Source of the DNA: Methanolobus bombayensis
Lineage (GTDB): Archaea; Halobacteriota; Methanosarcinia; Methanosarcinales; Methanosarcinaceae
Direction: 5' to 3'
Assembly: GCF_017873415.1 (NCBI RefSeq)
Contig: NZ_JAGGKD010000009.1
Coordinates: 1-64,000, forward strand
DNA length: 64,000 nucleotides
Below the pieces are notes generated by a model. It did not search any database. It worked only from the letters and a program-made list of their open reading frames with translations, and was not told the DNA's origin. Positions 1 to 64,000 of the stretch are shown one piece after another. The translations under genes were made by a program, and so were the position numbers. Position 1 is the stretch's first letter. Each line of letters opens with the position of its first letter.

Positions 1-81
1 GTTGAAAGGTGATGTTCAATTGGAATTTGTTCAGTTTTAACCATAATTTATTATTATAGGTTATAAGTAATAAAAGTTTGG

Positions 82-624
82 TTAGTAACTATAATCTGCA
101 AGTCCATCATAATTGGAATCCGGTTCAAGAGGGTCAAGGTCGTTACTGATCTCAAAGAGGTCGTCAAGCTGGTCAAAATCAGAGTCTGTTTTGTTGATGT
201 CGGTTCCCAGGATAAGCTCAACTGAGTCAGGTATTCCGTCACCGTCAGTGTCGGGACCATATTTTGTCAGGTTCATGTCAATATCAGAAACATCAGTTGC
301 AAGTGTACGGATCTCCTGAAACGTCTCTTTGCTATTTTGCTCTGTAATATTGTTTTGTATTGAGGCCATTATGGCATCAATATCTACTCCGGAGTCGTGG
401 TGGTTCGCAAAGGCAACGGATTGTGCAAGTGCATTTAATGCAGAAATTTCCGAAGGCTTTATAGCTGATGATTCTTCAGCAGAATCAAAAAAAACATCAT
501 CATTAGACGAAGCAAAAGCCGGGTAGATAGTCGACCCTATCACTAAGTAGATCATGCAGAGCGCAAAAAGCTTAATAATGCTTTTACGCCAACTATGGTG
601 TGAACCATCTGTCCTGGCGTTCAA
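82..624 (-). CDS. Secreted protein with thrombospondin type 3-like calcium-binding repeats
   Basis: A 180-residue exported protein of unknown role. The N-terminus has basic residues followed by a hydrophobic stretch ending in an Ala-X-Ala-like site near residue 39, as in a Sec signal peptide. The last ~55 residues carry acidic D-x-D-x-D-G repeats (DTDGDGIPDSVE, then similar weaker units) that match thrombospondin type 3/dockerin-like Ca2+-binding loops. The only in-frame start that keeps the signal peptide is a TTG at 624; a GGGG stretch lies upstream. The protein ends only about two residues after the last repeat, so it may act as a short calcium-stabilised surface module. Calcium binding is inferred from the repeat pattern; the function is unknown. 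Confidence 0.6.
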   Translation of the reverse strand: MNARTDGSHHSWRKSIIKLFALCMIYLVIGSTIYPAFASSNDDVFFDSAEESSAIKPSEISALNALAQSVAFANHHDSGVDIDAIMASIQNNITEQNSKETFQEIRTLATDVSDIDMNLTKYGPDTDGDGIPDSVELILGTDINKTDSDFDQLDDLFEISNDLDPLEPDSNYDGLADYSY

Positions 625-772
625 ATCGATTCCAACCCCTTGAAACCTTTCCCCATATTACATTTGAATCATTCTTCTATAAAAAACCTCGTAAATAGGT
701 TATATACATTTTATATATGTGCCTGATTGCTGTATTATATAGATCTCATAGAGCTTTTTTGTGTCAAAGCTA

Positions 773-828
773 TTTCAAAATCATTTGAAACCATAATCTA
801 TAAATAGTATTTCAACATATTTTGAAAT
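773..828 (+). promoter_or_regulatory. TATA box bracketed by two TTTCAA/TTGAAA inverted repeats
   Basis: A TATA box (TATAAATA, 799-806) lies about 25 bases before the ATG at 830, so the transcript is probably leaderless. A perfect inverted repeat TTTCAAA-N4-TTTGAAA (773-790) lies just upstream, and a second, ATTTCAA-N6-TTGAAAT (809-828), covers the expected start site. Two like-sequence palindromes around a TATA box suggest an operator pair for a dimeric repressor. The regulator is not identifiable here. Confidence 0.55.
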
Positions 829-829
829 A

Positions 830-1867
830 ATGGAATCCTACATTATAGATCTTGCTTATATTGGTATTGCATCAGTCAAAGAGTACCTTGCATTGCATGT
901 GCTTCTTTGTCTGATACCTGCCTTTTTCCTGGCAGGAGCAATAGCTTCACTCTTCTCGAAAGAGTCGGTCTTGAAATTCTTCGGGGCTGACGCACCAAAA
1001 TATGTTTCCTATTCGGTTGCCGCTGTTTCCGGTTGTCTCCTTGCCGTGTGTAGTTGCACGGTCCTGCCCCTTTTTGCAGGAATCTACAAGAGAGGCGCCG
1101 GAATCGGTCCGGCCACCACGTTCCTGTTCTCAGCCCCGGCAATCAATATACTTGCCATTGTCTATACCGCAAAGATACTGGGTTATGATCTTGGTGTTGC
1201 ACGAGCCTTCATCGCAATTTTGCTTTCAATTTTCATAGGTCTTGTGATGTCCTTCATATACGAAAGAAAGGATGTTGGCAAAAAAGGTATCAAGACATTC
1301 GGTGAAGAAAAGCATGCCCACACAGTATGGCTTTTCTTCTTGCTGCTTGCTATTCTTGTGACACCGGAGATCCTCACAAGCTGGTATCCAATGCTCGCTG
1401 TGGAAATCCCACTGATACTGATAACAATTTATGTATCTCTGAAATGGTTTGACAGGGATGAACTTGAAAGCTGGATGGGAGAAACCTGGTTCCTTGTAAA
1501 ACAGATAACTCCGCTTCTGCTTATCGGTGTATTCTTTGCAGGTATCATTGTCGAACTTCTTCCGGCAGAATACGTTGTGGAATACGTAGGTGGCAGTACT
1601 GTTACATCCTACATCATTGCCTCGGTTGCAGCAGCTCTAATGTATTTCTCCACGCTGACAGAAGTACCGATCATAAGTGCACTCACACTTCTGGGAATGG
1701 GAAAAGGTCCTGCATTGTCAATGCTGCTCGCAGGTCCTGCACTGAGTCTTCCGAATATGATAGTAATAAACAGGATCATGGGCTTTAAGAAAGGTATGAC
1801 CTATATTGCTCTGGTAGTTGTAGTAGCAGCAGTAGCGGGATACACTTTTGGAATGTATATTATATGA
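830..1867 (+). CDS. ArsP/YraQ-type permease (PF03773-like)
   Basis: A 345-residue polytopic membrane protein with about eight to ten hydrophobic segments. It has the hallmark of the ArsP_1/DUF318 permease family: a CSC motif in the first half (AVCSCTVLPLFAGIYKRGAG) followed by a GPATTFLFSAPAINI segment, and a related PIISALTLLGMGKGPAL segment in the second half. Family members export trivalent organoarsenicals or act in thiol/metal handling; the substrate here is unknown. It is the first gene of a run with a phosphoesterase, ferredoxin, thioredoxin-like and DGC-domain genes, which suggests redox or thiophilic-metal detoxification. The start is fixed by the TATA spacing and by paired inverted repeats over the promoter. 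Confidence 0.85.
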   Translation: MESYIIDLAYIGIASVKEYLALHVLLCLIPAFFLAGAIASLFSKESVLKFFGADAPKYVSYSVAAVSGCLLAVCSCTVLPLFAGIYKRGAGIGPATTFLFSAPAINILAIVYTAKILGYDLGVARAFIAILLSIFIGLVMSFIYERKDVGKKGIKTFGEEKHAHTVWLFFLLLAILVTPEILTSWYPMLAVEIPLILITIYVSLKWFDRDELESWMGETWFLVKQITPLLLIGVFFAGIIVELLPAEYVVEYVGGSTVTSYIIASVAAALMYFSTLTEVPIISALTLLGMGKGPALSMLLAGPALSLPNMIVINRIMGFKKGMTYIALVVVVAAVAGYTFGMYII

Positions 1868-1939
1868 GTAAATATATGGGTAAACGATTCCGGATCAGTG
1901 GATTAGTAGAAATAAAAAGCTAAAAGGATCGGTGTTAAG

Positions 1940-2629
1940 ATGAGAATATTATTAATATCAGACATTCACGGAAACAAGGAAGCACTTGATGCTGCAATGT
2001 CTGTTCCTCATGACATGATTGTCTGCCTTGGTGATCTGGCTGATTACGGTCCTTCACCATCAGAATGTATTGATCTTATCATGGAGAATGATATCGAAAC
2101 TGTTCTTGGAAATCATGATGCTGCTGTAGGTTCACGTATAGAATGTGGCTGTGGCTATAAATACAAACATCTTTCCATTGCAACACGTGATTATACATGG
2201 GAAGTTCTGTCTGAAAAACAGATGAATTATTTACGTCATCTTCCTTTCAGTATTCAGAAGGAAATTGATGGCTTGAAACTTTATTTCACACACGGCAGTC
2301 CAAGGTCAAATTATGAATACATGAGACCGGAAACTCCTGATGATGAATTTGAAGCAATGATCTGTGGAATTGATGCAGATATTCTTTTCATAGGACATTC
2401 ACATCAGCCATTTGTCAGAAAATTCAAGAATATGTTAGTAGTAAATCCCGGTTCTGTAGGTCAGCCAAGGGACAATGAGTGTAAAGCCAGTTGTGCGGTA
2501 TTTGATACTGCTTCAGGTGAAGCTGAGATCATCAGACTTGATTATGATATTGAAAGAACATGCCGGAAGATCAAAGAGAATATGCCTCATTCTGATGAAC
2601 TGATAGCTATATTAAAGAGAGGGTACTGA
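1940..2629 (+). CDS. Calcineurin-like metallophosphoesterase
   Basis: A 229-residue protein of the MJ0936/YfcE-like phosphodiesterase family. Metal-ligand motifs are in order: SDIHGN near the N-terminus, GDLADYG, GNHDAA, FTHGSP, and GHSHQPF near residue 155, followed by the NPGSVGQPRD signature. These form a dinuclear metal site for phosphodiester hydrolysis. A GATCGG/AAGATG context precedes the ATG, with no strong Shine-Dalgarno. It lies 72 bases after the permease gene on the same strand and 41 before the ferredoxin gene, so it may be co-transcribed. The physiological substrate is unknown. Confidence 0.85.
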   Translation: MRILLISDIHGNKEALDAAMSVPHDMIVCLGDLADYGPSPSECIDLIMENDIETVLGNHDAAVGSRIECGCGYKYKHLSIATRDYTWEVLSEKQMNYLRHLPFSIQKEIDGLKLYFTHGSPRSNYEYMRPETPDDEFEAMICGIDADILFIGHSHQPFVRKFKNMLVVNPGSVGQPRDNECKASCAVFDTASGEAEIIRLDYDIERTCRKIKENMPHSDELIAILKRGY

Positions 2630-2670
2630 CATTTCATTACAAGTCTGATTAAAGGACAGGAAGTATTCTA

Positions 2671-2853
2671 ATGGTATTTGTTGCAGTTTATGATAAAAAA
2701 TGTACAGGCTGTGGTTCATGTGTCGATGCATGCCAGAATGATATCCTTGAGCTTAAAGATGGAATTTGTTTTCCCGCAAGGATGAAGTCATGTAAATATT
2801 GTTTGAATTGTGTTGAAGCCTGTGATTTTGACGCTATAAAAGTATTCCCTTGA
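2671..2853 (+). CDS. Small 2[4Fe-4S] ferredoxin
   Basis: A 60-residue ferredoxin with two complete cluster motifs: C11-x2-C14-x2-C17-x3-C21 and C41-x2-C44-x2-C47-x3-C51. An additional Cys33 lies between them. The second motif ends in CDFDAIKV rather than the usual CPxxAI, so a Pro ligand-adjacent residue is replaced by Asp. An AGGA ribosome site precedes the ATG. It probably supplies electrons to its neighbours, the CXXC thioredoxin-like and DGC-domain proteins, which is an inference from position. Confidence 0.9.
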   Translation: MVFVAVYDKKCTGCGSCVDACQNDILELKDGICFPARMKSCKYCLNCVEACDFDAIKVFP

Positions 2854-2901
2854 GTAATTAAAAAAGTTTGCAAATTGAAATTAAGCAAAGGAGATAAAGA
2901 T

Positions 2902-3135
2902 ATGAAAATAGAAATTCTGGGTTCAGGTTGTGCCAAGTGTAACAAGACAAAGAAATTCGTTGAGGAAGCAGTTGCACAGGCTGGTGTTGATGCAGAGATT
3001 GTTAAAGTTGAAGATATGGATGATATAATTGCATATGGTGTTCTGATCACCCCTGCTGTTGTAGTAGACGGAGATGTGAAGATCGTTGGCAGAGTGCCAA
3101 AAGTTGATGAAATCATTGAATGGATAACACAATAA
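2902..3135 (+). CDS. Small CXXC thioredoxin-like protein (MTH895/TM0996 family)
   Basis: A 77-residue thioredoxin/glutaredoxin-fold protein with a CAKC redox motif at residues 9-12 and the cis-Pro motif LITPAVVVDG near residue 53. The length is typical of the small redox-active disulfide protein family. An in-frame ATG exists 27 bases upstream at 2875, but the ATG at 2902 has an AAAGGAGAT ribosome site six to seven bases before it and gives the family-standard N-terminus (MKIEILGSGCAKC), so it is preferred. Members are often encoded beside ArsP-type permeases, as here, which suggests delivery of reducing equivalents to a thiol/metal export process (inference). Confidence 0.88.
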   Translation: MKIEILGSGCAKCNKTKKFVEEAVAQAGVDAEIVKVEDMDDIIAYGVLITPAVVVDGDVKIVGRVPKVDEIIEWITQ

Positions 3136-3149
3136 AGAGCTGTTTTTTC

Positions 3150-3524
3150 ATGACACAGAATGCAGCATGTTCATGCGGTGCCGATATTGTTGGCATTTTT
3201 CCATGTGCCGGTGCTTCCAATGTAGGTCAGCTGAGCAATGCTATTGCTGTTGAATTACATAAGAAGGGTACTGGGAATATGATGTGTACCGTGGGTATCG
3301 GTGGCAAACGCTCAGGTCTGCTTAAGTCTGCAGAAGCATGTGAATCTATAATAGTGATTGACGGCTGCCCGGTAAACTGCGCCAAAGCGACAATGGAAGA
3401 AGCAGGTATTCCAATTGGTAAACACATACTGCTCACTGATATGGATATCAAAAAGAATAAGGAACTTGACCTTGACCCTGAAAAGGTACAGGAAGTTCTG
3501 TCTAAGGTGGAGGAGATGCTTTAA
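3150..3524 (+). CDS. DGC-domain putative zinc-binding protein
   Basis: A 124-residue protein of the DGC family (PF08859-like), named for the IDGCPVNCAK motif seen at about residue 77. Other Cys residues form a CSCG motif near the N-terminus and IFPCAGASNVG, the usual first-half signature. An ATG at 3120, inside the end of the thioredoxin-like gene, is also in frame, but the start at 3150 places the gene 14 bases after its neighbour and fits the family. It is the last gene of the permease-ferredoxin-thioredoxin run and ends 12 bases from a convergent gene. A metal or sulfur carrier role is plausible; no biochemical function is established to my knowledge. Confidence 0.78.
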   Translation: MTQNAACSCGADIVGIFPCAGASNVGQLSNAIAVELHKKGTGNMMCTVGIGGKRSGLLKSAEACESIIVIDGCPVNCAKATMEEAGIPIGKHILLTDMDIKKNKELDLDPEKVQEVLSKVEEML

Positions 3525-3536
3525 AGCATTCCTTTA

Positions 3537-4025
3537 TTATATCTCTACTATTTCTACTCCAAGTTCAGGATCAAGTAGTGCTACGGTGCGCTTGCCAGTG
3601 AGTACTCCGGCTGTCTCACCCGGATTTATCAACAGAGTCTCATTTATTTTCGTAACTCCGGCATGATGGGTGTGTCCTCTGACAACCATGTCAAAGTCGC
3701 CTGATTCTGCCATGGCAATTACTGGTGGCTCATATATTCCATGAATAAGAGCAATTCTTTTCCCGTCTATTTCCAGGTCACCGAACTCACCGCAGCATTC
3801 AGCTCCAATTTCATCAAACTTCTGCTTCAGGAGCAATTTATCACCGTCATTGTTCCCGAAGATAAAATAAAGCTGTGCATCAAGCTTGCTGAAAGCGGAT
3901 GCTGTAAAAGGTGAGATTATGTCACCGGCATGCAGGACAGTTGTCACTTTCTTCTTGTTGAATAACTCTACAGCAGCTTTAATAGCATCCATATTGTCAT
4001 GTGAATCGCTCATTATTCCTATCAT
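3537..4025 (-). CDS. YfcE/MJ0936-type metallophosphodiesterase
   Basis: A 162-residue single-domain phosphodiesterase, the compact family length. Motifs in order: GIMSDSHDN at the N-terminus, LHAGDIISP, IFGNNDGDK, LIHGI and VRGHTHHAG, followed by NPGETAG. These provide the Asp/His/Asn ligands of a two-metal site. The family hydrolyses phosphodiesters such as cyclic nucleotides or artificial substrates in vitro; the in vivo substrate is unknown. The start has an AGGAGAGGTAAAA ribosome site (complement of 4026-4040). It is convergent with the DGC gene. Confidence 0.88.
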   Translation of the reverse strand: MIGIMSDSHDNMDAIKAAVELFNKKKVTTVLHAGDIISPFTASAFSKLDAQLYFIFGNNDGDKLLLKQKFDEIGAECCGEFGDLEIDGKRIALIHGIYEPPVIAMAESGDFDMVVRGHTHHAGVTKINETLLINPGETAGVLTGKRTVALLDPELGVEIVEI

Positions 4026-4175
4026 TTTTACCTCTCCTTTTTAGAGATTGTGCGGACAGGATTTATTCTTTTTCAAATGACAATGGCCGGTGAACTAATA
4101 GTAATGAAACGATATGTTACTGGGAGTTTCAGAAGTGATATGCAGTTAAGATTACTTTCTGATTTCTATAAGTAG

Positions 4176-6740
4176 TTAATTTTGTTCCGGAGATACTATG
4201 CTCCCATCCCACTTATCCAGTACTTCCCTGACAGCATTCAATGAGACTGGTTTTGGGATATAATCATCCATTCCAGCTTCAATAAATCGTTCTCTGTCAC
4301 CTTTCAGGGCATATGCTGTCACCGCAATTATTGGTATATCCTTATTGAGTACTTTTGATCCGGGACTTCTGATCAGCTTTGTAACTTCTATACCATCCAT
4401 ATCAGGCATCTGTATATCCATGAACACCAGATCGTATGATGTAGTTTCAAGGGCTTTTATTGCCTTATGACCATTATCAACGGTATCCACATCCAAACCT
4501 AGTTTCTTCAACATGCACTGAGCAAGTTTTTGATTATCAATATTGTCCTCAACCAGCAGGACTTTAAGTTCACTGTTATGTTTTAGAGGTAAATCTGTAT
4601 TTGCATGTCTTTTTATTTTCTCATTTTCAGGTTGTTTTTCCATTTTTATTGTGAACCAGAAGTCTGAACCTTTACCTTCCTGGCTGTTGACACCAATTTC
4701 TCCTCCCATCATTTCAACCAGTTGTTTGGAAATTGAAAGTCCAAGACCTGTACCACCGAACCGGCGCGTGTTCGATGCATCTACCTGAGAGAATTTTTCA
4801 AATATATGTTCAATTCTGTCTTCGGGAATACCAATTCCGGTGTCACTTACTGTGAAAAGCAGTATGATGCTCTTATCTGTCTCGAATCCTACCGAGACGT
4901 GGATCTTCACCTCACCTTCAGAAGTGAATTTGATAGCGTTTCCTGTCAGATTTGTTAATATCTGCACCAGGCGTCCTTTGTCACCACGCAATAGCGAAGG
5001 AACATTATCTTCTACACTCAAGGTTAATTCCAATCCTTTGGAGTGAGCTCGCAGGTTCATTGTGCTTACAAAACTTTCCAGCACATCCGTAAGGTTAAAA
5101 TCAAGCATCTCCAGTTCAAACTTTCCAGCTTCGATCTTTGAAAGGTCAAGAATATCTTCTATTAGATCAAGTAGATGTTTTCCACTTTTTTGAACGACTT
5201 CTACGAAATGTTTTTGTTGTTCATTGAGTTCAGTTTCAAGAAGTATTTCATTAAAGCCAATGATGCTGTTCATCGGTGTGCGTATCTCATGACTCATGTT
5301 AGCCAGGAATTCTGATTTTGCTACATTGGCAGCTTCAGCAGCTTCTTTTGTCTGTAACAGTTCCTCTTCGAATTGCTTTCTCTCGGTTATATCAGTTCCT
5401 ACACTGTACATACCCGTAACGTTTCTTTCATGATCATGCATGAGATTGTTTGACCAGGATATCCAGAGTCTTCTTCCATCTTTGCATATGTTTTCACTGA
5501 CATTGTTCTGATATCTGTCAGGATTTTCAAACAGATCATCTAGAAAATAAGAATGATTTCTGCCGTTATTGTCATAGTCAGGTAAGATTGTCCCAACGAC
5601 ATTTTTTCCAATGATCTCTTCTTTTTCATATCCGAACAAACGTATCCCGAATTCATTAAGGAACAGGATCTCTCCATTGCGACTCCATTTCAGGATTATG
5701 CTATGAGATTTCTCTACCAGATCCTTGTATTCCTTTTTACTTTCAGCAAGTTCCTCTTCAGCCTTTTTCCGTTGATCAAGCTCTTCGTTCAGTTCTCGTG
5801 TTTTTCTTGTCACCTGATTCCTTACTGACCAGAAACCGATAAGGAGAATTACAGCAATACCTGAGGCAAGAAAGAGAGCTATTAACAAAGATCTGGCAAG
5901 ACTCTCCACTCCGGTTCCAAGATAAGTTTTTCCGAACCATTTATTATATATGCGGCTGTATTCCCCTGACTGTTTTACGATTGCAAGTCCTTCATTGAGC
6001 TGCTGTTGCAGTTCTTCATTTCCCTGTGAAATGGCAAAACAGTAATCTCGGGGTTCGATCACAGGTCCTACAGACTGCAGATTCTCTATTCCAAGTTTGT
6101 TCATGTTATAAACAGCTTGTAATTTCCCTAAAAGCGCTGCATCATGCTGACCTGATGAAAGAAGTATAAGAGCATCTTCCTGGTCTCTGACAGTTATTAT
6201 TCTGGAAGGGTCAGTTATATTGAGTGCATAATCATGCATAATGTCTCCTTCCTGCACGATGATATCAACATCACCCAGATCCTCAATTCCTTCGATACTT
6301 GACCCCTCGCGAACAAATATCGCATGTGAGACTACAATGTGTGGATTGGAAAAAAGTATATTTTCCGCTCTATCAGGTGAATAATACATTCCTGTCAGGA
6401 CATCAGCTGATCCGCTTTCAATAGCCGATCTGACATCATTCCATGGCCCAAGTTCTATAGTCGCGTTGATGCCCATTGTCTTAGCAATAGCCTGGAACAA
6501 TTCGACATTAAATCCTGTGGGATTCCCTTCCTCATCCAGGAATTCATAAGGGGGATAATTGTCGTCTCCTCTTACAAGAATATGGTCAGATGCTAATCCG
6601 TCACCTGTGAATATAGTTATCAGAAGAATGAAAGCAAGAAAAAGATTCATCCATGTATGTTTAAAAGTGAAAGGCTTTTTTATAAATACAGGAATTCTCA
6701 GGTTTTTTCTGCCAGATACTTTTCCCTTCCCACTGACCAC
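4176..6740 (-). CDS. Hybrid sensor histidine kinase with extracellular solute-binding domain
   Basis: An 854-residue sensor. Order: signal/anchor helix (about 31-50), a bacterial type 3 solute-binding domain (about 55-272, beginning VRGDDNYPPYEFLDEEGNP and resembling amino acid-binding proteins), a transmembrane helix (about 283-306), coiled coil, a PAS domain (about 345-455), HisKA with phospho-acceptor His484 (MSHEIRTPMN), HATPase with intact N and G boxes (NLTGNAIKFT, DTGIGIP, GGTGLGLS) and a receiver domain with Asp775 (FMDIQMPDMDG). It probably senses an extracellular amino acid-like ligand and signals through an internal phosphorelay; no output gene is adjacent. The GTG at 6740 gives a 30-residue basic extension. 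An ATG at 6650, about 25 bases after a TTTATAAA box, would give a normal signal peptide and is a good alternative start. Confidence 0.88.
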   Translation of the reverse strand: MVSGKGKVSGRKNLRIPVFIKKPFTFKHTWMNLFLAFILLITIFTGDGLASDHILVRGDDNYPPYEFLDEEGNPTGFNVELFQAIAKTMGINATIELGPWNDVRSAIESGSADVLTGMYYSPDRAENILFSNPHIVVSHAIFVREGSSIEGIEDLGDVDIIVQEGDIMHDYALNITDPSRIITVRDQEDALILLSSGQHDAALLGKLQAVYNMNKLGIENLQSVGPVIEPRDYCFAISQGNEELQQQLNEGLAIVKQSGEYSRIYNKWFGKTYLGTGVESLARSLLIALFLASGIAVILLIGFWSVRNQVTRKTRELNEELDQRKKAEEELAESKKEYKDLVEKSHSIILKWSRNGEILFLNEFGIRLFGYEKEEIIGKNVVGTILPDYDNNGRNHSYFLDDLFENPDRYQNNVSENICKDGRRLWISWSNNLMHDHERNVTGMYSVGTDITERKQFEEELLQTKEAAEAANVAKSEFLANMSHEIRTPMNSIIGFNEILLETELNEQQKHFVEVVQKSGKHLLDLIEDILDLSKIEAGKFELEMLDFNLTDVLESFVSTMNLRAHSKGLELTLSVEDNVPSLLRGDKGRLVQILTNLTGNAIKFTSEGEVKIHVSVGFETDKSIILLFTVSDTGIGIPEDRIEHIFEKFSQVDASNTRRFGGTGLGLSISKQLVEMMGGEIGVNSQEGKGSDFWFTIKMEKQPENEKIKRHANTDLPLKHNSELKVLLVEDNIDNQKLAQCMLKKLGLDVDTVDNGHKAIKALETTSYDLVFMDIQMPDMDGIEVTKLIRSPGSKVLNKDIPIIAVTAYALKGDRERFIEAGMDDYIPKPVSLNAVREVLDKWDGSIVSPEQN

Positions 6741-7026
6741 AGAGGATTCACCCTATAACTAATTATTTTGTTATTTTATATTTTCATTGCTAAGGTCAAA
6801 TTTACGATAATGTCCATTTCAAAGAAATAATGGTAACATTGATCTTTGTAAATTTGTCCTATCACACAGTTACATAAATATATTTATCTATATTTATAAC
6901 TACTCCAAAAATGTAATTACTCATTTAGTTTCTAATTTATTTTATTCTGAACTATATAGACGATGAACAATATTAATGAATCAACTCATGTATACTAAAA
7001 ATAGATATCTGTTTTGACTTTACAAA
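6741..7026. other. AT-rich spacer between two minus-strand genes
   Basis: About 286 bases, strongly AT-rich. It would hold the terminator of nothing obvious on the plus strand and the 5' region of the histidine kinase gene. Several TATA-like runs occur (for example near 6885-6900) but no reading frame or strong hairpin is visible. Confidence 0.4.
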
Positions 7027-8316
7027 TCAAAGTTTATTCGTACGTATCAGAATAACTAAAAATGAGATTGAGATCAGGAGCAAAAGCAGACTATTCTGTG
7101 ATAGTTTTGCAGAATGGGTTTCATCCTTAATGAATTCAGATGATTCATCAGTAACCTGCTCCGCTTCTATCTCTTCAGTTTCTTCTTTTGAACCAGGGTC
7201 TTCATAGGATGAAGCTGCATTGACCTGTTCGCTTTCTGCTGCATTTTCACTTGCTGAATTTGCCGTAATTGCAAAAGGAGAAAATCCGGGAGTTTTTGCC
7301 TCATAAAAATAGAAATCATCATCCTCTCCGGTCATTTCTGTTTCAAGAACCTGCCACTTTCCTTCATTGTAGCGATTCATGTATATGGCGTCGGTATTAA
7401 CATCATTGACCTGCACCCATTTTTTAAGAACAGCAAATGATATCTTCATACTTTCCATATTGTTTTCTGTGGCATATCCTGCCTTGCCGACCCAGATATT
7501 CATATTTCTGTAAATAAGTCCGGCCGGTTTTTGAGAAACTGTTGTTGAAACATCTTTCAGGACTTCAATTGTAGTGCTTATAAAACCTGCATTCTTAAGT
7601 GATGTGTAACTGATAGCTTTTACAGGATTATTGTTGTCATCGAAAGTGTAGCTTACATCAGTGTTTCCGGTGATGTATAGTTTATTGACTTCCTTGAACT
7701 CTATATTATCAGGACTCTCTCCAGTGTCACCACCACCACCCCCTCCACCGCCGCCGGAACTGACAGCTACTTCTTCTGGAGTGGTTGTGGTGGACTGCCC
7801 AATAATGGAAATCTGTGCATCCTGAATGGAAATTGGCAAGGCATTTCCGGAATAATCGCTCAATATCACGTTGTAAAGATTGATAGTACAATTTCCGGTA
7901 TTTTCCAGAGCTGTAAACGAAATATGTGCGAAATTCTCAGCAGAGACTACATCGGTTTTTCCGAGTGTCACTGCAAAAAGACCATTGATCGTTCCCTGTG
8001 AGTTGTCAACATTTCCTCCGATGAATATGGATGATATACCATCCTGCTCGAAGAAGGCGCTTCCGTCCACGTTGTTTACTTTTATCATATCGCTATCATA
8101 TGAAATGTCCAGTTGTGCTCCGGCTATCGGAGTTTTTGGTTCCATATAAATATAGATATCGAAGGTATCACCTGGATATAATTCCTGATTAGAAGGAAGA
8201 ATACTTACTTCAGAAATGGCTGTTGCTGTTGGAAAAATTAAATACATCAGTGTCAGTAATATAAAAAATAGCAAACATTTTCTGCTTATGTCTAAAGAAA
8301 ATCTTATAGCATTCAT
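7027..8316 (-). CDS. Surface protein with cohesin and PGF-pre-PGF domains
   Basis: A 429-residue exported protein. After a signal peptide (about 1-33) comes a cohesin-type beta-sandwich (about 36-170: VSILPSNQELYPGDTFDIYI onward, with SYDSDMIKVNNV and a late DAQISI strand). A hinge of nine consecutive Gly (about 189-197) leads to a PGF-pre-PGF domain (about 205-365), ending in the diagnostic FYFYEAKTPGFSPF. Then follow an acidic Ser/Glu-rich linker and a C-terminal hydrophobic helix with a basic end (RTNKL). Cohesins bind dockerins; in archaea they may mediate surface-protein association. Unlike the two other PGF-pre-PGF proteins in this window, the C-terminus lacks a PGF tripeptide before the helix, so archaeosortase processing is doubtful. 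Confidence 0.82.
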   Translation of the reverse strand: MNAIRFSLDISRKCLLFFILLTLMYLIFPTATAISEVSILPSNQELYPGDTFDIYIYMEPKTPIAGAQLDISYDSDMIKVNNVDGSAFFEQDGISSIFIGGNVDNSQGTINGLFAVTLGKTDVVSAENFAHISFTALENTGNCTINLYNVILSDYSGNALPISIQDAQISIIGQSTTTTPEEVAVSSGGGGGGGGGDTGESPDNIEFKEVNKLYITGNTDVSYTFDDNNNPVKAISYTSLKNAGFISTTIEVLKDVSTTVSQKPAGLIYRNMNIWVGKAGYATENNMESMKISFAVLKKWVQVNDVNTDAIYMNRYNEGKWQVLETEMTGEDDDFYFYEAKTPGFSPFAITANSASENAAESEQVNAASSYEDPGSKEETEEIEAEQVTDESSEFIKDETHSAKLSQNSLLLLLISISFLVILIRTNKL

Positions 8317-8462
8317 CCAAGTACCACCTATTACTTTCAGAATACTATATATTTTTGTATATTTATTTGTTTTTATTTAAGTCTGTGAACTTTACAGTAT
8401 CCAAATATATGGTACTATAGAAAAAAAGAAAAGGAGGATACAGATACCAGCAAACTATTTGC

Positions 8463-8603
8463 TCATATGCAGGCACCAAAATCAAGGCTTTCTGTATCAA
8501 GGTCTTCACTTGTATTATCTTCAAAGCATTCTTTACAAACCTTTTTGCCGTTTAGAGGTATCAGCTTCTCAGTTTTCTTCTTGCAGATGTCACATTTTTC
8601 CAT
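8463..8603 (-). CDS. 46-residue zinc-ribbon protein
   Basis: A short gene below common length cut-offs. It encodes 46 residues beginning MEKCDICKKKTEKLIPLNG, with two CXXC knuckles (C4/C7 and C23/C26) spaced as in a treble-clef or zinc-ribbon, then an acidic tail ending FGACI. A strong GGGAGGATTT ribosome site sits directly before the ATG at 8603, which supports translation. It lies 85 bases after the 149-residue gene on the same strand. It probably binds one zinc ion; the partner (nucleic acid or protein) is unknown. Confidence 0.72.
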   Translation of the reverse strand: MEKCDICKKKTEKLIPLNGKKVCKECFEDNTSEDLDTESLDFGACI

Positions 8604-8688
8604 AAATCCTCCCTATTTAAGAGTCTATATTTTAGTCTATAAAGCTTCTGTCTGAACAGTATTAAAAGATCGGTGACAAGACCTATCT

Positions 8689-9138
8689 TCAATCATCATC
8701 GTTTCCCGGAGCTTCATCCATAATAGAAGTCAGTTTATGCACTTTCCTTGGAGTATTCCTGTTTCTCCAATCCACATAATTGTACAAAAGTTCGAAATCT
8801 TCCTGTGGGAACATCATCACAAAATCTCTCAGGAAAAGATTCTTTCTTGAAAGCGCCTCATCTTTTTCAAGGAATGACAAAAGGATGGCAAGTGCCGCCA
8901 TGTCCGAACCTTCCGAGTCGTCACCCCATTTGAATTCGTCCACACTGCGGGGAATGCTATGCTGGTCCAGTATTTGAGGAGTTACAGGTAAACCGTAAAG
9001 GAATAACTCTTTTGTTTCCCATACACCTTTTATCTTCATTCCTCTGCTGTTTATTTTAGACATAAGTGCATATTTGTCATCTATCAGTGCATCAAGTACA
9101 TCAATGACCCTGTCTGCAATAGAACCAATAATTCCCAT
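8689..9138 (-). CDS. DUF6166-like cytosolic protein, last of a three-gene cluster
   Basis: A 149-residue soluble protein without a signal peptide. The central part (FKWGDDSEGSDMAALAILLS, about residues 69-88, followed by an FLRDFVMMFP segment) resembles the FxWGYxGxGPxxLALAIL signature of the DUF6166 family, though the Gly-Tyr-Gly core is altered. This assignment is by eye only. The acidic C-terminus ends GNDDD. It follows the 151-residue membrane-anchored protein by 15 bases and is therefore probably translated from the same mRNA. The function is unknown. Confidence 0.55.
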   Translation of the reverse strand: MGIIGSIADRVIDVLDALIDDKYALMSKINSRGMKIKGVWETKELFLYGLPVTPQILDQHSIPRSVDEFKWGDDSEGSDMAALAILLSFLEKDEALSRKNLFLRDFVMMFPQEDFELLYNYVDWRNRNTPRKVHKLTSIMDEAPGNDDD

Positions 9139-9153
9139 GACAATCTCCTGTAA

Positions 9154-9609
9154 TCACATTATTGCTCTGACAGTCACCTTTGTTTTGAATTCATCAAGAG
9201 TAGTAGTGGAATCCAGATAGTCCTGAATGTCGGACGTCTGTACCGTCACTTCATACAGCTCTTCGGTTCCATCGTACATCTCTATGATGATCTCATTTGA
9301 ACCAGGTGCAGTTTCAGCTGCAACTCCTATGATATACATCCATGTCAGTAGAGCGTCGTTATCTGACTTCACAGGTGGCTGGTCATATTTGACAAATACC
9401 CGTTCTTCGGTCACTTCCACCACAGCATCATCGATTCCCTGGAATGCAAGGGATTCGTAAATTGACATGCTTGCAGCCCGGTCAACATCATAATTATCTG
9501 ATATCATGGAATCCCATTCATCGTTTCCTGATGAGACATCATCGTCTCCGCCTGAGAACAGGAGGAACAACAGTACTATTCCTATTATTGCTATAGTTCT
9601 TTTTTTCAT
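9154..9609 (-). CDS. Membrane-anchored hypothetical protein
   Basis: A 151-residue protein with a basic N-terminus (MKKR) and a single hydrophobic helix (about 5-19), then an acidic GGDDD stretch and a globular alpha/beta domain (about 30-150) that should face outside. No Cys follows the helix, so it is an uncleaved anchor or Sec-type substrate rather than a lipoprotein. The start overlaps the stop of the upstream 595-residue gene by four bases (ATGA), which indicates translational coupling. Not recognised as a known family; the domain size suggests a small binding module. Confidence 0.55.
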   Translation of the reverse strand: MKKRTIAIIGIVLLFLLFSGGDDDVSSGNDEWDSMISDNYDVDRAASMSIYESLAFQGIDDAVVEVTEERVFVKYDQPPVKSDNDALLTWMYIIGVAAETAPGSNEIIIEMYDGTEELYEVTVQTSDIQDYLDSTTTLDEFKTKVTVRAIM

Positions 9610-11393
9610 AGGTCGTATTCCTCCCCGTTGTTGTAAGTTACTTTAGGATTGCTACGTTTGACAACCTGGCAGTTGTCCCATTTCCATGGCTTCCAGCTGC
9701 TTCCTGTATCCTTCAAGGCAACATCACCTATCGGATTTTCCCATTCGTCAGTGGGTATGTAATATGTTTCACCTTTTGTTGTGACCTTTACCCACTGGTA
9801 CGGATTTATCTCATGTTCTTCCCCTTTTTCGTCTGTGTACGGCATGGAATAAGAAGGTCCATCTGATGTTTGTGTAACTTTCCCGTAAGAATCAAGGAAT
9901 GCATTAGGTGTGGAAGTCCCGATAGGACCGTTTGTTATTACTCCCTGTCTTGCATCACTATTCTTTATAGCATTGTCAAGCTCAGGTACGACCATAACAA
10001 CTTTTTCAGTCACTTCAAGTCCGGTTTTTACAAGATCGCCAACCACAGGTATCTTGTCAGCAACTTCCTGACCGCCTTTTGATACTGCATACAGAGCTTT
10101 TGCAGTGGTAGCAGAAGACCCTTTCATTTCACTGAGCTTCTTTGTGTCTTTGTAGGCACCATAGTACTTGTCAACCTCTTCTTTCACACTGTTGAGCTTG
10201 TCCAATTTCTCAAAGTTCTTTGCTATCTTTGAGTCACCATAAGTGTCTGAAAAGAAAGAAGCTGCTTCATGTCCGGTCTTCAGTTTCTCGATGCTTTCCT
10301 TTCTGGTCTTGTCTATTGCATCGAGGTATATTGTATCACTGAGCTTCTCAGCAACTTTTTCCTTGCCTTCATAGTCAGGTCCGCCACCGACACTTACAGA
10401 ACTTCCGCCCTCAAAATTAAAATCGTCTCCAAAAACATCTTTGATAATATCTTTGTTGAACCCGACTTCCTGCTCTCCACTTGTATCAATTTCGTCAAGC
10501 TTGTCTATGTCCCCGGAACTTTCACCTCTTATAATATCAATGATCTTGGCCTGTTCCTGCATTGATTCAACAAATTCGTCGGAAAGGACATAGTTCATCT
10601 GTATGTTCTGGATATCTTCAATATCCTGTTTGTCGATGTCATTTACATCGATCTCACCTTCAGATTCCACAAGTCCTTCTTCTTCCAGAATATCATATAT
10701 CAGGAACAGTTCATCCATATCAGTGATTTCTTCTCCAGGATCATCTGTATCAGTTGGTTCATCATCATATTCTGTGAATTCAGTATCCTCATATTCCGCA
10801 TTGTCATCTGATGTTCCGGGATTCTCCGGGGTTGTGTCCTTTAAGGGTTCATCTTCTATGTATGAAGCAGGAGTATCGGTGAGATTATCAGTGTCTTCTC
10901 CGGTAGTGTCTTCTTCCTGTTGTCCAGAATTATCTGTTGCTCCTTCACCTATAGCACCGCTTTCAATGGATCTTTCAACAAGTGTACTAAAGATATTTTC
11001 TGCCACAGGCTGTATCTCAGACAGAGGAACATTGTATCCATCTACTGTTACCACAGCCACAGTTCCGTAGGGAGTTGGAGCAGTGAATTCGACATTACTG
11101 GAAACTGTCCATTCGGGATTCTCACCCATAAACATACGTTCTTCCATATCCCAGTAGTCGATACTTTTCATTTCATCCCTGAAAACATTGGACTCAGAGA
11201 AATAGACAAGCCCGAGATGTATGTCATCATCAACATACCAGACTCCATCGTTTCCGATATCCGGTTTTATCTCCCGGGCAGCATCAATTATTATTTTTTC
11301 AATTTCGTCGTAGTTTTCAGATTCTTCAGCAAGAGAAGTGGATGAAAACAAAATAAAAATAAGAATGCAAGTAATTATTATATTATATCTCAT
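9606..11393 (-). CDS. Large secreted hypothetical protein with acidic linker and helical core
   Basis: A 595-residue exported protein. It has a signal peptide (about 1-22, ending SLA), a folded N-terminal domain (about 23-150) and a long Asp/Glu/Thr-rich low-complexity linker (about 155-235). Next comes a helical Lys/Glu/Ala-rich region (about 330-480) that contains a moderately hydrophobic segment near KIPVVGDLVKTGLEV. A C-terminal domain rich in Trp, Tyr and Pro (about 500-595) ends the protein. Start-codon context is AT-rich. It heads a three-gene run with coupled downstream genes. I recognise no family; the modular plan (export signal, linker, helical region, compact C-terminal domain) resembles that of exported effectors, but nothing shows toxicity. 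Confidence 0.55.
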   Translation of the reverse strand: MRYNIIITCILIFILFSSTSLAEESENYDEIEKIIIDAAREIKPDIGNDGVWYVDDDIHLGLVYFSESNVFRDEMKSIDYWDMEERMFMGENPEWTVSSNVEFTAPTPYGTVAVVTVDGYNVPLSEIQPVAENIFSTLVERSIESGAIGEGATDNSGQQEEDTTGEDTDNLTDTPASYIEDEPLKDTTPENPGTSDDNAEYEDTEFTEYDDEPTDTDDPGEEITDMDELFLIYDILEEEGLVESEGEIDVNDIDKQDIEDIQNIQMNYVLSDEFVESMQEQAKIIDIIRGESSGDIDKLDEIDTSGEQEVGFNKDIIKDVFGDDFNFEGGSSVSVGGGPDYEGKEKVAEKLSDTIYLDAIDKTRKESIEKLKTGHEAASFFSDTYGDSKIAKNFEKLDKLNSVKEEVDKYYGAYKDTKKLSEMKGSSATTAKALYAVSKGGQEVADKIPVVGDLVKTGLEVTEKVVMVVPELDNAIKNSDARQGVITNGPIGTSTPNAFLDSYGKVTQTSDGPSYSMPYTDEKGEEHEINPYQWVKVTTKGETYYIPTDEWENPIGDVALKDTGSSWKPWKWDNCQVVKRSNPKVTYNNGEEYDL

Positions 11394-11434
11394 ATATTAC
11401 TACGTAAATCTTATTGCATAAAAATGTTTTTGAT

Positions 11435-11479
11435 ATGTAGCGCCATTTTCTTGTGCATCCCTGCACAACAGTGCTACAT
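11435..11479. terminator. Nested perfect stem-loop between GNAT and secreted-protein genes
   Basis: A 7-bp outer stem (ATGTAGC 11435-11441 with GCTACAT 11473-11479) encloses a 7-bp inner stem (TTGTGCA 11451-11457 with TGCACAA 11462-11468, loop TCCC). On the minus strand it follows the GNAT gene and precedes a T-rich stretch. It could be a terminator for that gene or a structured leader element of the next. Confidence 0.45.
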
Positions 11480-11516
11480 TATCCTGAGTAAAATATGAAG
11501 ATTAGCATGTGTATAT

Positions 11517-12050
11517 TTAATTTCCGTTAAGATACATTTCCCGTGTTAGAAGAAAATATTTAAAGTCCCTGTTGTCTACGTTGCCAGTACCATGTTGTTC
11601 CATTCCGATCCGCCTTGCCAGATCCATGGATGCAACATTTTCAGGATGGCAATAAATGCATATCCTTTCAATATCAAGAACCAGAATCATGTACTCTACC
11701 AGCTTTTCCATGGCTTCAGTAGCATATCCGTTGTTTCTGAACTCAGTATCAAGTACATAATATATTTGTGTATCATCTGAAAATTCAACTGCTGCAAACC
11801 CACATGAACCAATGACTTTTCCGTCTTCCTTCAGGCAAATGGCAAGCGCAGCAATAGGTTCCTCTGTTTCATATGATTTTAAAAGCATTTGAAGGAATGC
11901 TTTTGTTTCTTCAAGGCTCATATGTGAAGGCATGTCAGTTAAACTGGTGTTCTCCTTATTGTTAAAGAATTGATGTAAGTCTTCAAGGTCATCCTCTGTA
12001 TATCTTTGGATGATCAGTCTATCAGTTTCCAGACATCGGGGAATTCTCAT
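11517..12050 (-). CDS. GNAT-family N-acetyltransferase (RimJ/RimL-like)
   Basis: A 177-residue acetyltransferase of the RimJ/RimL type. It begins with the typical LETDRLIIQRYTEDDLEDLHQ substrate-domain start, followed by a VIGSCGFAAV strand. The acetyl-CoA site is FRNNGYATEAMEKLVEYM (motif A, R/Q-x-x-G-x-A form), and the late ENVASMDLARRIGMEQHG segment is motif B. Family members acetylate protein N-termini, amino sugars or antibiotics; the substrate is unknown. It is transcribed in the same direction as the amidotransferase gene, which ends 50 bases upstream. Confidence 0.85.
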   Translation of the reverse strand: MRIPRCLETDRLIIQRYTEDDLEDLHQFFNNKENTSLTDMPSHMSLEETKAFLQMLLKSYETEEPIAALAICLKEDGKVIGSCGFAAVEFSDDTQIYYVLDTEFRNNGYATEAMEKLVEYMILVLDIERICIYCHPENVASMDLARRIGMEQHGTGNVDNRDFKYFLLTREMYLNGN

Positions 12051-12100
12051 GTTTTGCTATTTCCCTGACATATACAAAAAAGTTTTGAGTAATTTCTGCT

Positions 12101-12808
12101 TTAGAGTAACCCTGCTATTTTAAGGAAATTAGTGAAAAGTATTTTCCCATTGTTCCCGTATTCCACTGCAATTTTTTCAAAATCCCCCAGAAGCATATCC
12201 CTGTCAAGTTCCACAATCTCAGGGTCGTTATCCAGCCAGACCTTGAACATCTCAGGTGTGAGTTCGAAATGACCCTGGATTCCGTAAGCATTGCTTCCTA
12301 CTTTGATTATCTGGTTCTGGCAGTATTTTCCGGTTGCCAGTAGGTCGATATCATCATTCAGATCCACAGTTTCACCGTGCAGATGGAATATCTTTACAGG
12401 ATTTGCAAGACCATTAAGCAATGGGTCATTTACATGTTCTTTTTTAATATCGACTGAATAATATTCTCCATCCTCGCTTCTGAATCCTATTTCTCTTACA
12501 TTATTTTCATAGACAGTAATCCCCTGCGATCTTGCAAGCATCTGCATTCCAAGACAGATGCCCAGATAAGGGATTTTAAGGTCTATTGCTTTTTTTATCA
12601 TTGCAAGTTCCCGCTGAATTTTTTCAGTTTGGTCATTAGCGCTGTCCGGTCCGCCAAGTACGATAATTCCATTGTATTCGTCTGCTTCGGGCATTCCATC
12701 TCCGCCGTCAAGGTCTGCAATATGGTAGGAAATATTATTGTCTTTCAGTATATTTTCCAGTATCCCGGGTCCTTCTCTGGTAATGTTCTTAACGATTAGC
12801 AGACTCAT
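12101..12808 (-). CDS. Class I glutamine amidotransferase (GMP synthase-like)
   Basis: A 235-residue stand-alone glutaminase-type domain. The nucleophile elbow is YLGICLGMQMLARSQG (Cys about residue 94) and the His/Glu pair lies in GIQGHFELTPEMF. It lacks any ATP-pyrophosphatase domain. Such proteins resemble GuaA-N and gamma-glutamyl peptidases. The substrate is unknown. The likely promoter is a TATATAATA-like box at about 12868-12877 (minus strand), giving a short leader. Confidence 0.82.
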   Translation of the reverse strand: MSLLIVKNITREGPGILENILKDNNISYHIADLDGGDGMPEADEYNGIIVLGGPDSANDQTEKIQRELAMIKKAIDLKIPYLGICLGMQMLARSQGITVYENNVREIGFRSEDGEYYSVDIKKEHVNDPLLNGLANPVKIFHLHGETVDLNDDIDLLATGKYCQNQIIKVGSNAYGIQGHFELTPEMFKVWLDNDPEIVELDRDMLLGDFEKIAVEYGNNGKILFTNFLKIAGLL

Positions 12809-13228
12809 GTTTAGTCAGTACGCAACATATGGATAAATGATTTATGAATGAACAATAGCTAGCAAAAACACTATTATATACAAGGTTATTACAAAATAGT
12901 AGAAAATATTAGCAAAAAATTAGCAACAAACTCAGGACAGGATTCCCAAATCCGTTTTTAGAAAGGAATTAATCCCTTTTTATTCTCATTTGCGGGAATC
13001 CTGTTAACGAGTCTGCTTACCGGAATATTCCGGCACCACCAACCACTTATGCCAACCAACCAACCTTACCACACGGATAAGCTTCAGATCTGCGAGACAT
13101 ATTTTAGTCTGGCATTTTTGTATTTGAGCCAAACTCTCTATGCGTAATCCTTGAATTTATTATATATAATACTATTGGTTATGCAGAATATGCTAATCCT
13201 TATAATGATGATGCATGCATTATGAGAG
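12809..13228. other. 420-bp spacer with a candidate structured RNA
   Basis: No reading frame is credible here. The spacer holds the amidotransferase promoter near 12870, a structured GC-richer block (about 12915-13138, described separately) and a TATATATAATA-like box at about 13158-13170. The block stands out against the AT-rich flanks. Confidence 0.6.
12915..13138 (-). ncRNA. Candidate structured non-coding RNA
   Basis: On the minus strand a TATA-like box (about 13170-13158) would start a transcript near 13138. The following ~220 bases are G-rich in the middle (repeated GGTTGG at about 13040-13065) and include the 14-bp perfect palindrome CCGGAATATTCCGG (13020-13033). They end in a long stem: CAGGATTCCC (minus strand, 13003-12994), two unpaired bases and AAAT pair with ATTT and GGGAATCCTG (12950-12938). 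A T-rich run follows. Inside this stem is a smaller AAAGG/CCTTT hairpin. The terminal stem and T-run resemble a terminator. Family unknown, and the boundaries are estimates. Confidence 0.4.
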
Positions 13229-13771
13229 TTATTTGGTGCTGTATATCTCAGATACAAATGCTTTCAGTGCATAAGAGTAAGATTTGTATGCTTCATCATT
13301 AAAGCAGATAAGCCTTATTTCTTCCAGAGAACTGGGTCTATTCATGTGTTCAAGTATCGTCCTTACAGCAAGTACCGACGCTCTGTCTACCGGAAAACCA
13401 TAGGCTCCAATGCTGATTCCGGGAAATGCAATACTTCTTATATCATGCTTTTCGGCTAAAAACAGGCAGTTACTGTAAGCACTGATTAGAATTTGGTCTT
13501 CCATGGAATTTCCACCATTCCATACTGGACCAACAGTGTGTATCACCCATTTAGCAGGAAGAAGGTATCCCTTTGTGATCCTGGCTTCTCCTGTTGGGCA
13601 TCCACCAAGTTTTCTGCATTCTTCGAGAAGTTCAGGGCCAGCAGCATCATGTATAGCCCCATCCACTCCTCCTCCGCCAAGTAGTGAATTGTTGGCTGCG
13701 TTTACTATTGCATCAACTTCCTGCTCGACAATGTCACCCATGCTCACAGAAATTATATCCGATATTTCCAT
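13229..13771 (-). CDS. Macrodomain protein (O-acetyl-ADP-ribose deacetylase type)
   Basis: A 180-residue macrodomain close to the YmdB/TAF1 type. Motifs: DAIVNAANNSLLGGGGVDGA near residue 20 (the ADP-ribose-binding Asn and catalytic Asp region), then GEARITKGYLLP and IHTVGPVW. The ISIGAYGFPVDRAS loop near residue 120 contacts the diphosphate. Such enzymes remove ADP-ribose or acetyl groups from ADP-ribosylated substrates. It is a single-gene unit; the next gene is divergent at 13922. Conserved residues look intact. Confidence 0.9.
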   Translation of the reverse strand: MEISDIISVSMGDIVEQEVDAIVNAANNSLLGGGGVDGAIHDAAGPELLEECRKLGGCPTGEARITKGYLLPAKWVIHTVGPVWNGGNSMEDQILISAYSNCLFLAEKHDIRSIAFPGISIGAYGFPVDRASVLAVRTILEHMNRPSSLEEIRLICFNDEAYKSYSYALKAFVSEIYSTK

Positions 13772-13921
13772 GTGATTTCCTCTCAGCTTTCAGAATAATC
13801 TGAATTATTGATTGTCAGAATTACTCTTATCTTTGTTGTATATTATATTTTAATGAATGAAAACGGTTCAGGCTGAAAATAGTTTTCAGGAGTTAATGTT
13901 TAAGCTTATAAGAGGGAAACA

Positions 13922-15400
13922 ATGGACGAGATCACAGAAAAAATACTCATGCACTTCAGGGAAATAAGCAAAATACCAAGATGTTCCGGTAACGAAGCAG
14001 AAATTGCCATGTGGCTTAAACAAGGGGCATTATCACATGGATTCAGTGTAAAATTTGATAGTGTTAATAATATTGTAATTGGAGTGCCAGGTTCTAAAGG
14101 CCGTGAAAATTTACCTCCTGTTGTAATTCAGGGCCACATGGATATGGTAGGTGAAAAAACCCGGGAATGCACACATGATTTCACAAATGATCCCATAATA
14201 CCTGTAATAGATGGTGACTGGCTCAGGGCGGAAAAAACCACTCTTGGTGCAGATAACGGTATTGCTCTTGCTATTGCCCTTGCACTTACAGAGGACAAAA
14301 GTATCATTCATCCTCCGCTTGAGTTGCTTTTTACAGTTGATGAGGAAACAGGTCTTACAGGTGCCAATGCCCTGACACATGATTTTGTTTCCGGAAGGAT
14401 TCTTCTGAATGTGGATTCTGAGGATGAGGGAATTTTCACGGTTGGCTGTGCCGGCGGTCTTAATACTAAAATTTGCTTACCACTCAAATATTCCACACAG
14501 CTTCGTGATGTGTCGATCTACAGCCTGGAAATCGGTGGTCTTGCAGGTGGTCATTCAGGCGTTGATATCCATGAGAAAAAGGCAAACGCAATCAAAGTTC
14601 TCGCAAGTGCATTGAAGGCACTGGCAGATGAACTCGATATAATGATTTTGAATATAGAAGGTGGTTCCGCACACAATGCCATTCCAAGACATGCCGAAGC
14701 AATAATTGCAATGTCAGGTAAATCTGAAAAAAAGGCTCTATCTTTAATTAACGATTGTGAGGCACGTTTCAGATCAGATTATGCAGAACTTGAACCTTCC
14801 CTGTCCATAAAATTAAAGGATGCAGGGGAATCTGATATGAAACCTCTGGATGATGAATCCTCGAAGAAAGTCATATCTCTGCTTTTATCTTTACCGCACG
14901 GTGTTGCTTCCATGTCTCCTGCAACACCGGGACTTGTTGAAACGTCAAATAATCTGGCCACGGTTTCTATAGAAGATGATAAGTTGATTGTTCTGACCAG
15001 TCAGCGTAGTTCTTACGATTCATCTCTTCAGTCAATTACTGGAAATATCACTTCAATTGCCAAAGATTACGGAGCAAGTTATTCACACAGTTCGGCTTAT
15101 CCACCGTGGCAACCGGAAATGTCTTCTCTTCTGCTCAGGCAGTGTCAGGAAGTATATCAGGAAGTGTTTGGAGGACCTGCCAGAATAGAAGTCATACACG
15201 CAGGACTTGAATGTGCTGTGATCGGTTCAAAATTTGATGATATGGATATGATCTCCTTTGGTCCCACTATAAAGAACCCTCACTCACCTGATGAGAGGCT
15301 GCATATTCCATCTGTGAGAAAAGTATGGGATTTTATGGTTGCGTTACTTGCTTCCTTTGACAATAAAAGCAAGTTTGGTGTAAAAGAAAGGAAGAAATGA
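13922..15400 (+). CDS. pepD: Aminoacyl-histidine dipeptidase (PepD-like, M20 family)
   Basis: A 492-residue M20 metallopeptidase of the PepD (beta-Ala-His dipeptidase) type. It starts with the typical FREISKIPRCSGNE segment. Metal-ligand motifs: VIQGHMDMVGEK (His/Asp), TTLGADNGIALA (bridging Asp), FTVDEETGLTGA (catalytic Glu pair), NVDSEDEG, and a late His in NPHSPDERLHI. The lid domain begins GGLAGGHSGVDIHEKKANA. It hydrolyses Xaa-His and other dipeptides in the cytosol for amino acid recycling. The ATG follows a GAGGGAAACA ribosome site. The next gene starts 31 bases downstream on the same strand. Confidence 0.9.
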   Translation: MDEITEKILMHFREISKIPRCSGNEAEIAMWLKQGALSHGFSVKFDSVNNIVIGVPGSKGRENLPPVVIQGHMDMVGEKTRECTHDFTNDPIIPVIDGDWLRAEKTTLGADNGIALAIALALTEDKSIIHPPLELLFTVDEETGLTGANALTHDFVSGRILLNVDSEDEGIFTVGCAGGLNTKICLPLKYSTQLRDVSIYSLEIGGLAGGHSGVDIHEKKANAIKVLASALKALADELDIMILNIEGGSAHNAIPRHAEAIIAMSGKSEKKALSLINDCEARFRSDYAELEPSLSIKLKDAGESDMKPLDDESSKKVISLLLSLPHGVASMSPATPGLVETSNNLATVSIEDDKLIVLTSQRSSYDSSLQSITGNITSIAKDYGASYSHSSAYPPWQPEMSSLLLRQCQEVYQEVFGGPARIEVIHAGLECAVIGSKFDDMDMISFGPTIKNPHSPDERLHIPSVRKVWDFMVALLASFDNKSKFGVKERKK

Positions 15401-15431
15401 TTATTAATATATCAGAGGCAATATAACTTAT

Positions 15432-16400
15432 ATGAAAGAATTTTCCAGGCCAATAGTTCTGGTAAGCAGATGTCTTGAATTTGATAAGGTACGCTATAAC
15501 GGTCAGGTTGTCCGTTCCAGAATCGTTCAGGATATGATGCCGTTTGTTGATTTTATAAAGGTATGTCCGGAAGTTGGGATTGGCCTTGGTGTTCCCCGTA
15601 GTTCCCTCAGGTTTGTCAGGGCTAATGGTGAGGACAGGCTTGTTATGCCGGATACCGGCGAGGATCTAACGGACCGGATGAACTCTTTTACACAGGAGTT
15701 TCTTGATGAGCTCGAAGTTGTTGACGGTTTTATTTTCAAAGGCCGTTCACCAAGCATGGGACTGGATGATGCCAGGGTTTATGCTAAAGCAAGCATGGCT
15801 CCGGTGATAAAAAAACGTGCAGGTCTTTTTGTTTCACAGGTTATTGACAGGTATCCAGGCTTCCCAATAGAAGAGAATGACCGGCTGCGTAACAAGCACA
15901 TAAGGCATCATTTCCTTACTCACCTGTACACTTTTGCAGCATTCAGAAAGGTCAGGTCAAAAGTTTCCATTGAAGATCTGCAGGAGTTTCACAACAATAA
16001 CCGTTTCCTTTTCATGTCCTATAGTGATCCAATTTACCGGGAGATGTCCTTGCTACCTGTTTCCGGAAGGGAAATTGATCATGTTCTTGGAGAGTATGAT
16101 TTACTCTTAAGGAAATTAATGCACAAACCCGGTTCAATTGACTTGAAACTGGAAAGCGCAAGAAGCATGTTCTCCACATTTGCAGGCATAACTCCAGAAG
16201 AAAGCTCCTTTTTCGAGAATATGCTTGACAGATATGAAAGCAACAGGATAAGCTGGGATGCTGTTATGGAGATTTTGAGGTTGCTTGCGTATAGGTCTAT
16301 AGGTAATTATTCCTATGATGATGGTTTTTTGTATCCATATCCGGAAGGATTGAAGGCTATTACAGATGAGGACAGAGAAAAGGAATATTGGGATAAATAG
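15432..16400 (+). CDS. DUF523/DUF1722 (YbgA-like) protein
   Basis: A 322-residue two-domain protein. Residues 1-~150 match DUF523 (RPIVLVSRCLEFDKVRYNGQ, then FIKVCPEVGIGLGVPR, then FIFKGRSPSMGL), which carries conserved Cys residues. Residues ~170-300 match the helical DUF1722/YbgA domain (IRHHFLTHLYTFAAFRKV and LQEFHNNNRFLFMSYS). The fusion is common in bacteria and archaea. DUF523 proteins have been connected to tRNA thiouridine removal; I treat that as possible, not shown here. It is probably co-transcribed with pepD and the Fe-S protein gene 24 bases downstream. Confidence 0.85.
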   Translation: MKEFSRPIVLVSRCLEFDKVRYNGQVVRSRIVQDMMPFVDFIKVCPEVGIGLGVPRSSLRFVRANGEDRLVMPDTGEDLTDRMNSFTQEFLDELEVVDGFIFKGRSPSMGLDDARVYAKASMAPVIKKRAGLFVSQVIDRYPGFPIEENDRLRNKHIRHHFLTHLYTFAAFRKVRSKVSIEDLQEFHNNNRFLFMSYSDPIYREMSLLPVSGREIDHVLGEYDLLLRKLMHKPGSIDLKLESARSMFSTFAGITPEESSFFENMLDRYESNRISWDAVMEILRLLAYRSIGNYSYDDGFLYPYPEGLKAITDEDREKEYWDK

Positions 16401-16423
16401 TTTAATAGATTGTTCAGGGTGAA

Positions 16424-17536
16424 ATGATGAATAAATTCGAGCTTGAGGTAAGTAATTGTATCGACTGTAAGAAATGCTGGGATGTTTGTCCTGTAAATAA
16501 GGTTACTGAAGGTAACATCTACACTCCGCAGGGCAAGATAGAGAGTCTTGCGAAGGTAGTTGCAGGTGAGGAACTTACGCAGGAAGAGTATGACAATATT
16601 TATCTTTCAACTCGCTGCGGTGCATGTGATGATGTATGCCCGGTGAATATTCCTATCACTGACATAATCCAGTATGAACGACAATTGTTGGCACAGCAGG
16701 GCAGGGAACCTGCAAAGACCACAGCTATCTCAAATAACATCCTTGAGCACAACAGCCCCGGAGCCAAGGATCCTGAAAAGAGGTTTGACTGGATAACTGA
16801 TGACCTTGACATTGCCGAAAGTTCAGAGATAGCTTACATGGCAGGCTGCTGGGTCTCATACAGCCAGCCGGATATTGCCAGAGCTACAATTCGCCTTCTC
16901 AACCATGCTGGTATCAGACCAATGATACTTAAGGAAGAGAAATGCTGCGGACTTTTCCTCCTTGATAATGGTCACCTTGAAGATCTTGCAGAGCACGCCA
17001 GGAAGTTCGTGGATTATATCGAGTCACTCGGAGTGAAGAAGGTAATAGCCTCATGTCCCGGTTGCTATATGGTACTTGGTAAACAATATCCGAAGCTCTA
17101 CCGTGAACCTGGATTTGATGTTGAGCTTTCCATGAGCGTATTTAAGGATATGATCGCTGATGGCAGACTCAAACCAAAGAAACTGGACATCACCGTTTCT
17201 GTCAGGGATGCCTGTCCTGTTAGAGATACAAAAGATGTTCCCCGAAGTGTTCTTGAAAGTATGGGTGTGAACATCAATGAGCTCTTTGATGGGGAGCAGG
17301 TATGCTGCGGTGGCCCTGCCGGTCTTAAACCTAATTACCCGGAGATTGCAGATAATATTGCCATGTTGACGGTTCAGGATTATAAGGACAAGGCTGAAAT
17401 GTTGGCTTCATACTGTCCTTTCTGTGTACATCATATGGAAGGTGCCTGTAAGTCAAAAGAAGAGGAAATGAAGATCAAGGATGTTTCTGTGCTGCTGGCT
17501 GAAAGTGTGCTTGGTGATGATTTTATTCGGGGATAA
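16424..17536 (+). CDS. HdrD/GlpC-like iron-sulfur protein with CCG domains
   Basis: A 370-residue cytosolic redox protein. Two N-terminal [4Fe-4S] motifs (CIDCKKCWDVCPVNK and TRCGACDDVCPVNIP, residues ~11-75) precede two CCG domains. The first has CCGLFLLDNG and SCPGCYMVLGKQYP, and the second has DACPVRD and CCGGPAGLKPNYP with a SYCPFCVHHM end. This plan is shared by HdrD/HdrB-like heterodisulfide reductase subunits and GlpC/LutA-type oxidoreductase subunits. The partner dehydrogenase is not encoded nearby, so the electron donor is unknown. It overlaps nothing and is followed five bases later by a Cys-rich microprotein frame and then a terminator. Confidence 0.87.
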   Translation: MMNKFELEVSNCIDCKKCWDVCPVNKVTEGNIYTPQGKIESLAKVVAGEELTQEEYDNIYLSTRCGACDDVCPVNIPITDIIQYERQLLAQQGREPAKTTAISNNILEHNSPGAKDPEKRFDWITDDLDIAESSEIAYMAGCWVSYSQPDIARATIRLLNHAGIRPMILKEEKCCGLFLLDNGHLEDLAEHARKFVDYIESLGVKKVIASCPGCYMVLGKQYPKLYREPGFDVELSMSVFKDMIADGRLKPKKLDITVSVRDACPVRDTKDVPRSVLESMGVNINELFDGEQVCCGGPAGLKPNYPEIADNIAMLTVQDYKDKAEMLASYCPFCVHHMEGACKSKEEEMKIKDVSVLLAESVLGDDFIRG

Positions 17537-17541
17537 GTCTA

Positions 17542-17622
17542 ATGATAACTGTTATTCACTGTTCTTGCAGAAATAGTAATTGTTTCAATTGCATTTATTG
17601 TGAACAGGTAACTGCGATTTGA
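17542..17622 (+). CDS. 26-residue Cys-rich microprotein
   Basis: A very short frame starting five bases after the Fe-S protein stop. It encodes MITVIHCSCRNSNCFNCIYC and then EQVTAI. Five of 26 residues are Cys in the pattern C-x-C-x4-C-x2-C-x2-C, which could bind a metal ion or cluster. A GGGGATAAG sequence eight bases before the ATG may act as a ribosome site. A terminator-like hairpin begins six bases after the stop, so the frame exactly fills the operon end. It is too short for statistical support, so expression is inferred from position. Confidence 0.45.
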   Translation: MITVIHCSCRNSNCFNCIYCEQVTAI

Positions 17623-17627
17623 ATAAG

Positions 17628-17659
17628 AAAAGGCAGTTTGACTGCTTTTTAATTACTTT
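17628..17659 (+). terminator. Hairpin plus T-run after the Fe-S operon
   Basis: AAAAGGCAG (17628-17636), loop TTTGA, then CTGCTTTTT (17642-17650; one G-T pair), followed by AATTACTTTTT. The same core GCAGTTTGACTGC plus TTTTTAATTACTTTTT recurs at 24005-24042. Confidence 0.65.
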
Positions 17660-17834
17660 TTAAAATCATATTTCTTTGTAAGTTTTCTTTTCTGTATATT
17701 ATATTTCAATGAAATATATCCACTTTGCTGATTTATTCTAATCTTTCCCATAATATAGGATGAAGTTAAATTTATATATTTCTTGATTATAATAGTAATT
17801 AAATTGATTTCTTCTTATAGAATGGAGCGGTAAA
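17660..17834 (+). promoter_or_regulatory. AT-rich upstream region of the first PGF-CTERM gene
   Basis: Strongly AT-rich sequence with a TTTATATATTTC element (about 17771-17782) that could be the TATA box for the gene at 17835, giving a leader of roughly 30 bases. A GGAGCGG ribosome site lies just before the ATG. Confidence 0.45.
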
Positions 17835-20567
17835 ATGGATCGGATATTTAATAAATTAATAGTTTCACTAACAATATTCTCAATATTATTAGCAACTTTA
17901 ACACCGGCGATGGCAGCAGGTCCTGCTTATTCCGGCTTGAGCAATGCCAATATTCCGGAACAGACAGTTACGATCATTGATAGTGATGTTACTGTAAGCA
18001 ATCCAGATGGTACTGGATTTGGAAGCGGTTACATCGAATTCAATATATCAGGATCAAATTCCTATGATGACCTGGACATACAAAGTTCAGGCTCCCCCAC
18101 AGCAAGTGGTGCAATCTCTGTATCCGGAAGTAATGTATACATTGGTACAGGCAGCAGTACTGTTCAGATAGGTACCATTAATTCAACATATGATGGTCAG
18201 GATGGTCAGAAACTAAAAATTGACTTTATTACCGAAAGTGGTAGTGTACCAGCAAACAATGATTTTGAATCCGGTGATTTGACAGGATGGACTACAGACA
18301 CAAGTGTATCATCGGTACTTGACACCCCTGAGCTAAGAGCGGTTATGGAAGAAACATTATTGGATGGACCTAGTATAGCCGGCGATGGATATGACCTGAA
18401 TAATACTGGTGACACTCTAACCCAAGTTGCCTCAATAGATAGTGAAGATGCTAATCAGGGTACATATAGTTTAAAAATTAGTAATGCCCATGCAAATACA
18501 AATGGTCATGGGTATGGTTATATATGGGGTCCATCAGCAACAAGTTCCAGTTTTGCAGCTGATGCGGGTGACAAGATTCTGTTTGACTGGATGGCAACTA
18601 ATGATGGTGATTGGTATGTGGCTTACGCATTACTTATAGACAACCAAAATGGTGGTACTACTGTTTTGTTTGCAGATCAGGGTTCAACTAGCAGCTGGCA
18701 GACAGAAGAGGTAACTGTAGCTCAAAATAGTAGTAACTTACAATTCCAATTTATAGTCGGTAGTTATGATGCTAGCGGTGGATATGCTGTTGGAGCTACT
18801 ATGCGTATTGACAACATTCGTGCAATGCTTGTAACAGATAGTGTAGTTTCTTCACTTGCACAATCCGTTACTCACAATTATACCAATGACAGCCCATCAG
18901 GAACAGTAGCATCAGGAAGAACATTGACCATCAGTTCCGAAGACTCGGACGGTGAGACATCTTCCACAACAACTACGCTTTCAGTCTATGGAGATGCTCC
19001 GGCATTCAGTTCAGGTACTTCATTCACATTGTCAGAGGATGAGACTAATCAGACAATGGTATTCTATGATGCACAGGCTAATAACTCAGATGGTGGCTCG
19101 GATGACCAGGATATCACTTACTCGATCACTGGTGGAGATGGGCAGGCTCTGTTTGATATAGATTCAGATGATGGTGAAGTTCGTTTGAATGGTGTTGGTG
19201 TGAGCACCCTGGATTATGAGACAAAGACCAGCTATTCATTAGAAATAGAGGCTGATGACGGACAGGCTGTAGATGGTACAACAACTCATACTCTCACAGT
19301 TAATGTCACAGATGTTATTTCCACTTTGTCTATTGGAAACGTAAACGATATAACCTGTGACTGGGGCAGGGACTTCAATTTAAACCATTCCATTCTTGCA
19401 ACAGCAGATCCTGCTAATGGGGTATCTCTAAACTATAATGTTTCATGGATTCCTGACGGTAATCAGGGTGTTGTGAATTCAGGCGACACTGAATGGCATA
19501 ATCAGACCCTTTCAAATTCAACTGTTCAGGAAATATCAGTTCTCTTGAATGGAACATCAACTGATTCTTCTGCAGTGAGTGACTCTGATATCTTTACCTT
19601 AAACATTACTAACAGGAATATTATAATCACTTCTGATCCTGAGTCTTCATACTCTGTCGATCCGGGAACTCTGATATGGATCAATGCCAGCGCAAAAGGC
19701 GAGTACAATGAAACATTTGTGGGCAATGCAGTTTTGACACTAAATGGTAATGCTATAGGTGATCCAAAAGCTGTTACTAATGGTAATGTGAGTTTTAACA
19801 GCACACAATCTGCTGGAGGAACTTATAATTTCGCAGTTATGTTCTATAACACAACTTACTATTACAATACTTCTACCAACAGGTCTGTTTTAACAGTTAA
19901 TGTTCCTGAAGAAAGTGACTCAAGCAATCGTGTTTCAACAGGTCCAAGCCTGGATCCTGCAACAGTAAGTTCAACCGATACGTCTGTAAAATATGTAATG
20001 GGAGGCACGCCTGTAAAATTCGATCTTTCCGGTGGAGATGACCCTGTAATGGCTATAAGCTTTGATGCAAAGGACAACGAAGGTCTTATAGTTTCAAAAG
20101 TTCAGGTATTCAAGGAAAGACCATCTGATGTACCTGCACCAAAAGGTAGCTCCTATTCTGTCATGAGTATCGATGTTGGTTCCAGTGGGACTATCTCCAC
20201 TCATAATGCTGACAACATTCAGATCCGCTTCAAAGTCAGTCGTGAATGGGTGGAAGAAAATAATATCGATATTTCCACAATCCGCCTGACCAGGTATCAT
20301 GGTGAACAGTGGAATGATCTGCCAACTTATCAGGAAAAAGAAGAAAATGGCTACATCTACTTCTACGCTGAAACTCCTGGATTCTCCATTTTCGAGGTTG
20401 TCGGAGATGAAGTTACTGAAACCACAGAGCAGGTTCCTGCATCAACTCCATTAGTTGAAGAGAAAACAGAACCTGTAGAGGAAGAAGAAACATCAAGCAC
20501 TCCAGGATTCACTGCTCTTGCAGGAATTGTGTTTGTTTCACTTGCGGTTCTTCTGAGAAGAAAATAA
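17835..20567 (+). CDS. PGF-CTERM surface protein with cadherin-like region
   Basis: A 910-residue exported cell-surface protein. It has a signal peptide (1-27, ending PAMA), Ser/Thr/Gly-rich beta-strand domains (about 30-330), and a cadherin-like repeat (about 395-495, with DIDSDDGEVRLNG and LDYETKTSYSLEIEADDG). A further Ig-like region (about 500-690) is rich in NxS/T sites. Then come the PGF-pre-PGF domain (about 708-858, with YFYAETPGFSIF), a Glu-rich linker and the PGF-CTERM signal (TPGFTALAG, helix, RRK). PGF-CTERM proteins are cut by archaeosortase A and lipid-anchored. The C-terminal ~200 residues are closely similar to those of the next gene, which implies duplication or domain shuffling. 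Confidence 0.85.
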   Translation: MDRIFNKLIVSLTIFSILLATLTPAMAAGPAYSGLSNANIPEQTVTIIDSDVTVSNPDGTGFGSGYIEFNISGSNSYDDLDIQSSGSPTASGAISVSGSNVYIGTGSSTVQIGTINSTYDGQDGQKLKIDFITESGSVPANNDFESGDLTGWTTDTSVSSVLDTPELRAVMEETLLDGPSIAGDGYDLNNTGDTLTQVASIDSEDANQGTYSLKISNAHANTNGHGYGYIWGPSATSSSFAADAGDKILFDWMATNDGDWYVAYALLIDNQNGGTTVLFADQGSTSSWQTEEVTVAQNSSNLQFQFIVGSYDASGGYAVGATMRIDNIRAMLVTDSVVSSLAQSVTHNYTNDSPSGTVASGRTLTISSEDSDGETSSTTTTLSVYGDAPAFSSGTSFTLSEDETNQTMVFYDAQANNSDGGSDDQDITYSITGGDGQALFDIDSDDGEVRLNGVGVSTLDYETKTSYSLEIEADDGQAVDGTTTHTLTVNVTDVISTLSIGNVNDITCDWGRDFNLNHSILATADPANGVSLNYNVSWIPDGNQGVVNSGDTEWHNQTLSNSTVQEISVLLNGTSTDSSAVSDSDIFTLNITNRNIIITSDPESSYSVDPGTLIWINASAKGEYNETFVGNAVLTLNGNAIGDPKAVTNGNVSFNSTQSAGGTYNFAVMFYNTTYYYNTSTNRSVLTVNVPEESDSSNRVSTGPSLDPATVSSTDTSVKYVMGGTPVKFDLSGGDDPVMAISFDAKDNEGLIVSKVQVFKERPSDVPAPKGSSYSVMSIDVGSSGTISTHNADNIQIRFKVSREWVEENNIDISTIRLTRYHGEQWNDLPTYQEKEENGYIYFYAETPGFSIFEVVGDEVTETTEQVPASTPLVEEKTEPVEEEETSSTPGFTALAGIVFVSLAVLLRRK

Positions 20568-20580
20568 GTTCTGGTTAAAG

Positions 20581-20616
20581 GAGAGCAATAAGCTCTCTCT
20601 TTTTTACTTTTTATTT
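20581..20616 (+). terminator. Hairpin plus T-run after the first PGF-CTERM gene
   Basis: GAGAGC (20581-20586), loop AATAA, GCTCTC (20592-20597), followed by TCTTTTTTACTTTTTATTT. It starts 14 bases after the stop codon and separates the two surface-protein genes. Confidence 0.65.
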
Positions 20617-20775
20617 CTGGTTTTTTCTTTGCAACAAAGGTTCACATCACAATTATTATATTTTTAATAGTTAACACTGTAAAAAAACAGCATTGTTAGA
20701 TATAGTTTTATATTATATCTCTCATAAAATAATAAATATATAATATCTTGTATTTATTGTGAAGAGGTACATAGG

Positions 20776-23700
20776 ATGAGAGTACAGCGAACTTACATTA
20801 TTTCAGTATTATTTATGTGCATTTTACTATCATGCACAGGTATAGTTTCAGCAGAAGAGATCATGGTAGGTTCCGGTTATGGAAACACCACCATCACAGC
20901 CGCACTTGCAAATGCGAGCAACGGTGACATAATTACTGTGACAGACGGAACTTACATTGAGAATGTAGACGTTACCAAAGAGGTTACGATTCGTTCCCAG
21001 AATGGTGCTGCAAGCACAACAGTTCAGGCAAGCTCAAGCAGTGACCATGTATTTTACGTGAATGCTGATAACACTAACATAAGCGGTTTTAATATTACAG
21101 GCGCAACAGATTCAATCCAGGCCGGTATTTATCTACATGATTATTCATCCAGCAATACTCTGACAAACAATACTGTCAATGGGAATTATTATGGTATTTA
21201 CCTGTCAGATTCAGACGGCAATACCCTGACCAACAATACTGCCAGCAATAATGAAGACCACGGTATTTACCTGTATTCTTCATCCAGCAATACTCTGACC
21301 AACAATACTGCCAGCAATAATACTGGTTACGGTATCAATGTGTATTCTTATTCATCCAGCAATATTCTGACAAATAATATTGCCAGCAATAACAGTTATT
21401 ATGGTATTCGCCTTGATTATGGTTCTTCCAGCAATACCCTGACAGACAATACTGCCAGCAATAATGAAGACCACGGTATTTACCTGCGTTATAACGCAGA
21501 CAGCAATACTCTGACAAACAATACTGCCAGCAATAATAATGATTACGGTATTTACCTGGATTCTTCAGACAGCAATACTCTGACAAACAATACTGCCAGC
21601 AATAATAATGATTACGGTATTTACCTGGTTTCTTCAGACAGCAATACTCTGACAAACAACACAGCAACTGGAAATAATTATGGTATTTACCTGCTTTCCG
21701 GAATCAGTAATACACTTTCCAACAATAATGCTAGTAACAACACTAATTATGGTATTAAGTTTAATGCCGACAGCAGCACACTTACCAACAATATTGCCAG
21801 TGGTAATGGTGATGATGGTATTAGTGTGAGTTGTGAAAACAGCATATTGACTAACAACACTGTCAGTAATAACTCCGATTGCGGTATCTTTATTATCGGC
21901 TCAACCAACGTCACAATGACTGGCAATATAATGTCACAGAACACTTATGATTTCAGGATCAACGATGGTTCTGTAAGTAATTTCCTGCATAATATAGATT
22001 CAAGCAATCTGGTTGACAACAAGCCTATTTATTATTGGTCAAGTCTTTCAGATGAAGTCATTTCTGCAAATGCAAGTACGATGGATGCAGGTGTAATATA
22101 TCTGGTCAACTGTAGCAATGTGTCTGTTGCGGATTATAATGTTGTGAACGCAAGTGGTTATCAAGGTGTTGTTTTTGCGCACACGGACGATTCGACAATG
22201 GAAAATATCACCGTATCCGGAGGCTATTATGGCTCTTACTTCTATTATTCAGACAATAATATGCTGACAGATAGTAATTTCAGTGATGCTGATCAACGTT
22301 GCGTTTACATTTATAATTCAAACAACTACACACTGGCAAATAATAGTGTCTATGACAATAGTAATTATGGTATTTACCTGTATTCTACAAACGAAATAAC
22401 CATAACAGACAATACACTCAGTGGAAATAGATTTGGTATTTGTCCGAATAATGCAATCAACAGTACTGCAACAAATAATACTTTTAGTGGAAATACTTAC
22501 GGTATCTATACAACCTATAGTTCATGTGACTATGCTGTGCTGACAGGCAATGTCTTCATTAACAATAGTAATTGTGGCATTAACCTGAATTCCGGAGATG
22601 GCAACACGGTTGCAAACAGTACTTTTAGAGGAAATAATCAAGGAATTTACCTGAATGGTGGAAGCAGTAATACTCTGGCAGACAATATGTTCTCTGGAAA
22701 TAATTATGGTGTTTACCTGTATAGAACAAGTAGCAATACAGTGTCTGACAATATTATTAATGGTAGCTCATATACAGGTATTTACCTGTCTACTGCCAGT
22801 GGTAATATAATAACAGGCAATATCGCTAATGGAAACCGTTATGGTATTGACATGTCAGGGTCAGGTAACAACAATGTATTGACTAATAATGCTGTGATTA
22901 ACAATGAGGATTTTGATTACAGGTCATATTCTTCAGGTTCTAATAACACAATAGACATGCTGGAACTGCTTGATGGTTCATCATTTATGTCTTTTGTTGC
23001 GGATTATTCACAGATAAGAATATCTGGAAATGATACACATACTGTAAACCTTTCAGGTCAGACAAATGTGAACGGTTATGTAACCATTACCAGAACAGGT
23101 AATCTATCAGTTACTTTCTTCTACAACGATTCTGGAATAAGCAGTTCTGACGAAGCGACAATAGCCCTCTACAGACTTAACGGCAGTACATGGGAAGAAA
23201 TAACAGGTACAACTCTTGACACTTCAGCAAATTCCGTATCAGATACTCTCTCTGAATTTGGTACATTGGCTTTGTTCACAGGAGGTCGTTCTGATGAAAG
23301 ATCTTCCACCACTCCATCCAGCAGTTCGGATGATGATGACGGAGTTCGTGCATCTGTAAGCCAGGGTCAGGATCCTGCAATAGTCGCAAGCTCTGCATCT
23401 TCTGTAAAGCGTATCACTGGAGATTCTGAAGTTAATTATGATTTCTCCGACAGTGGTACTCCTGTTCTTGGAATCAGCTTTGATGCAAAGAAGGATAAAG
23501 GTCTTGTTGTTGCCAAGGTGCAGGTACTTTCAGGCAACCCTGACGGCGTTTCAAATCCATCAGGCAAATCTTACCAGATGCTAAGCATTGACGTTGGAAG
23601 CGAAGGTACTGTTTCTTCTGATAGTGCTGACAATGTCATGATTCACTTTAAGGTTAGCAAAGAATGGATAGAAGAGAACAACATCGACATTTCCACCATC

Positions 23701-23997
23701 CGTATGACAAGATATCATGGCGACCAGTGGAATGATCTTGAAACTTATCAGGTCAGAGAAGAAGGTGAGTATATTTACTTCTATGCTGAAACACCTGGGT
23801 TTTCTGTATTCAATGTTGTTGGAGATGAGATTTCTGAAACATCTGAACAGGCTTCAGAATCAACATCAATAGTTGAGGAAGAGGGAGAACCAGTAGATGA
23901 AGAAGAAACACCTGACACTCCTGGATTCACTGCTCTTGCAGGAATCGTAGTTGTTTCACTTGCATTCTTTGTAAGCAGGAAACAAAAGTCAGAATAG
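20776..23997 (+). CDS. NosD-type beta-helix PGF-CTERM surface protein
   Basis: A 1073-residue exported protein. It has a signal peptide (1-27, ending VSA), then a long parallel beta-helix (about 50-700) built of ~23-residue NosD/PbH1 coils with the consensus SNTLTNNTASNN..GIYL. The start (TITAALANASNGDIITVTDG) is the usual pectin-lyase-fold cap. A short Ig-like strand region (about 730-840) and an acidic SSSDDDDG linker lead to the PGF-pre-PGF domain (about 870-1018), and then a Glu-rich linker and a PGF-CTERM signal (TPGFTALAG, helix, SRKQKSE). Right-handed beta-helices often bind or cleave polysaccharide; no catalytic residues are evident. The Asn-rich ladder suggests stacking, and NxS/T sites are abundant. 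The repeats are also visible in the DNA. Confidence 0.88.
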   Translation: MRVQRTYIISVLFMCILLSCTGIVSAEEIMVGSGYGNTTITAALANASNGDIITVTDGTYIENVDVTKEVTIRSQNGAASTTVQASSSSDHVFYVNADNTNISGFNITGATDSIQAGIYLHDYSSSNTLTNNTVNGNYYGIYLSDSDGNTLTNNTASNNEDHGIYLYSSSSNTLTNNTASNNTGYGINVYSYSSSNILTNNIASNNSYYGIRLDYGSSSNTLTDNTASNNEDHGIYLRYNADSNTLTNNTASNNNDYGIYLDSSDSNTLTNNTASNNNDYGIYLVSSDSNTLTNNTATGNNYGIYLLSGISNTLSNNNASNNTNYGIKFNADSSTLTNNIASGNGDDGISVSCENSILTNNTVSNNSDCGIFIIGSTNVTMTGNIMSQNTYDFRINDGSVSNFLHNIDSSNLVDNKPIYYWSSLSDEVISANASTMDAGVIYLVNCSNVSVADYNVVNASGYQGVVFAHTDDSTMENITVSGGYYGSYFYYSDNNMLTDSNFSDADQRCVYIYNSNNYTLANNSVYDNSNYGIYLYSTNEITITDNTLSGNRFGICPNNAINSTATNNTFSGNTYGIYTTYSSCDYAVLTGNVFINNSNCGINLNSGDGNTVANSTFRGNNQGIYLNGGSSNTLADNMFSGNNYGVYLYRTSSNTVSDNIINGSSYTGIYLSTASGNIITGNIANGNRYGIDMSGSGNNNVLTNNAVINNEDFDYRSYSSGSNNTIDMLELLDGSSFMSFVADYSQIRISGNDTHTVNLSGQTNVNGYVTITRTGNLSVTFFYNDSGISSSDEATIALYRLNGSTWEEITGTTLDTSANSVSDTLSEFGTLALFTGGRSDERSSTTPSSSSDDDDGVRASVSQGQDPAIVASSASSVKRITGDSEVNYDFSDSGTPVLGISFDAKKDKGLVVAKVQVLSGNPDGVSNPSGKSYQMLSIDVGSEGTVSSDSADNVMIHFKVSKEWIEENNIDISTIRMTRYHGDQWNDLETYQVREEGEYIYFYAETPGFSVFNVVGDEISETSEQASESTSIVEEEGEPVDEEETPDTPGFTALAGIVVVSLAFFVSRKQKSE
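21499..21705 (+). repeat. 69-bp tandem repeats within the beta-helix gene
   Basis: Three units begin at 21499, 21568 and 21637 (GACAGCAATACTCTGACAAA). The first two are almost base-identical over 69 bp and the third diverges near its end. The period of 69 bp equals 23 codons, one beta-helix coil. More diverged copies with periods near 69-75 bp extend from about 21150 to 21800. The low divergence suggests recent duplication by slippage or unequal recombination. Confidence 0.85.
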
Positions 23998-24004
23998 AAC
24001 TAAG

Positions 24005-24042
24005 AAAGAGCAGTTTGACTGCTCTTTTTAATTACTTTTTTT
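24005..24042 (+). terminator. Hairpin plus T-run after the beta-helix gene
   Basis: AAAGAGCAG (24005-24013), loop TTTGA, CTGCTCTTT (24019-24027), then TTAATTACTTTTTTTT. It is a perfect 9-bp stem eight bases after the stop and shares its core and tail with the terminator at 17628. Confidence 0.75.
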
Positions 24043-24067
24043 TAGATTTGAAGAATATATTAGTATT

Positions 24068-26230
24068 TCATTTCTTATCCACCAGCACCGCATCGGTTAT
24101 AGCAACCTTAGCCGTGTATTCATCAAGTTCAAAAACCTCGAAGTTGCGGATCTCTATCTTTTTCTTATACATGGGTCCGTCCATTACAAAGCTCTCAAAC
24201 TCGCCACCTTCCCCGGCAACGTTTAGCCCTATCTTCTCGTTGAGCTTCACAAGTTTTTCAATATCCTTCTCACGGATAATGCGACCAACCCAGCTTTTGT
24301 TAAGACCATAGGCAGCAACACTGCTGAACATGAATTCAAATCCAAGGTCAAGGAGCTGATACATTTCTTTTTCCTGGTCGATGTGCCACAGGGGTGAGAA
24401 TACCTTTAGCCCGAGTTCGTCACAAACCTTTTCGATTCTTTCACGCTGGTAATTTGAGTAAAGGGCACCGGTGATAACTCCTTCAATACCGAACTCGTTC
24501 TTTGCACGGATGATGGCATTCTTCATGTCATCGAGTTCTTTCTCCTTTTCACCCATGGTAAGTTCTTCAATGAGTGGCATTTCCATTGCTTCTGCCTGCA
24601 GGCGTGCAAGGTCAATATTAGGAGTATGGAACATATATGAATCTGGATTCTGGCTCTTGATTGTGATCAGGCATTCAATTGAATAGTTCTGCTGCTGCAT
24701 CACATGCATTGCATAATTACTATCCTTTCCTGAACTAAAAAGCACACCAAGTTTGAGGTTCGGCTGTCCGTAGAACTGTTTAAGGTAATCTGTTTTGGTT
24801 TTACAGCCTGCTTTCTTTGCAAGTTTGCCAATGGCCTTATCGAACCTGCTTCCATATTGTGCTGCCTGTTTCCTGCGCTGGCTGACCTCTGCAGGAATGC
24901 CAATATCATCGGCAAGCATGCGGAGTATGAGTTTGTTCTGTTCTTCGTTTATTTTGAATTCAGGCGGGATCTTCAGACAATAATCAACAAACTTTTTGTC
25001 AAGATAAGGTACACGCAGTTCAATGTTGTTATTCATGGAAACAACATCGTCGCGATAGGTGTTCTTCTCGTAGATCTTTAGTACATCAGCATAACAGTCC
25101 CTGCTTATGTCGGTAGAACGCTTATGTCGGTCATAGCCTGCAAAGATCTCATCTGCACCGGAACCTGAGAACATTACCCTGATACCGTCTTCTCTTGCAG
25201 CAACACATGCTGCATACATTGTCAGTGCAACGCCAACCTTTGGTACGTTGCTGTCTTCAACAAGAGGAACAACATCTTTGAGATATTCTTCCACTTCTTC
25301 AAGGTCAATTATCTTTATTTTCAGGTCAAGTCCAAGCTTATGTGCCATTTTCTTTGCATATTCAACATCCGGTGGAAGCTGTACTCCTGCAAGACCTGCA
25401 GTATAGCATGTAAAATCAATTCCAGGTTTTTTACCCATGAGCTTACACATGTATGCGATTATTGTTGAATCAAGACCACCTGAAAAAAGGATGCCGAATT
25501 TCTCTTCCGGCATGCGTATGGAAACGGCATCTTCCAGAACCTGTTGCATTTTTGCTTCAATTTCATATATGCTTCCTTCATGTTCTGGTGTAACGGAGAA
25601 GAAATTCCTGTTGAATTTCTCAAGAGTTCCTGTTTTGATGTTATAGGCCAGTATCTCCCTTGGATTGAGTTCTGCTATATCGGCAAATCCGTTTTTTGCA
25701 AGCGCTTTTTTCTCCGAGGCAAATGCAAAACCATCTGAATGACTGTACCAGAGAGGTTTGATGCCTACGATATCCCTTACAATGTAGACGTTTTCATCGA
25801 GCCAGTAAGCAAACGCATAGACACCAATTACTTCCTGAAGCATCTCTTCAATGAGTTCAATTGTGCTGTTATTGTCAGGGGCTTTTTTTTCAATAAGTTG
25901 AATAAGCAGGTCGGTGTCATTTTCAGCTTGTATGTCGTATTTTTCTGCAAGCTCTTTCCAGTTATATATCTCACAATTAGCAACGATCCTGCCTTTTCGG
26001 ATAAGCGGTTGGAGAACAAAATTAACCATGGAATGCAGACGGTGTCCCAGGACGTTTCTTTCTTCAATTGTTGTGTTTATTTCAAGAGAGGTGGCCTGCT
26101 CTGATCTGTAAACTGAACCAGAAGTGCATATACCTATGCCATTAAGTCCTCTGTTCTTTGTAATTTCCAGGGAACTTAATGTATGTTCCACTGCATTATC
26201 ATTATTGAAAAAACCTGTAATTGAGCACAT
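24068..26230 (-). CDS. Asparagine synthetase B-like / diphthine-ammonia ligase (Dph6) fusion
   Basis: A 720-residue fusion. Residues 1-~190 are a class II glutamine amidotransferase with nucleophile Cys2 (MCSITGFF) and ANCEIYNW and NDTDLL motifs. Residues ~200-480 are an AsnB synthetase domain with PP-loop SGGLDS (about 250), SGSGADEIFAGYDRHK and IELRVPYLDKKF. Residues ~496-720 are a second ATP-pyrophosphatase of the Dph6/MJ0570 type, with SSGKDSNYAMH, ITGALYSNYQRERIE, and GEGGEFESFVMDGP. Dph6 amidates diphthine on elongation factor 2 using ammonia and ATP. The fusion suggests that the N-terminal part releases ammonia from glutamine for the C-terminal ligase, or activates a second substrate. 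The RGPDG motif of AsnB is changed to RGLNG. Confidence 0.85.
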   Translation of the reverse strand: MCSITGFFNNDNAVEHTLSSLEITKNRGLNGIGICTSGSVYRSEQATSLEINTTIEERNVLGHRLHSMVNFVLQPLIRKGRIVANCEIYNWKELAEKYDIQAENDTDLLIQLIEKKAPDNNSTIELIEEMLQEVIGVYAFAYWLDENVYIVRDIVGIKPLWYSHSDGFAFASEKKALAKNGFADIAELNPREILAYNIKTGTLEKFNRNFFSVTPEHEGSIYEIEAKMQQVLEDAVSIRMPEEKFGILFSGGLDSTIIAYMCKLMGKKPGIDFTCYTAGLAGVQLPPDVEYAKKMAHKLGLDLKIKIIDLEEVEEYLKDVVPLVEDSNVPKVGVALTMYAACVAAREDGIRVMFSGSGADEIFAGYDRHKRSTDISRDCYADVLKIYEKNTYRDDVVSMNNNIELRVPYLDKKFVDYCLKIPPEFKINEEQNKLILRMLADDIGIPAEVSQRRKQAAQYGSRFDKAIGKLAKKAGCKTKTDYLKQFYGQPNLKLGVLFSSGKDSNYAMHVMQQQNYSIECLITIKSQNPDSYMFHTPNIDLARLQAEAMEMPLIEELTMGEKEKELDDMKNAIIRAKNEFGIEGVITGALYSNYQRERIEKVCDELGLKVFSPLWHIDQEKEMYQLLDLGFEFMFSSVAAYGLNKSWVGRIIREKDIEKLVKLNEKIGLNVAGEGGEFESFVMDGPMYKKKIEIRNFEVFELDEYTAKVAITDAVLVDKK

Positions 26231-26381
26231 ATTCTGATCGGTGACCTATTTTTAGTTCCAAGAAGCGTTAAAGCCTGATAAATACTTTGAGTAGAGTAAG
26301 TGAAAATAAAAAACGGAAAAAGAGAGGATCATTTGAACAAAATGAGATTAAAAAGGGATTCTAAAATAAAAGAAAGCTGTT

Positions 26382-26768
26382 TCAAGGCTTGCAACCAAGT
26401 TCAACACGTTCTTCCGGTGTGAGTGAAATATAGAATTTCAATATATCATCAGGATTCATATCCAGACCAAGCTTGTATCCGTTAGCTCTTCCGGCTCTCA
26501 GGAAAGTTTCCTCTTTTTCATGTTTTTTAAGCATCAGTTTCTGAATTTCTTCATTGCTGAGCTTTGACATATCTACTTTTTTGAGAAGACCAATTAGCAG
26601 GAAGTTATTTTCAACACGCTCATAAATGTTCTCTGTCTTGCTTTCCACCTTTTTCTCAGGCTCGAACAGGTATGCTGTCTCTCCGTTAGAGTCCTTGTAG
26701 GCAAGTGATATTTTCCTAAGTACCAGCTTTCCGTTCTCGCATACCAGAATCTTGCGTTCGGTCTTCAT
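26382..26768 (-). CDS. Hypothetical 128-residue soluble protein
   Basis: Not recognised. It is a charged, Lys/Glu-rich protein without signal or membrane segments. The first ~45 residues look like beta strands (ILVCENGKLVLRKISLAY). The rest is helical, with a KLSNEEIQKLMLKKHEKEE segment and a C-terminal FYISLTPEERVELGCKP end that resembles a short helix-turn-helix-like tail. It has its own spacer on both sides (about 150 bases toward the fusion gene). It reads well in frame with a plausible start (AACGAGGAAAGTAA before the ATG). Confidence 0.6.
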   Translation of the reverse strand: MKTERKILVCENGKLVLRKISLAYKDSNGETAYLFEPEKKVESKTENIYERVENNFLLIGLLKKVDMSKLSNEEIQKLMLKKHEKEETFLRAGRANGYKLGLDMNPDDILKFYISLTPEERVELGCKP

Positions 26769-27028
26769 TTACTTTCCTCGTTTTGTTTTTAGCAGAACAG
26801 GGCAAAGTCCCCGATATAGTCACATTTGTTTTTTGTTCTGTGACTCGTACTATCTACAATTGCAGCTTTCTCAATTTCCTATTTAACATTTTCTCTACTT
26901 TTCTGTCTAATGAGTATCATCATTATGAGAAAATCTATTTACCCTGTGGTCTTTTATTCTATAAATGCAACAGATGAAATAGAAAGAGATTCTAAATAGT
27001 TACAAAAGTTGCAGGACAGAGGCGTATA

Positions 27029-27616
27029 ATGTTCAGTGAACTTAAAGATTCTATCAGGTCATCGATATTACCGTTTGTAAAATGGGTCCCTTTATCTCCA
27101 AACTCACTTACCATAATTGGTCTTCTGATAAGTATATTGGCGGCTGTTGTCTTTGCCACAGGTGACCTTATAACAGGAGGGTTGCTGATTATTTTCAGCG
27201 GTTTCTTTGATATGATAGATGGTTCAGTTGCCAGAGCAAAAGATCGTATGACTGTATTTGGTGGCGTACTGGATTCCGTATGTGACAGGTATGCAGATGC
27301 CATTGTTTTTGCCGGTATTATTTACGGTTCAGTAACCGGTAATATCATTCAGAGCAGTTTGTTCTCACTACCACTATGGTTCTGGGTTGTTTTTGCAATC
27401 ATGGGATCATACCTTGTAAGTTATGTGCGTTCCAGAGCAGAAAGTGCAGGTGTAAGCTCCATGAACATCGGTATTGCTGAAAGACCGGAGCGCATGCTTA
27501 TCCTTGTAGCAGGATCACTTAGCGGTTATCTTTTGGAATCTATTATTCTGATTGTCATCCTCACTCACATAACAATGGTCCAGCGTCTTCTGTATGCCAG
27601 AAAAGAGCTTGAATGA
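27029..27616 (+). CDS. CDP-alcohol phosphatidyltransferase (archaetidylinositol phosphate synthase-like)
   Basis: A 195-residue integral membrane enzyme with about five to six helices. The family signature D-x2-D-G-x2-A-R-x(8)-G-x3-D-x3-D is complete: DMIDGSVARAKDRMTVFGG and then LDSVCDRYADA (about residues 66-95). It joins a CDP-activated archaeol lipid to an alcohol headgroup, such as inositol phosphate, serine or glycerophosphate; which one cannot be told from sequence alone. The start ATG follows a CAGAGG sequence. It lies divergent from the 128-residue hypothetical gene and upstream of purSQ, but separated from them by 155 bases. Confidence 0.85.
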   Translation: MFSELKDSIRSSILPFVKWVPLSPNSLTIIGLLISILAAVVFATGDLITGGLLIIFSGFFDMIDGSVARAKDRMTVFGGVLDSVCDRYADAIVFAGIIYGSVTGNIIQSSLFSLPLWFWVVFAIMGSYLVSYVRSRAESAGVSSMNIGIAERPERMLILVAGSLSGYLLESIILIVILTHITMVQRLLYARKELE

Positions 27617-27771
27617 TAATTTTATGGAACTTTTATCAGGCATGTTTTTTGCATGTGAGCATTGCTTTTCATCCGTCCCAATGCAAAGATTATAATATAA
27701 AGCGTTATTATTAATTGCCTGAGTTAACTGTTATACTATTATCAATATACATCATCAAATGAGGATTCCAA

Positions 27772-28023
27772 ATGCAATATCAGGCAGATGTAACCATTGA
27801 ACTTAAAAGCGGTATGCTTGACCCTGAAGGCACAACCATCAAAAGGGCACTTGAACACCTTGGATATGAGACCGACAGTGTAAAGACAGCTAAGAAATAC
27901 ACAATCGACCTCCAGGCAGAGAGTATCCACGATGCCAGAGAGACAGTTGAGCAGATGTGCCAGAAGCTCATCGCAAACCCGATAATTCATAATTATGCTA
28001 TTTCTCTGAGGGAACTTCAATGA
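27772..28023 (+). CDS. purS: Phosphoribosylformylglycinamidine synthase subunit PurS
   Basis: An 83-residue PurS, the small dimeric subunit that docks glutaminase PurQ to synthetase PurL in the fourth step of de novo purine synthesis. Typical motifs: the MLDPEGTTIKRALEHLGYE segment and a C-terminal KLIANPIIHNYAI. The GAGG ribosome site lies eight bases before the ATG. The stop overlaps the purQ start by four bases (ATGA), which indicates translational coupling. PurL is not in this window. Confidence 0.95.
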   Translation: MQYQADVTIELKSGMLDPEGTTIKRALEHLGYETDSVKTAKKYTIDLQAESIHDARETVEQMCQKLIANPIIHNYAISLRELQ

Positions 28024-28715
28024 CTATAGGTATTGTACAGTTTGGTGGCAGCAATTGTGACCTTGACGTGTTGCATGTCCTTAAAGGTGTAATCGGAGTT
28101 GACGCTGAACTCGTATGGTACAAGGAAGAAGACCTTTCCCGTTTTGATGGCATAGTTATCCCTGGCGGATTCTCATACGGAGACTACCTCAGGGCTGGTG
28201 CTATTGCAGCACGTACCCCAATTATGGCTTCAATCAAGGAACTTGCAGATACAGGCAAACCTATAATTGGTATATGCAATGGTTTCCAGGTACTTACAGA
28301 ATCAGGTCTTCTGGACGGAGCTCTCACAACCAACAACTATCCTAAATTCAGATGCGAACCCACACTTCTGAGAGTAGAGACAAATGACACTCCTTTCACA
28401 TCAAAATTCAAAAAGGGAGAGATTGTCAGCATTCCTATCGCTCACATGGAAGGTAATTTCTATGCAGATGAAGAAACCCTTTCAAAACTTGAAGACAACG
28501 ATCAGGTTGCATTCAGATATGTGGACAAGGATGGCAAGGTCACAGACGAAGCAAACCCTAACGGCTCACAGGAGAACATCGCAGGCATTGTAAGTGCAAA
28601 AAAGAACGTACTTGGTATGATGCCACATCCTGAAAGAGCATCCGAGGAGATACTCGGCTCAAAGGACGGTCTCAGGATATTCGAATCAATGGTGGAGTTC
28701 ATCTCCAAGAATTGA
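28020..28715 (+). CDS. purQ: Phosphoribosylformylglycinamidine synthase subunit PurQ
   Basis: A 231-residue class I glutaminase. It begins with TIGIVQFGGSNCDLDV, the PurQ signature. The nucleophile elbow is IGICNGFQVLTESGLL and the late triad His/Glu is in MMPHPERASEEI. The GGFSYGDYLRAGAIAA loop is typical. It supplies ammonia to PurL for conversion of FGAR to FGAM. It is coupled to purS and convergent with rnhB, which ends 51 bases away across a T-rich terminator-like spacer. Confidence 0.96.
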   Translation: MTIGIVQFGGSNCDLDVLHVLKGVIGVDAELVWYKEEDLSRFDGIVIPGGFSYGDYLRAGAIAARTPIMASIKELADTGKPIIGICNGFQVLTESGLLDGALTTNNYPKFRCEPTLLRVETNDTPFTSKFKKGEIVSIPIAHMEGNFYADEETLSKLEDNDQVAFRYVDKDGKVTDEANPNGSQENIAGIVSAKKNVLGMMPHPERASEEILGSKDGLRIFESMVEFISKN

Positions 28716-28766
28716 TTCAACTTATTTTTTATTTTAACACAAAAAGTTTAATTTTGGCTTTTTTCT

Positions 28767-29438
28767 CTATTCCTGATTTTTTTCCATTTCAGCATTTTTC
28801 TTAACATTCTCCGCTGTCTTCCAGGAATGTCTCACATAATCAGGTAATTCCCCATGCTCAGCATACCAGTCAGCAAGGAACTTCTTTGTTTTTGGGTCTG
28901 AAGGATAGCCGCTTCCAAAATCAACGCCATTCTCAGCTTTTAGATCCTCTATAATTTGGTCCCTGCGAACCTTGGCAACGATGGATGCAGCGGATACTAT
29001 CGGATGACTTGTATCGGCCCGGTGTTTGGAAACAATTGTCAGTTTTTCAGTTTTTTCAGGATTGTTCTTCCTGTATTCTTCCAGAAGTCTGATTCCAAAC
29101 CTTTCCTCATTTACATCGGCAGCATCTGCATAGGCAATTTCGGGATGGAGTTGTTCAAGTACTTTTGAGAATGCTATCACCATGATATCATTCATGCTCA
29201 TGAGGGTCCTGAGCTCATCGATCTGCTTTGCAGATATCTCTAACACAAAGACCTTTTCAGAATACTTCTCTATCTGGTCTGCAAGCTGGACTCTTTTTTT
29301 AGGGCTGAGTTTCTTTGAATCCGCAACACCGAGATTTTTCAGTGTACTTTCCTTTGCGTCTTCGAGCATAACTCCTCCGACACACATTGGTCCTATTACC
29401 GGTCCTTTTCCAGCTTCGTCTAATCCGGCTATTTTCAT
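28767..29438 (-). CDS. rnhB: Ribonuclease HII
   Basis: A 223-residue RNase HII that removes RNA primers and single ribonucleotides from DNA. Catalytic motifs: AGLDEAGKGPVIGPM (Asp/Glu pair at the N-terminus, with Lys-Gly as in archaea), YADAADVNEERFG and HRADTSHPIVSAASIVAKVR. The late GSGYPSDPKTKKFLADW segment is the substrate-specific C-terminal element. An earlier in-frame start exists at 29468, but the ATG at 29438 has a GAGAGGATTA ribosome site and matches the family N-terminus (MKIAGLDEAG). Confidence 0.95.
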   Translation of the reverse strand: MKIAGLDEAGKGPVIGPMCVGGVMLEDAKESTLKNLGVADSKKLSPKKRVQLADQIEKYSEKVFVLEISAKQIDELRTLMSMNDIMVIAFSKVLEQLHPEIAYADAADVNEERFGIRLLEEYRKNNPEKTEKLTIVSKHRADTSHPIVSAASIVAKVRRDQIIEDLKAENGVDFGSGYPSDPKTKKFLADWYAEHGELPDYVRHSWKTAENVKKNAEMEKNQE

Positions 29439-29552
29439 GAACTTAATCCTCTCTGCTAACAGTATCAAAGAGTCTGATTCTAAAAAAGTATTTGCCAGGA
29501 TGAATCAAAGTCCTGGCATTTATTTGTAATTTGTAATTTGTAATCTTCGATT

Positions 29553-31751
29553 TTAGATGAAAAGCGTGAATATTGCGTATCCGATTCCTATCATGATGGT
29601 AGCATGTTTAAGGCCGGACATTACATTGCCTTCTCCCATTGCTCCTGCCATAAGTCCTGAACTCAGTCCCTGGATAATGGATGCATGCTTGAACAGGCGT
29701 GTGTATGCTTCAAGATCAAAGCTACCAAGGAAGCCTCCGGTCTGTGAGCCAGAAGAAGCCATCTGTTGTCCTGCTTCCGCCATTTCGGTAAGGAAGGTCG
29801 TGGAAATAACGAATATAACGCCCACAAAAACGAAGAACGAAATGTAGATGATAACAATGTAGATCATCATACTCATACCACGTTCCCTTTTCATACCCTG
29901 CTCGGATGCTGCATCCCTGGCAGCTACCAGCAGAACCTCGCCAATATCTCCGCTTGATTCATTGGCTTTGGTGATCAGTGAAAGTGATCTTGTGACAACT
30001 TGTGTCCTCAGACGGTTTGCAAATCTTATCAGTGCATCGTTGATCTCAAGTCCCCAGAAAATATCATGCCAGATCTTCCTGATCTCCTTGCTTAGAGTAT
30101 CAGTGTCAGATTTAGCCATAAGCCTGATGGAATCTCTAAGTGTCATTCCGGTTTCATTGGTACTGGCAAGTTTCTTCATAAACTCCGGGAAGCTATTCTC
30201 CAGTTTCTTCTTCCTCCGTGTCTTGATCTCATGGAATATGGAAAGTGGAATGATGATGATAAACATTGCAAGTACGATCTTGTCATCAATGAAATCAACA
30301 AGTAAGGCAGGATTTTGCAGTCTGTTGATGTTAAGTAACAGTGGAAATAGAACTACAAACAATGCAAGGGGGATTGTGATTACTAATGTTGTCAGTGGTT
30401 CTCTAAGCATTGGTTTGAGTGGATTTAATGCGATTCCCTTCAAAGCAAGGGATTTTTTAGATTTAATGAAGCCTTCGAAAAATCCTCTGTTCTGAACCTT
30501 CTCTTCGGTTTCATCTACAAGTTCACCATTCTCATCATAGGTTTGTTTTAGATATGAGGGTACATCCGGTGTTCCATGGTCCAGTGTTTCATTGGTTGGA
30601 AGAAGTTTTGGCTCTCCAAGCTCTGTTGGTGTGATAATACTGATCATCACAACAAACATTATGGAACCAATAGGCAACACTGCATAGATGATGGCATAGA
30701 CCATTGTAGTGGTTCCTGAACCCATGACAGCCATCATGACACCCATGATGATTATAAAAAGGGGACCAGCTACAAAGGCCGTAACATATGATTCGGCCAG
30801 CAGTCCAAGTGTTTCAAGGAATCCTTTCTGGTCAACTTCTGCCTTGATAAGATACTGCTCAGATTTGTCACGGAAATAATTCGGAATATTTCCACCACTG
30901 TCAATGACTGTAAGAAGGTTATAGATAAGGTCCTGGAACCTGTCAGAAGGTGTTATCTCAGAAGCATTTGAAAGAGCAGTTCTCAGGTCGTGTCCGAAAT
31001 ACTCCATATCTCTTACAATGGCATCTATTTCCTTGGAAACTTCTCCGTATGTGTCTTCTGATTCTGAGATTGCTTTGAACACATCGATAATGTTCATACC
31101 ACCTTTGCTCAAAGCATACATGAATGTAACTGCATAAGGAAGCTGCATATCTATCTTGGCTTTCCTCTCGCTTGCCTGGAATCCGGGTAAAAGCATGAAC
31201 AGGCCATATACAAGTCCTCCCATTCCTACTATAAACAAACCCGTTATGAAAAGACCCAGGAATATTTCCTTAAAGGCCAGTAACCATGCAAACCGGGGGC
31301 TGAATGTGAGATTTGTGATCTGATCGGGTAAACCAACTAGGACAATAAGAGTGTACGTAAGGAAAAGACCGATCAGTGCACCAGCTATTCCTGCTACAAT
31401 TGAATAGAAGATAGCATTTGAGATATACATCTCATGGGATATTGGAATACGTGCCTGGTTTAGCTGTTTTTGAAGATTCTCATAGGTATCTTTTCTGGCT
31501 TTTATTTTATCTCCTATAAGCACATATGGTATCTTTTTCAGAATTTCTACGTAAACAGCCACCTTTTTTACATAGGGATCAACATCAAAGCCTTTCTTTA
31601 ATTTCTTTGACCTCTTTTTCTTTTTGTCTGTGATTCCATCGTTCTCTGGCCCCTGAACAGACAGATCATCTTCCGATATTATCTCCTCTTCGATAATATC
31701 TTCCTGAGCATTCTCTGCCGGGTTTTCAGAACTTTCGTTGATCTCAGTCAC
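29553..31751 (-). CDS. Type II/IV secretion system membrane protein with two T2SSF domains
   Basis: A 732-residue membrane platform protein of the TadC/PilC/FlaJ class. After an acidic, Lys-rich cytosolic N-terminus (about 1-95), two T2SSF domains follow (about 205-330 and 515-650), each flanked by transmembrane helices; total about nine. The domain duplication and length are typical of archaeal type IV pilus-like assembly proteins. It is downstream of, and separated by 15 bases from, the cognate ATPase gene. No pilin, prepilin peptidase or archaellin gene is present in the window, so the filament or substrate is unknown. Confidence 0.87.
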   Translation of the reverse strand: MTEINESSENPAENAQEDIIEEEIISEDDLSVQGPENDGITDKKKKRSKKLKKGFDVDPYVKKVAVYVEILKKIPYVLIGDKIKARKDTYENLQKQLNQARIPISHEMYISNAIFYSIVAGIAGALIGLFLTYTLIVLVGLPDQITNLTFSPRFAWLLAFKEIFLGLFITGLFIVGMGGLVYGLFMLLPGFQASERKAKIDMQLPYAVTFMYALSKGGMNIIDVFKAISESEDTYGEVSKEIDAIVRDMEYFGHDLRTALSNASEITPSDRFQDLIYNLLTVIDSGGNIPNYFRDKSEQYLIKAEVDQKGFLETLGLLAESYVTAFVAGPLFIIIMGVMMAVMGSGTTTMVYAIIYAVLPIGSIMFVVMISIITPTELGEPKLLPTNETLDHGTPDVPSYLKQTYDENGELVDETEEKVQNRGFFEGFIKSKKSLALKGIALNPLKPMLREPLTTLVITIPLALFVVLFPLLLNINRLQNPALLVDFIDDKIVLAMFIIIIPLSIFHEIKTRRKKKLENSFPEFMKKLASTNETGMTLRDSIRLMAKSDTDTLSKEIRKIWHDIFWGLEINDALIRFANRLRTQVVTRSLSLITKANESSGDIGEVLLVAARDAASEQGMKRERGMSMMIYIVIIYISFFVFVGVIFVISTTFLTEMAEAGQQMASSGSQTGGFLGSFDLEAYTRLFKHASIIQGLSSGLMAGAMGEGNVMSGLKHATIMIGIGYAIFTLFI

Positions 31752-31766
31752 TATATCACACCTGTA

Positions 31767-33884
31767 TCATTCCAGTTGTAATTTCCTCAGGACCTTTTCC
31801 GGTGTGGACTGGTAAGCATTGATTATGTCAGATATTTCCTGGAAATCATTGATTCCGTTTTCCACCATATGTTCAAGGATCTTCTGTCGATAGTACAATT
31901 CCTGGTCTACCTTGCCCTGTGCCCAACCACGCCTCATTTTTATATCGAAAAGAGCTTTTGATTCTCCTGTACGTATGAACATATCAGATTCGGAATCCCA
32001 GACAAAGATGTCATTTGTTCTGATGTTCCTTGTATTCGGATCGATGTCCACTATCTCAACAAGTTTGATGTTCCTTCTTACACGCTTACCTTTGGTATAC
32101 GTCTGGGACTGGATGCTCATGATGTCCAGTGCCTGGATCATTGTACGTGGAACACTGATAGGTGGGTTTTCCAGTCTGTGAATAGCAGATGCCACAGAGT
32201 CTGCATGCATTGTTGAGAATGTTGTGTGTCCTGTTGACATTGCCTGGAAAAGTGTGAGTGCTTCCTTACCTCTTACCTCACCAACAAGCAGGAATTCAGG
32301 TCTCTGTCTCAGTGCAGCCTTTAGCAGGTCATACATGTCAACAGCTCCCCTTTCATCTGCTGTGAACGAATCTCTTGTGATACTTGGGATCCAGTTTGGA
32401 TGAGGGAGTTTCAGTTCCCTGGTATCTTCAAGTGAGATTACCTTGGCTTTCTCAGGAATGAAAAGTGAAACAGCGTTAAGTGAAGACGTTTTACCTGATG
32501 CCGTACCTCCTGCATAGATCAAACTCTTGTTGTTCTCGATACAAAGCCAGAGGTATGCCATAGATTCTGAGGAGAAAGTTCCCCATTTTATAAGATCAAC
32601 TGGTGTGATCGGTGTGTCACTGAATTTACGGATGGTGAATGTACTACCATGTGCGGTTACACTGGTACCAAGTGTCATCTGAATTCTTGAACCATCCGGC
32701 ATGGTTGCATCAACCATTGGTTCTGCAACTGAGATGTGTTTGCCACTTCTCTGAGCCATCTGGATAATGAAAGAGTTCAGCTCATCTTCTTCATAGACTA
32801 CATTGGTGGCGATATTCTGGTGTGCCCTGTGGTAAAGGAAAATAGGTACGTCATGTCCATTTCCGGACACATCTTCAATGGAGTCGTCCATCATAAGGGC
32901 GTCGATCTTTCCGAATCTGACAAAGTCCCTTTTGATGTAATAAGAGATTCTCTCCAGCATTGGAGGAGTTATCTCGATGGTATAATCTTTAATGATGGAC
33001 CTGATCTTGGACTCAAGCACAGCTTCTTTGTCATCGGCTTCTTCGTCGATCTCCTCTACAAGCAGGACATCTCTTAGCCTGTCTTTTATCTCAAGCAGGA
33101 ATGTATATTCAAAATCAGTGAGCTCAGGCTCTACTATATAGTAAAGGTGGGTGTTGCGTTCTTCATTATATAAGATTACAATAAATGCGTAAGGCTCATT
33201 TACCCAGTAGCGTTCAACTTCTTCGTATCCTTCCACGCCTTTAAACTCTGAGATAGGGCCGTGAACCTCTGGATCATATGGTTCAATTTCAACTTCCGTT
33301 TGTTTGAACAGGTTCTTTATCTTTCCAACAAATCCCAGCTTTTCTTCGTGCTCTTTTTCTGTTTCTTCCTGTTTTTGGGAAGTCTCTTTCTCTATATCAT
33401 GATCCTCTGAAGGAATTAATTCTTCTTCAGGTTCTATCTTCTCAGGTACTTCTATGTCGGTGTCAATATCTTTTTCAATATCTCTATCTTCAGATGCTTC
33501 TTCTTCCTCATTTTCTGGTTTTTCATTTTCTATGATGTCGTTCTCAGAAATAAGATCTGAAGGTTCTTTTTCCATATCAGTGGCCAATGGTTTAGGAGGG
33601 CCAAAAGTATGGGATTTCGGAAGTAATATGCCAATTTCTTCTTCCTCTTTGTCATCCGAATCTTCGTTATCTTCATCGGCAATATTCTCAGTAGCACTAA
33701 GTAGCTGAGCAAAATCTTTCTCGAATTTCTCTCTGTCTTCTTCTATTTCTGATATTTCCTTCCGTATGTCCGTGTTCAGTATTTCATCATCAGCTTCCTG
33801 ATGATCGGAAACTTCTTCCGGATGGTTATTTTTGTCGTTTGTGGAAGATTCTTTCTCAGAAGTGTTTGATTGAGCATCGGCCAT
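31767..33884 (-). CDS. Type II/IV secretion system ATPase (TadA/FlaI/GspE-like)
   Basis: A 705-residue motor ATPase. The first ~200 residues are highly acidic and probably disordered, rich in Glu/Asp/Ser. Residues ~210-420 form the N-terminal adaptor domain and ~430-690 the RecA-like motor: Walker A GGTASGKTSS (about 464), Asp box ISLEDTRELKLPH, Walker B FLLVGEVRGKEAL and His box FSTMHADSV. It would power assembly of type IV pilus-like filaments or secretion, pairing with the two-T2SSF protein 15 bases downstream. The long acidic extension is longer than in FlaI/PilB and may interact with a regulator or the membrane protein; that is an inference. Confidence 0.9.
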   Translation of the reverse strand: MADAQSNTSEKESSTNDKNNHPEEVSDHQEADDEILNTDIRKEISEIEEDREKFEKDFAQLLSATENIADEDNEDSDDKEEEEIGILLPKSHTFGPPKPLATDMEKEPSDLISENDIIENEKPENEEEEASEDRDIEKDIDTDIEVPEKIEPEEELIPSEDHDIEKETSQKQEETEKEHEEKLGFVGKIKNLFKQTEVEIEPYDPEVHGPISEFKGVEGYEEVERYWVNEPYAFIVILYNEERNTHLYYIVEPELTDFEYTFLLEIKDRLRDVLLVEEIDEEADDKEAVLESKIRSIIKDYTIEITPPMLERISYYIKRDFVRFGKIDALMMDDSIEDVSGNGHDVPIFLYHRAHQNIATNVVYEEDELNSFIIQMAQRSGKHISVAEPMVDATMPDGSRIQMTLGTSVTAHGSTFTIRKFSDTPITPVDLIKWGTFSSESMAYLWLCIENNKSLIYAGGTASGKTSSLNAVSLFIPEKAKVISLEDTRELKLPHPNWIPSITRDSFTADERGAVDMYDLLKAALRQRPEFLLVGEVRGKEALTLFQAMSTGHTTFSTMHADSVASAIHRLENPPISVPRTMIQALDIMSIQSQTYTKGKRVRRNIKLVEIVDIDPNTRNIRTNDIFVWDSESDMFIRTGESKALFDIKMRRGWAQGKVDQELYYRQKILEHMVENGINDFQEISDIINAYQSTPEKVLRKLQLE

Positions 33885-34234
33885 TTTTTCACCGTTGGAT
33901 GCATGATTTTCATTATATGGGGCTGGGTCTTGCGAATTATATTAATATATAAATTGCAAAAGCATGATTGATTTTATTATATACTTATTATAATTATACT
34001 ATACTGGTAATTAAAGGTATTGTAAGAATGCAAGCTTTCCACTTTTCAATACTTTGCAGATCCTTCCAACACTTGCAGAATTTTGGAAATATTTATGTTC
34101 ATTATCTGTCTTTTTGTAGATATTTATGTAAGTTGAGTATGTTCATTGGTATATAATAAATGTACATAAAAATTTGTATAAAACTACAAATATATTCATT
34201 ATATTGACATGCATGTCCATATATATCATTTTTC
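33885..34234. other. 350-bp AT-rich divergent promoter region
   Basis: Divergent promoters for the secretion ATPase (minus) and the UbiA-like gene (plus). It is very AT-rich, with several TATA-like runs (for example 34148-34158). A perfect 12-bp palindrome GACATGCATGTC (34206-34217) sits about 18 bases before the annotated UbiA start. No reading frame is credible. Confidence 0.5.
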
Positions 34235-35143
34235 ATGAGTTTAGATGCACATGCAGTTAGTTCCGGTTTAGGATTTAAAAAAGATATCTTAATGTTTCTG
34301 CATATGCTATGGAAAGAGATAGTATTTGGTGGCCATTTATTCGCCTTAGGGTCAGTTTCTGTTGTAATGGCTTGCTCTTTTATTTTTATGATCCCTGTGA
34401 GCTGGGATATAATCTTTGTGACCTATCTTTTATTCTATGCCATTTATCTATATGATTATATTCAGGGTGCATCCTCTGATAAACTCACAAATGGAAGTCG
34501 TGCAGACTATTTTCTATGTAAGGACAAGAGTAAGTGTACAGTCATTGTTACATCACTGGTTCTTTTTGCCCTGATGGTGTTTTTCACCTCAATTACAATC
34601 ACTGTTATTGGAATGACAATTCTGGCACTTGGTCTTCTTTATGGCAGTCATTTTAAGAAGCTCACGAAAAAGATACCAGCATTTAAGAATTTCTTTGTTT
34701 CTATCGTCTGGGCATTCATGGCGATTTTTGCATTCATCTATTATTCAGTACCAATCACATATGGTGCAGTTATGCTTGCATTGTTTGTCTTCATACGTAT
34801 GATGAATATACAGATTCTTTTTGATGTCAGAGATATGGAAGGTGACCGTGAAGATGGTCTTTTGACAGTTCCCGCAATTATGGGAGACAAGAAATATCCA
34901 TTCATTCTCAGGTTTATTAACCTTGTATCAGTTATCCTGATGCTGGGATGTGTTGTACTGGGTTTATTGCCGGTTTTCACACTAGCCGTCATCCCAGTGT
35001 TCTATTATGCTGTCACTTACATCAACAAAGTTGTAAAATCAAGAAAGGAAACATCTTCCTACATATTTGCAGCATTTGAACCTATCATGTGGTCAGTATT
35101 CATATTGGCAGGGAAGTACGTTACAATTCTCAGTGTTTTCTGA
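34235..35143 (+). CDS. UbiA-family prenyltransferase
   Basis: A 302-residue polytopic membrane protein with about eight to nine helices. It carries the two Asp-rich motifs of UbiA enzymes in altered form: a first LYDYIQGASSDKLTNGSRADYF segment (about residues 71-92) and a second DVRDMEGDREDG (about 201-212), where DxxDxxxD is intact. These bind Mg2+ and the prenyl diphosphate. The prenyl acceptor is unknown; in Methanosarcinales candidates include methanophenazine or archaeal lipid steps. The start is uncertain: Met20 (34292) is an alternative. Confidence 0.78.
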   Translation: MSLDAHAVSSGLGFKKDILMFLHMLWKEIVFGGHLFALGSVSVVMACSFIFMIPVSWDIIFVTYLLFYAIYLYDYIQGASSDKLTNGSRADYFLCKDKSKCTVIVTSLVLFALMVFFTSITITVIGMTILALGLLYGSHFKKLTKKIPAFKNFFVSIVWAFMAIFAFIYYSVPITYGAVMLALFVFIRMMNIQILFDVRDMEGDREDGLLTVPAIMGDKKYPFILRFINLVSVILMLGCVVLGLLPVFTLAVIPVFYYAVTYINKVVKSRKETSSYIFAAFEPIMWSVFILAGKYVTILSVF

Positions 35144-35324
35144 TCGTTTAATCAATATTCAGTCTCAGGGCAAAAGTTCGTGCATTTCGAAAGGAACTTC
35201 CCGCTAAAACTAAAACTGCATGTACTCTAAAAGCTGCATTTAAACACAAATATTAAATGTAAAGCTGGATATGTTCTGCTAACTTAAGCTTAAAACAAAA
35301 CAGGGAAGGAACGAGGAAAACCCT

Positions 35325-36944
35325 ATGCCTATTATAACCTTACCATATGATGACCTTGAACAATTAACCGGAACCGACAAGGATACAATTATAGAGCGCG
35401 TGCCAATGATAGGCGCAGATATCGAGCGTATTGAAGATGAATCAATAGATATCGAATTCTTTCCTGACCGTCCGGACCTTTACAGTGTAGAGGGTGTTGC
35501 ACGTGCGCTGCGTGGTTTTCTGGATATAGATCCTGGTTTTTGCGACTATGAGGTCAAACCTTATGCAGTTGAGATCACAAAAGATGAGAATATAGATTCA
35601 GTTCGTCCTGTTTTCGGCTGTGCAATAGTTCGTGGTGTTAAATTCAGTTCAAGTGCCATCAAGACCCTGATGGACCTTCAGGAGTCACTTCACTGGGGAC
35701 TTGGACGTGACCGTAAGAAAGTATCAATAGGTGTGCATGATCTCTCAAAAGTACATCCTCCTTTCAGGTATATTGCAGCAAGCCCGGATTTCAGCTTTGT
35801 TCCTCTTGATTTCACTGAACCAATGACCATGAAGGAAATACTTGAGAAGCATCCGAAGGGAACACGCTTCGCACATATCCTTGATGGTTTTGACATGTAT
35901 CCACTCATCCTTGATGCAAAGGACAACGTACTATCATTCCCGCCGATCATCAACGGTACACTTACAATGGTCACCGAGGAGACAACCGATCTTCTGGTGG
36001 ATGTCACAGGACTCAGCAACGAAGTGTACACTGCACTTAACATAGTTGCAACAGCTCTGGCAGAACGTGGTGGAGAGATAGAGTATGTTAAAGTTGTCAA
36101 TGCTGATGGAACCGAGGATATTCCTCTTGACCTGAGTCCGAGAATAAAAGTGCTTGAAAGGTCAGAGATCGATGGTCTAATTGGTATGGAACTTCCGGCT
36201 GATGAGATAATTAACCAGCTTGGAAGAATGGGATTCGGTGCAAAGGAACTTGATGACGGACTTATTGAAGTTCAGATCCCGCGTTACCGTGCGGATATTC
36301 TTGATAACTCAGACATCATTGAGGATATCGCAGTTGGATATGGTTTTGACAAGATTCCTGCAGTATTTCCGATGAATGCGACAGTAGGTAAGTCTCACAT
36401 GCTTTCAGACATCAGTACTGATATGCGTGAGATCATGACAGGCCTTGGATATCTTCAGGTCATGCCGTTCACACTTACAAGCGAAAGGATTCACTTTGAC
36501 TGGATGTGCAGGGAAAAGACCGATGATGTAACCTATGTAATGCATCCGATAAGTGAAGACCAGACAATGGTCAGGACAACTATACTCCCAAACCTTATCG
36601 AGATCCTTTCCATGAATCAGCACAGGGAGCTTCCTCAGAAGATCTTCGAGGCTGGAGATGTTGTGATCAACGGCAAGAACGGCCTGCACCTTGCAGCAGT
36701 TTCCATAAGCCCACAGGCAAATTTCACTGAAGTAAGAGAACTTGTGGATGCTCTTATGCGTGAAAGACTTGTGGAGTATGGGGTTGTAGAATCAGATGAC
36801 CCCGCTTTCATGGAAGGCAGAAGGGCTGACATTCTCGTCAATGGTAAAAAAATAGGTGTCATGGGGGAACTGTTCCCACAGGTCATACTTAACTTCGGCC
36901 TTGGTCAGCCGGTTGTCGGATTTGAGATCGATCTTCTTGATTGA
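35325..36944 (+). CDS. pheT: Phenylalanine-tRNA ligase beta subunit
   Basis: A 539-residue archaeal-type PheT, shorter than bacterial PheT because it lacks the N-terminal EMAP/tRNA-binding and the C-terminal anticodon-like FDX-ACB domains. It starts with the usual [16 protein letters not shown], then [21 protein letters not shown], the B3/4 editing domain (about 90-270, with [12 protein letters not shown]) and the B5 domain (about 280-350). The catalytic-core-like B6/B7 region follows. It acts as an alpha2beta2 tetramer with PheS, which is not in this window. A GAACGAGGAA ribosome site precedes the ATG. Confidence 0.95.
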
Positions 36945-37033
36945 TTTCAAACTCAATTTTCTTTTTTAAATTCATTCCTAAAACAGACTAATTAGTTTTA
37001 CTATCATATTCTAAAAGGGTTAAAATAAAGGAA

Positions 37034-37130
37034 CGGGCCTGCCGCGATTCGAACACGAGTCGATGGGTATCTTCGGACCATTAAGGTCACATCGAAGCCC
37101 ATCAGGATATCCTGGCTACCCTACAGGCCC
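37034..37130 (-). tRNA. tRNA-Arg(UCG) with a 23-nt intron
   Basis: Read on the minus strand from 37130: acceptor GGGCCTG pairs with CAGGCCC (3' end), discriminator G at 37034. The D arm is GGGTAGCCAGGATATCCT, and the anticodon stem ATGGG pairs with CCCAT. The loop is CTTCGA plus A38, the T arm TCGTG-TTCGAAT-CGCGG. Without an intron the anticodon loop would be 30 nt, so 23 nt are intron (37069-37091), between positions 37 and 38. CTTCG can pair with CGAAG of the intron, and GACC with GGTC, which forms a bulge-helix-bulge-like fold. The anticodon TCG, A20 and G15-C48 fit arginine. CCA is not encoded. Confidence 0.88.
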
Positions 37131-37213
37131 GCAAAGCAACTACTGATTGCTGCAGGCTGTATTAAAGGTTTCTATTACAGGAAGAATATACGCTCGTTAA
37201 AATTAAGTTTATG

Positions 37214-37963
37214 TTATAAAAGTCCGTAAAGCATTCTAAGAGCCATTATCCAGAGTATGACTCCGAACATCTTTTGCAGTGTGTCTGCGTTGACCTTGCT
37301 ATGCATAAGATGTGATCCCATTTGAGCACCAAGGAAAGATGCCAGGATCACTGCAACAACCATGTGCATGTCCGGACTCCAGGAAGCAGCATGTGCCACA
37401 AAAGCTGAAAGGGATGTGAAAAGTACAATAAAACCGGAACTCGCTGCTGCCCTTTTGATTCCAAATCCGAATACCATCAGTAACGGTACTATAAATGTTC
37501 CTCCACCAATACCAAGCATGCCTGAAACAGCTCCCACCAGCAGGCCAAACAATACTATAAAGAAGTATTTTTTCTGTCCTTCTATCTGCTTTTTATGGTA
37601 CAGTACCTGTATTCTGGAAAAGATCATTTCCTCACCGACAATAAACATCAGGATTGCAAACATTGCAAGCAACAGATCAACAGGTGCTATTTTTGTAAGA
37701 TAAGCTCCCGCCTGTGCTCCGCTCATTGAAGCAATAATGAAAGGAACTGCTATTTTGAAATCCACCATTTTTTTTCTGATATAGGTAATGGCTGCTGATG
37801 CTGAGGTGACTGTATTCAGAAGCAGTGCAATGGTTATTGAGAAAATGAAGTCGTCTGTTACCCAGTAAAAGAAAGGAACATAAAATATAGCTCCTCCCAA
37901 TCCTATCATTGAGAACAGTGAAGAGGCAAAGAAAACTATTAGGGCAAAGGCTATAATTTCCAT
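37214..37963 (-). CDS. TauE/SafE (TSUP) family membrane transporter
   Basis: A 249-residue membrane protein with about seven to eight helices. The family hallmark is duplicated: FSMIGLGGAIFYVPFF (about 17-32) and VSGMLGIGGGTFIVPLLM (about 146-163). TSUP members export or import small sulfur-containing or carboxylate anions such as sulfite, sulfoacetate or thiosulfate; the substrate here is unknown. It follows the tRNA on the same strand and precedes the potassium channel pair, but shares no obvious operon with either. Confidence 0.85.
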   Translation of the reverse strand: MEIIAFALIVFFASSLFSMIGLGGAIFYVPFFYWVTDDFIFSITIALLLNTVTSASAAITYIRKKMVDFKIAVPFIIASMSGAQAGAYLTKIAPVDLLLAMFAILMFIVGEEMIFSRIQVLYHKKQIEGQKKYFFIVLFGLLVGAVSGMLGIGGGTFIVPLLMVFGFGIKRAAASSGFIVLFTSLSAFVAHAASWSPDMHMVVAVILASFLGAQMGSHLMHSKVNADTLQKMFGVILWIMALRMLYGLL

Positions 37964-37994
37964 TTATAAACGATCCATGTAGAAATCCATAATT

Positions 37995-38693
37995 TCACTT
38001 TACATACTTCTCCTTGAATCGGGATATCTCTTCCTTTCCGCCAACGATCGCAACAATGTCTCCTTTAAGTATTTTTGTTGATGGCAGTATGTCAGTGATT
38101 ACTTTTCCTTCTCTTTCTATTCCCAGGATTGTGCAGGCAACCTTGTGTCTTAAGCCTATATCAGCCACTGTTCTGTTTGCAAGATCATCATCTTTGGTAA
38201 CAGTATGTTTTTCAATATCCACACCTTCATAGAGCATGATATCCTCGTCCATCTTCTTGCATGAGACATCAATACATCTGGATGTCATTTTTGCAAGCAT
38301 CTGACCGGCAACTATAGGTAATGCTGCAACGTAATCGGCGCCTGCTTTATATATCTTGTCTATGGATTTGTAGGAATTTGACCTGGCGATAATAGTTGAT
38401 GTTGGGTTCAGTCCACGCGAAATTAGTGTTGCAAACATTACATCGGTATCATCGTTAAGGGTAACTATTATTGTGGATGCCTGAGGTACGCCTGCCTGGA
38501 TCAATACTTCTTCTTCGGTCGCATTTCCAACAACGTGCTCATGCTCCACATTTTCAAACGATTGTATCTGGGAATCAACAACAACGAATTTTATGTTCGC
38601 ATAATTCAGGGTTTCCACAACCCGTTTTCCAACATCTCCACACCCCAGAATTACAAGATGATCCTGATGTCCTGTATTTTTCACATCACTCAC
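37995..38693 (-). CDS. TrkA-type NAD-binding potassium transport regulator
   Basis: A 232-residue soluble regulator with an RCK/TrkA-N domain (about 12-130). The Rossmann start is LVILGCGDVGKRVVETL (Gly-x-Gly-x2-Gly form) and an acidic ribose-binding position follows. A TrkA-C domain (about 150-230) follows. These domains bind NAD(H) or other ligands and gate K+ channels or Trk/Ktr transporters. Its start overlaps the stop of the adjacent channel gene by four bases (38690-38693), so the two are translationally coupled. It probably assembles with the RCK ring of that channel (inference). Confidence 0.87.
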   Translation of the reverse strand: MSDVKNTGHQDHLVILGCGDVGKRVVETLNYANIKFVVVDSQIQSFENVEHEHVVGNATEEEVLIQAGVPQASTIIVTLNDDTDVMFATLISRGLNPTSTIIARSNSYKSIDKIYKAGADYVAALPIVAGQMLAKMTSRCIDVSCKKMDEDIMLYEGVDIEKHTVTKDDDLANRTVADIGLRHKVACTILGIEREGKVITDILPSTKILKGDIVAIVGGKEEISRFKEKYVK

Positions 38694-39703
38694 TCCGATG
38701 ATTGTGTAAGTTTCTTGAGTCTTGAAAGCTGTTCATTGGAGCCGATTGCAAGAAGTACTGAATTGTCTTTTATAGTTTCATCAGGTCCTATTATAAATGT
38801 CAGGGTTCCGCCTTTCCACATGCCAACAACATTTGCACCGGTTTTCTCTCTGATGGCTGCATTTTTCATTGATTTACCTATCAAAGGACTTCTAGGATAG
38901 ATAGGTAACTCAACTATGCTCACTCCTTCAAAGAACTCAGTTGCTCCTGTCAGCCTGTTAACAAACGGATCTGCTGCTTTTCTTCCGATGAATCTTCCAA
39001 AAAGCTCTTTTGGCGAAACAACACTTGTGGCTCCGGCGTATTTGAGGTACTTTTTGTTGGCCCTGTCCTCAACTATTGCAATGATATTAACATCACTGAT
39101 ATTTCGTGCTGTGAGCACAATATTAGCATTCATTTCGTCGCTTCTGTTTGCTATAAGGAAACGGGCTTCTTTTATGTGGGCATTTTTAAGTGTGTCTTCC
39201 TCACTTACCAGTCCATGTATTGCATGGATATTCTTTTTGAGCAGTTCCATTACAAGTTCTGCTTCTTCTTCAACAAGGATATATGGAATATCGTTTTCCT
39301 TCAGCTCCTCAATAAGTGTTTCAATGAGCCTGTTATACCCACAGATGATTATGTGATCATTGAGCTTTTTTGGAGCTCTGGAAGGAATGTTGGACTGGAT
39401 CTTTTTTTCCATCCAGGGAATTATGATAAGGGTGAACAGAATTCCGAATACAAGGGGGATGCCTGTCAATTGAACAAAAACTGAATACATTTTTCCGATA
39501 GGCGAGGTCATTATTATGTCACCGTATCCTACTGTTGTCAGGGTAGTTATCACCCAGTAAAAGGCATCATGGATAGTGACATATTCAGTCTGACCTTCAT
39601 AGATCATTATTTCCAGGAAAAGAAGCATGTACACAACTATTATGGCAACTGCTCCAAGGACTGATTTGAGAAGCGTTTTATGCCATAGGTGTCTTCTTTT
39701 CAT
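38690..39703 (-). CDS. Two-helix potassium channel with RCK domain
   Basis: A 337-residue K+ channel of the MthK/Kch type. Two membrane helices (about 15-33 and 70-92) flank a pore helix with selectivity filter TTVGYGD (about 56-62). Cytosolic residues ~110-240 form a TrkA-N/RCK domain (IIICGYNRLIETLIEEL; the second Gly of the Rossmann motif is replaced, so nucleotide binding may be weakened). Residues ~255-335 form a TrkA-C domain. It would function as a tetramer with an RCK gating ring. It is the upstream gene of a coupled pair with a stand-alone TrkA protein. Confidence 0.92.
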   Translation of the reverse strand: MKRRHLWHKTLLKSVLGAVAIIVVYMLLFLEIMIYEGQTEYVTIHDAFYWVITTLTTVGYGDIIMTSPIGKMYSVFVQLTGIPLVFGILFTLIIIPWMEKKIQSNIPSRAPKKLNDHIIICGYNRLIETLIEELKENDIPYILVEEEAELVMELLKKNIHAIHGLVSEEDTLKNAHIKEARFLIANRSDEMNANIVLTARNISDVNIIAIVEDRANKKYLKYAGATSVVSPKELFGRFIGRKAADPFVNRLTGATEFFEGVSIVELPIYPRSPLIGKSMKNAAIREKTGANVVGMWKGGTLTFIIGPDETIKDNSVLLAIGSNEQLSRLKKLTQSSE

Positions 39704-39748
39704 CTTCCTTCCTCTATGTGTATTATCTGATCTAATTTCACATCAGTT

Positions 39749-41488
39749 TCAGAATCCATGAACCAGATATGGCCCTATCACCATGAAGATGAAAGAGAAC
39801 AGTATCATCATTGCAAATGTGGCTGATACCAATGCTGAAACATGTTCTGCTTTTTCTTCATTTCCTGTTATTTTGTAAATGAATGCATTCATGTAATCCC
39901 TGAAAACGTGTCCTCCGTCAAGAGGTACTGCAGGCAGGCAGTTGAACAATCCTACATAGAAGTTAAGCCAGCCAACCCATAGTAGAGTGTTTGCAAGCCA
40001 GAAAATTCCGATTCCAAAAGGCTCTGCCCATCCTATAGGTACATAGAATTGGGAAAGTGTTTCACTAAATCCCGGGAATCCCTCTCCGGCAAATCCGCTT
40101 ATAGGCAGTACAAGGATAATGTACCATCCTGCAAGTCCTCCGAGCATGCCCGGTATGTTCTTAAGTAATTCCAGATATTCGGCTGCCGGGTATTCACCGA
40201 CTGAAAAGCCAAGTGATGTAGCTACTTCTCCTCCTGTAGAGGAGGTTATAACTCCAAGGAAACCTCTTCCTTCATAATCAGGATGTTTTGCAAGTGTGAC
40301 AGTGTGTTCGGTAATATCACCATTCTCATTTCCAACCGTTACTAAGATTTCCTGTTCTGGTACGGTTTCACTGAGAAACTCACTGAAGTCTGTATATGTG
40401 TAAATGGGAGTTTCATCAAGGTAGAGAATGCGTGTATTCTCTTCCATTCCTGCTGCTTCTGCAGGTTGATCTTCAACAATATTCTGAATCAGAACGCCCT
40501 CGGGGTCAATGTTCGTATCGCTGATCTCAAGTTCATAGCTCGAAACCACGCGATCAGTGGCTGCATGAACTATCACAGATGTGCCCGGGTCACGACCTTC
40601 AAGATAGTCAAGCATCTCATTTACATTGGAGATCTTTGTATCATCCATTTGTGTTATAATCATATCTTCCCGTATACCCGATTGATACGCAACACTGTCT
40701 TCAGAAACTCCAACTATCATTGTATCTCCAAGAGGTGACAATGAACCCAGTACAGGACCAAAGAGCAATGCAAAGGCAAGAAAAGCAACTACGAAGTTTG
40801 CCATTACGCCTGCTGCAAGTATTCTTGCCCTCTGGGTTCGGGTTGCTATCTTATCATTCTTTACGGTAGGTTTTTCTTTTTCTGAACTGTCTACTACTAT
40901 TCCAAGCCGTTTGTCGCCGTAAGGGTCATTTTCATTATCAAGTTCTTCTTCTTCCTGTTTTCCAAAGAGCTCTTCATCATCTGGTTCTGCAAAGCCACCA
41001 ATAGGTACAACAGCCAGCAGTATTCCCATGGATTTTACCCTGATATCTTCCACCCGGCAAAGTATTGCATGAGAGAATTCGTGAACTACAAGAGTTACAA
41101 GCAATGCAATGGCACCCCATGTCAGTGGAATGAACTCATTGACACCGGGTATAAGGAATATGTTCCTTGCCTCGTTGAACTTACTTGGTTCCGGCATTGT
41201 ATTCGTTCCGTATGATGCTATCATTGCAATATCCGAAAGGATAACAACAATTAACATTGCTATCATCCCTACAAACATCAATCTGATACCTATATCAGCA
41301 TAGATCCGCCATGCTTTTTTCGGGATTGCCAGCTTATCCAGCAATTTCAGTCCTTTGGTTGTCCTTATCATGAGTATAGGGCCATAGGCACTGATGTTGT
41401 ATTTTTCAAGTATTCCTTTTCTGTCGAGTATTATGACTGCCATCCAGTAAAGCAAAAGAATTGCCAGTCCAATGTATATTCCGTCCAA
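39749..41488 (-). CDS. Site-2 protease-type M50 metalloprotease with PDZ domains
   Basis: A 579-residue intramembrane protease. The zinc motif HEFSH (about 137) lies in a transmembrane helix, and the late FNCLPAVPLDGGHVFRDY motif (about 515-535) supplies the third ligand Asp. Between them, in the extracytosolic part, lie two PDZ-like regions (about 255-310 and 325-395: SEDSVAYQSGIREDMIITQM and EDQPAEAAGMEENTRILYL). About seven helices. S2P enzymes cleave membrane-tethered regulators. No obvious substrate (anti-sigma-like) is encoded alongside. It is divergent from ftsZ across a 448-bp spacer. Confidence 0.9.
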   Translation of the reverse strand: MDGIYIGLAILLLYWMAVIILDRKGILEKYNISAYGPILMIRTTKGLKLLDKLAIPKKAWRIYADIGIRLMFVGMIAMLIVVILSDIAMIASYGTNTMPEPSKFNEARNIFLIPGVNEFIPLTWGAIALLVTLVVHEFSHAILCRVEDIRVKSMGILLAVVPIGGFAEPDDEELFGKQEEEELDNENDPYGDKRLGIVVDSSEKEKPTVKNDKIATRTQRARILAAGVMANFVVAFLAFALLFGPVLGSLSPLGDTMIVGVSEDSVAYQSGIREDMIITQMDDTKISNVNEMLDYLEGRDPGTSVIVHAATDRVVSSYELEISDTNIDPEGVLIQNIVEDQPAEAAGMEENTRILYLDETPIYTYTDFSEFLSETVPEQEILVTVGNENGDITEHTVTLAKHPDYEGRGFLGVITSSTGGEVATSLGFSVGEYPAAEYLELLKNIPGMLGGLAGWYIILVLPISGFAGEGFPGFSETLSQFYVPIGWAEPFGIGIFWLANTLLWVGWLNFYVGLFNCLPAVPLDGGHVFRDYMNAFIYKITGNEEKAEHVSALVSATFAMMILFSFIFMVIGPYLVHGF

Positions 41489-41936
41489 AAAAACTCTCCG
41501 GCATTTAGTGATTTCAGTTGAAGTAAATAATTAGCTGTTTTCAAGATACGCTTGATTTGTTTCTTTTATTCTCTCTAAGCGGTATATATCTTTGTCATAT
41601 AAATGATAAAAATGGTATATAACAGATTGGGCATGATTTTATGGTGAATACTGTTACTATTATTTATATGAAGATAATAAATATAAAAATCAAGCAGGTT
41701 AAATTTATATAGTCCTATATTCAAATGTACTATTTAATGTTTGCCAGCTTTCCGGGTCCTATTTTGTAAGATGTTTCAAACTTGCATAAAAGGATAAGTA
41801 TAAAAACCATAAAGGAAATATAGCAATTACAGAATTACAAAACGTTGATAAACGTTGATGAATGGTTACAGTACAAATACGAGCAACAACCAAAAACCAG
41901 AACACTATACCGTAATGTTACTAAATCCGTGAGGGG
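41489..41936. other. 448-bp divergent spacer upstream of ftsZ
   Basis: AT-rich, without credible reading frames. It holds TATA-like boxes at about 41700-41710 (TTTATATAG) and 41796-41805 (GTATAAAAAC), either of which would give ftsZ a long leader (110 to 200 bases). A tandem 10-mer pair AACGTTGATA/AACGTTGATG lies at 41841-41860. Confidence 0.5.
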
Positions 41937-43139
41937 ATGAAAGTGCAGTCAATAGTTCAGGAAGCCTTAAAACACACAGAGAAAGAGAAAGCGTACCGCC
42001 AGTCAATCGCAGTTAACGATGATCAATTCGATATTCTTGGTCAGCCAAGGATTATGATCGTTGGTTGTGGCGGTGCAGGTAATAACACTATCAACAGACT
42101 TTACAATATGGGTATTGAGGGTGCTGAGACAGTAGCTATCAACACTGATAAGCAACATCTTGACCTCATCCGTGCAGACAAGAAGATTCTCGTGGGCAAG
42201 ACACTTACCCGCGGTCTTGGTGCAGGAGGATACCCGGAAATCGGTGCAAAAGCAGCAGAGCTTGCCCGCGGCACCCTTGAAGAGATCTTCAAGGACGCTG
42301 ATCTTGTTTTCGTTACAGCAGGTATGGGAGGAGGAACCGGTACGGGTGTCGCTCCTGTAGTAGCTGAGATCGCAAACGAACAGGGCGCAATTGTAGTTGG
42401 TATGGTCTCAAGTCCTTTCAGGGTTGAGAGGGCAAGGGCAGTCAAGGCAGAGGAAGGACTTGAAGAGTTCCGCCGTGCCGCAGACACTGTTATCGTACTT
42501 GACAACAACAGACTACTTGAATATGTACCAAATCTTCCTATCGATCAGGCATTCTCAGTAATGGACCAGATAATATCCGAGACCGTGAAGGGAATCACTG
42601 AGACGATCACACAGCCTTCACTTATCAACATCGACTATGCTGACATCAAAGCTATCATGAGCTGTGGTGGCGTTGCAGTAATGCTTGTTGGTGAGAGCAA
42701 GAACCAGGACAAGAGTGATGATGTGGTTCGTGCAGCACTCAACCACCCACTTCTTGATGTGGATTACAGAGGTGCAACAGGCAGTCTTGTACATATCACA
42801 GGCGGACCTGACCTCAGTCTTAAGGAAGCCGAGGAGATCGCTGCTTCACTCACATATGAACTTTCATCCAGTGCCAATGTCATCTGGGGCGCACGCATCA
42901 GCAATGAATACGAAGGTAAGGTGCGTGTAATGGCTATCATGACTGGTGTACAGTCAGCACAGATACTCGGACAGCCACAGAGCAGCATGTCTTATGAAAG
43001 TGAAGCCGTTCCGGCAAGGGAAGAAACACCACGTGCATACAGACGCGCAAGCACATCTGTGAACAAGGTCAGTCGCTCCGTTGTTGAGCCAATTCAGTCA
43101 AAGAGCAACGGCGGATCAATCATTGACATTATTCACTGA
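41937..43139 (+). CDS. ftsZ: Cell division GTPase FtsZ
   Basis: A 400-residue tubulin-like GTPase that forms the division ring. Motifs: [19 protein letters not shown] (residue ~40), the tubulin signature [18 protein letters not shown] (about 126), and the T7-like catalytic loop around [15 protein letters not shown] (about 230). A C-terminal linker (about 345-390) ends in GGSIIDIIH, a likely membrane-adaptor binding tail. An N-terminal extension of ~35 residues (before ILGQPRIMI) is common in archaeal FtsZ1-type proteins. The GAGGGGATG start has a ribosome site overlapping the start. Downstream, the pteroate-synthase-like gene starts 104 bases later. Confidence 0.97.
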
Positions 43140-43243
43140 TCAGTTTTAACTAATATCAGTCCGGCAATATGCCGGGTCTGCTAATTTTAATGATTATTAA
43201 AATCAGCAGATATTCTTTTTTACTTTCACTGCTATTTCCATTC

Positions 43244-44725
43244 ATGAAAATACTGATAGCTACGGGCAGACTTGCTGAACAGACTGTAAGGGATGCGGTT
43301 GGTGACCGTGCCGATATACTTGTGGCTGACACTCAGATAGCCGCATTCATCACCCCTCGCAAACTGCTTAAAGCCATCAAAGACGATAGTTCAAATTTCG
43401 ATTATGATCTGATATTTATATCAGGTCTTGTTTCCGGTAATTTTGAAAAGGCAGAAAAGGAATTAGACTGCAAGATACGACTTGGTCCTAAACATGCCTA
43501 TGATCTTGATTTTATACTTCCATTCACAGAAACAATGGATTTCTCAACAGAGATCCCGGCCTGTGAGCTTCTGGCAGACGTAAGGCGTACTATGGCTATT
43601 GAAAAAATTGAAGAACTTGAGAATGCTGCCGATTGTCCACTGGAATTGCGAGGAATGAAGATTGGTGGCAGTTCCCGTATGAAGGTACTTGCAGAGGTTG
43701 TTGATGCCACAGGTCTTGACCCTGAAGCACTGGAACTTCGTATCCGTAGCTTTGAAATGAAAGGTGCCGATATGATCGACCTCGGTGCATCCCTGCATGC
43801 AGGTCCCTATGATGTGAAGCGAGCTATTAATATTGCACGCAGGACTACTGATCTTCCGTTAAGTATCGATACTCTTGATCCTGTACTCATCAGAGAAGCC
43901 CTCAATTGTGGCATTGATATGGTGCTCAGTCTTGATGGTAGCAATATTTCAGAGATTGCTTCTGAAATAGCAGCCCATGGGATTCCTGCTGTTGTGATAC
44001 CTGATCAGGGCGGAGGCTACGACAGTCTGATGAAAAATATTGAACTTGCCCGCAAAGCAGGTGTTGAAAAATTAATTGCAGACCCTGTTCTTGATCCGAT
44101 AGGTCATGGAATTGCCAGTTCTATTGTCGGGTACATGGAATTCCATGAAAAGAACCCTGATATCCCGGTTTTCTATGGAATAGGTAACGTTACAGAACTC
44201 ATAGATGTGGATTCAACAGGCGTTAATGCAACTCTTTGTGGAATCGGTGCAGAGGTAGGTGCAAGCATTCTTTTCACTCCGGAATATAGTAATAAAACTC
44301 AGGGTTCCATTAATGAACTTAAAAGGGCATCCCAGATGATGATATTGGCAAAAGAGCGTGAAAGTTCGCCAAAGGATCTGGGAATCGACCTGATAGAAAT
44401 CAAGGAAAAAAGAAGACGTACAGATTCTGTACTACCGGATCTTTTTGTCAATGCTGAGAAAAATAAGATGTGGACTGTTGACCCCAAAGGCAGCATCAGG
44501 ATTAGCATAATTCCTGACCGTTTTGGACTGAAAGACGGAAGTATCCTTGCTGAACATGATAGTGTATCGATTGTCGGAAAAAATGCCAGGGAAGTTATGG
44601 ATACTATTCTTAATATGGAATTGGTTTCAAGGATGGAGCATGCGGCTTATCTTGGACAGGAACTCAAAAAAGCGGAACTTGCCCTGAAGCTTGGAAGAAG
44701 TTATGCTCAGGACGATGAGTTTTAA
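43244..44725 (+). CDS. Dihydropteroate synthase-like protein (TIGR00284-type)
   Basis: A 493-residue archaeal protein. The middle (about 175-370) resembles the pterin-binding TIM barrel of dihydropteroate synthase ([50 protein letters not shown]), while N- and C-terminal domains are family-specific. The family's enzymatic role is unsettled; it may relate to methanopterin metabolism, which fits the many C1-carrier genes in such genomes. An upstream in-frame start at 43169 would add 25 hydrophobic residues. The ATG at 43244 gives [13 protein letters not shown], the family N-terminus. Its stop overlaps the convergent hydrolase gene by four bases. Confidence 0.88.
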
Positions 44726-45612
44726 GATTGAGAACTTGAATGTTTATTTTTTTGGGCAAGCATTTTAATAGCCTTAACAATCTCATCAGGCTTCTCTTCC
44801 GAAACAAAATGCCCGGCATCGGAAAAACGTATAATTTTTGCATCAGGGAATGTCTGTATCCATCTGTTCAGTTCTTTCTCCCTGAAAGCAATATCTTTCA
44901 TTCCCCACGCAATGAGAATGTTTTTGTCTCTTAATGTTTCATGTCTGTCCCATAAAGTCCTGAGCCATTCCGATGAACCGGTTATTTCTTTTGGAAATAC
45001 CCAGCATCCTTTTCTTTCTTCCGGACTGTTCCAGGGCATTAGATAATGTTTATGAATTTCAGGTGTAAGTCTTTTTTTGTCTCCAAAAGTTGATCTAACG
45101 ATATTGTTTGCAAAGAAATTGTAGTTTTTGATGAGCCATTTGCCTATGGGTCCACCAACGAATTTACTGAAAGCCTGATAATACCAGTCAGAGCTTACAG
45201 ACCAGAGCCATGTATTGGTAATTACTATGTTCCTGATACGATCAGGATGATCCATTGCATAGGAAAGTCCGATCGGTCCGCCCCAATCTCCAAATACAAG
45301 CGTAATTTCATGCAGATCTAAAGACTCAAGGACGCTATCCAGATTTTTTGCGTGATCCCTGGGTAAATATGAAAAATCCTTTGTTTTGTCAGATAATCCA
45401 AATCCTATGTGATCTGCTGCAATACATCTATGTGTTTCAGAAAGGTTTTTTATGAGGTTTCTAAATTCAAAAGACCATGATGGATTACCATGTATGAACA
45501 CCACAGGATTGCCCTTTCCCTCATCAACATAATGCATGTTGCCTGCATCTGTTCTGAAAAAGTGAGATTTAAAAGGATATTCCTCTCTGTTTAACCATTC
45601 AGGATATTCCAT
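44722..45612 (-). CDS. Haloalkane dehalogenase-like alpha/beta hydrolase
   Basis: A 296-residue alpha/beta-hydrolase. Motifs: oxyanion FVHGNPSWSFEFRNL (about 32-46), nucleophile elbow VFGDWGGPIGLSYAM with Asp followed by Trp as in haloalkane dehalogenases (about 107), a helical cap (about 130-220), acid Asp in IAWGMKDIAFREKEL, and the catalytic His in FSDAGHFVSEEKPDEI. The Asp nucleophile suggests dehalogenase or epoxide-hydrolase-type chemistry; the substrate is unknown. It is convergent with the pteroate-synthase-like gene, overlapping by four bases. Confidence 0.87.
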   Translation of the reverse strand: MEYPEWLNREEYPFKSHFFRTDAGNMHYVDEGKGNPVVFIHGNPSWSFEFRNLIKNLSETHRCIAADHIGFGLSDKTKDFSYLPRDHAKNLDSVLESLDLHEITLVFGDWGGPIGLSYAMDHPDRIRNIVITNTWLWSVSSDWYYQAFSKFVGGPIGKWLIKNYNFFANNIVRSTFGDKKRLTPEIHKHYLMPWNSPEERKGCWVFPKEITGSSEWLRTLWDRHETLRDKNILIAWGMKDIAFREKELNRWIQTFPDAKIIRFSDAGHFVSEEKPDEIVKAIKMLAQKNKHSSSQS

Positions 45613-45805
45613 ATAAAGCCATTAATTTTTCCTGTTTAAAGTTTTTTTGTTTATTAGTATTCAATTGTGATTCTAAATTCTGCCTTTTCTGTGGTGAACA
45701 ATTATTTACAAAAATCTAAATTTTTTTTATTTTTCTCAGGGTGCTGGAATAACATAGAAATAATTAGTCATCTTTATATAAATGCACAATTATATTGTGA
45801 GTTAG

Positions 45806-47281
45806 ATGACAACTTCGAAGTATAAGATTCTCATTGTTGATGATGAACCGCTGAATGTGGAATTATTATCTGTTTATCTTGGGGACGATTATGATATTGT
45901 GACTTCCTATAACGGAAAAGATGCTCTTGAAAAAGTCAAAGATGAGTGCCCCGATCTGATGCTTCTGGATGTAATGATGCCTGAAATGGATGGGTATGAT
46001 GTATGTCGTGTGATACGCAACGAGTTCAATATGGATTTCATGCCAATTATCATGGTAACTGCTCTGACCGACAAAGCAGACCATCAGCGTGGAATCGAAG
46101 CTGGTGCAGATGATTTTCTCAAAAAACCCGTAGGAAAGTTCGAACTTGAAAAGAAGATTGATTCTCTTCTAAGGATAAAACAGCATCATGACAATCTGTT
46201 AACCGAGAAGAACAAGGCATATTATTATCTGGACTATGTAGGAATTTTAGTAGCTGTTCTTGACCTTGATTTTAAAGTAACAACGATAAATAAGAAAGGT
46301 TCTGATTTTCTTGGATACACTCCTGATAAAATAGTTGGCAAGGAATGGATAGAGGAATTTATTCCGCGTGATTATGTAAGTGAGATCAGATCTCATTATG
46401 ATGGTATTGTTTCTGGTGATGTTAAGCCCTATGAATACAGTGAGTTCCCTGTTATCATAAGTACGGGTGAGGAACGCCTGTTCAGATGGTATGATTCACC
46501 ATTGAAAGATGATTTTGGCAATAATGTTGGTGTTCTGATCTCCGGAGAAGACATAACTGAGATCAGAGAGGCTGAAAAACAGCTAAAGGAGTATGCTGAC
46601 CAGCTGGAGCGCTCAAACGATCTCAAAGATCTGTTTACAGATGTCATGAGGCATGATCTGCTTAATCCTGCAGGTCTTATTAAATCATTTGTCGATCTGC
46701 TTATCGAAATTGAAACGGATGACAGAAAAAAAGATCTTCTGAACAACGTAAATGAAGCAACTGAAAAGCTTGTGTCCATGATAGAAGATGCTGCCCAGCT
46801 TGCCAAACTGGAATCTGTTGATGATATCAGTTTTGTTAAGGTCAATCTGAATTCAATGATTGAAGATGTAGTTAGTGAGTTTACTCATAGTGCAAGGGAA
46901 AAAAGTATCAATATCAATTTGAAGATGGATGAGGATTGTTATGCCGTTGCAAATCCCATGATAGAAAGAGTTTTTGTAAACCTGCTATCCAACTCAATAA
47001 AGTACAGTCCAGATGGAAGTACCATTACAATAAATGTTATGGATATCGAAGACAAGTGGCGAATAAGTTTTACTGACCAGGGCGATGGTATACCAAATGA
47101 AAGTAAGGCTTCTGTTTTTGAACGCTTCAAGAGGCTCCATAAGGAAAATATACGGGGCACAGGCATTGGTCTTGCTATTGTCAAAAGAATTATGGATCTT
47201 CACATGGAGGTCATTGATGTTGATGACAACCCTGAAGGACAGGGTAGTGTATTCTGGATGACGCTGAAAAAACATTTATGA
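45806..47281 (+). CDS. Receiver-PAS-histidine kinase signalling protein
   Basis: A 491-residue cytosolic kinase. An N-terminal receiver (1-~120, phospho-acceptor Asp55 in LLDVMMPEMDGY, Lys in DFLKKPV) is followed by a linker helix, a PAS domain (about 145-255) and a coiled coil. HisKA has His283 (FTDVMRHDLLNPAGL). The HATPase (about 375-490) has intact N box NLLSNSIKYS, FTDQGDGIP and GTGIGLAIVKR. An input receiver upstream of a kinase suggests a phosphorelay intermediate. There is no DNA-binding output and no transmembrane segment. It is a monocistronic unit with a TTTATATAAATG-type promoter about 25 bases before the start. Confidence 0.9.
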   Translation: MTTSKYKILIVDDEPLNVELLSVYLGDDYDIVTSYNGKDALEKVKDECPDLMLLDVMMPEMDGYDVCRVIRNEFNMDFMPIIMVTALTDKADHQRGIEAGADDFLKKPVGKFELEKKIDSLLRIKQHHDNLLTEKNKAYYYLDYVGILVAVLDLDFKVTTINKKGSDFLGYTPDKIVGKEWIEEFIPRDYVSEIRSHYDGIVSGDVKPYEYSEFPVIISTGEERLFRWYDSPLKDDFGNNVGVLISGEDITEIREAEKQLKEYADQLERSNDLKDLFTDVMRHDLLNPAGLIKSFVDLLIEIETDDRKKDLLNNVNEATEKLVSMIEDAAQLAKLESVDDISFVKVNLNSMIEDVVSEFTHSAREKSININLKMDEDCYAVANPMIERVFVNLLSNSIKYSPDGSTITINVMDIEDKWRISFTDQGDGIPNESKASVFERFKRLHKENIRGTGIGLAIVKRIMDLHMEVIDVDDNPEGQGSVFWMTLKKHL

Positions 47282-47474
47282 TTATAGTCTTTTATTTTTG
47301 ACTTGCTATTATGGAAAATATCAATCACAACTTTCATATCATATATTTTCATATTAGCCAGCAGTGAGTGATACCATAGGTAGCTAATTGAGCGTATTTA
47401 TTGCCTGAAAAGACGGTAAATATATATGTTCCAGTGCCTAATGTCACCCGATTAACAGGTTAAGAGTGATAAAC

Positions 47475-48437
47475 GTGATAAGTGTCAACGAAAAGGGATT
47501 AGCTATAATCGATGAAATGCTTGACTGGGAAGAAGAACTGAAAGTCGAGTCCATGGAACTTGAGAACGGCGCTACCGTCATTGACTGTGGTGTGAATATA
47601 GAAGGTGGTTATGATGCAGGTATGTATCTGTCCCGTCTCTGTCTTGCAGATCTTGCAGACATCAGCTACACCAAGTTCGATCTGGATGGTCTTCCGGTAC
47701 CAGCTATTCAGGTAGCAACAGACCATCCAACTGTCGCATGTATGGCATCCCAATACGCAGGCTGGAGAATTGCAGTCGGTAAATATTTCGGTATGGGTTC
47801 AGGTCCTGCAAGGGCACTGGGTCTTAAGCCAAAAGAATTGTATGAAGAAATAGGCTACAAGGATGACTCAGAATTCGCTGTTCTTGTAATGGAATCAAGT
47901 GCATTACCAAATGAAGAGGTTGTCGAATACATTGCAAAGCACTGCAGTGTCGACCCTGAGAACGTTTACATTGCTGTAGCACCAACAGCATCAATTGCAG
48001 GAAGTGTACAGATCTCAGCACGTATAGTCGAGACCGGTATCCACAAGCTTGAGTCAATTGGCTACGATATCAACACAATCAAGAGTGGTTTCGGTGTTGC
48101 TCCTATCGCACCAGTAGTCGGTGATGACACAAAGTGCATGGGTTCAACCAATGACTGTATCATCTACTGTGGTGAGACTTACTACACCGTTGAGTACGGA
48201 GATGTCGAGAAGCTTGAAGAGCTTGTCAAGAAGGCTCCGTCCACAACCTCAAGGGACTTCGGTAAACCATTCTACACAACCTTCAAGGAAGCAGAGTTTG
48301 ACTTCTTCAAGGTTGACGCAGGAATGTTCGCACCAGCCAAGATAACAGTGAATGATGTCAAGAGTAAGAAGTCATTCACAAGCGGAAGGATTAACCCTGG
48401 TATTCTCCTGGAATCCTTCGGCATAAAAGAGGTCTGA
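47475..48437 (+). CDS. mch: Methenyltetrahydromethanopterin cyclohydrolase
   Basis: A 320-residue cytosolic enzyme that interconverts N5,N10-methenyl-H4MPT and N5-formyl-H4MPT in the central C1 pathway of methanogenesis (oxidative branch during methylotrophic growth). The sequence is closely like Methanosarcina Mch: [73 protein letters not shown], and [18 protein letters not shown]. The GTG at 47475 gives MISVNEKG as in M. barkeri; a GTG at 47466 is a close alternative. A TATA box (AAATATATATG, about 47418-47428) gives a short leader. A perfect hairpin follows at 48483. Confidence 0.97.
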
Positions 48438-48482
48438 ACTTAAGACTCAGACTTATATCTCTGACATACTCAAATAATACCG

Positions 48483-48516
48483 ATACAACCTTAAAGGTTG
48501 TATTACTTTTTTCCTT
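48483..48516 (+). terminator. Perfect hairpin with T-run after mch
   Basis: ATACAACC (48483-48490) pairs with GGTTGTAT (48496-48503); TTAAA between them lets the stem extend by two more pairs. TACTTTTTTCCTTTT follows. Because the next gene's ribosome site is at 48519, this may terminate mch transcripts partly and attenuate the gene downstream. Confidence 0.7.
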
Positions 48517-48528
48517 TTGGAGATAGTA

Positions 48529-49002
48529 ATGGATATCATAAGTACTTCAAAAGGTATCGGTGGACAGCTTACAGAATTCAGGAAACTTGTAAAAGATTCA
48601 AAAAGGATCACTTTTATCGGTACTGTTGGTTTTTGCACACCATTTGCCGAGCTTATGGCATTTGTCATGAGAGGAACAGACAAGGAGATGGTTTTCCTCC
48701 CTAATCTGCGTTCAGATGAAGCACGTAAGATAGTCTCATCATCGCATGGTATGCAACTTGGTGCTACAACAGACCCTGCTGCAGATACTGTTGTTCTTCT
48801 CGGAGGGCTCGCAATGCCAAAGATAGGCGTTGATCCTGCAAAGATGAAAGAGCTTGTTGATGAACTGCTGAAAGATGCTGAACAAAAGCTGATAATAGGT
48901 GTCTGCTTCCAGTCAATGCTCATAGGCTGCAATTGGCCTGACTTGATAGATTTCGATTACATCATTGATGCAGATATGACAAACGAGATCAAAAAACTAT
49001 AA
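48529..49002 (+). CDS. DUF2124 family protein
   Basis: A 157-residue protein of a family found in methanogens (DUF2124). The sequence has an alpha/beta pattern with a FIGTVGFCTPFAELMAFV loop near the N-terminus, a central TVVLLGGLAMPKIGV and a later ICVCFQSMLIG-like segment (IGVCFQSMLIGCNW). The function is unknown to me. A TTG at 48517 is in frame, but the ATG at 48529 has a GGAG six bases upstream and is preferred. It follows mch by 91 bases, across a strong hairpin, and may be read through from the mch promoter. Confidence 0.8.
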   Translation: MDIISTSKGIGGQLTEFRKLVKDSKRITFIGTVGFCTPFAELMAFVMRGTDKEMVFLPNLRSDEARKIVSSSHGMQLGATTDPAADTVVLLGGLAMPKIGVDPAKMKELVDELLKDAEQKLIIGVCFQSMLIGCNWPDLIDFDYIIDADMTNEIKKL

Positions 49003-49014
49003 ACTAATTTTATA

Positions 49015-49252
49015 AATGGAGCGTAAAACCCCTTGGTCTTTAGCCAAGGGGATGTAAGCGTCCAATAACGAAACAACATTTAAATAATATTGTGTTCTTT
49101 TAAGTATATATAGTTACGAAAACCAAGTGACTATAACTTCAACTAATTCAAACACCGTTGGGACAACGGGAAGGGCCTGTGGAGTTGTTCTCATGAGAGA
49201 AAGCGAAGAAGCAGGAAGCCACGAAGTCTTTAGCTTCGAGGTAGTTCACTTC
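49015..49252 (+). mobile_element. Internally deleted IS605-type element (MITE) with left-end hairpin and tnpB 3' end
   Basis: A ~235-bp derivative. The left end has a perfect hairpin CCCCTTGG-TCTTTAG-CCAAGGGG (49029-49051) followed by ATGTAAGCGTCC, matching the position and sequence style of the tnpA-proximal end of the intact element (55845-55880). The middle shares ATATAGTTAC-AAA with the tnpA-tnpB gap of that element. The right part is a tnpB 3' remnant: frame TVGTTGRACG mirrors TnpB AVGTTVKACG, and 15 bases GAAGCAGGAAGCCAC (49208-49222) are identical to 57439-57453. A hairpin CGAAG-TCTTTAG-CTTCG (49222-49238) and TAGTTCAC (49242-49249) end it. The tnpA and most of tnpB are gone. Borders are approximate. 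Confidence 0.7.
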
Positions 49253-49259
49253 TTTAGCT

Positions 49260-50270
49260 TTAAGAGATCCTGGCGTCAACAACCACATGCCAGACGCCCG
49301 GAGAATATTTTTTGATTTTACGACAATCCAGTATTTCAAAAGTTCTTCCGGCTTTCAGAGCTGCATTTTCTATTCTCTTGATTGGTCTTGAGAATACCTG
49401 ACTTTCAGGTGTGGTTTCATGATAATGGATAACTCCACCTTCTGGTTTCAGTGCAGCAATTCCTGAGTCAAGATAATGATGTGTGGTGTTCACATATCCC
49501 ATCAGAACCCTGTCAGCGACTCCCTTTGGTGCCAGTTCCGCACAATCTCCATTTCGTGCTTCAACAATGTGTTCCACTTTGTTCAGGGCTATGTTCTTTT
49601 TCAGGTATCCGCAGGATTCAGGATTGATCTCAATTGCAATGATCTTCTCAGGTTTTGCGTGAACTGCCATGGGAATCGTAAAATAACCGATTCCTGCAAA
49701 CATGTCGACTATTGTCTCATGCATACCGATCTTGCTCATAAGCTTTTTCTCGTGAAGATTACCTTTGGAGAACATCACTTTCGTAACATCCAGCTTAAAT
49801 AGGCAACCATGTTCTTTGTTAATGGTTTCCGTGTTATTTCCAATAAGGATCTCTCTTTTCGGTAGTCTGAACTGACCGCTGATCCCCAGGTCACGCACAA
49901 CTGTATTGCATGAAGGGTACATTCTGAGCAAAGTTTCAGCAATCATTAATTTAAGATGATCTATGGAGGGGTCTATTGTGACAATTATGACTTTTCCGAT
50001 AATATGCCATCCGGACGGGAGTTTCTCAAGTTCATCTGCGGAAATATCATCTCTTAGTGTATCTTCCAGAGATTGCCATTTTTTGTAAAATTCAGGAGAT
50101 TCCTGAATATATGTTTTAAAACCTTCAATGTTCTCTGTTACTGGTATCTCAAGCAAAAGCTGGCCTTTGTCAATGACTTTTATCTTGCGCTCTTGATCAA
50201 GTCTCCCTGAGTCTGCCAGTTCAATTCTCACTTTTTCTGCATTTTTTATTGGTACGCGGATACATTTTCT
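49260..50270 (-). CDS. taw2: tRNA(Phe) 4-demethylwyosine aminocarboxypropyltransferase (Taw2/Tyw2-like)
   Basis: A 336-residue Trm5-superfamily enzyme. The SAM-binding core has VDMFAGIGYFTIPMAVHA and IIAIEINPESCGYLKKNI. The catalytic-region motif is RVLMGYVNTTHHYL, where Trm5 methylases have NLP, and the end is RKIKKYSPGVWHVVVDARIS. Both features match Taw2 (M. jannaschii MJ1557-like) rather than Trm5. Taw2 transfers an aminocarboxypropyl group to the tricyclic base at position 37 of tRNA-Phe. A TTG at 50336 and an ATG at 50324 are in frame; the ATG at 50270 gives MRKCIRVPIKNAEK, the family N-terminus. Its stop adjoins the MITE. The promoter is shared with divergent msvR. Confidence 0.85.
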   Translation of the reverse strand, partial: RKCIRVPIKNAEKVRIELADSGRLDQERKIKVIDKGQLLLEIPVTENIEGFKTYIQESPEFYKKWQSLEDTLRDDISADELEKLPSGWHIIGKVIIVTIDPSIDHLKLMIAETLLRMYPSCNTVVRDLGISGQFRLPKREILIGNNTETINKEHGCLFKLDVTKVMFSKGNLHEKKLMSKIGMHETIVDMFAGIGYFTIPMAVHAKPEKIIAIEINPESCGYLKKNIALNKVEHIVEARNGDCAELAPKGVADRVLMGYVNTTHHYLDSGIAALKPEGGVIHYHETTPESQVFSRPIKRIENAALKAGRTFEILDCRKIKKYSPGVWHVVVDARIS

Positions 50271-50361
50271 CATTTTTATCAGGTTGTAAGCACTTTTTCT
50301 GTCATCTGGTGAATTATAATCCATAACACAAATCAAGGCTTTAAATACTGTTTATAACTCA

Positions 50362-50388
50362 TTCGTTTCATAGCGAACATTTAAATAC
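50362..50388 (+). promoter_or_regulatory. msvR promoter: TTCG-N8-CGAA operator and TATA box
   Basis: An inverted repeat TTCG (50362-50365) with CGAA (50374-50377) spaced by eight bases lies directly upstream of a TTTAAATA box (50380-50387), about 30 bases before the ATG at 50412. MsvR-family regulators are reported to bind a TTCG-type repeat found upstream of msvR genes, so this fits autoregulation. Confidence 0.65.
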
Positions 50389-50411
50389 ATTGTCGTTTTA
50401 TTCATAATTGC

Positions 50412-51152
50412 ATGAACAACGGAGACAACACAGCTATTTTTTCCACTGATATTGGAGTTATTGCTCTTAATGGTTCTGTAAAGATTAAAATACTTGACTT
50501 TCTCAAATCCGGTTGTAAATCTTTTGATGAGATAGTGCACCACACTGGAAAGGCCAAATCTACCATTTCTGTTCATCTGAATGATCTGAAAAGCCAGAAT
50601 CTCCTTGAAGAAACAATTGATCCAAGTGATAAAAGAAAAAAAGTCTATTTTCTGAGGTGTCAGTATGTGGCATGTTCCCAGGAACCGGGAATGAAACACT
50701 ATACTGAAATGCTGGATCTTATAGCTTCTCCTGAAGTGCATTCATTTGGTTGTCTTAAATGTCTTTTTCATGCGGTACAATATGGTTTCAGGGCACATGG
50801 TGTCAATTGTGACCCCATCATGCGTAAGATAGGTAATGATGTTGGTAACAGTCTGTCGAGAAATATTGCTTCACATGAACCTGAAAGAATTCTGCAGGAA
50901 ATGCTGGATTTCTGGGAAGAAAATGATATTGGGAGTTTTACAATCCTTGAAACTGATCCCATAAAGCTTGCTGTTCATAACTTTTTTGATTGCCGTTCCA
51001 TTCCCATTAAGGAAAAGACATTATGCTCATTTGCCCAGGGTGTCTTTGAAGGTGTATTCAGGGCAAAAATGGGCGGGGAATGTGTAATGCAAATGATCGG
51101 TCAATGCGACGATAATTGCGATTCCTGCCTTTTCAAGATGATAAAATTATAG
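50412..51152 (+). CDS. msvR: MsvR-type redox-sensing transcription regulator (HTH + V4R)
   Basis: A 246-residue methanogen-specific regulator. Residues ~15-90 are an ArsR-like winged helix (DEIVHHTGKAKSTISVHLND recognition segment, wing SDKRKKVYFL). Residues ~120-246 are a V4R domain. Cys-rich motifs are CLKC (near 115) and the terminal GGECVMQMIGQCDDNCDSC region (three closely spaced Cys). MsvR proteins change DNA binding with the redox state of V4R cysteines and control oxidative-stress genes. It is divergent from taw2 and has a TTCG-CGAA operator before its TATA box. No oxidative-stress target gene is adjacent here. Confidence 0.88.
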   Translation: MNNGDNTAIFSTDIGVIALNGSVKIKILDFLKSGCKSFDEIVHHTGKAKSTISVHLNDLKSQNLLEETIDPSDKRKKVYFLRCQYVACSQEPGMKHYTEMLDLIASPEVHSFGCLKCLFHAVQYGFRAHGVNCDPIMRKIGNDVGNSLSRNIASHEPERILQEMLDFWEENDIGSFTILETDPIKLAVHNFFDCRSIPIKEKTLCSFAQGVFEGVFRAKMGGECVMQMIGQCDDNCDSCLFKMIKL

Positions 51153-51176
51153 TTTTAACACTATTACTTACGAATA

Positions 51177-51863
51177 CTAATTCGAAGTCCTAATAACTCC
51201 AAGCTCACCTTTTACCAGTTTTCCTATTGCAGCAACAATACCCGGCCCATCAGTATTTTCCCTGCATGTTATCATGTGTTCCATAAGCCCAAGTCTTTCA
51301 ATTCCATAAATGTCCCTGGAATGGCCTGTTTTTTTGATTGCTGCTTTAAGTTCGGACCTTGTAACCGAATTTGCAATTACTCTATCCTGATCGGATTTCT
51401 TCCAGCTCCACCACTGGTCTGCCTGTTCTTTGGTAAAAACCCCTTCATTTTTATTTTCATCAGTGATTTTGATCTTTACAGGCATATGGCCTATTATTCC
51501 AAAACGGGTAGCTATCTGTTTTGCTGTTCCGTTTCCAAGAACAGTAAGATTTTTTCGGGGAAGAGTCACAAGAACTCCGACATCAACAACAATCTCCTCA
51601 TCATGTATCTGTCGTATTAATCCGTGATAACTCTCATTATTTAAAAGTTCTTTAACAGGTGTTCCATATTTCTGTACAAGGAAATTGGAAGCAAACTCAT
51701 TATCCTCTCCGGTAATATCAACAGTAAGCCAGTTATCATCACTTACCGAGAATTCAGCAGAAGCATCAAGCTCCTTAATTTCATTATTTATCAATACTTC
51801 AGCAGAATGAGTTGCTCTTTCCCTGTTGCCGTAGATCTTGATCAATAGTTTTGAAGTGACCAT
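51177..51863 (-). CDS. DUF2110 family protein
   Basis: A 228-residue protein of an archaeal family of unknown function. The N-terminus (LLIKIYGNRERATHSAEVLI) and the RQIHDEEIVVDVGVL and MPVKIKI-like strands alternate as in an RNA-binding beta fold, and the conserved KEQADQWWSWKKSDQDRVIAN segment is near residue 145. It ends near the HTH gene, from which it is separated by 16 bases on the same strand. The two genes may form an operon. A link to RNA binding is only suggested by the basic, beta-rich pattern. Confidence 0.75.
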   Translation of the reverse strand: MVTSKLLIKIYGNRERATHSAEVLINNEIKELDASAEFSVSDDNWLTVDITGEDNEFASNFLVQKYGTPVKELLNNESYHGLIRQIHDEEIVVDVGVLVTLPRKNLTVLGNGTAKQIATRFGIIGHMPVKIKITDENKNEGVFTKEQADQWWSWKKSDQDRVIANSVTRSELKAAIKKTGHSRDIYGIERLGLMEHMITCRENTDGPGIVAAIGKLVKGELGVIRTSN

Positions 51864-51879
51864 TTTATTATCCTTTCAG

Positions 51880-52461
51880 TTATTGTTTCATCACAAGGTC
51901 AAAGATATTCTGTATCTCTGTAAGCTTGTCCAGCCCCTCGTCATCAATGAGCTCTTCATTCTCTTCTATTGAATTTAAGAGTAACTGGATATCTCTGCTG
52001 AAAGGACCTATTTTCATTTTCATGACCTGCAATTCTGCGTTACTTTCCGAAAGATCGGCATATGTGGTCATTATTTGCTGATGCAGCCTGTCTATATGAT
52101 CAAGGGTCACTTTTTTGTCTTCTTCTGACTCCATTGATTCCTGGTCACTGACTCCATCAATATCCTGGTCATGTGAATCTTCAGGTGATTCACCTTCTAT
52201 TGCCATTATCAGATTTTTAAGAGCTTCCACAACCCTGTAACCGTGATCTGTAAGTTCCACATATTTAACACGTCCCTCAACAGAGAATTGAACAAGTCCG
52301 TATTCTTCCATTTTTGACAGTATTTTGGTTGTGTGAGCAAACGTGGAATTTATCTCTTTAGTGATCACCGATGCATAGGTTTTTTGAAAGGACCAAATAG
52401 CCAGAAGGGCAAGGGTTGGTTTTTCCTGCAAAAAAAGTTGTTCAGCATATTCTTTAGTCAT
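51880..52461 (-). CDS. Winged-helix transcription regulator with helical C-terminus
   Basis: A 193-residue protein. The first ~90 residues form an HTH/winged-helix domain: KPTLALLAIWSFQKTYASVI then ITKEINSTFAHTTKILSKME (recognition helix), then the wing LVQFSVEGRVKYVELTDHGY. An acidic linker (about 95-120) leads to a long helical, probably coiled-coil region (about 125-193: MTTYADLSESNAELQVMKMK). The plan suggests a dimeric MarR/PadR-like repressor. It is the first gene of a short operon with the DUF2110 gene. Target unknown. Confidence 0.78.
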   Translation of the reverse strand: MTKEYAEQLFLQEKPTLALLAIWSFQKTYASVITKEINSTFAHTTKILSKMEEYGLVQFSVEGRVKYVELTDHGYRVVEALKNLIMAIEGESPEDSHDQDIDGVSDQESMESEEDKKVTLDHIDRLHQQIMTTYADLSESNAELQVMKMKIGPFSRDIQLLLNSIEENEELIDDEGLDKLTEIQNIFDLVMKQ

Positions 52462-52570
52462 ACGATTTCCCCTCTAATATAGCGTTGAGTACCCTTGTTT
52501 TAAAAAACATCATAATACCTTGAATTATATATTATAATATATATCATTAAAATAAAAATACTATATATTT

Positions 52571-53722
52571 CTATCGGATATCAATGATGAGTCTCTCTAC
52601 ATCCGGTAGTTTTGCGTCCGTTTTAAATGAAGTACCACTGAAATGTGTCCTGGAAGCATTGAACCCATTTTTCCTGAGCTCAGTTATTAGTGTGTCGATA
52701 GCTGAGGCAGAAACTCCAAGTTTTTTACATATCAAGTGTTGATCATAGAACATTGGAATATCAAGTTCGTCCCGACAGAACTCAAGCATTTTGATAGACA
52801 TTTCTTTAGTTCCGCAGTTTCTCATTTCCAGTTCTTCTATGGTCTCGTTACAGAATTGTGGATCATGTAATTCTCCAAGCCACAAAGGCCCTGCAATAGT
52901 ATTTTTCTTTCCACATAGGCTGCATGTGTCATCAATGTGAACGGCAAGTCCGTATACAGCTTCCCGATGTCCGCATTCACAGTGGGAAATGAATCCAAGT
53001 TTTTTAAGCATCCTGTCTGCCTGTTTTGCCCCTCTTCTGATATTAAGATAAGACCGCACATAATGCCGTGTAGCGTGGGATAAAAGGGGAACCATGGCCT
53101 TATCATACATTGATAGTTCTCTTGCAATTTTGCCAAGAAGGATACGAACTCCCATTTCGCTATGATATTCGTTATTAAAAGGAACTGCTGCATATTTGCG
53201 TATTCCCGAGTTAAGATGTGCGCCACAAAGAGGTGCTGTATCGGTTGCTGTAACCTCCAGCAGATTTATCACTGAACGGGCTGCAGCCGCAAGGAACGGA
53301 GCAGGTGTACCAAAAGGGTCAAGGTCAACAATATTAAAATGCTTTTCATGGAGTAGTACATTGGCATTTTTATGGCTTGAAAATGTATGGTCACCAATAT
53401 CTAGTTCCTCAATGTTTTGTTTTATAAGCTCAAAGGCGTCTTCGCTCCAGTCGTTCAGGGTGGTATGAATACCTATTTCATTGGATACTCTTAATCCCCT
53501 CACACCTGAAGCTGACAGTGCATCAACATAAGTGATTTTTTTCTCAGGGTCAGGTTCCATTCTTTTCAGAAAAGCAGACGTTGCAGCTATGGAGATATCA
53601 CGGTTCATCTCCATAACAGGATTAAAAAAAACAGGTGCTGCAGAAGGAGCAAAATTAGCCCCTTCTTCAGGAACGGGAACCAGGACCTCTGTGTCTCCTT
53701 CTTTAACGGATCTTACTTTCAT
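52571..53722 (-). CDS. trm1: tRNA (guanine26-N2)-dimethyltransferase Trm1
   Basis: A 383-residue SAM-dependent methylase that makes N2,N2-dimethylguanosine at position 26 of tRNAs. Motifs: [19 protein letters not shown] near the N-terminus, [16 protein letters not shown] (SAM binding), [20 protein letters not shown] (catalytic D-P-F-G), [10 protein letters not shown], and a Cys-rich zinc-like segment with CECG and CSLCGKK (about 260-285). An upstream in-frame start at 53755 overlaps the neighbour; the ATG at 53722 gives [13 protein letters not shown], the family N-terminus, with a CAGGGAA ribosome site. Its C-terminus ends with a [10 protein letters not shown] tail. Confidence 0.93.
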
Positions 53723-53744
53723 CCGGTTCCCTGAAGATACATTC

Positions 53745-54230
53745 TTATTTAACAATAATGGTTCCCTTCATGGCATCCCATGTTTTTACCTTGTAGGTAT
53801 AGGTTCCACTCTCATTGAAAGTGTAAATGAAATTCCTTCTGTTCACTATGCTTGTATTTTCCCATAGACCTTCATTGCTTACAAGTGTAAAAGTTCTTAC
53901 CGGGTCATTATCATTGAACCAGATAACAGTGTCTCCTTCATTTATAGTAAGGTTATGTGGTTGTACATTGAAGTTCCTCATGTATATTGTATATGTTTTT
54001 GGACCTTCTGATTCGATGACTTCCAGTTTCTCATCTTCTTCTTCAGTAATTGTTTCTTCAGAGGTAGCTTCTTCTTCTTCTGAAACATTTTCTGTGGTAT
54101 CTGAAACAGTTTCATTCATTGAGTCGTTCATGGATGCATTCTCTTCTGTTGTGGTATCGGTGTCATCGACACACCCTGCCACTGTAAGAGAAAGCAATAT
54201 CAGGAGTATAATCAATAATTTTCCCTTCAT
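53745..54230 (-). CDS. Cupredoxin-domain lipoprotein
   Basis: A 161-residue exported lipoprotein. A signal peptide ends in the lipobox LTVAGC (Cys20), then an acidic, Thr/Ser/Glu-rich linker (about 21-75) and a plastocyanin/cupredoxin-like beta-sandwich (about 76-161). That domain has [26 protein letters not shown] and [20 protein letters not shown]. Type 1 copper sites need His-Cys-His-Met; here His (QPHNL) is present and the usual Cys before the loop is absent ([12 protein letters not shown]), so copper binding is doubtful. It lies 22 bases upstream of trm1 on the same strand. Confidence 0.8.
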
Positions 54231-54263
54231 TGGATCACCTGCATTATAATATATTTCTGATGG

Positions 54264-54929
54264 TTAATTAACTTCTCTATCACTTTCTATAAGTTTGACA
54301 TCTATATTCGTTTTATTATTTTCAATATCAATGTCAATAATAGCAGCAAATCCCAGAGCAGCCATTCCCGGATTAACTATTATCGTTTTACCGGATCTCT
54401 CTATACCTCTTGCTTCATGGATATGACCACAGATCATCAGGTCAGCTCTGTCCAGGAACACTTTAAGTGCTTTGCATCCTACATGTGTATATCCCACCAT
54501 GTCAAGAACACCAAAAGGAGGTGTATGCGTAAGGGTTACAAGAACTTCGTTTGCTTCGACATTTTCAAGCATGTGGCTTACATTCTCTTCAAAATCACAT
54601 TCCTGTATCTCAAAAGGAGTACAAAAGGGTGTGGGGTTCGATCCACCCATACCTATGAACCTTACACCATCAATAAAGATTGATCCTTTATGCAGGTTGA
54701 TTGCATTTGAGTTCTCTACAACTTTGATTATGGATTCATGATCGCAGTTGCCGGGAACAGCTAGTATTTTCTGGCTGAACTTTTCAAATAGTTCCAGAGC
54801 TTTCTCATCAGGTCCGAAATTTGTAATGTCACCTGCTATTAGTACAACATCAACATCTCCTGCAATCCTTAGCAGTTCCTCTATCTTAGAGTAATTTCCA
54901 TGTGGATCCGCAATAGCGAACAACCTCAT
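54264..54929 (-). CDS. Metallophosphoesterase
   Basis: A 221-residue calcineurin-like phosphoesterase. Metal-ligand motifs in order: IADPHGN (in place of the usual DxH), LIAGDITNFGPDEKA, VPGNCDHESI, TLTHTPPFGVLD and ICGHIHEARG, followed by VNPGMAALGFAA. The first Asp-x-His is intact (DPH). Its substrate is unknown. It is the third such enzyme in the window and only distantly like the others. It is 34 bases upstream of the cupredoxin gene and 40 after the AIM24-like gene. Confidence 0.88.
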   Translation of the reverse strand: MRLFAIADPHGNYSKIEELLRIAGDVDVVLIAGDITNFGPDEKALELFEKFSQKILAVPGNCDHESIIKVVENSNAINLHKGSIFIDGVRFIGMGGSNPTPFCTPFEIQECDFEENVSHMLENVEANEVLVTLTHTPPFGVLDMVGYTHVGCKALKVFLDRADLMICGHIHEARGIERSGKTIIVNPGMAALGFAAIIDIDIENNKTNIDVKLIESDREVN

Positions 54930-54969
54930 TCTTTCAATATCTCCAGAGCATTTTACTACTTTATATCAC

Positions 54970-55752
54970 TCAGAATGAGCGATCTCCACCAAGAATACTT
55001 CCAAGTGCGCTGCTTCCCAGACCAGCCACCCCTGAAGATTCTTCTCTCTGGCTTCCGGTCATATATCTTGATGCAGCAACGATCCTGTCAGCAAGGCGTG
55101 AGAATGGCAGACTCTGAAGATATATCTTTCCTGGACCTTTGAGAGTTGCAAGCACGAGTCCTTCACCACCGAAGAGCGCATTCTTGAATCCCCCTGCCCA
55201 TGTAATATCATATCCCACGGTTTCTTCGAATGCAGTAAGACATCCGGTATCAACCCTGATTGTTTCTCCTGCTGCAAGGTCCCTTTCTACTATGGCACCA
55301 CCTGCATGTACAAAAGCCATACCATTACCTTTTAGTCGCTGAAGTATGAAACCTTCACCACCAAAAAGTCCTGCTCCTATCTTTTTTGTGAAAGCCATTT
55401 CAATATCTATGCCATTTGCGGCACAAAGGAACGAATCTTTCTGGCAAAGGAAACTGCCACCGAATTTACTTAGATCAAGTGATATTATCTTTCCGGGATA
55501 TGGGGCTCCGAATGCAACATATCCTTTTCCGTCTGCTTCGTGTACAAAACTTGTGATAAAGAAACTTTCACCTGTGACTGCACGTTTTAATCCTTTGAGT
55601 AAGCCGCCGCCGGTTGAGGTTTCCATTCTGATACCCGGACCCATATACATCATGGCTCCCGCTTCTGCCCTGACCGACTCTGCCGTATCAAGCTCGATCT
55701 CCACAAGCTGCATGTCGTCGCCAATAATCTTGTAGTCTATTTCATCTGCCAC
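54970..55752 (-). CDS. AIM24/TIGR00266-family protein
   Basis: A 260-residue beta-rich protein of the AIM24 family (bacterial YrbL/TIGR00266-like). It is built of repeated GxL/FGGEGL units (GAGLFGGEGFILQRLKGNG and FKNALFGGEGLVLATLKGPG), which form a double-stranded beta-helix-like trimeric fold. The function in archaea is unknown; the yeast homologue supports mitochondrial inner membrane organisation. It starts with a GTG at 55752 preceded by GAGG. The C-terminus is Gly/Ser-rich (LGSSALGSILGGDRSF). Its 5' side is next to the IS element, which may interrupt an ancestral promoter. Confidence 0.85.
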   Translation of the reverse strand: MADEIDYKIIGDDMQLVEIELDTAESVRAEAGAMMYMGPGIRMETSTGGGLLKGLKRAVTGESFFITSFVHEADGKGYVAFGAPYPGKIISLDLSKFGGSFLCQKDSFLCAANGIDIEMAFTKKIGAGLFGGEGFILQRLKGNGMAFVHAGGAIVERDLAAGETIRVDTGCLTAFEETVGYDITWAGGFKNALFGGEGLVLATLKGPGKIYLQSLPFSRLADRIVAASRYMTGSQREESSGVAGLGSSALGSILGGDRSF

Positions 55753-55853
55753 AAATATTCCTCTAATAAGTCTGTTTAATGTTCCTGAAGAACTTCTGAT
55801 AGAGATTTGTGTTACCAGTATTTATCACCGTTGGAGTAAGAAGACCACCGAAT

Positions 55854-56270
55854 TCATCCGGTGGATAAATTACGTCTCTTATTGGAACTACCGTCAATGT
55901 ATCTCTTAATCGTTTCAGCTGATACCTGACCATGAGTACCAACATAATAGCTTGGCGACCAAAGATGATTACCCCAAAATTCTTTTTTTCGTAATTCTGG
56001 GAATTTCTGGAATACTCTCTTTGTAGTAACACCTTTCATAATTTTAACAATATCAGTAGGTGCTATGAATGGTGGTGCTGATATGAAAAGATGGATATGT
56101 TCAGGCATGACCTCAAGTTCAAGTATTTCCCATTCCTTAGAATCTGCTATTGTTCTTATCTGATCATCAAGAAACTCCTTTAACTCATCATTCATAACCT
56201 GTTTCCGGTATTTAGTGCACCATACAATATGATAATTAATTTCATATACAGCAGAACTCGAATATGACAT
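55854..56270 (-). CDS. tnpA: IS200/IS605 transposase TnpA (HUH, Y1)
   Basis: A 138-residue Y1 transposase, the usual length. The HUH motif is PEHIHLFISAP (His58, His60) and the catalytic Tyr124 is in GQVSAETIKRYI. The N-terminus has the YEINYHIVWCTKYRKQV signature. It cuts and joins single-stranded DNA at the hairpin ends of the element. It is divergent from tnpB with a 53-base gap that holds an AT-rich promoter. The stop codon lies inside the left-end hairpin. No frame break is visible, so it is probably active. Confidence 0.93.
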   Translation of the reverse strand: MSYSSSAVYEINYHIVWCTKYRKQVMNDELKEFLDDQIRTIADSKEWEILELEVMPEHIHLFISAPPFIAPTDIVKIMKGVTTKRVFQKFPELRKKEFWGNHLWSPSYYVGTHGQVSAETIKRYIDGSSNKRRNLSTG

Positions 56271-56323
56271 ATACTCATATAGTTACAAAAGATATTTAAA
56301 CATTGTTGACCTATAGGTTTTCA

Positions 56324-57460
56324 ATGCAGAAATCATATAAGTTTAGGTTATATCCTACAAAACAACAGGAAATGAATTTGAACAGAACACTTGATGTTTG
56401 TAGGCATATCTATAACGAATTTCTTGCAGATCGTAGAAATGCATACGAAAGATGCAATCAAGGATTATCCACTATAGAACAACTGTATCATGTTCAGTAC
56501 CTTGAATTTGATACAGACGTACATTCTCAGGTAAAACAAGATGTAATCAGGAGATTAGGTAAATCATTTGAGACTTTTTTCAGACGATGTAAGAACGGAG
56601 AAGCAAAAGTAGGTTATCCTCGGTTCAAAGGCAAGAGACGATATAACAGTTTTACCTATCCCCAATCTGGTTTTAGTATCTCTGGAAAGAAGTTGAAGCT
56701 ATCGAAGATTGGAGAGATCAAGATAGTTCAGCATCGAGAGATTGAAGGCAAGATCAAGACCTGTACTATTCGCAAAGATGGGAAACAATGGTATGTTACA
56801 TTCTCTGTAGTCATTGAGAACAATGTTACACCTGTTGAACCTGTTACCTTTGTAGGTATTGACGTAGGACTCAATTCTCTGGTTACTTTGAGTGATGGTA
56901 CTCAGATAAATCCTCCGAAATATTATCGCAATACGGAAGGCGAATTAAAAAGACAACAACGTAACCTTAGTCGTAAAAAGAAATTCTCTAACAATTGGAA
57001 GAAACAATGTGATAAGGTAAACACCTTACATCGTAAAATTCGCAGTCAGAGGAACGATTTTAACCATAAACTAAGCAGGGAACTCATTAATGCTTACGAT
57101 TACATAGCTTTTGAAGACCTGAATGTAAAGAACATGGTTAAAAATTCAAGACTATCAAAGTCAATACATGATGCATCATGGAGTGATCTAATTCAAATCA
57201 CAAAATACAAAGCGGAAGAAGCTGGTAAGTTTGTAGAATTAGTTAATCCATGTAATACGTCACAACTGTGTAGCAATTGTGGTCAAAAGGTAGAAAAATC
57301 ATTAGCGGTAAGGACACACAACTGTCCTCACTGTGGATTAGTTCTTGACCGTGACCATAATGCCGCTATTAATATTCTCAATCGTGCTGTAGGAACTACA
57401 GTTAAAGCCTGTGGAATTGAGTCGTTGGATTCGATAATGAAGCAGGAAGCCACCCTATGA
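56324..57460 (+). CDS. tnpB: TnpB RNA-guided endonuclease (IS605 OrfB)
   Basis: A 378-residue TnpB. RuvC residues are complete: Asp180 in FVGIDVGLNSLVTLS, Glu264 in IAFEDLNVKNM and Asp344 in LDRDHNAAINI. A zinc finger has Cys316/319 and Cys334/337 (TSQLCSNCGQ and THNCPHCG). TnpB proteins are guided by an omega-RNA made from the 3' end of tnpB and the right end of the element, and they cut the donor site to maintain the element. The ATG at 56324 (MQKSYKFRLYPTKQQ) is the family start; a TTG at 56303 is in frame. The 3' end overlaps the right-end hairpin. Confidence 0.94.
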   Translation: MQKSYKFRLYPTKQQEMNLNRTLDVCRHIYNEFLADRRNAYERCNQGLSTIEQLYHVQYLEFDTDVHSQVKQDVIRRLGKSFETFFRRCKNGEAKVGYPRFKGKRRYNSFTYPQSGFSISGKKLKLSKIGEIKIVQHREIEGKIKTCTIRKDGKQWYVTFSVVIENNVTPVEPVTFVGIDVGLNSLVTLSDGTQINPPKYYRNTEGELKRQQRNLSRKKKFSNNWKKQCDKVNTLHRKIRSQRNDFNHKLSRELINAYDYIAFEDLNVKNMVKNSRLSKSIHDASWSDLIQITKYKAEEAGKFVELVNPCNTSQLCSNCGQKVEKSLAVRTHNCPHCGLVLDRDHNAAINILNRAVGTTVKACGIESLDSIMKQEATL

Positions 57461-57477
57461 ATAGGGTAGTAGTTCAC
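57330..57477 (+). ncRNA. Predicted omega-RNA scaffold region of the IS605 element
   Basis: By analogy with characterised TnpB systems, the tnpB 3' coding end plus the right end (hairpin at 57452-57467 and TAGTTCAC) should be the guide-RNA scaffold, with the guide taken from bases after 57477. The 5' end of the RNA is not visible; the interval is an estimate. Confidence 0.5.
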
Positions 57478-57591
57478 CCTCTCACGTCTATAAATCATGT
57501 TATTTGAACAACTCAACTTGAATAGATTAATATAGCTCCTGTGCGTAACCACCTGTTGATAAGTGTGTACCGAAAAAATTTCCCACTTCAT

Positions 57592-59055
57592 TTGAAGCAT
57601 TATTTGCTTGCATTGCAGGCAAGGAAACACGGCGGTAGGGCTTATGAGATGGCTGAAAAATATAATAATTCTGAATCAGGTATTCTTGATTTCAGCTCTA
57701 ACACGAATCCTCTTGGCACACCGTTCAATTTTCAGGCAAGTAACCTCGACCTGGAAAAAGTTGTTCTGCAATCCACAGAGAGGATAAACCAGTATCCTGA
57801 TAACAGATATCTCGAACTCAGGCAAGCAGTTGCTGCTTATTTAGGCAATGATATATCTGCGGATAATATTATTCCAGGTAACGGTACATGTGAACTTTTG
57901 CGTTTGATCATGGAAACTGTAGTCAGTGAAGAAGATATTCTAATTATTACGGCACCTTCCTCCGGAGAATATCGTCATATTGCCGAGGTTTTCGGAGCTC
58001 GCATAAGCTCATTTACTACTAAAGAAATACTCAATCTTCCAAAAATGACGTTGGACAGGGCAAAAGTCATTGTAATTGGAAATCCTGGTAATCCCACCGG
58101 AGAACTTATCCCTAGGGAGAAACTTTCTGGATTTGCTGAAAAATGTTCTGAACATGGAACACTGCTCATTGTTGACGAGTCTGCAATAGAACTGGCAGAT
58201 CCGGATGAGAGTGTGTTCAATATTGCAGTTGATAACGATTATCTCTTTGTAATAAGATCTGTATCCAATATAACAGCCATGCCGGGTATAAGACTGGCAT
58301 ATGCTGTTGCTTCCGTTTCCCTTGCAAGCATACTTAATTCTGCACGTTTATCGTGGAACATAGGTGTGACAGATGAGGCTATAGGAATAGCTTTCCTTAC
58401 AATGGAAGGTGGTCATGATAGTGAATATCTCAGAACGTCCCGTGAATACATTAAAAGGGAAAGGACCTATATCACCAAGCGTTTTTCGGGAATTTATGGT
58501 TTTGAACCACTTGAGAGCAGTACTAACTATATACTTATTGATGTAAAGGATCTTTTCCTGGATTCTGTCAGGCTAACAGAGGGACTGGCTTCACATGGGA
58601 TCCTTATTCGGGAATGCAGTGATTTCTTTAATGGAAATAAAAGATATGTGAGAATTTCCATTCGTACAAGAGAAGACTTTGAAAAGCTTATACACACCCT
58701 TGATACTGTTTTTGCTGAAACTAGCAGGGAAGATGCAAGAGAAAAGCTTGAAGAAACCATAGAACATGGTGGTAGTTCCTGCGCTGGACGTGGTACCTGT
58801 GAATATTATCCCTGCCATTTCACCGGGCAGGACTGCACTTTCTGTTTCTGTCCTTTCTATGCGTGTGAGGATGAGAGAACAGGAGGTAAATGGATTGAAA
58901 GCTCCACCGGAGGACAGGTATGGAGTTGTGAACATTGTACTTTATTGCATAGACCAAAAGTCGCCAAAAAGGTGCTTGAAGCACTAATGGCAGACGGAGA
59001 CACTGATGATAATATAAGGAGGGCATGGAAGGAGATCATTATACCCCTGCTTTGA
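57592..59055 (+). CDS. CobD-like protein lacking the PLP lysine (pseudo-decarboxylase) with Cys-rich domain
   Basis: A 487-residue paralogue of the next gene. The N-terminal ~370 residues have the fold-I aminotransferase pattern of L-threonine-O-3-phosphate decarboxylase (FSSNTNPLGTP, YPDNRYLELRQAVAAYLG, NPGNPTGELI). The Schiff-base Lys is replaced by Asn226 (RSVSNITAMPGIR versus RSLTKSFAIPGIR), the PLP Tyr by Ala (VDESAIEL versus VDEAYIEL) and the stacking aromatic by Ser. The C-terminal ~95 residues keep the metal-type Cys motif (CEYYPCHF.GQDCTFCFCPFY.C, then SC..C). It is thus unlikely to decarboxylate. The start is uncertain: TTG 57592 aligns with the paralogue; GTG 57541 and ATG 57649 are alternatives. 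Confidence 0.85.
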   Translation: MKHYLLALQARKHGGRAYEMAEKYNNSESGILDFSSNTNPLGTPFNFQASNLDLEKVVLQSTERINQYPDNRYLELRQAVAAYLGNDISADNIIPGNGTCELLRLIMETVVSEEDILIITAPSSGEYRHIAEVFGARISSFTTKEILNLPKMTLDRAKVIVIGNPGNPTGELIPREKLSGFAEKCSEHGTLLIVDESAIELADPDESVFNIAVDNDYLFVIRSVSNITAMPGIRLAYAVASVSLASILNSARLSWNIGVTDEAIGIAFLTMEGGHDSEYLRTSREYIKRERTYITKRFSGIYGFEPLESSTNYILIDVKDLFLDSVRLTEGLASHGILIRECSDFFNGNKRYVRISIRTREDFEKLIHTLDTVFAETSREDAREKLEETIEHGGSSCAGRGTCEYYPCHFTGQDCTFCFCPFYACEDERTGGKWIESSTGGQVWSCEHCTLLHRPKVAKKVLEALMADGDTDDNIRRAWKEIIIPLL

Positions 59056-59111
59056 TCATTACTGATCGTTTTGGCAGGTTTATATTCCTGTATTTACATG
59101 CTTTGATTATT

Positions 59112-60605
59112 GTGACAGACCAAAGATTAGCTCTTCCGGTAAAGAAATATCTTCTTAACCTTGAACCATGTGTTCATGGTGGACTGATAAGAAAAAGTTC
59201 CCAGAAATACGGTATTCCCGAATCTGAAATTCTGGATGCAAGTGCAAGTCTTAATCCCTTGGGTACTCCATTTGATCAGCCTGATCCTGAGCTTGATATG
59301 CAGGATCTTCTAATTAAAGGACTTGAAAAACTGGAACAGTATCCTGATAACCGTTATCTTGAATATCGAATTGCTGCAGCAGAATTTGTGGGCATGGGAA
59401 TGACATATGAGAACATAATTCCCGGCAATGGTTCAACTGAGATAATAAGACTTGTGGCTGAATGCGTAGTAGCTGAAGATGATGTTGTACTGATTCCAAG
59501 ACCTACATTCAGTGAATATGAATTGCAGTGCAGTGTCATGGGTGCCCGGATCAGGTACATCAGGCAGGAAGAGATATTCGATCTTGACCATGATGTTCTG
59601 GATGAAGCTAAAATACTTTTTGTTTGCAACCCCAATAACCCCACTGGCCAGTTGTTCATGAAAGAAGAACTTGAGAAACTTGCAGAGCAATGTGCAGCTC
59701 ATAAGACCATCCTCTTTGTGGATGAAGCCTATATTGAACTTGCAGACCCTGAGCAGAGTGTTGCTTCCTTAGTAGAGAACAATGATTATCTTTTCATCCA
59801 GCGCTCTCTTACAAAATCATTTGCTATTCCCGGAATCAGAATGGGTTTTGGAGTTGCTTCATCTAAATTTGCATGTGTACTTAACAATGCAAGACTTTCC
59901 TGGAATATGGGTTGTATTTCAGACACAATTGCAACTGCACTTCTCAGTATGGAAGGTGGAGTAAACAGCAAGTATCTCAGGGATTCCAGGGCTTTTATTG
60001 AGCAGGAACGTGAATTCCTTATGAAAAAACTCTCACGCAGGGGATTTAAACCTGCGAAAAGTTGTGTCAATTATATATATGTGGATATTTCTGACCTCTC
60101 ACTTAATTCCTCGGAACTTGCAGAGAGAATGGCCTCTCATGGAGTGCTGATACGTGATTGCAGTTCTTTCCAGAATAATGGCAAAAACCACATAAGGGTG
60201 GCAATACGTACAAGGGAAGAGAACGAAAGGATAGCAAATACAATTCGTCAGGTGATCTATGAATGGGGCAGGGAGCAGGCTGAGGTGCAGCTGCGTGAAA
60301 ATATCAAAGTAGCTGCTGAATGTGGTCGTAAGGGAAGCAATCTTGATTGTGAGTATTATCCATGTCATTTTGACGGACAGGACTGTACTTTTTGTTTCTG
60401 TCCCTTCTATCCTTGCGAGGATAAACGCACAGGTGGTAACTGGATAGAAAGTTCAAGTGGTGGACATGTCTGGAGCTGTCTGAACTGTAATATTGTCCAT
60501 GAAGAAAAGATAGTTGATGATCTTCTGTCTGTATTTGTTTCAGAAGGTCTTAATGATGAAAGCATTAAAAAGGCATGGAAGGATGTAATGGAGAGCAACT
60601 TATGA
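59112..60605 (+). CDS. cobD: L-threonine-O-3-phosphate decarboxylase CobD with Cys-rich C-terminal domain
   Basis: A 497-residue enzyme that makes (R)-1-amino-2-propanol phosphate, the linker for the cobamide nucleotide loop. PLP residues are intact: Lys235 (RSLTKSFAIPGIRMG), NPNNPTGQLF, VDEAYIEL and a late Arg (HIRVAIRTREEN). The C-terminal domain (about 400-497) carries the Cys motif DCEYYPCHFDGQDCTFCFCP...C and WSCLNC. In Methanosarcina mazei the homologous protein (MM2060) is reported as bifunctional, with L-Thr kinase activity and metal centres in the C-terminal part. The GTG at 59112 is my choice; a frame extends upstream to 59025. It overlaps cbiB by four bases. Confidence 0.92.
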   Translation: MTDQRLALPVKKYLLNLEPCVHGGLIRKSSQKYGIPESEILDASASLNPLGTPFDQPDPELDMQDLLIKGLEKLEQYPDNRYLEYRIAAAEFVGMGMTYENIIPGNGSTEIIRLVAECVVAEDDVVLIPRPTFSEYELQCSVMGARIRYIRQEEIFDLDHDVLDEAKILFVCNPNNPTGQLFMKEELEKLAEQCAAHKTILFVDEAYIELADPEQSVASLVENNDYLFIQRSLTKSFAIPGIRMGFGVASSKFACVLNNARLSWNMGCISDTIATALLSMEGGVNSKYLRDSRAFIEQEREFLMKKLSRRGFKPAKSCVNYIYVDISDLSLNSSELAERMASHGVLIRDCSSFQNNGKNHIRVAIRTREENERIANTIRQVIYEWGREQAEVQLRENIKVAAECGRKGSNLDCEYYPCHFDGQDCTFCFCPFYPCEDKRTGGNWIESSSGGHVWSCLNCNIVHEEKIVDDLLSVFVSEGLNDESIKKAWKDVMESNL

Positions 60606-61582
60606 TGCTGCCAGTGCCGGTAGAGGCAAATGCCAGTGAACTTGTAATTGTACTTATTTTAGCCTATGCTCTTGACCTTGTATTCTGTGAGCCTCCGTTT
60701 GCCATTCATCCGGTAGTGTGGATGGGCAGATTGATAGGCTTTTTCAAGAAACATGTCCCGGAAAACAATCGCAGGCTTTACGGCATATTCATGGGACTGG
60801 TCACTATACTATTCGGATGTTTGATCGCCTATATTGTAATGTTATTCATGGGTGTAGAGTCCATTCCTTCACCGGTTCGTTACCTTGTTGCTGCTTATTT
60901 CCTTAAGGCAACATTTGCGATTCGCTGTCTCTATGGTGCCGCTGATGAAGTAAGAGTTGAACTTGATGCCGGTAAACTTGACAGTGCCAGACAGAAACTT
61001 TCAATGTATGTAAGTCGGGACACATCAAAACTTGAGGAGGGAAAAGTTTCTTCAGCAATAATCGAGACAACTTCAGAGAACTATGTTGACGGCATACTTT
61101 CCCCGCTATTGTTCTATGCCTGTTTCGGACCATATGGATTAATGGCAGCATACATCTTCAAAGCTACAAGTACTCTTGATTCCATGGTTGGATATATGGA
61201 TGAACGTCATCGTGAGATTGGCTGGTTCTCTGCTAAACTGGATGATGTGTTTAACTGGATACCTGCACGTTTGTCTGTAATTTTCTTGGCAACTGCAACT
61301 CTTGTTATAGGCCTGTTCTATAGAAAGGTCAAGATCCCTGATTACAGAACAGCTTTTAAAACAAGTATTAGGGACGGATTAAAAACCCCATCTCCAAATT
61401 CCGGCTTTCCAATGGCTTCCATTGCAGGTGCCCTTAATATAAAATTAGAAAAACCAAGTACCTATGTGCTTGGTGATGGTTTTGTTTACCCGATGTCAGA
61501 AGATATCAAACTCACATCCTGGATAATTCTTGTGGCATCGTTCTTTGCAATTATAGTATCTTCGGTCATAATAGTGGCATAA
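60602..61582 (+). CDS. cbiB: Adenosylcobinamide-phosphate synthase CbiB
   Basis: A 326-residue membrane protein that attaches aminopropanol phosphate to adenosylcobyric acid. The signature is complete: LAYALDLVFCEPPFAIHPVVWMGRLI at the start, then STLDSMVGYMDERHREIGWFSAKLDD and PSPNSGFPMASIAGALNIKLEKP. About four to five transmembrane helices. It uses the product of CobD, encoded immediately upstream with a four-base ATGA overlap. A second ATG directly follows the first. It is followed by a 92-base gap with a likely secondary promoter. Confidence 0.95.
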   Translation: MMLPVPVEANASELVIVLILAYALDLVFCEPPFAIHPVVWMGRLIGFFKKHVPENNRRLYGIFMGLVTILFGCLIAYIVMLFMGVESIPSPVRYLVAAYFLKATFAIRCLYGAADEVRVELDAGKLDSARQKLSMYVSRDTSKLEEGKVSSAIIETTSENYVDGILSPLLFYACFGPYGLMAAYIFKATSTLDSMVGYMDERHREIGWFSAKLDDVFNWIPARLSVIFLATATLVIGLFYRKVKIPDYRTAFKTSIRDGLKTPSPNSGFPMASIAGALNIKLEKPSTYVLGDGFVYPMSEDIKLTSWIILVASFFAIIVSSVIIVA

Positions 61583-61674
61583 TATGTAAAACTAAAAATG
61601 AAATTCAATTATTAATTCAAAATATAACTATACATCTCAAAACAATAATCTTATTAAGAAATCTCCCCGAAGTG

Positions 61675-62283
61675 ATGGCAATGAAATTATCGGATATAGA
61701 ATCAAAAGACCTTAAAGAAGGCCAGTCTAAAGAACTGGAAGGTGAGATCACCAGGGATATAATCGAAATCCTTGAAGAGGAAGGAATAACTGTTCAGATG
61801 CTTGTTGATGCTGCACTTGAACTTTATGCACCGCATCCGGGTCTGGAAACCAGGGAACTTGCCGAGGAAAAATTCCTCAAAGAGCTTAATATTGCCATAT
61901 CCGATCCGAATCTCTGTCTGCTTATCTATTCCGGAGTGCTGCTTGAAAAAGAAGGCAGAGTAGGACGTTTACCTAATATTAGCAGAAGTTCGTATGAAAA
62001 AGATCTTACATTCATAATTGCAGATGAGGTTCTTGGTATGAGTATTTCCAAGTATATTAGTGGTGACAAGGGAATGTTCGAATTTGTGCGCTTTGATAAG
62101 CAAAAACCGGGAATACTTGCAGAACTTGGACCATTCATGGATGACATAATTGGTGGTCTTATAGGTGGTGTATCTGCCAATATGTACACAAGGGCAATGG
62201 CGGAAGCTGCTGAAAAATCTGCTGATAAGGAAGAGCAAAAGGAAAAAGACCCGGAACATAAGAGTGATGTGATAGCAGGATGA
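61675..62283 (+). CDS. cobZ: Alpha-ribazole phosphatase CobZ (PgpA-like)
   Basis: A 202-residue protein with PgpA/YutG similarity (LRFDKQKPGI-type motif FVRFDKQKPGILAEL and the DDIIGGLIGGVSANMYT end). In Methanosarcina mazei the homologue (MM2058) was shown to be a non-orthologous replacement of CobC, dephosphorylating alpha-ribazole-5'-phosphate. The position between cbiB and cobS is the same. The N-terminal part (about 1-130) is helical. GTG 61672 and ATG 61675 both are possible starts. It overlaps cobS by four bases. Confidence 0.9.
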   Translation: MAMKLSDIESKDLKEGQSKELEGEITRDIIEILEEEGITVQMLVDAALELYAPHPGLETRELAEEKFLKELNIAISDPNLCLLIYSGVLLEKEGRVGRLPNISRSSYEKDLTFIIADEVLGMSISKYISGDKGMFEFVRFDKQKPGILAELGPFMDDIIGGLIGGVSANMYTRAMAEAAEKSADKEEQKEKDPEHKSDVIAG

Positions 62284-63101
62284 ACGGATTTTTGTTAGCT
62301 TTAAGATCCAGCTTCGGATTTCTTTCAACAATTCCAGTCGGCATTACCATGGAAGGACTCGATGAGTTCTTCAAAAGGACATATCTTCACTTGGTGGTCG
62401 GTATAGTCCTTGGTTTGATAATGGGTGCGGTTGCGTACCTTCTTGTAAATTATCTTCCTATCTCTATTGCCGCTGTGCTGGTAATCGCTTTTGTTTATTA
62501 TATTACAGGACTGAACCATCTGGATGGTATGGCGGATCTGGGTGATGGTTTGACAGCTCATGGCTCTGTTGAAAAGAAGCTTAAAGCATTGAAGGACATG
62601 TCTCTTGGAATAGGTGGTGTTGCTTATGCATCCCTTGTTATTGTTGCATTCTACGCGACACTTGTAGCATTACATGAGCAGTCTTCAATTTTGTCTTCAT
62701 CTTCTGCTGATATTGCACGTATATTCTTCTTTGCAATGTTTGTTTCAGAAATAAGTGCTATGCAATCCATGCTCACAATTGCTGCATTCGGTAAGTCAAT
62801 ACATGAAGGCCTGGGTTCAATACTTGTGAACAATACCACAGTACCTAAATACCTTATAGGATTTGTAATTGGTATTGTCGCCTGTGTTGCAATGTCATTT
62901 TACCTTGGTTTTGGTATTGTCGGTATCATTCCATTCATTGCAGCTATTCTGGCAACATTTATATTGCTTAATATCAGCAACAGGCATTTTGGTGGTGTCA
63001 ATGGTGATGTCATCGGTGCATCCAATGAGGTAGGCAGGATAATTGCACTTATCACTATGACACTGATATTGATGTATGGAGGTATTGTTTGGACGCTATA
63101 A
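62280..63101 (+). CDS. cobS: Adenosylcobinamide-GDP ribazoletransferase CobS
   Basis: A 273-residue polytopic membrane enzyme that condenses adenosylcobinamide-GDP with alpha-ribazole (phosphate). The family motif is GLNHLDGMADLGDGLTAHGS (about 78-97) with Asp-rich metal binding; the GGVNGDVIGASNEVGRI segment near residue 240 is also conserved. The N-terminus LRSSFGFLSTIPVG is typical. The start is coupled to cobZ, and the end overlaps the cobY start by 13 bases. Confidence 0.95.
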   Translation: MNGFLLALRSSFGFLSTIPVGITMEGLDEFFKRTYLHLVVGIVLGLIMGAVAYLLVNYLPISIAAVLVIAFVYYITGLNHLDGMADLGDGLTAHGSVEKKLKALKDMSLGIGGVAYASLVIVAFYATLVALHEQSSILSSSSADIARIFFFAMFVSEISAMQSMLTIAAFGKSIHEGLGSILVNNTTVPKYLIGFVIGIVACVAMSFYLGFGIVGIIPFIAAILATFILLNISNRHFGGVNGDVIGASNEVGRIIALITMTLILMYGGIVWTL

Positions 63102-63724
63102 TCATGGCAGGGGGTTTTGGAAGCAGACTGGGCATGGGTGAAAAACCCTGTGTCGAGCTATTGGGAAAACCTCTGATATCATATGTTATCGATACTTTGA
63201 TGAAGACAGAGAGTATTGGTGACATCTATGTTGCTGTATCTCCGGCAACACCGAAGACCGCATCATATGTTGAGGAAGAGTATGAAGGCAAGGTTCATGT
63301 GATTCCAACAGGAGGCGGAAATTATGTTGGTGACATGGTCTATGCAGTAAAAGCTGCCTGCATAGGCGATCCATTAATGATTCTTATGTCCGACCTGCCA
63401 TTACTGACTCCTGATCTTCTTGAAAAGGTAGTTTCTGAGTATGAGGTCTGTGGTAAACCTGCAATGTCCATATTCACTCCGCTATCTGTTTGTAAAAGTC
63501 TTGGTATAAGACCTGATACGGTTTTTAATTGGGAAGGGGGAGGAAACCTGATAGTTCCTTCAGGTGTCAATATACTGGATGGTAAGGATGTCGACAATGA
63601 ACAGGAATATGTCAGCCTCATTCTTGATGATATTGAATTTGCCCTTAATATCAACACGGTTGATGATCTGAAAAGATGCAAGAAAATGCTCCTTGAAAGA
63701 AATGCAGGTTCAATAAAGAATTGA
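63089..63724 (+). CDS. cobY: GTP:adenosylcobinamide-phosphate guanylyltransferase CobY
   Basis: A 211-residue nucleotidyltransferase, the archaeal alternative to CobU. The N-terminal signature is AIIMAGGFGSRLGMGEKPCVEL, followed by LMILMSDLPLLTPDLLEKV and VPSGVNILDGKD. It activates adenosylcobinamide-phosphate with GTP for CobS. It uses a TTG start at 63089 (MDAIIMAGG), supported by overlap with cobS and the absence of a closer ATG. It is the last gene of the cobamide run; a T-rich tail follows. Confidence 0.93.
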   Translation: MDAIIMAGGFGSRLGMGEKPCVELLGKPLISYVIDTLMKTESIGDIYVAVSPATPKTASYVEEEYEGKVHVIPTGGGNYVGDMVYAVKAACIGDPLMILMSDLPLLTPDLLEKVVSEYEVCGKPAMSIFTPLSVCKSLGIRPDTVFNWEGGGNLIVPSGVNILDGKDVDNEQEYVSLILDDIEFALNINTVDDLKRCKKMLLERNAGSIKN

Positions 63725-64000
63725 TTTTTTGTTTTGCGATGGCTGGTTCATTGAATTATTGTGCATGATGGTTCCTGATATTGTCCGTATATTTTATATT
63801 GAATAACTGCTAATACTTTTATGGTTAGATTGGAAAAATCTACATTATGCGGGTGATTGGAGAACTCACAGGCACCTTTTAAGGAGATAAAAGGTGCCAT
63901 TCCTATTCTGCTGATTTCTACTTTTTCAATTCTATTATTATATGCGATTTCCATCATTGTTTTTTGAACAAACCAAAGCATTTAAATCTGGTTTGAGACT
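63725..64000. other. Downstream spacer with a 10-bp hairpin and an operator-like palindrome
   Basis: After cobY comes a T-run and AT-rich sequence. GGCACCTTTT (63871-63880) pairs perfectly with AAAAGGTGCC (63889-63898), with an 8-base loop. Near the window end CAAACCA (63969-63975) and TGGTTTG (63989-63995) flank a TTTAAAT TATA-like core. A 77-codon minus-strand frame (63748-63981) spans the region but has no ribosome site or family; I do not call it a gene. Confidence 0.5.

Follow-up and report, generated by a model that had tools for sequence, protein, structure and literature searches.

Among the closest described systems is the CobD of Methanosarcina mazei (MM2060), whose C-terminal domain reportedly contains iron; removal of that domain is said to have lowered, and not abolished, both activities of the enzyme, and the domain alone was reportedly inactive and only boosted activity. 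MM2060 has its fold, Cys domain and operon neighbours (cbiB, cobZ, cobS and cobY) in common with the upstream member of a tandem CobD pair in Methanolobus bombayensis, the subject of this analysis—but MM2060-type Methanosarcina enzymes retain Lys, Phe and all substrate residues, and the Methanolobus copy does not. The best fold match of the modelled protein, CobD of S. enterica (1lc5, 1lc7, 1lc8 and 1lkc), differs from it in possessing the catalytic Lys and in having no Cys domain. The serine palmitoyltransferase subunit LCB1 is without the PLP Lys and is kept beside its catalytic homologue LCB2 (PMC3794620), so that, as in our pair, a lysine-less PLP-fold subunit accompanies an active one; that heterodimer is proven, whereas the one considered here is putative, and LCB1/LCB2 belongs to an unrelated pathway and has no Cys module. 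Likewise, the Trypanosoma AdoMetDC prozyme is an inactive decarboxylase paralogue retained as a partner (PMC5201418), a parallel to the Methanolobus copy, although its fold and cofactor are different and its activating role is proven, whereas that of our copy would be putative. As in the present locus, two CobD paralogues lie in a cobamide gene region of haloarchaea (cobD1/cobD2; HVO_0591 and HVO_0593 in Haloferax volcanii), the second with no assigned role (PMC8305020). The sequence-only reading knew of no description of a copy like the upstream one, and our searches, which covered open-access papers, likewise retrieved none; the gene would add an archaeal cobamide case to the few PLP-fold pseudoenzymes that stand beside an active paralogue.

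The tandem CobD pair and its gene neighbourhood

The window—the whole 64,000-nucleotide stretch of M. bombayensis DNA analysed here—holds two tandem CobD-like coding sequences that are 48% identical, each combining a PF00155 (aminotransferase class I/II) domain with a C-terminal PF04071 domain (Table 1). Residues of the upstream, lysine-less copy are numbered with nucleotide 57592 opening residue 1. The frame is open throughout from 57592 to 59055, in agreement with the earlier description of a full-length copy free of frame breaks, and the gene is an intact CobD homologue. A GTG codon at 57565 lies 27 bases upstream of 57592 in the same frame; because the leader that precedes it is near-identical in seven Methanolobus relatives (L118-L123 and L142), this GTG is the probable gene start. 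The genes from the lysine-less copy through the cobY-like gene overlap or leave short gaps, which suggests that they form one operon. An Rfam search of the 50-64 kb part of the window returned zero matches to a cobalamin riboswitch. Directly upstream of the lysine-less gene, at 55854-57460, we also observed an IS200/IS605-type element with a TnpA-like (-) and a TnpB-like (+) frame, identified from their translations; the leader and its TATA-like stretch, downstream of this element, are intact.

Table 1. Coordinates of the features discussed; positions refer to the window unless a locus is named
Feature	Position	Strand	Remark
Probable promoter leader with archaeal TATA-like stretch (TTAATATA), just 5' of the start codon	57524..57564	+	Putative promoter role
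Lysine-less CobD paralogue (pseudo-decarboxylase), 496 aa	57565..59055	+	Start probably GTG 57565
Aminotransferase-fold domain, PF00155 match, residues 31-369	57682..58698	+	
Ser124 codon, where PLP-stacking Phe is expected	57961..57963	+	
Ser197 codon (VDE-S)	58180..58182	+	Diagnostic of lysine-less clades A and B
Ala198 codon, where Phe/Tyr is expected	58183..58185	+	
Asn226 codon, where the PLP Schiff-base Lys is expected	58267..58269	+	
C-terminal Cys-rich domain PF04071, eight conserved Cys present	58792..58992	+	
Catalytically complete CobD paralogue with Cys domain	59112..60605	+	Start probably GTG 59112, by sequence reading
Schiff-base Lys codon of the downstream CobD copy	59814-59816	+	
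cbiB, adenosylcobinamide-phosphate synthase	60575..61582	+	
cobZ, alpha-ribazole phosphatase	61672..62283	+	
cobS, adenosylcobinamide-GDP ribazoletransferase	62280..63101	+	
cobY-like nucleotidyltransferase	63089..63724	+	Best matches TIGR00454 and AdoCbiPCobY_Meth, both below cut-off
Family f3 split-CobD loci	L200:4629-5195, L201:4966-5532, L203:4792-5364, L204:801-1385, L208:5081-5647; L247-L253		

Against TIGR01140, the L-Thr-P decarboxylase equivalog with a curated cut-off of 290.55 bits, the downstream copy scored 291.1 bits and the lysine-less copy 239.5 bits. The latter has the aminotransferase fold of CobD but neither reaches this cut-off nor carries the Schiff-base Lys; it does have, at its C-terminal end, the PF04071 domain and the eight conserved Cys that characterize M. 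mazei-type CobD. Moreover, it combines the traits expected of a pseudoenzyme partner, namely a lost catalytic residue, purifying selection and an adjoining active paralogue. In the AlphaFold model of the lysine-less protein (whole-protein mean pLDDT 83.8), the aminotransferase domain was mostly above 85, and the best PDB match was S. enterica 1lc8/1lkc with a TM score of 0.88 by target length. The Cys domain was modelled at pLDDT 38-73, and because of this low confidence the metal geometry is unreadable from the model.

Active-site residues and distribution of the lysine-less copy

The comparison of active sites rests on an alignment to 163 homologues, with 121 lysine-bearing and 43 lysine-less rows. 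As the sequence-only reading had proposed, Asn226 occupies the place of the Schiff-base Lys in the upstream copy and the stacking aromatic is gone, Ser124 standing where 121/121 lysine-bearing homologues have Phe—an invariance that, unlike that of Lys in the same 121, does not follow from how the group was defined. The same reading listed the loss of a PLP-hydroxyl Tyr to Ala, which holds for Ala198 against the Tyr of the downstream partner; however, the site is Phe in 112/121 lysine-bearing copies and Tyr in only nine, so that the Tyr-to-Ala change is weak evidence. Position 197 is Ser in all 41 lysine-less rows of clades A and B (see below) and Ala or Thr in all 121 lysine-bearing ones. The window's lysine-less copy retains Asp195, Arg222, Ser223 and the YPDNRY motif. 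Across the 43 lysine-less rows, the stacking Phe is lost without exception and all eight Cys stay. The claim that the upstream copy keeps every Cys stands for the eight family-conserved residues; where its downstream neighbour has a ninth, which is not conserved in the family, the upstream copy has Ser.

These residues bear on two alternative functions. Sugar 3-dehydratases use His where Lys is expected, a precedent for non-covalent PLP/PMP catalysis, and the lysine-less copy might by analogy be an enzyme with new chemistry of this kind: the pyridine-binding Asp is retained in 41/43 and the phosphate Ser in 42/43 lysine-less rows, and Methanomethylovorans has His in place of Lys. Against this, the replacement is variable, with Asn, Asp, Thr, Arg, Gly and Tyr occurring besides His, and the stacking Phe is missing from every row; we regard this possibility as very unlikely. 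The main rival to our preferred reading is a dedicated L-Thr kinase, in which a bifunctional ancestor was divided and the lysine-less copy kept the kinase activity, supplying L-Thr-P to the active copy. Methanolobus has largely retained the Arg and Ser residues that would bind Thr/phosphate, and in clade A Arg222, Ser223 and most of Arg340/Arg358 (phosphate/substrate residues) persist, which would be compatible with kinase activity or with ligand binding. The pocket, however, is eroded in two lysine-less lineages out of three and the Cys domain is not: the phosphate Arg is replaced by Gly, Lys, Asn, Ala or others in 14/43 rows, and Methanohalophilus has lost the HGG motif.

Two or more CobD copies were present in all 27 Methanolobus genomes searched, and the lysine-less copy lay directly upstream of the active cobD in each of them (27/27) and in 6/6 Methanomethylovorans genomes examined. 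In Methanohalophilus, Lys was absent in 8/8 rows of one copy; Methanosarcina and several other genera have one copy, which bears the lysine. The pair, which the sequence-only reading suggested looking for in other methylotrophic methanogens, is no local peculiarity: it occurs in Methanomethylovorans, and Methanohalophilus has a lysine-less copy as well. In the phylogenetic tree, for which branch support is SH-aLRT only, the 33 lysine-less rows of Methanolobus and Methanomethylovorans formed one clade (clade A, SH-aLRT 99) and their active partners a separate clade (SH-aLRT 100 for the 33 rows), and the lysine-less form is therefore older than the split between the two genera. The eight Methanohalophilus lysine-less rows (clade B) grouped with a second, lysine-bearing copy of Methanococcoides (SH-aLRT 99).

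The gene order in Methanolobus and Methanomethylovorans is lysine-less copy, active copy, cbiB, cobZ, cobS and cobY. In Methanohalophilus, the lysine-less copy adjoins cbiB and the active copy lies alone some 20-25 kb away, and in Methanococcoides two lysine-bearing copies, with a gene for a MobA-like NTP transferase between them (L066:5170-5775, +), precede cbiB. Tree and synteny together favour, and do not prove, two independent losses of the lysine; provided that the tree is correct, it would have gone from one member of the pair in Methanolobus/Methanomethylovorans and from the other in Methanohalophilus. A single origin of all lysine-less rows was rejected by the AU test (p 0.007); clades A and B alone as a single clade were not rejected (p 0.11).

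Several individual copies deviate from this picture. One Methanomethylovorans genome and one of Methanolobus vulcani each have a very divergent third CobD copy (L113:3105-4557, -, and L114:3656-5165, +); both copies are lysine-less, with eroded aminotransferase motifs and all eight Cys present, and lie outside the cobamide operon. A Pfam scan of ten neighbours of extra CobD copies revealed no common partner outside that operon. Additionally, one Methanococcoides genome has a second CobD copy (L069; G024:C1:216405-217837) that is interrupted by stops and falls into two overlapping frames.

Purifying selection and the division of constraint

The lysine-less copy is under purifying selection. Pairwise Nei-Gojobori estimates over 21 close Methanolobus pairs gave dN/dS values of 0.106 for its aminotransferase part and 0.066 for its Cys domain, compared with 0.054 and 0.049 in the active copy; the drift that the sequence-only reading had named as grounds for abandoning its proposal, with dN/dS near 1, is not seen. 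With Lys absent in 33/33 orthologues of two genera, these values argue that the pattern is not due to chance. A decaying duplicate or pseudogene would agree with the faster evolution of the aminotransferase part and with early stops in a single assembly, but the gene is intact in 26/27 Methanolobus genomes, its dN/dS is near 0.1 and Ser197 occurs in 41/41 rows; selection and retention rule this reading out, and it is the least probable of those we weighed. The lysine-less copy is probably a non-catalysing partner rather than a dying gene. In the exceptional assembly, Soudan_27 (G050), the lysine-less copy (L048, G050:C52, near 5120-5180) carries one A too many in a homopolymer, along with two stops close to its N-terminus, which could represent either an assembly error or incipient loss.

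Constraint is swapped between the copies in all three genera: compared with its active partner, the lysine-less copy conserves the Cys domain and relaxes the aminotransferase domain. Mean dN for the aminotransferase and Cys parts was 0.064 and 0.025 in the lysine-less copy versus 0.031 and 0.042 in the active one. The Cys-to-aminotransferase divergence of the lysine-less copy relative to that of the active copy—a ratio of ratios from pairwise mismatch, with 95% intervals from a column bootstrap that ignores relatedness—was 0.48 (0.36-0.65) in Methanolobus, 0.24 (0.13-0.40) in Methanomethylovorans and 0.61 (0.45-0.84) in Methanohalophilus, and subtree lengths agree with this swap. Of the columns that are fixed in the active clade but free in the lysine-less clade, 66 belong to the aminotransferase part and four to the Cys part. 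Since the Cys/aminotransferase ratio ranges from about 0.18 to 0.94 in single-copy lineages and exceeds 1 in both lysine-bearing copies of Methanococcoides, the active partner, and not an ancestral baseline, is the better yardstick for the swap. The age of the copy, the purifying selection and the division of constraint between the two domains support the subfunctionalisation that had been put forward as the simplest reading.

The Cys domain in other methanogens and the role of the lysine-less copy

In the same order, family f3 has the fused protein split into a Cys-less CobD and a separate Cys-domain protein. The CobD proteins of the seven f3 loci (367-384 aa) are without the Cys domain, the SLTK lysine motif being seen in the six displayed (L253 is the seventh), and the Cys proteins (188-194 aa) consist of the small C-terminal subdomain and the Cys domain only, with no PLP large domain. 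PF04071 is also fused to CbiZ, in 3/3 cases checked by Pfam or phmmer (L209, L210 and L213), and in family f10 a stand-alone Cys domain lies directly upstream of cbiB, often overlapping it, at 12/18 loci. From the f3 split, the CbiZ fusion and the f10 placement, it follows that the Cys module accompanies the enzymes that handle the aminopropanol arm of cobamides, whether in its making, attachment or removal. A search directed at the haloarchaeal pair covered ten genomes of the phylum that lack PF04071, and it recovered the lysine motif at two loci only (RTFSK, weak matches).

The explanation we prefer, holding it about evenly balanced between right and wrong, is that the window gene may be a CobD-derived pseudo-decarboxylase retained as a carrier of the Cys/metal module and working with CobD and CbiB. 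An old duplication of a fused CobD-Cys-domain enzyme would have left one copy with the L-Thr-P decarboxylase function, and the other, now lacking the PLP lysine and stacking aromatic, would have kept the Cys-rich metal module. This second copy would no longer decarboxylate, and its aminotransferase fold would now serve mainly for dimerisation or docking, with the active CobD as the probable partner. In favour of this, Tyr68, a cross-dimer residue by homology, is present in 33/33 clade A rows; against it, the position is Phe in 6/8 Methanohalophilus lysine-less copies. The Cys module, perhaps binding Fe or Fe-S by analogy with M. mazei CobD, could assist, dock or gate the making of aminopropanol phosphate, and possibly its use by membrane-bound CbiB. 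Because the Cys module was kept when decarboxylation was lost, a complex with active CobD near CbiB appears the most likely setting.

Between such a role, as partner/scaffold or metal module, and that of a dedicated Thr kinase, we favour the former: two lysine-less lineages out of three show erosion of the substrate pocket but not of the Cys domain, and the Cys-bearing half in f3 occurs without the PLP large domain. The kinase nevertheless keeps a minority share of our confidence because M. mazei CobD is reported with both activities, being titled a bifunctional kinase/decarboxylase (Tavares 2018/2019, a title cited in PMC9986279). The L-Thr kinase step, the source of L-Thr-P, is a pathway gap in archaea, among them haloarchaea (PMC8305020). 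An iron or redox regulator, sensing Fe/S supply or redox state through the Cys domain and tuning CobD or CbiB, strikes us as improbable. All eight Cys are in place, M. mazei CobD is reported with metallocentres (again a title cited in PMC9986279), and in M. barkeri L-Thr-P decarboxylase belongs to the 35 proteins that show the largest changes with the Fe/S source, in a cluster with SufB (PMC10846266); the sequence data, however, fit a regulator and a carrier of the Cys module alike.

A more tentative extension of the carrier reading, possible though on balance doubtful, is that in several lineages of methylotrophic methanogens the fused CobD was split repeatedly into decarboxylase and Cys carrier—through lysine loss on opposite tandem members or domain deletion in f3—and that the lysine-less protein might be an obligate CobD-CbiB link. 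Lineages that separate the Cys domain from the decarboxylase, by either route, let both functions be knocked out and assayed apart, in methylotrophic methanogens that depend heavily on corrinoid methyltransferases.

Finally, PF04071 was found fused to a glycerophosphodiester phosphodiesterase (GDPD) domain at L211:3212-4237 (-), with no obvious cobamide role, and at three f3 loci (L200, L201 and L208) the Cys protein adjoins a 382-aa ORF, which was a class III aminotransferase in both of the two cases tested.
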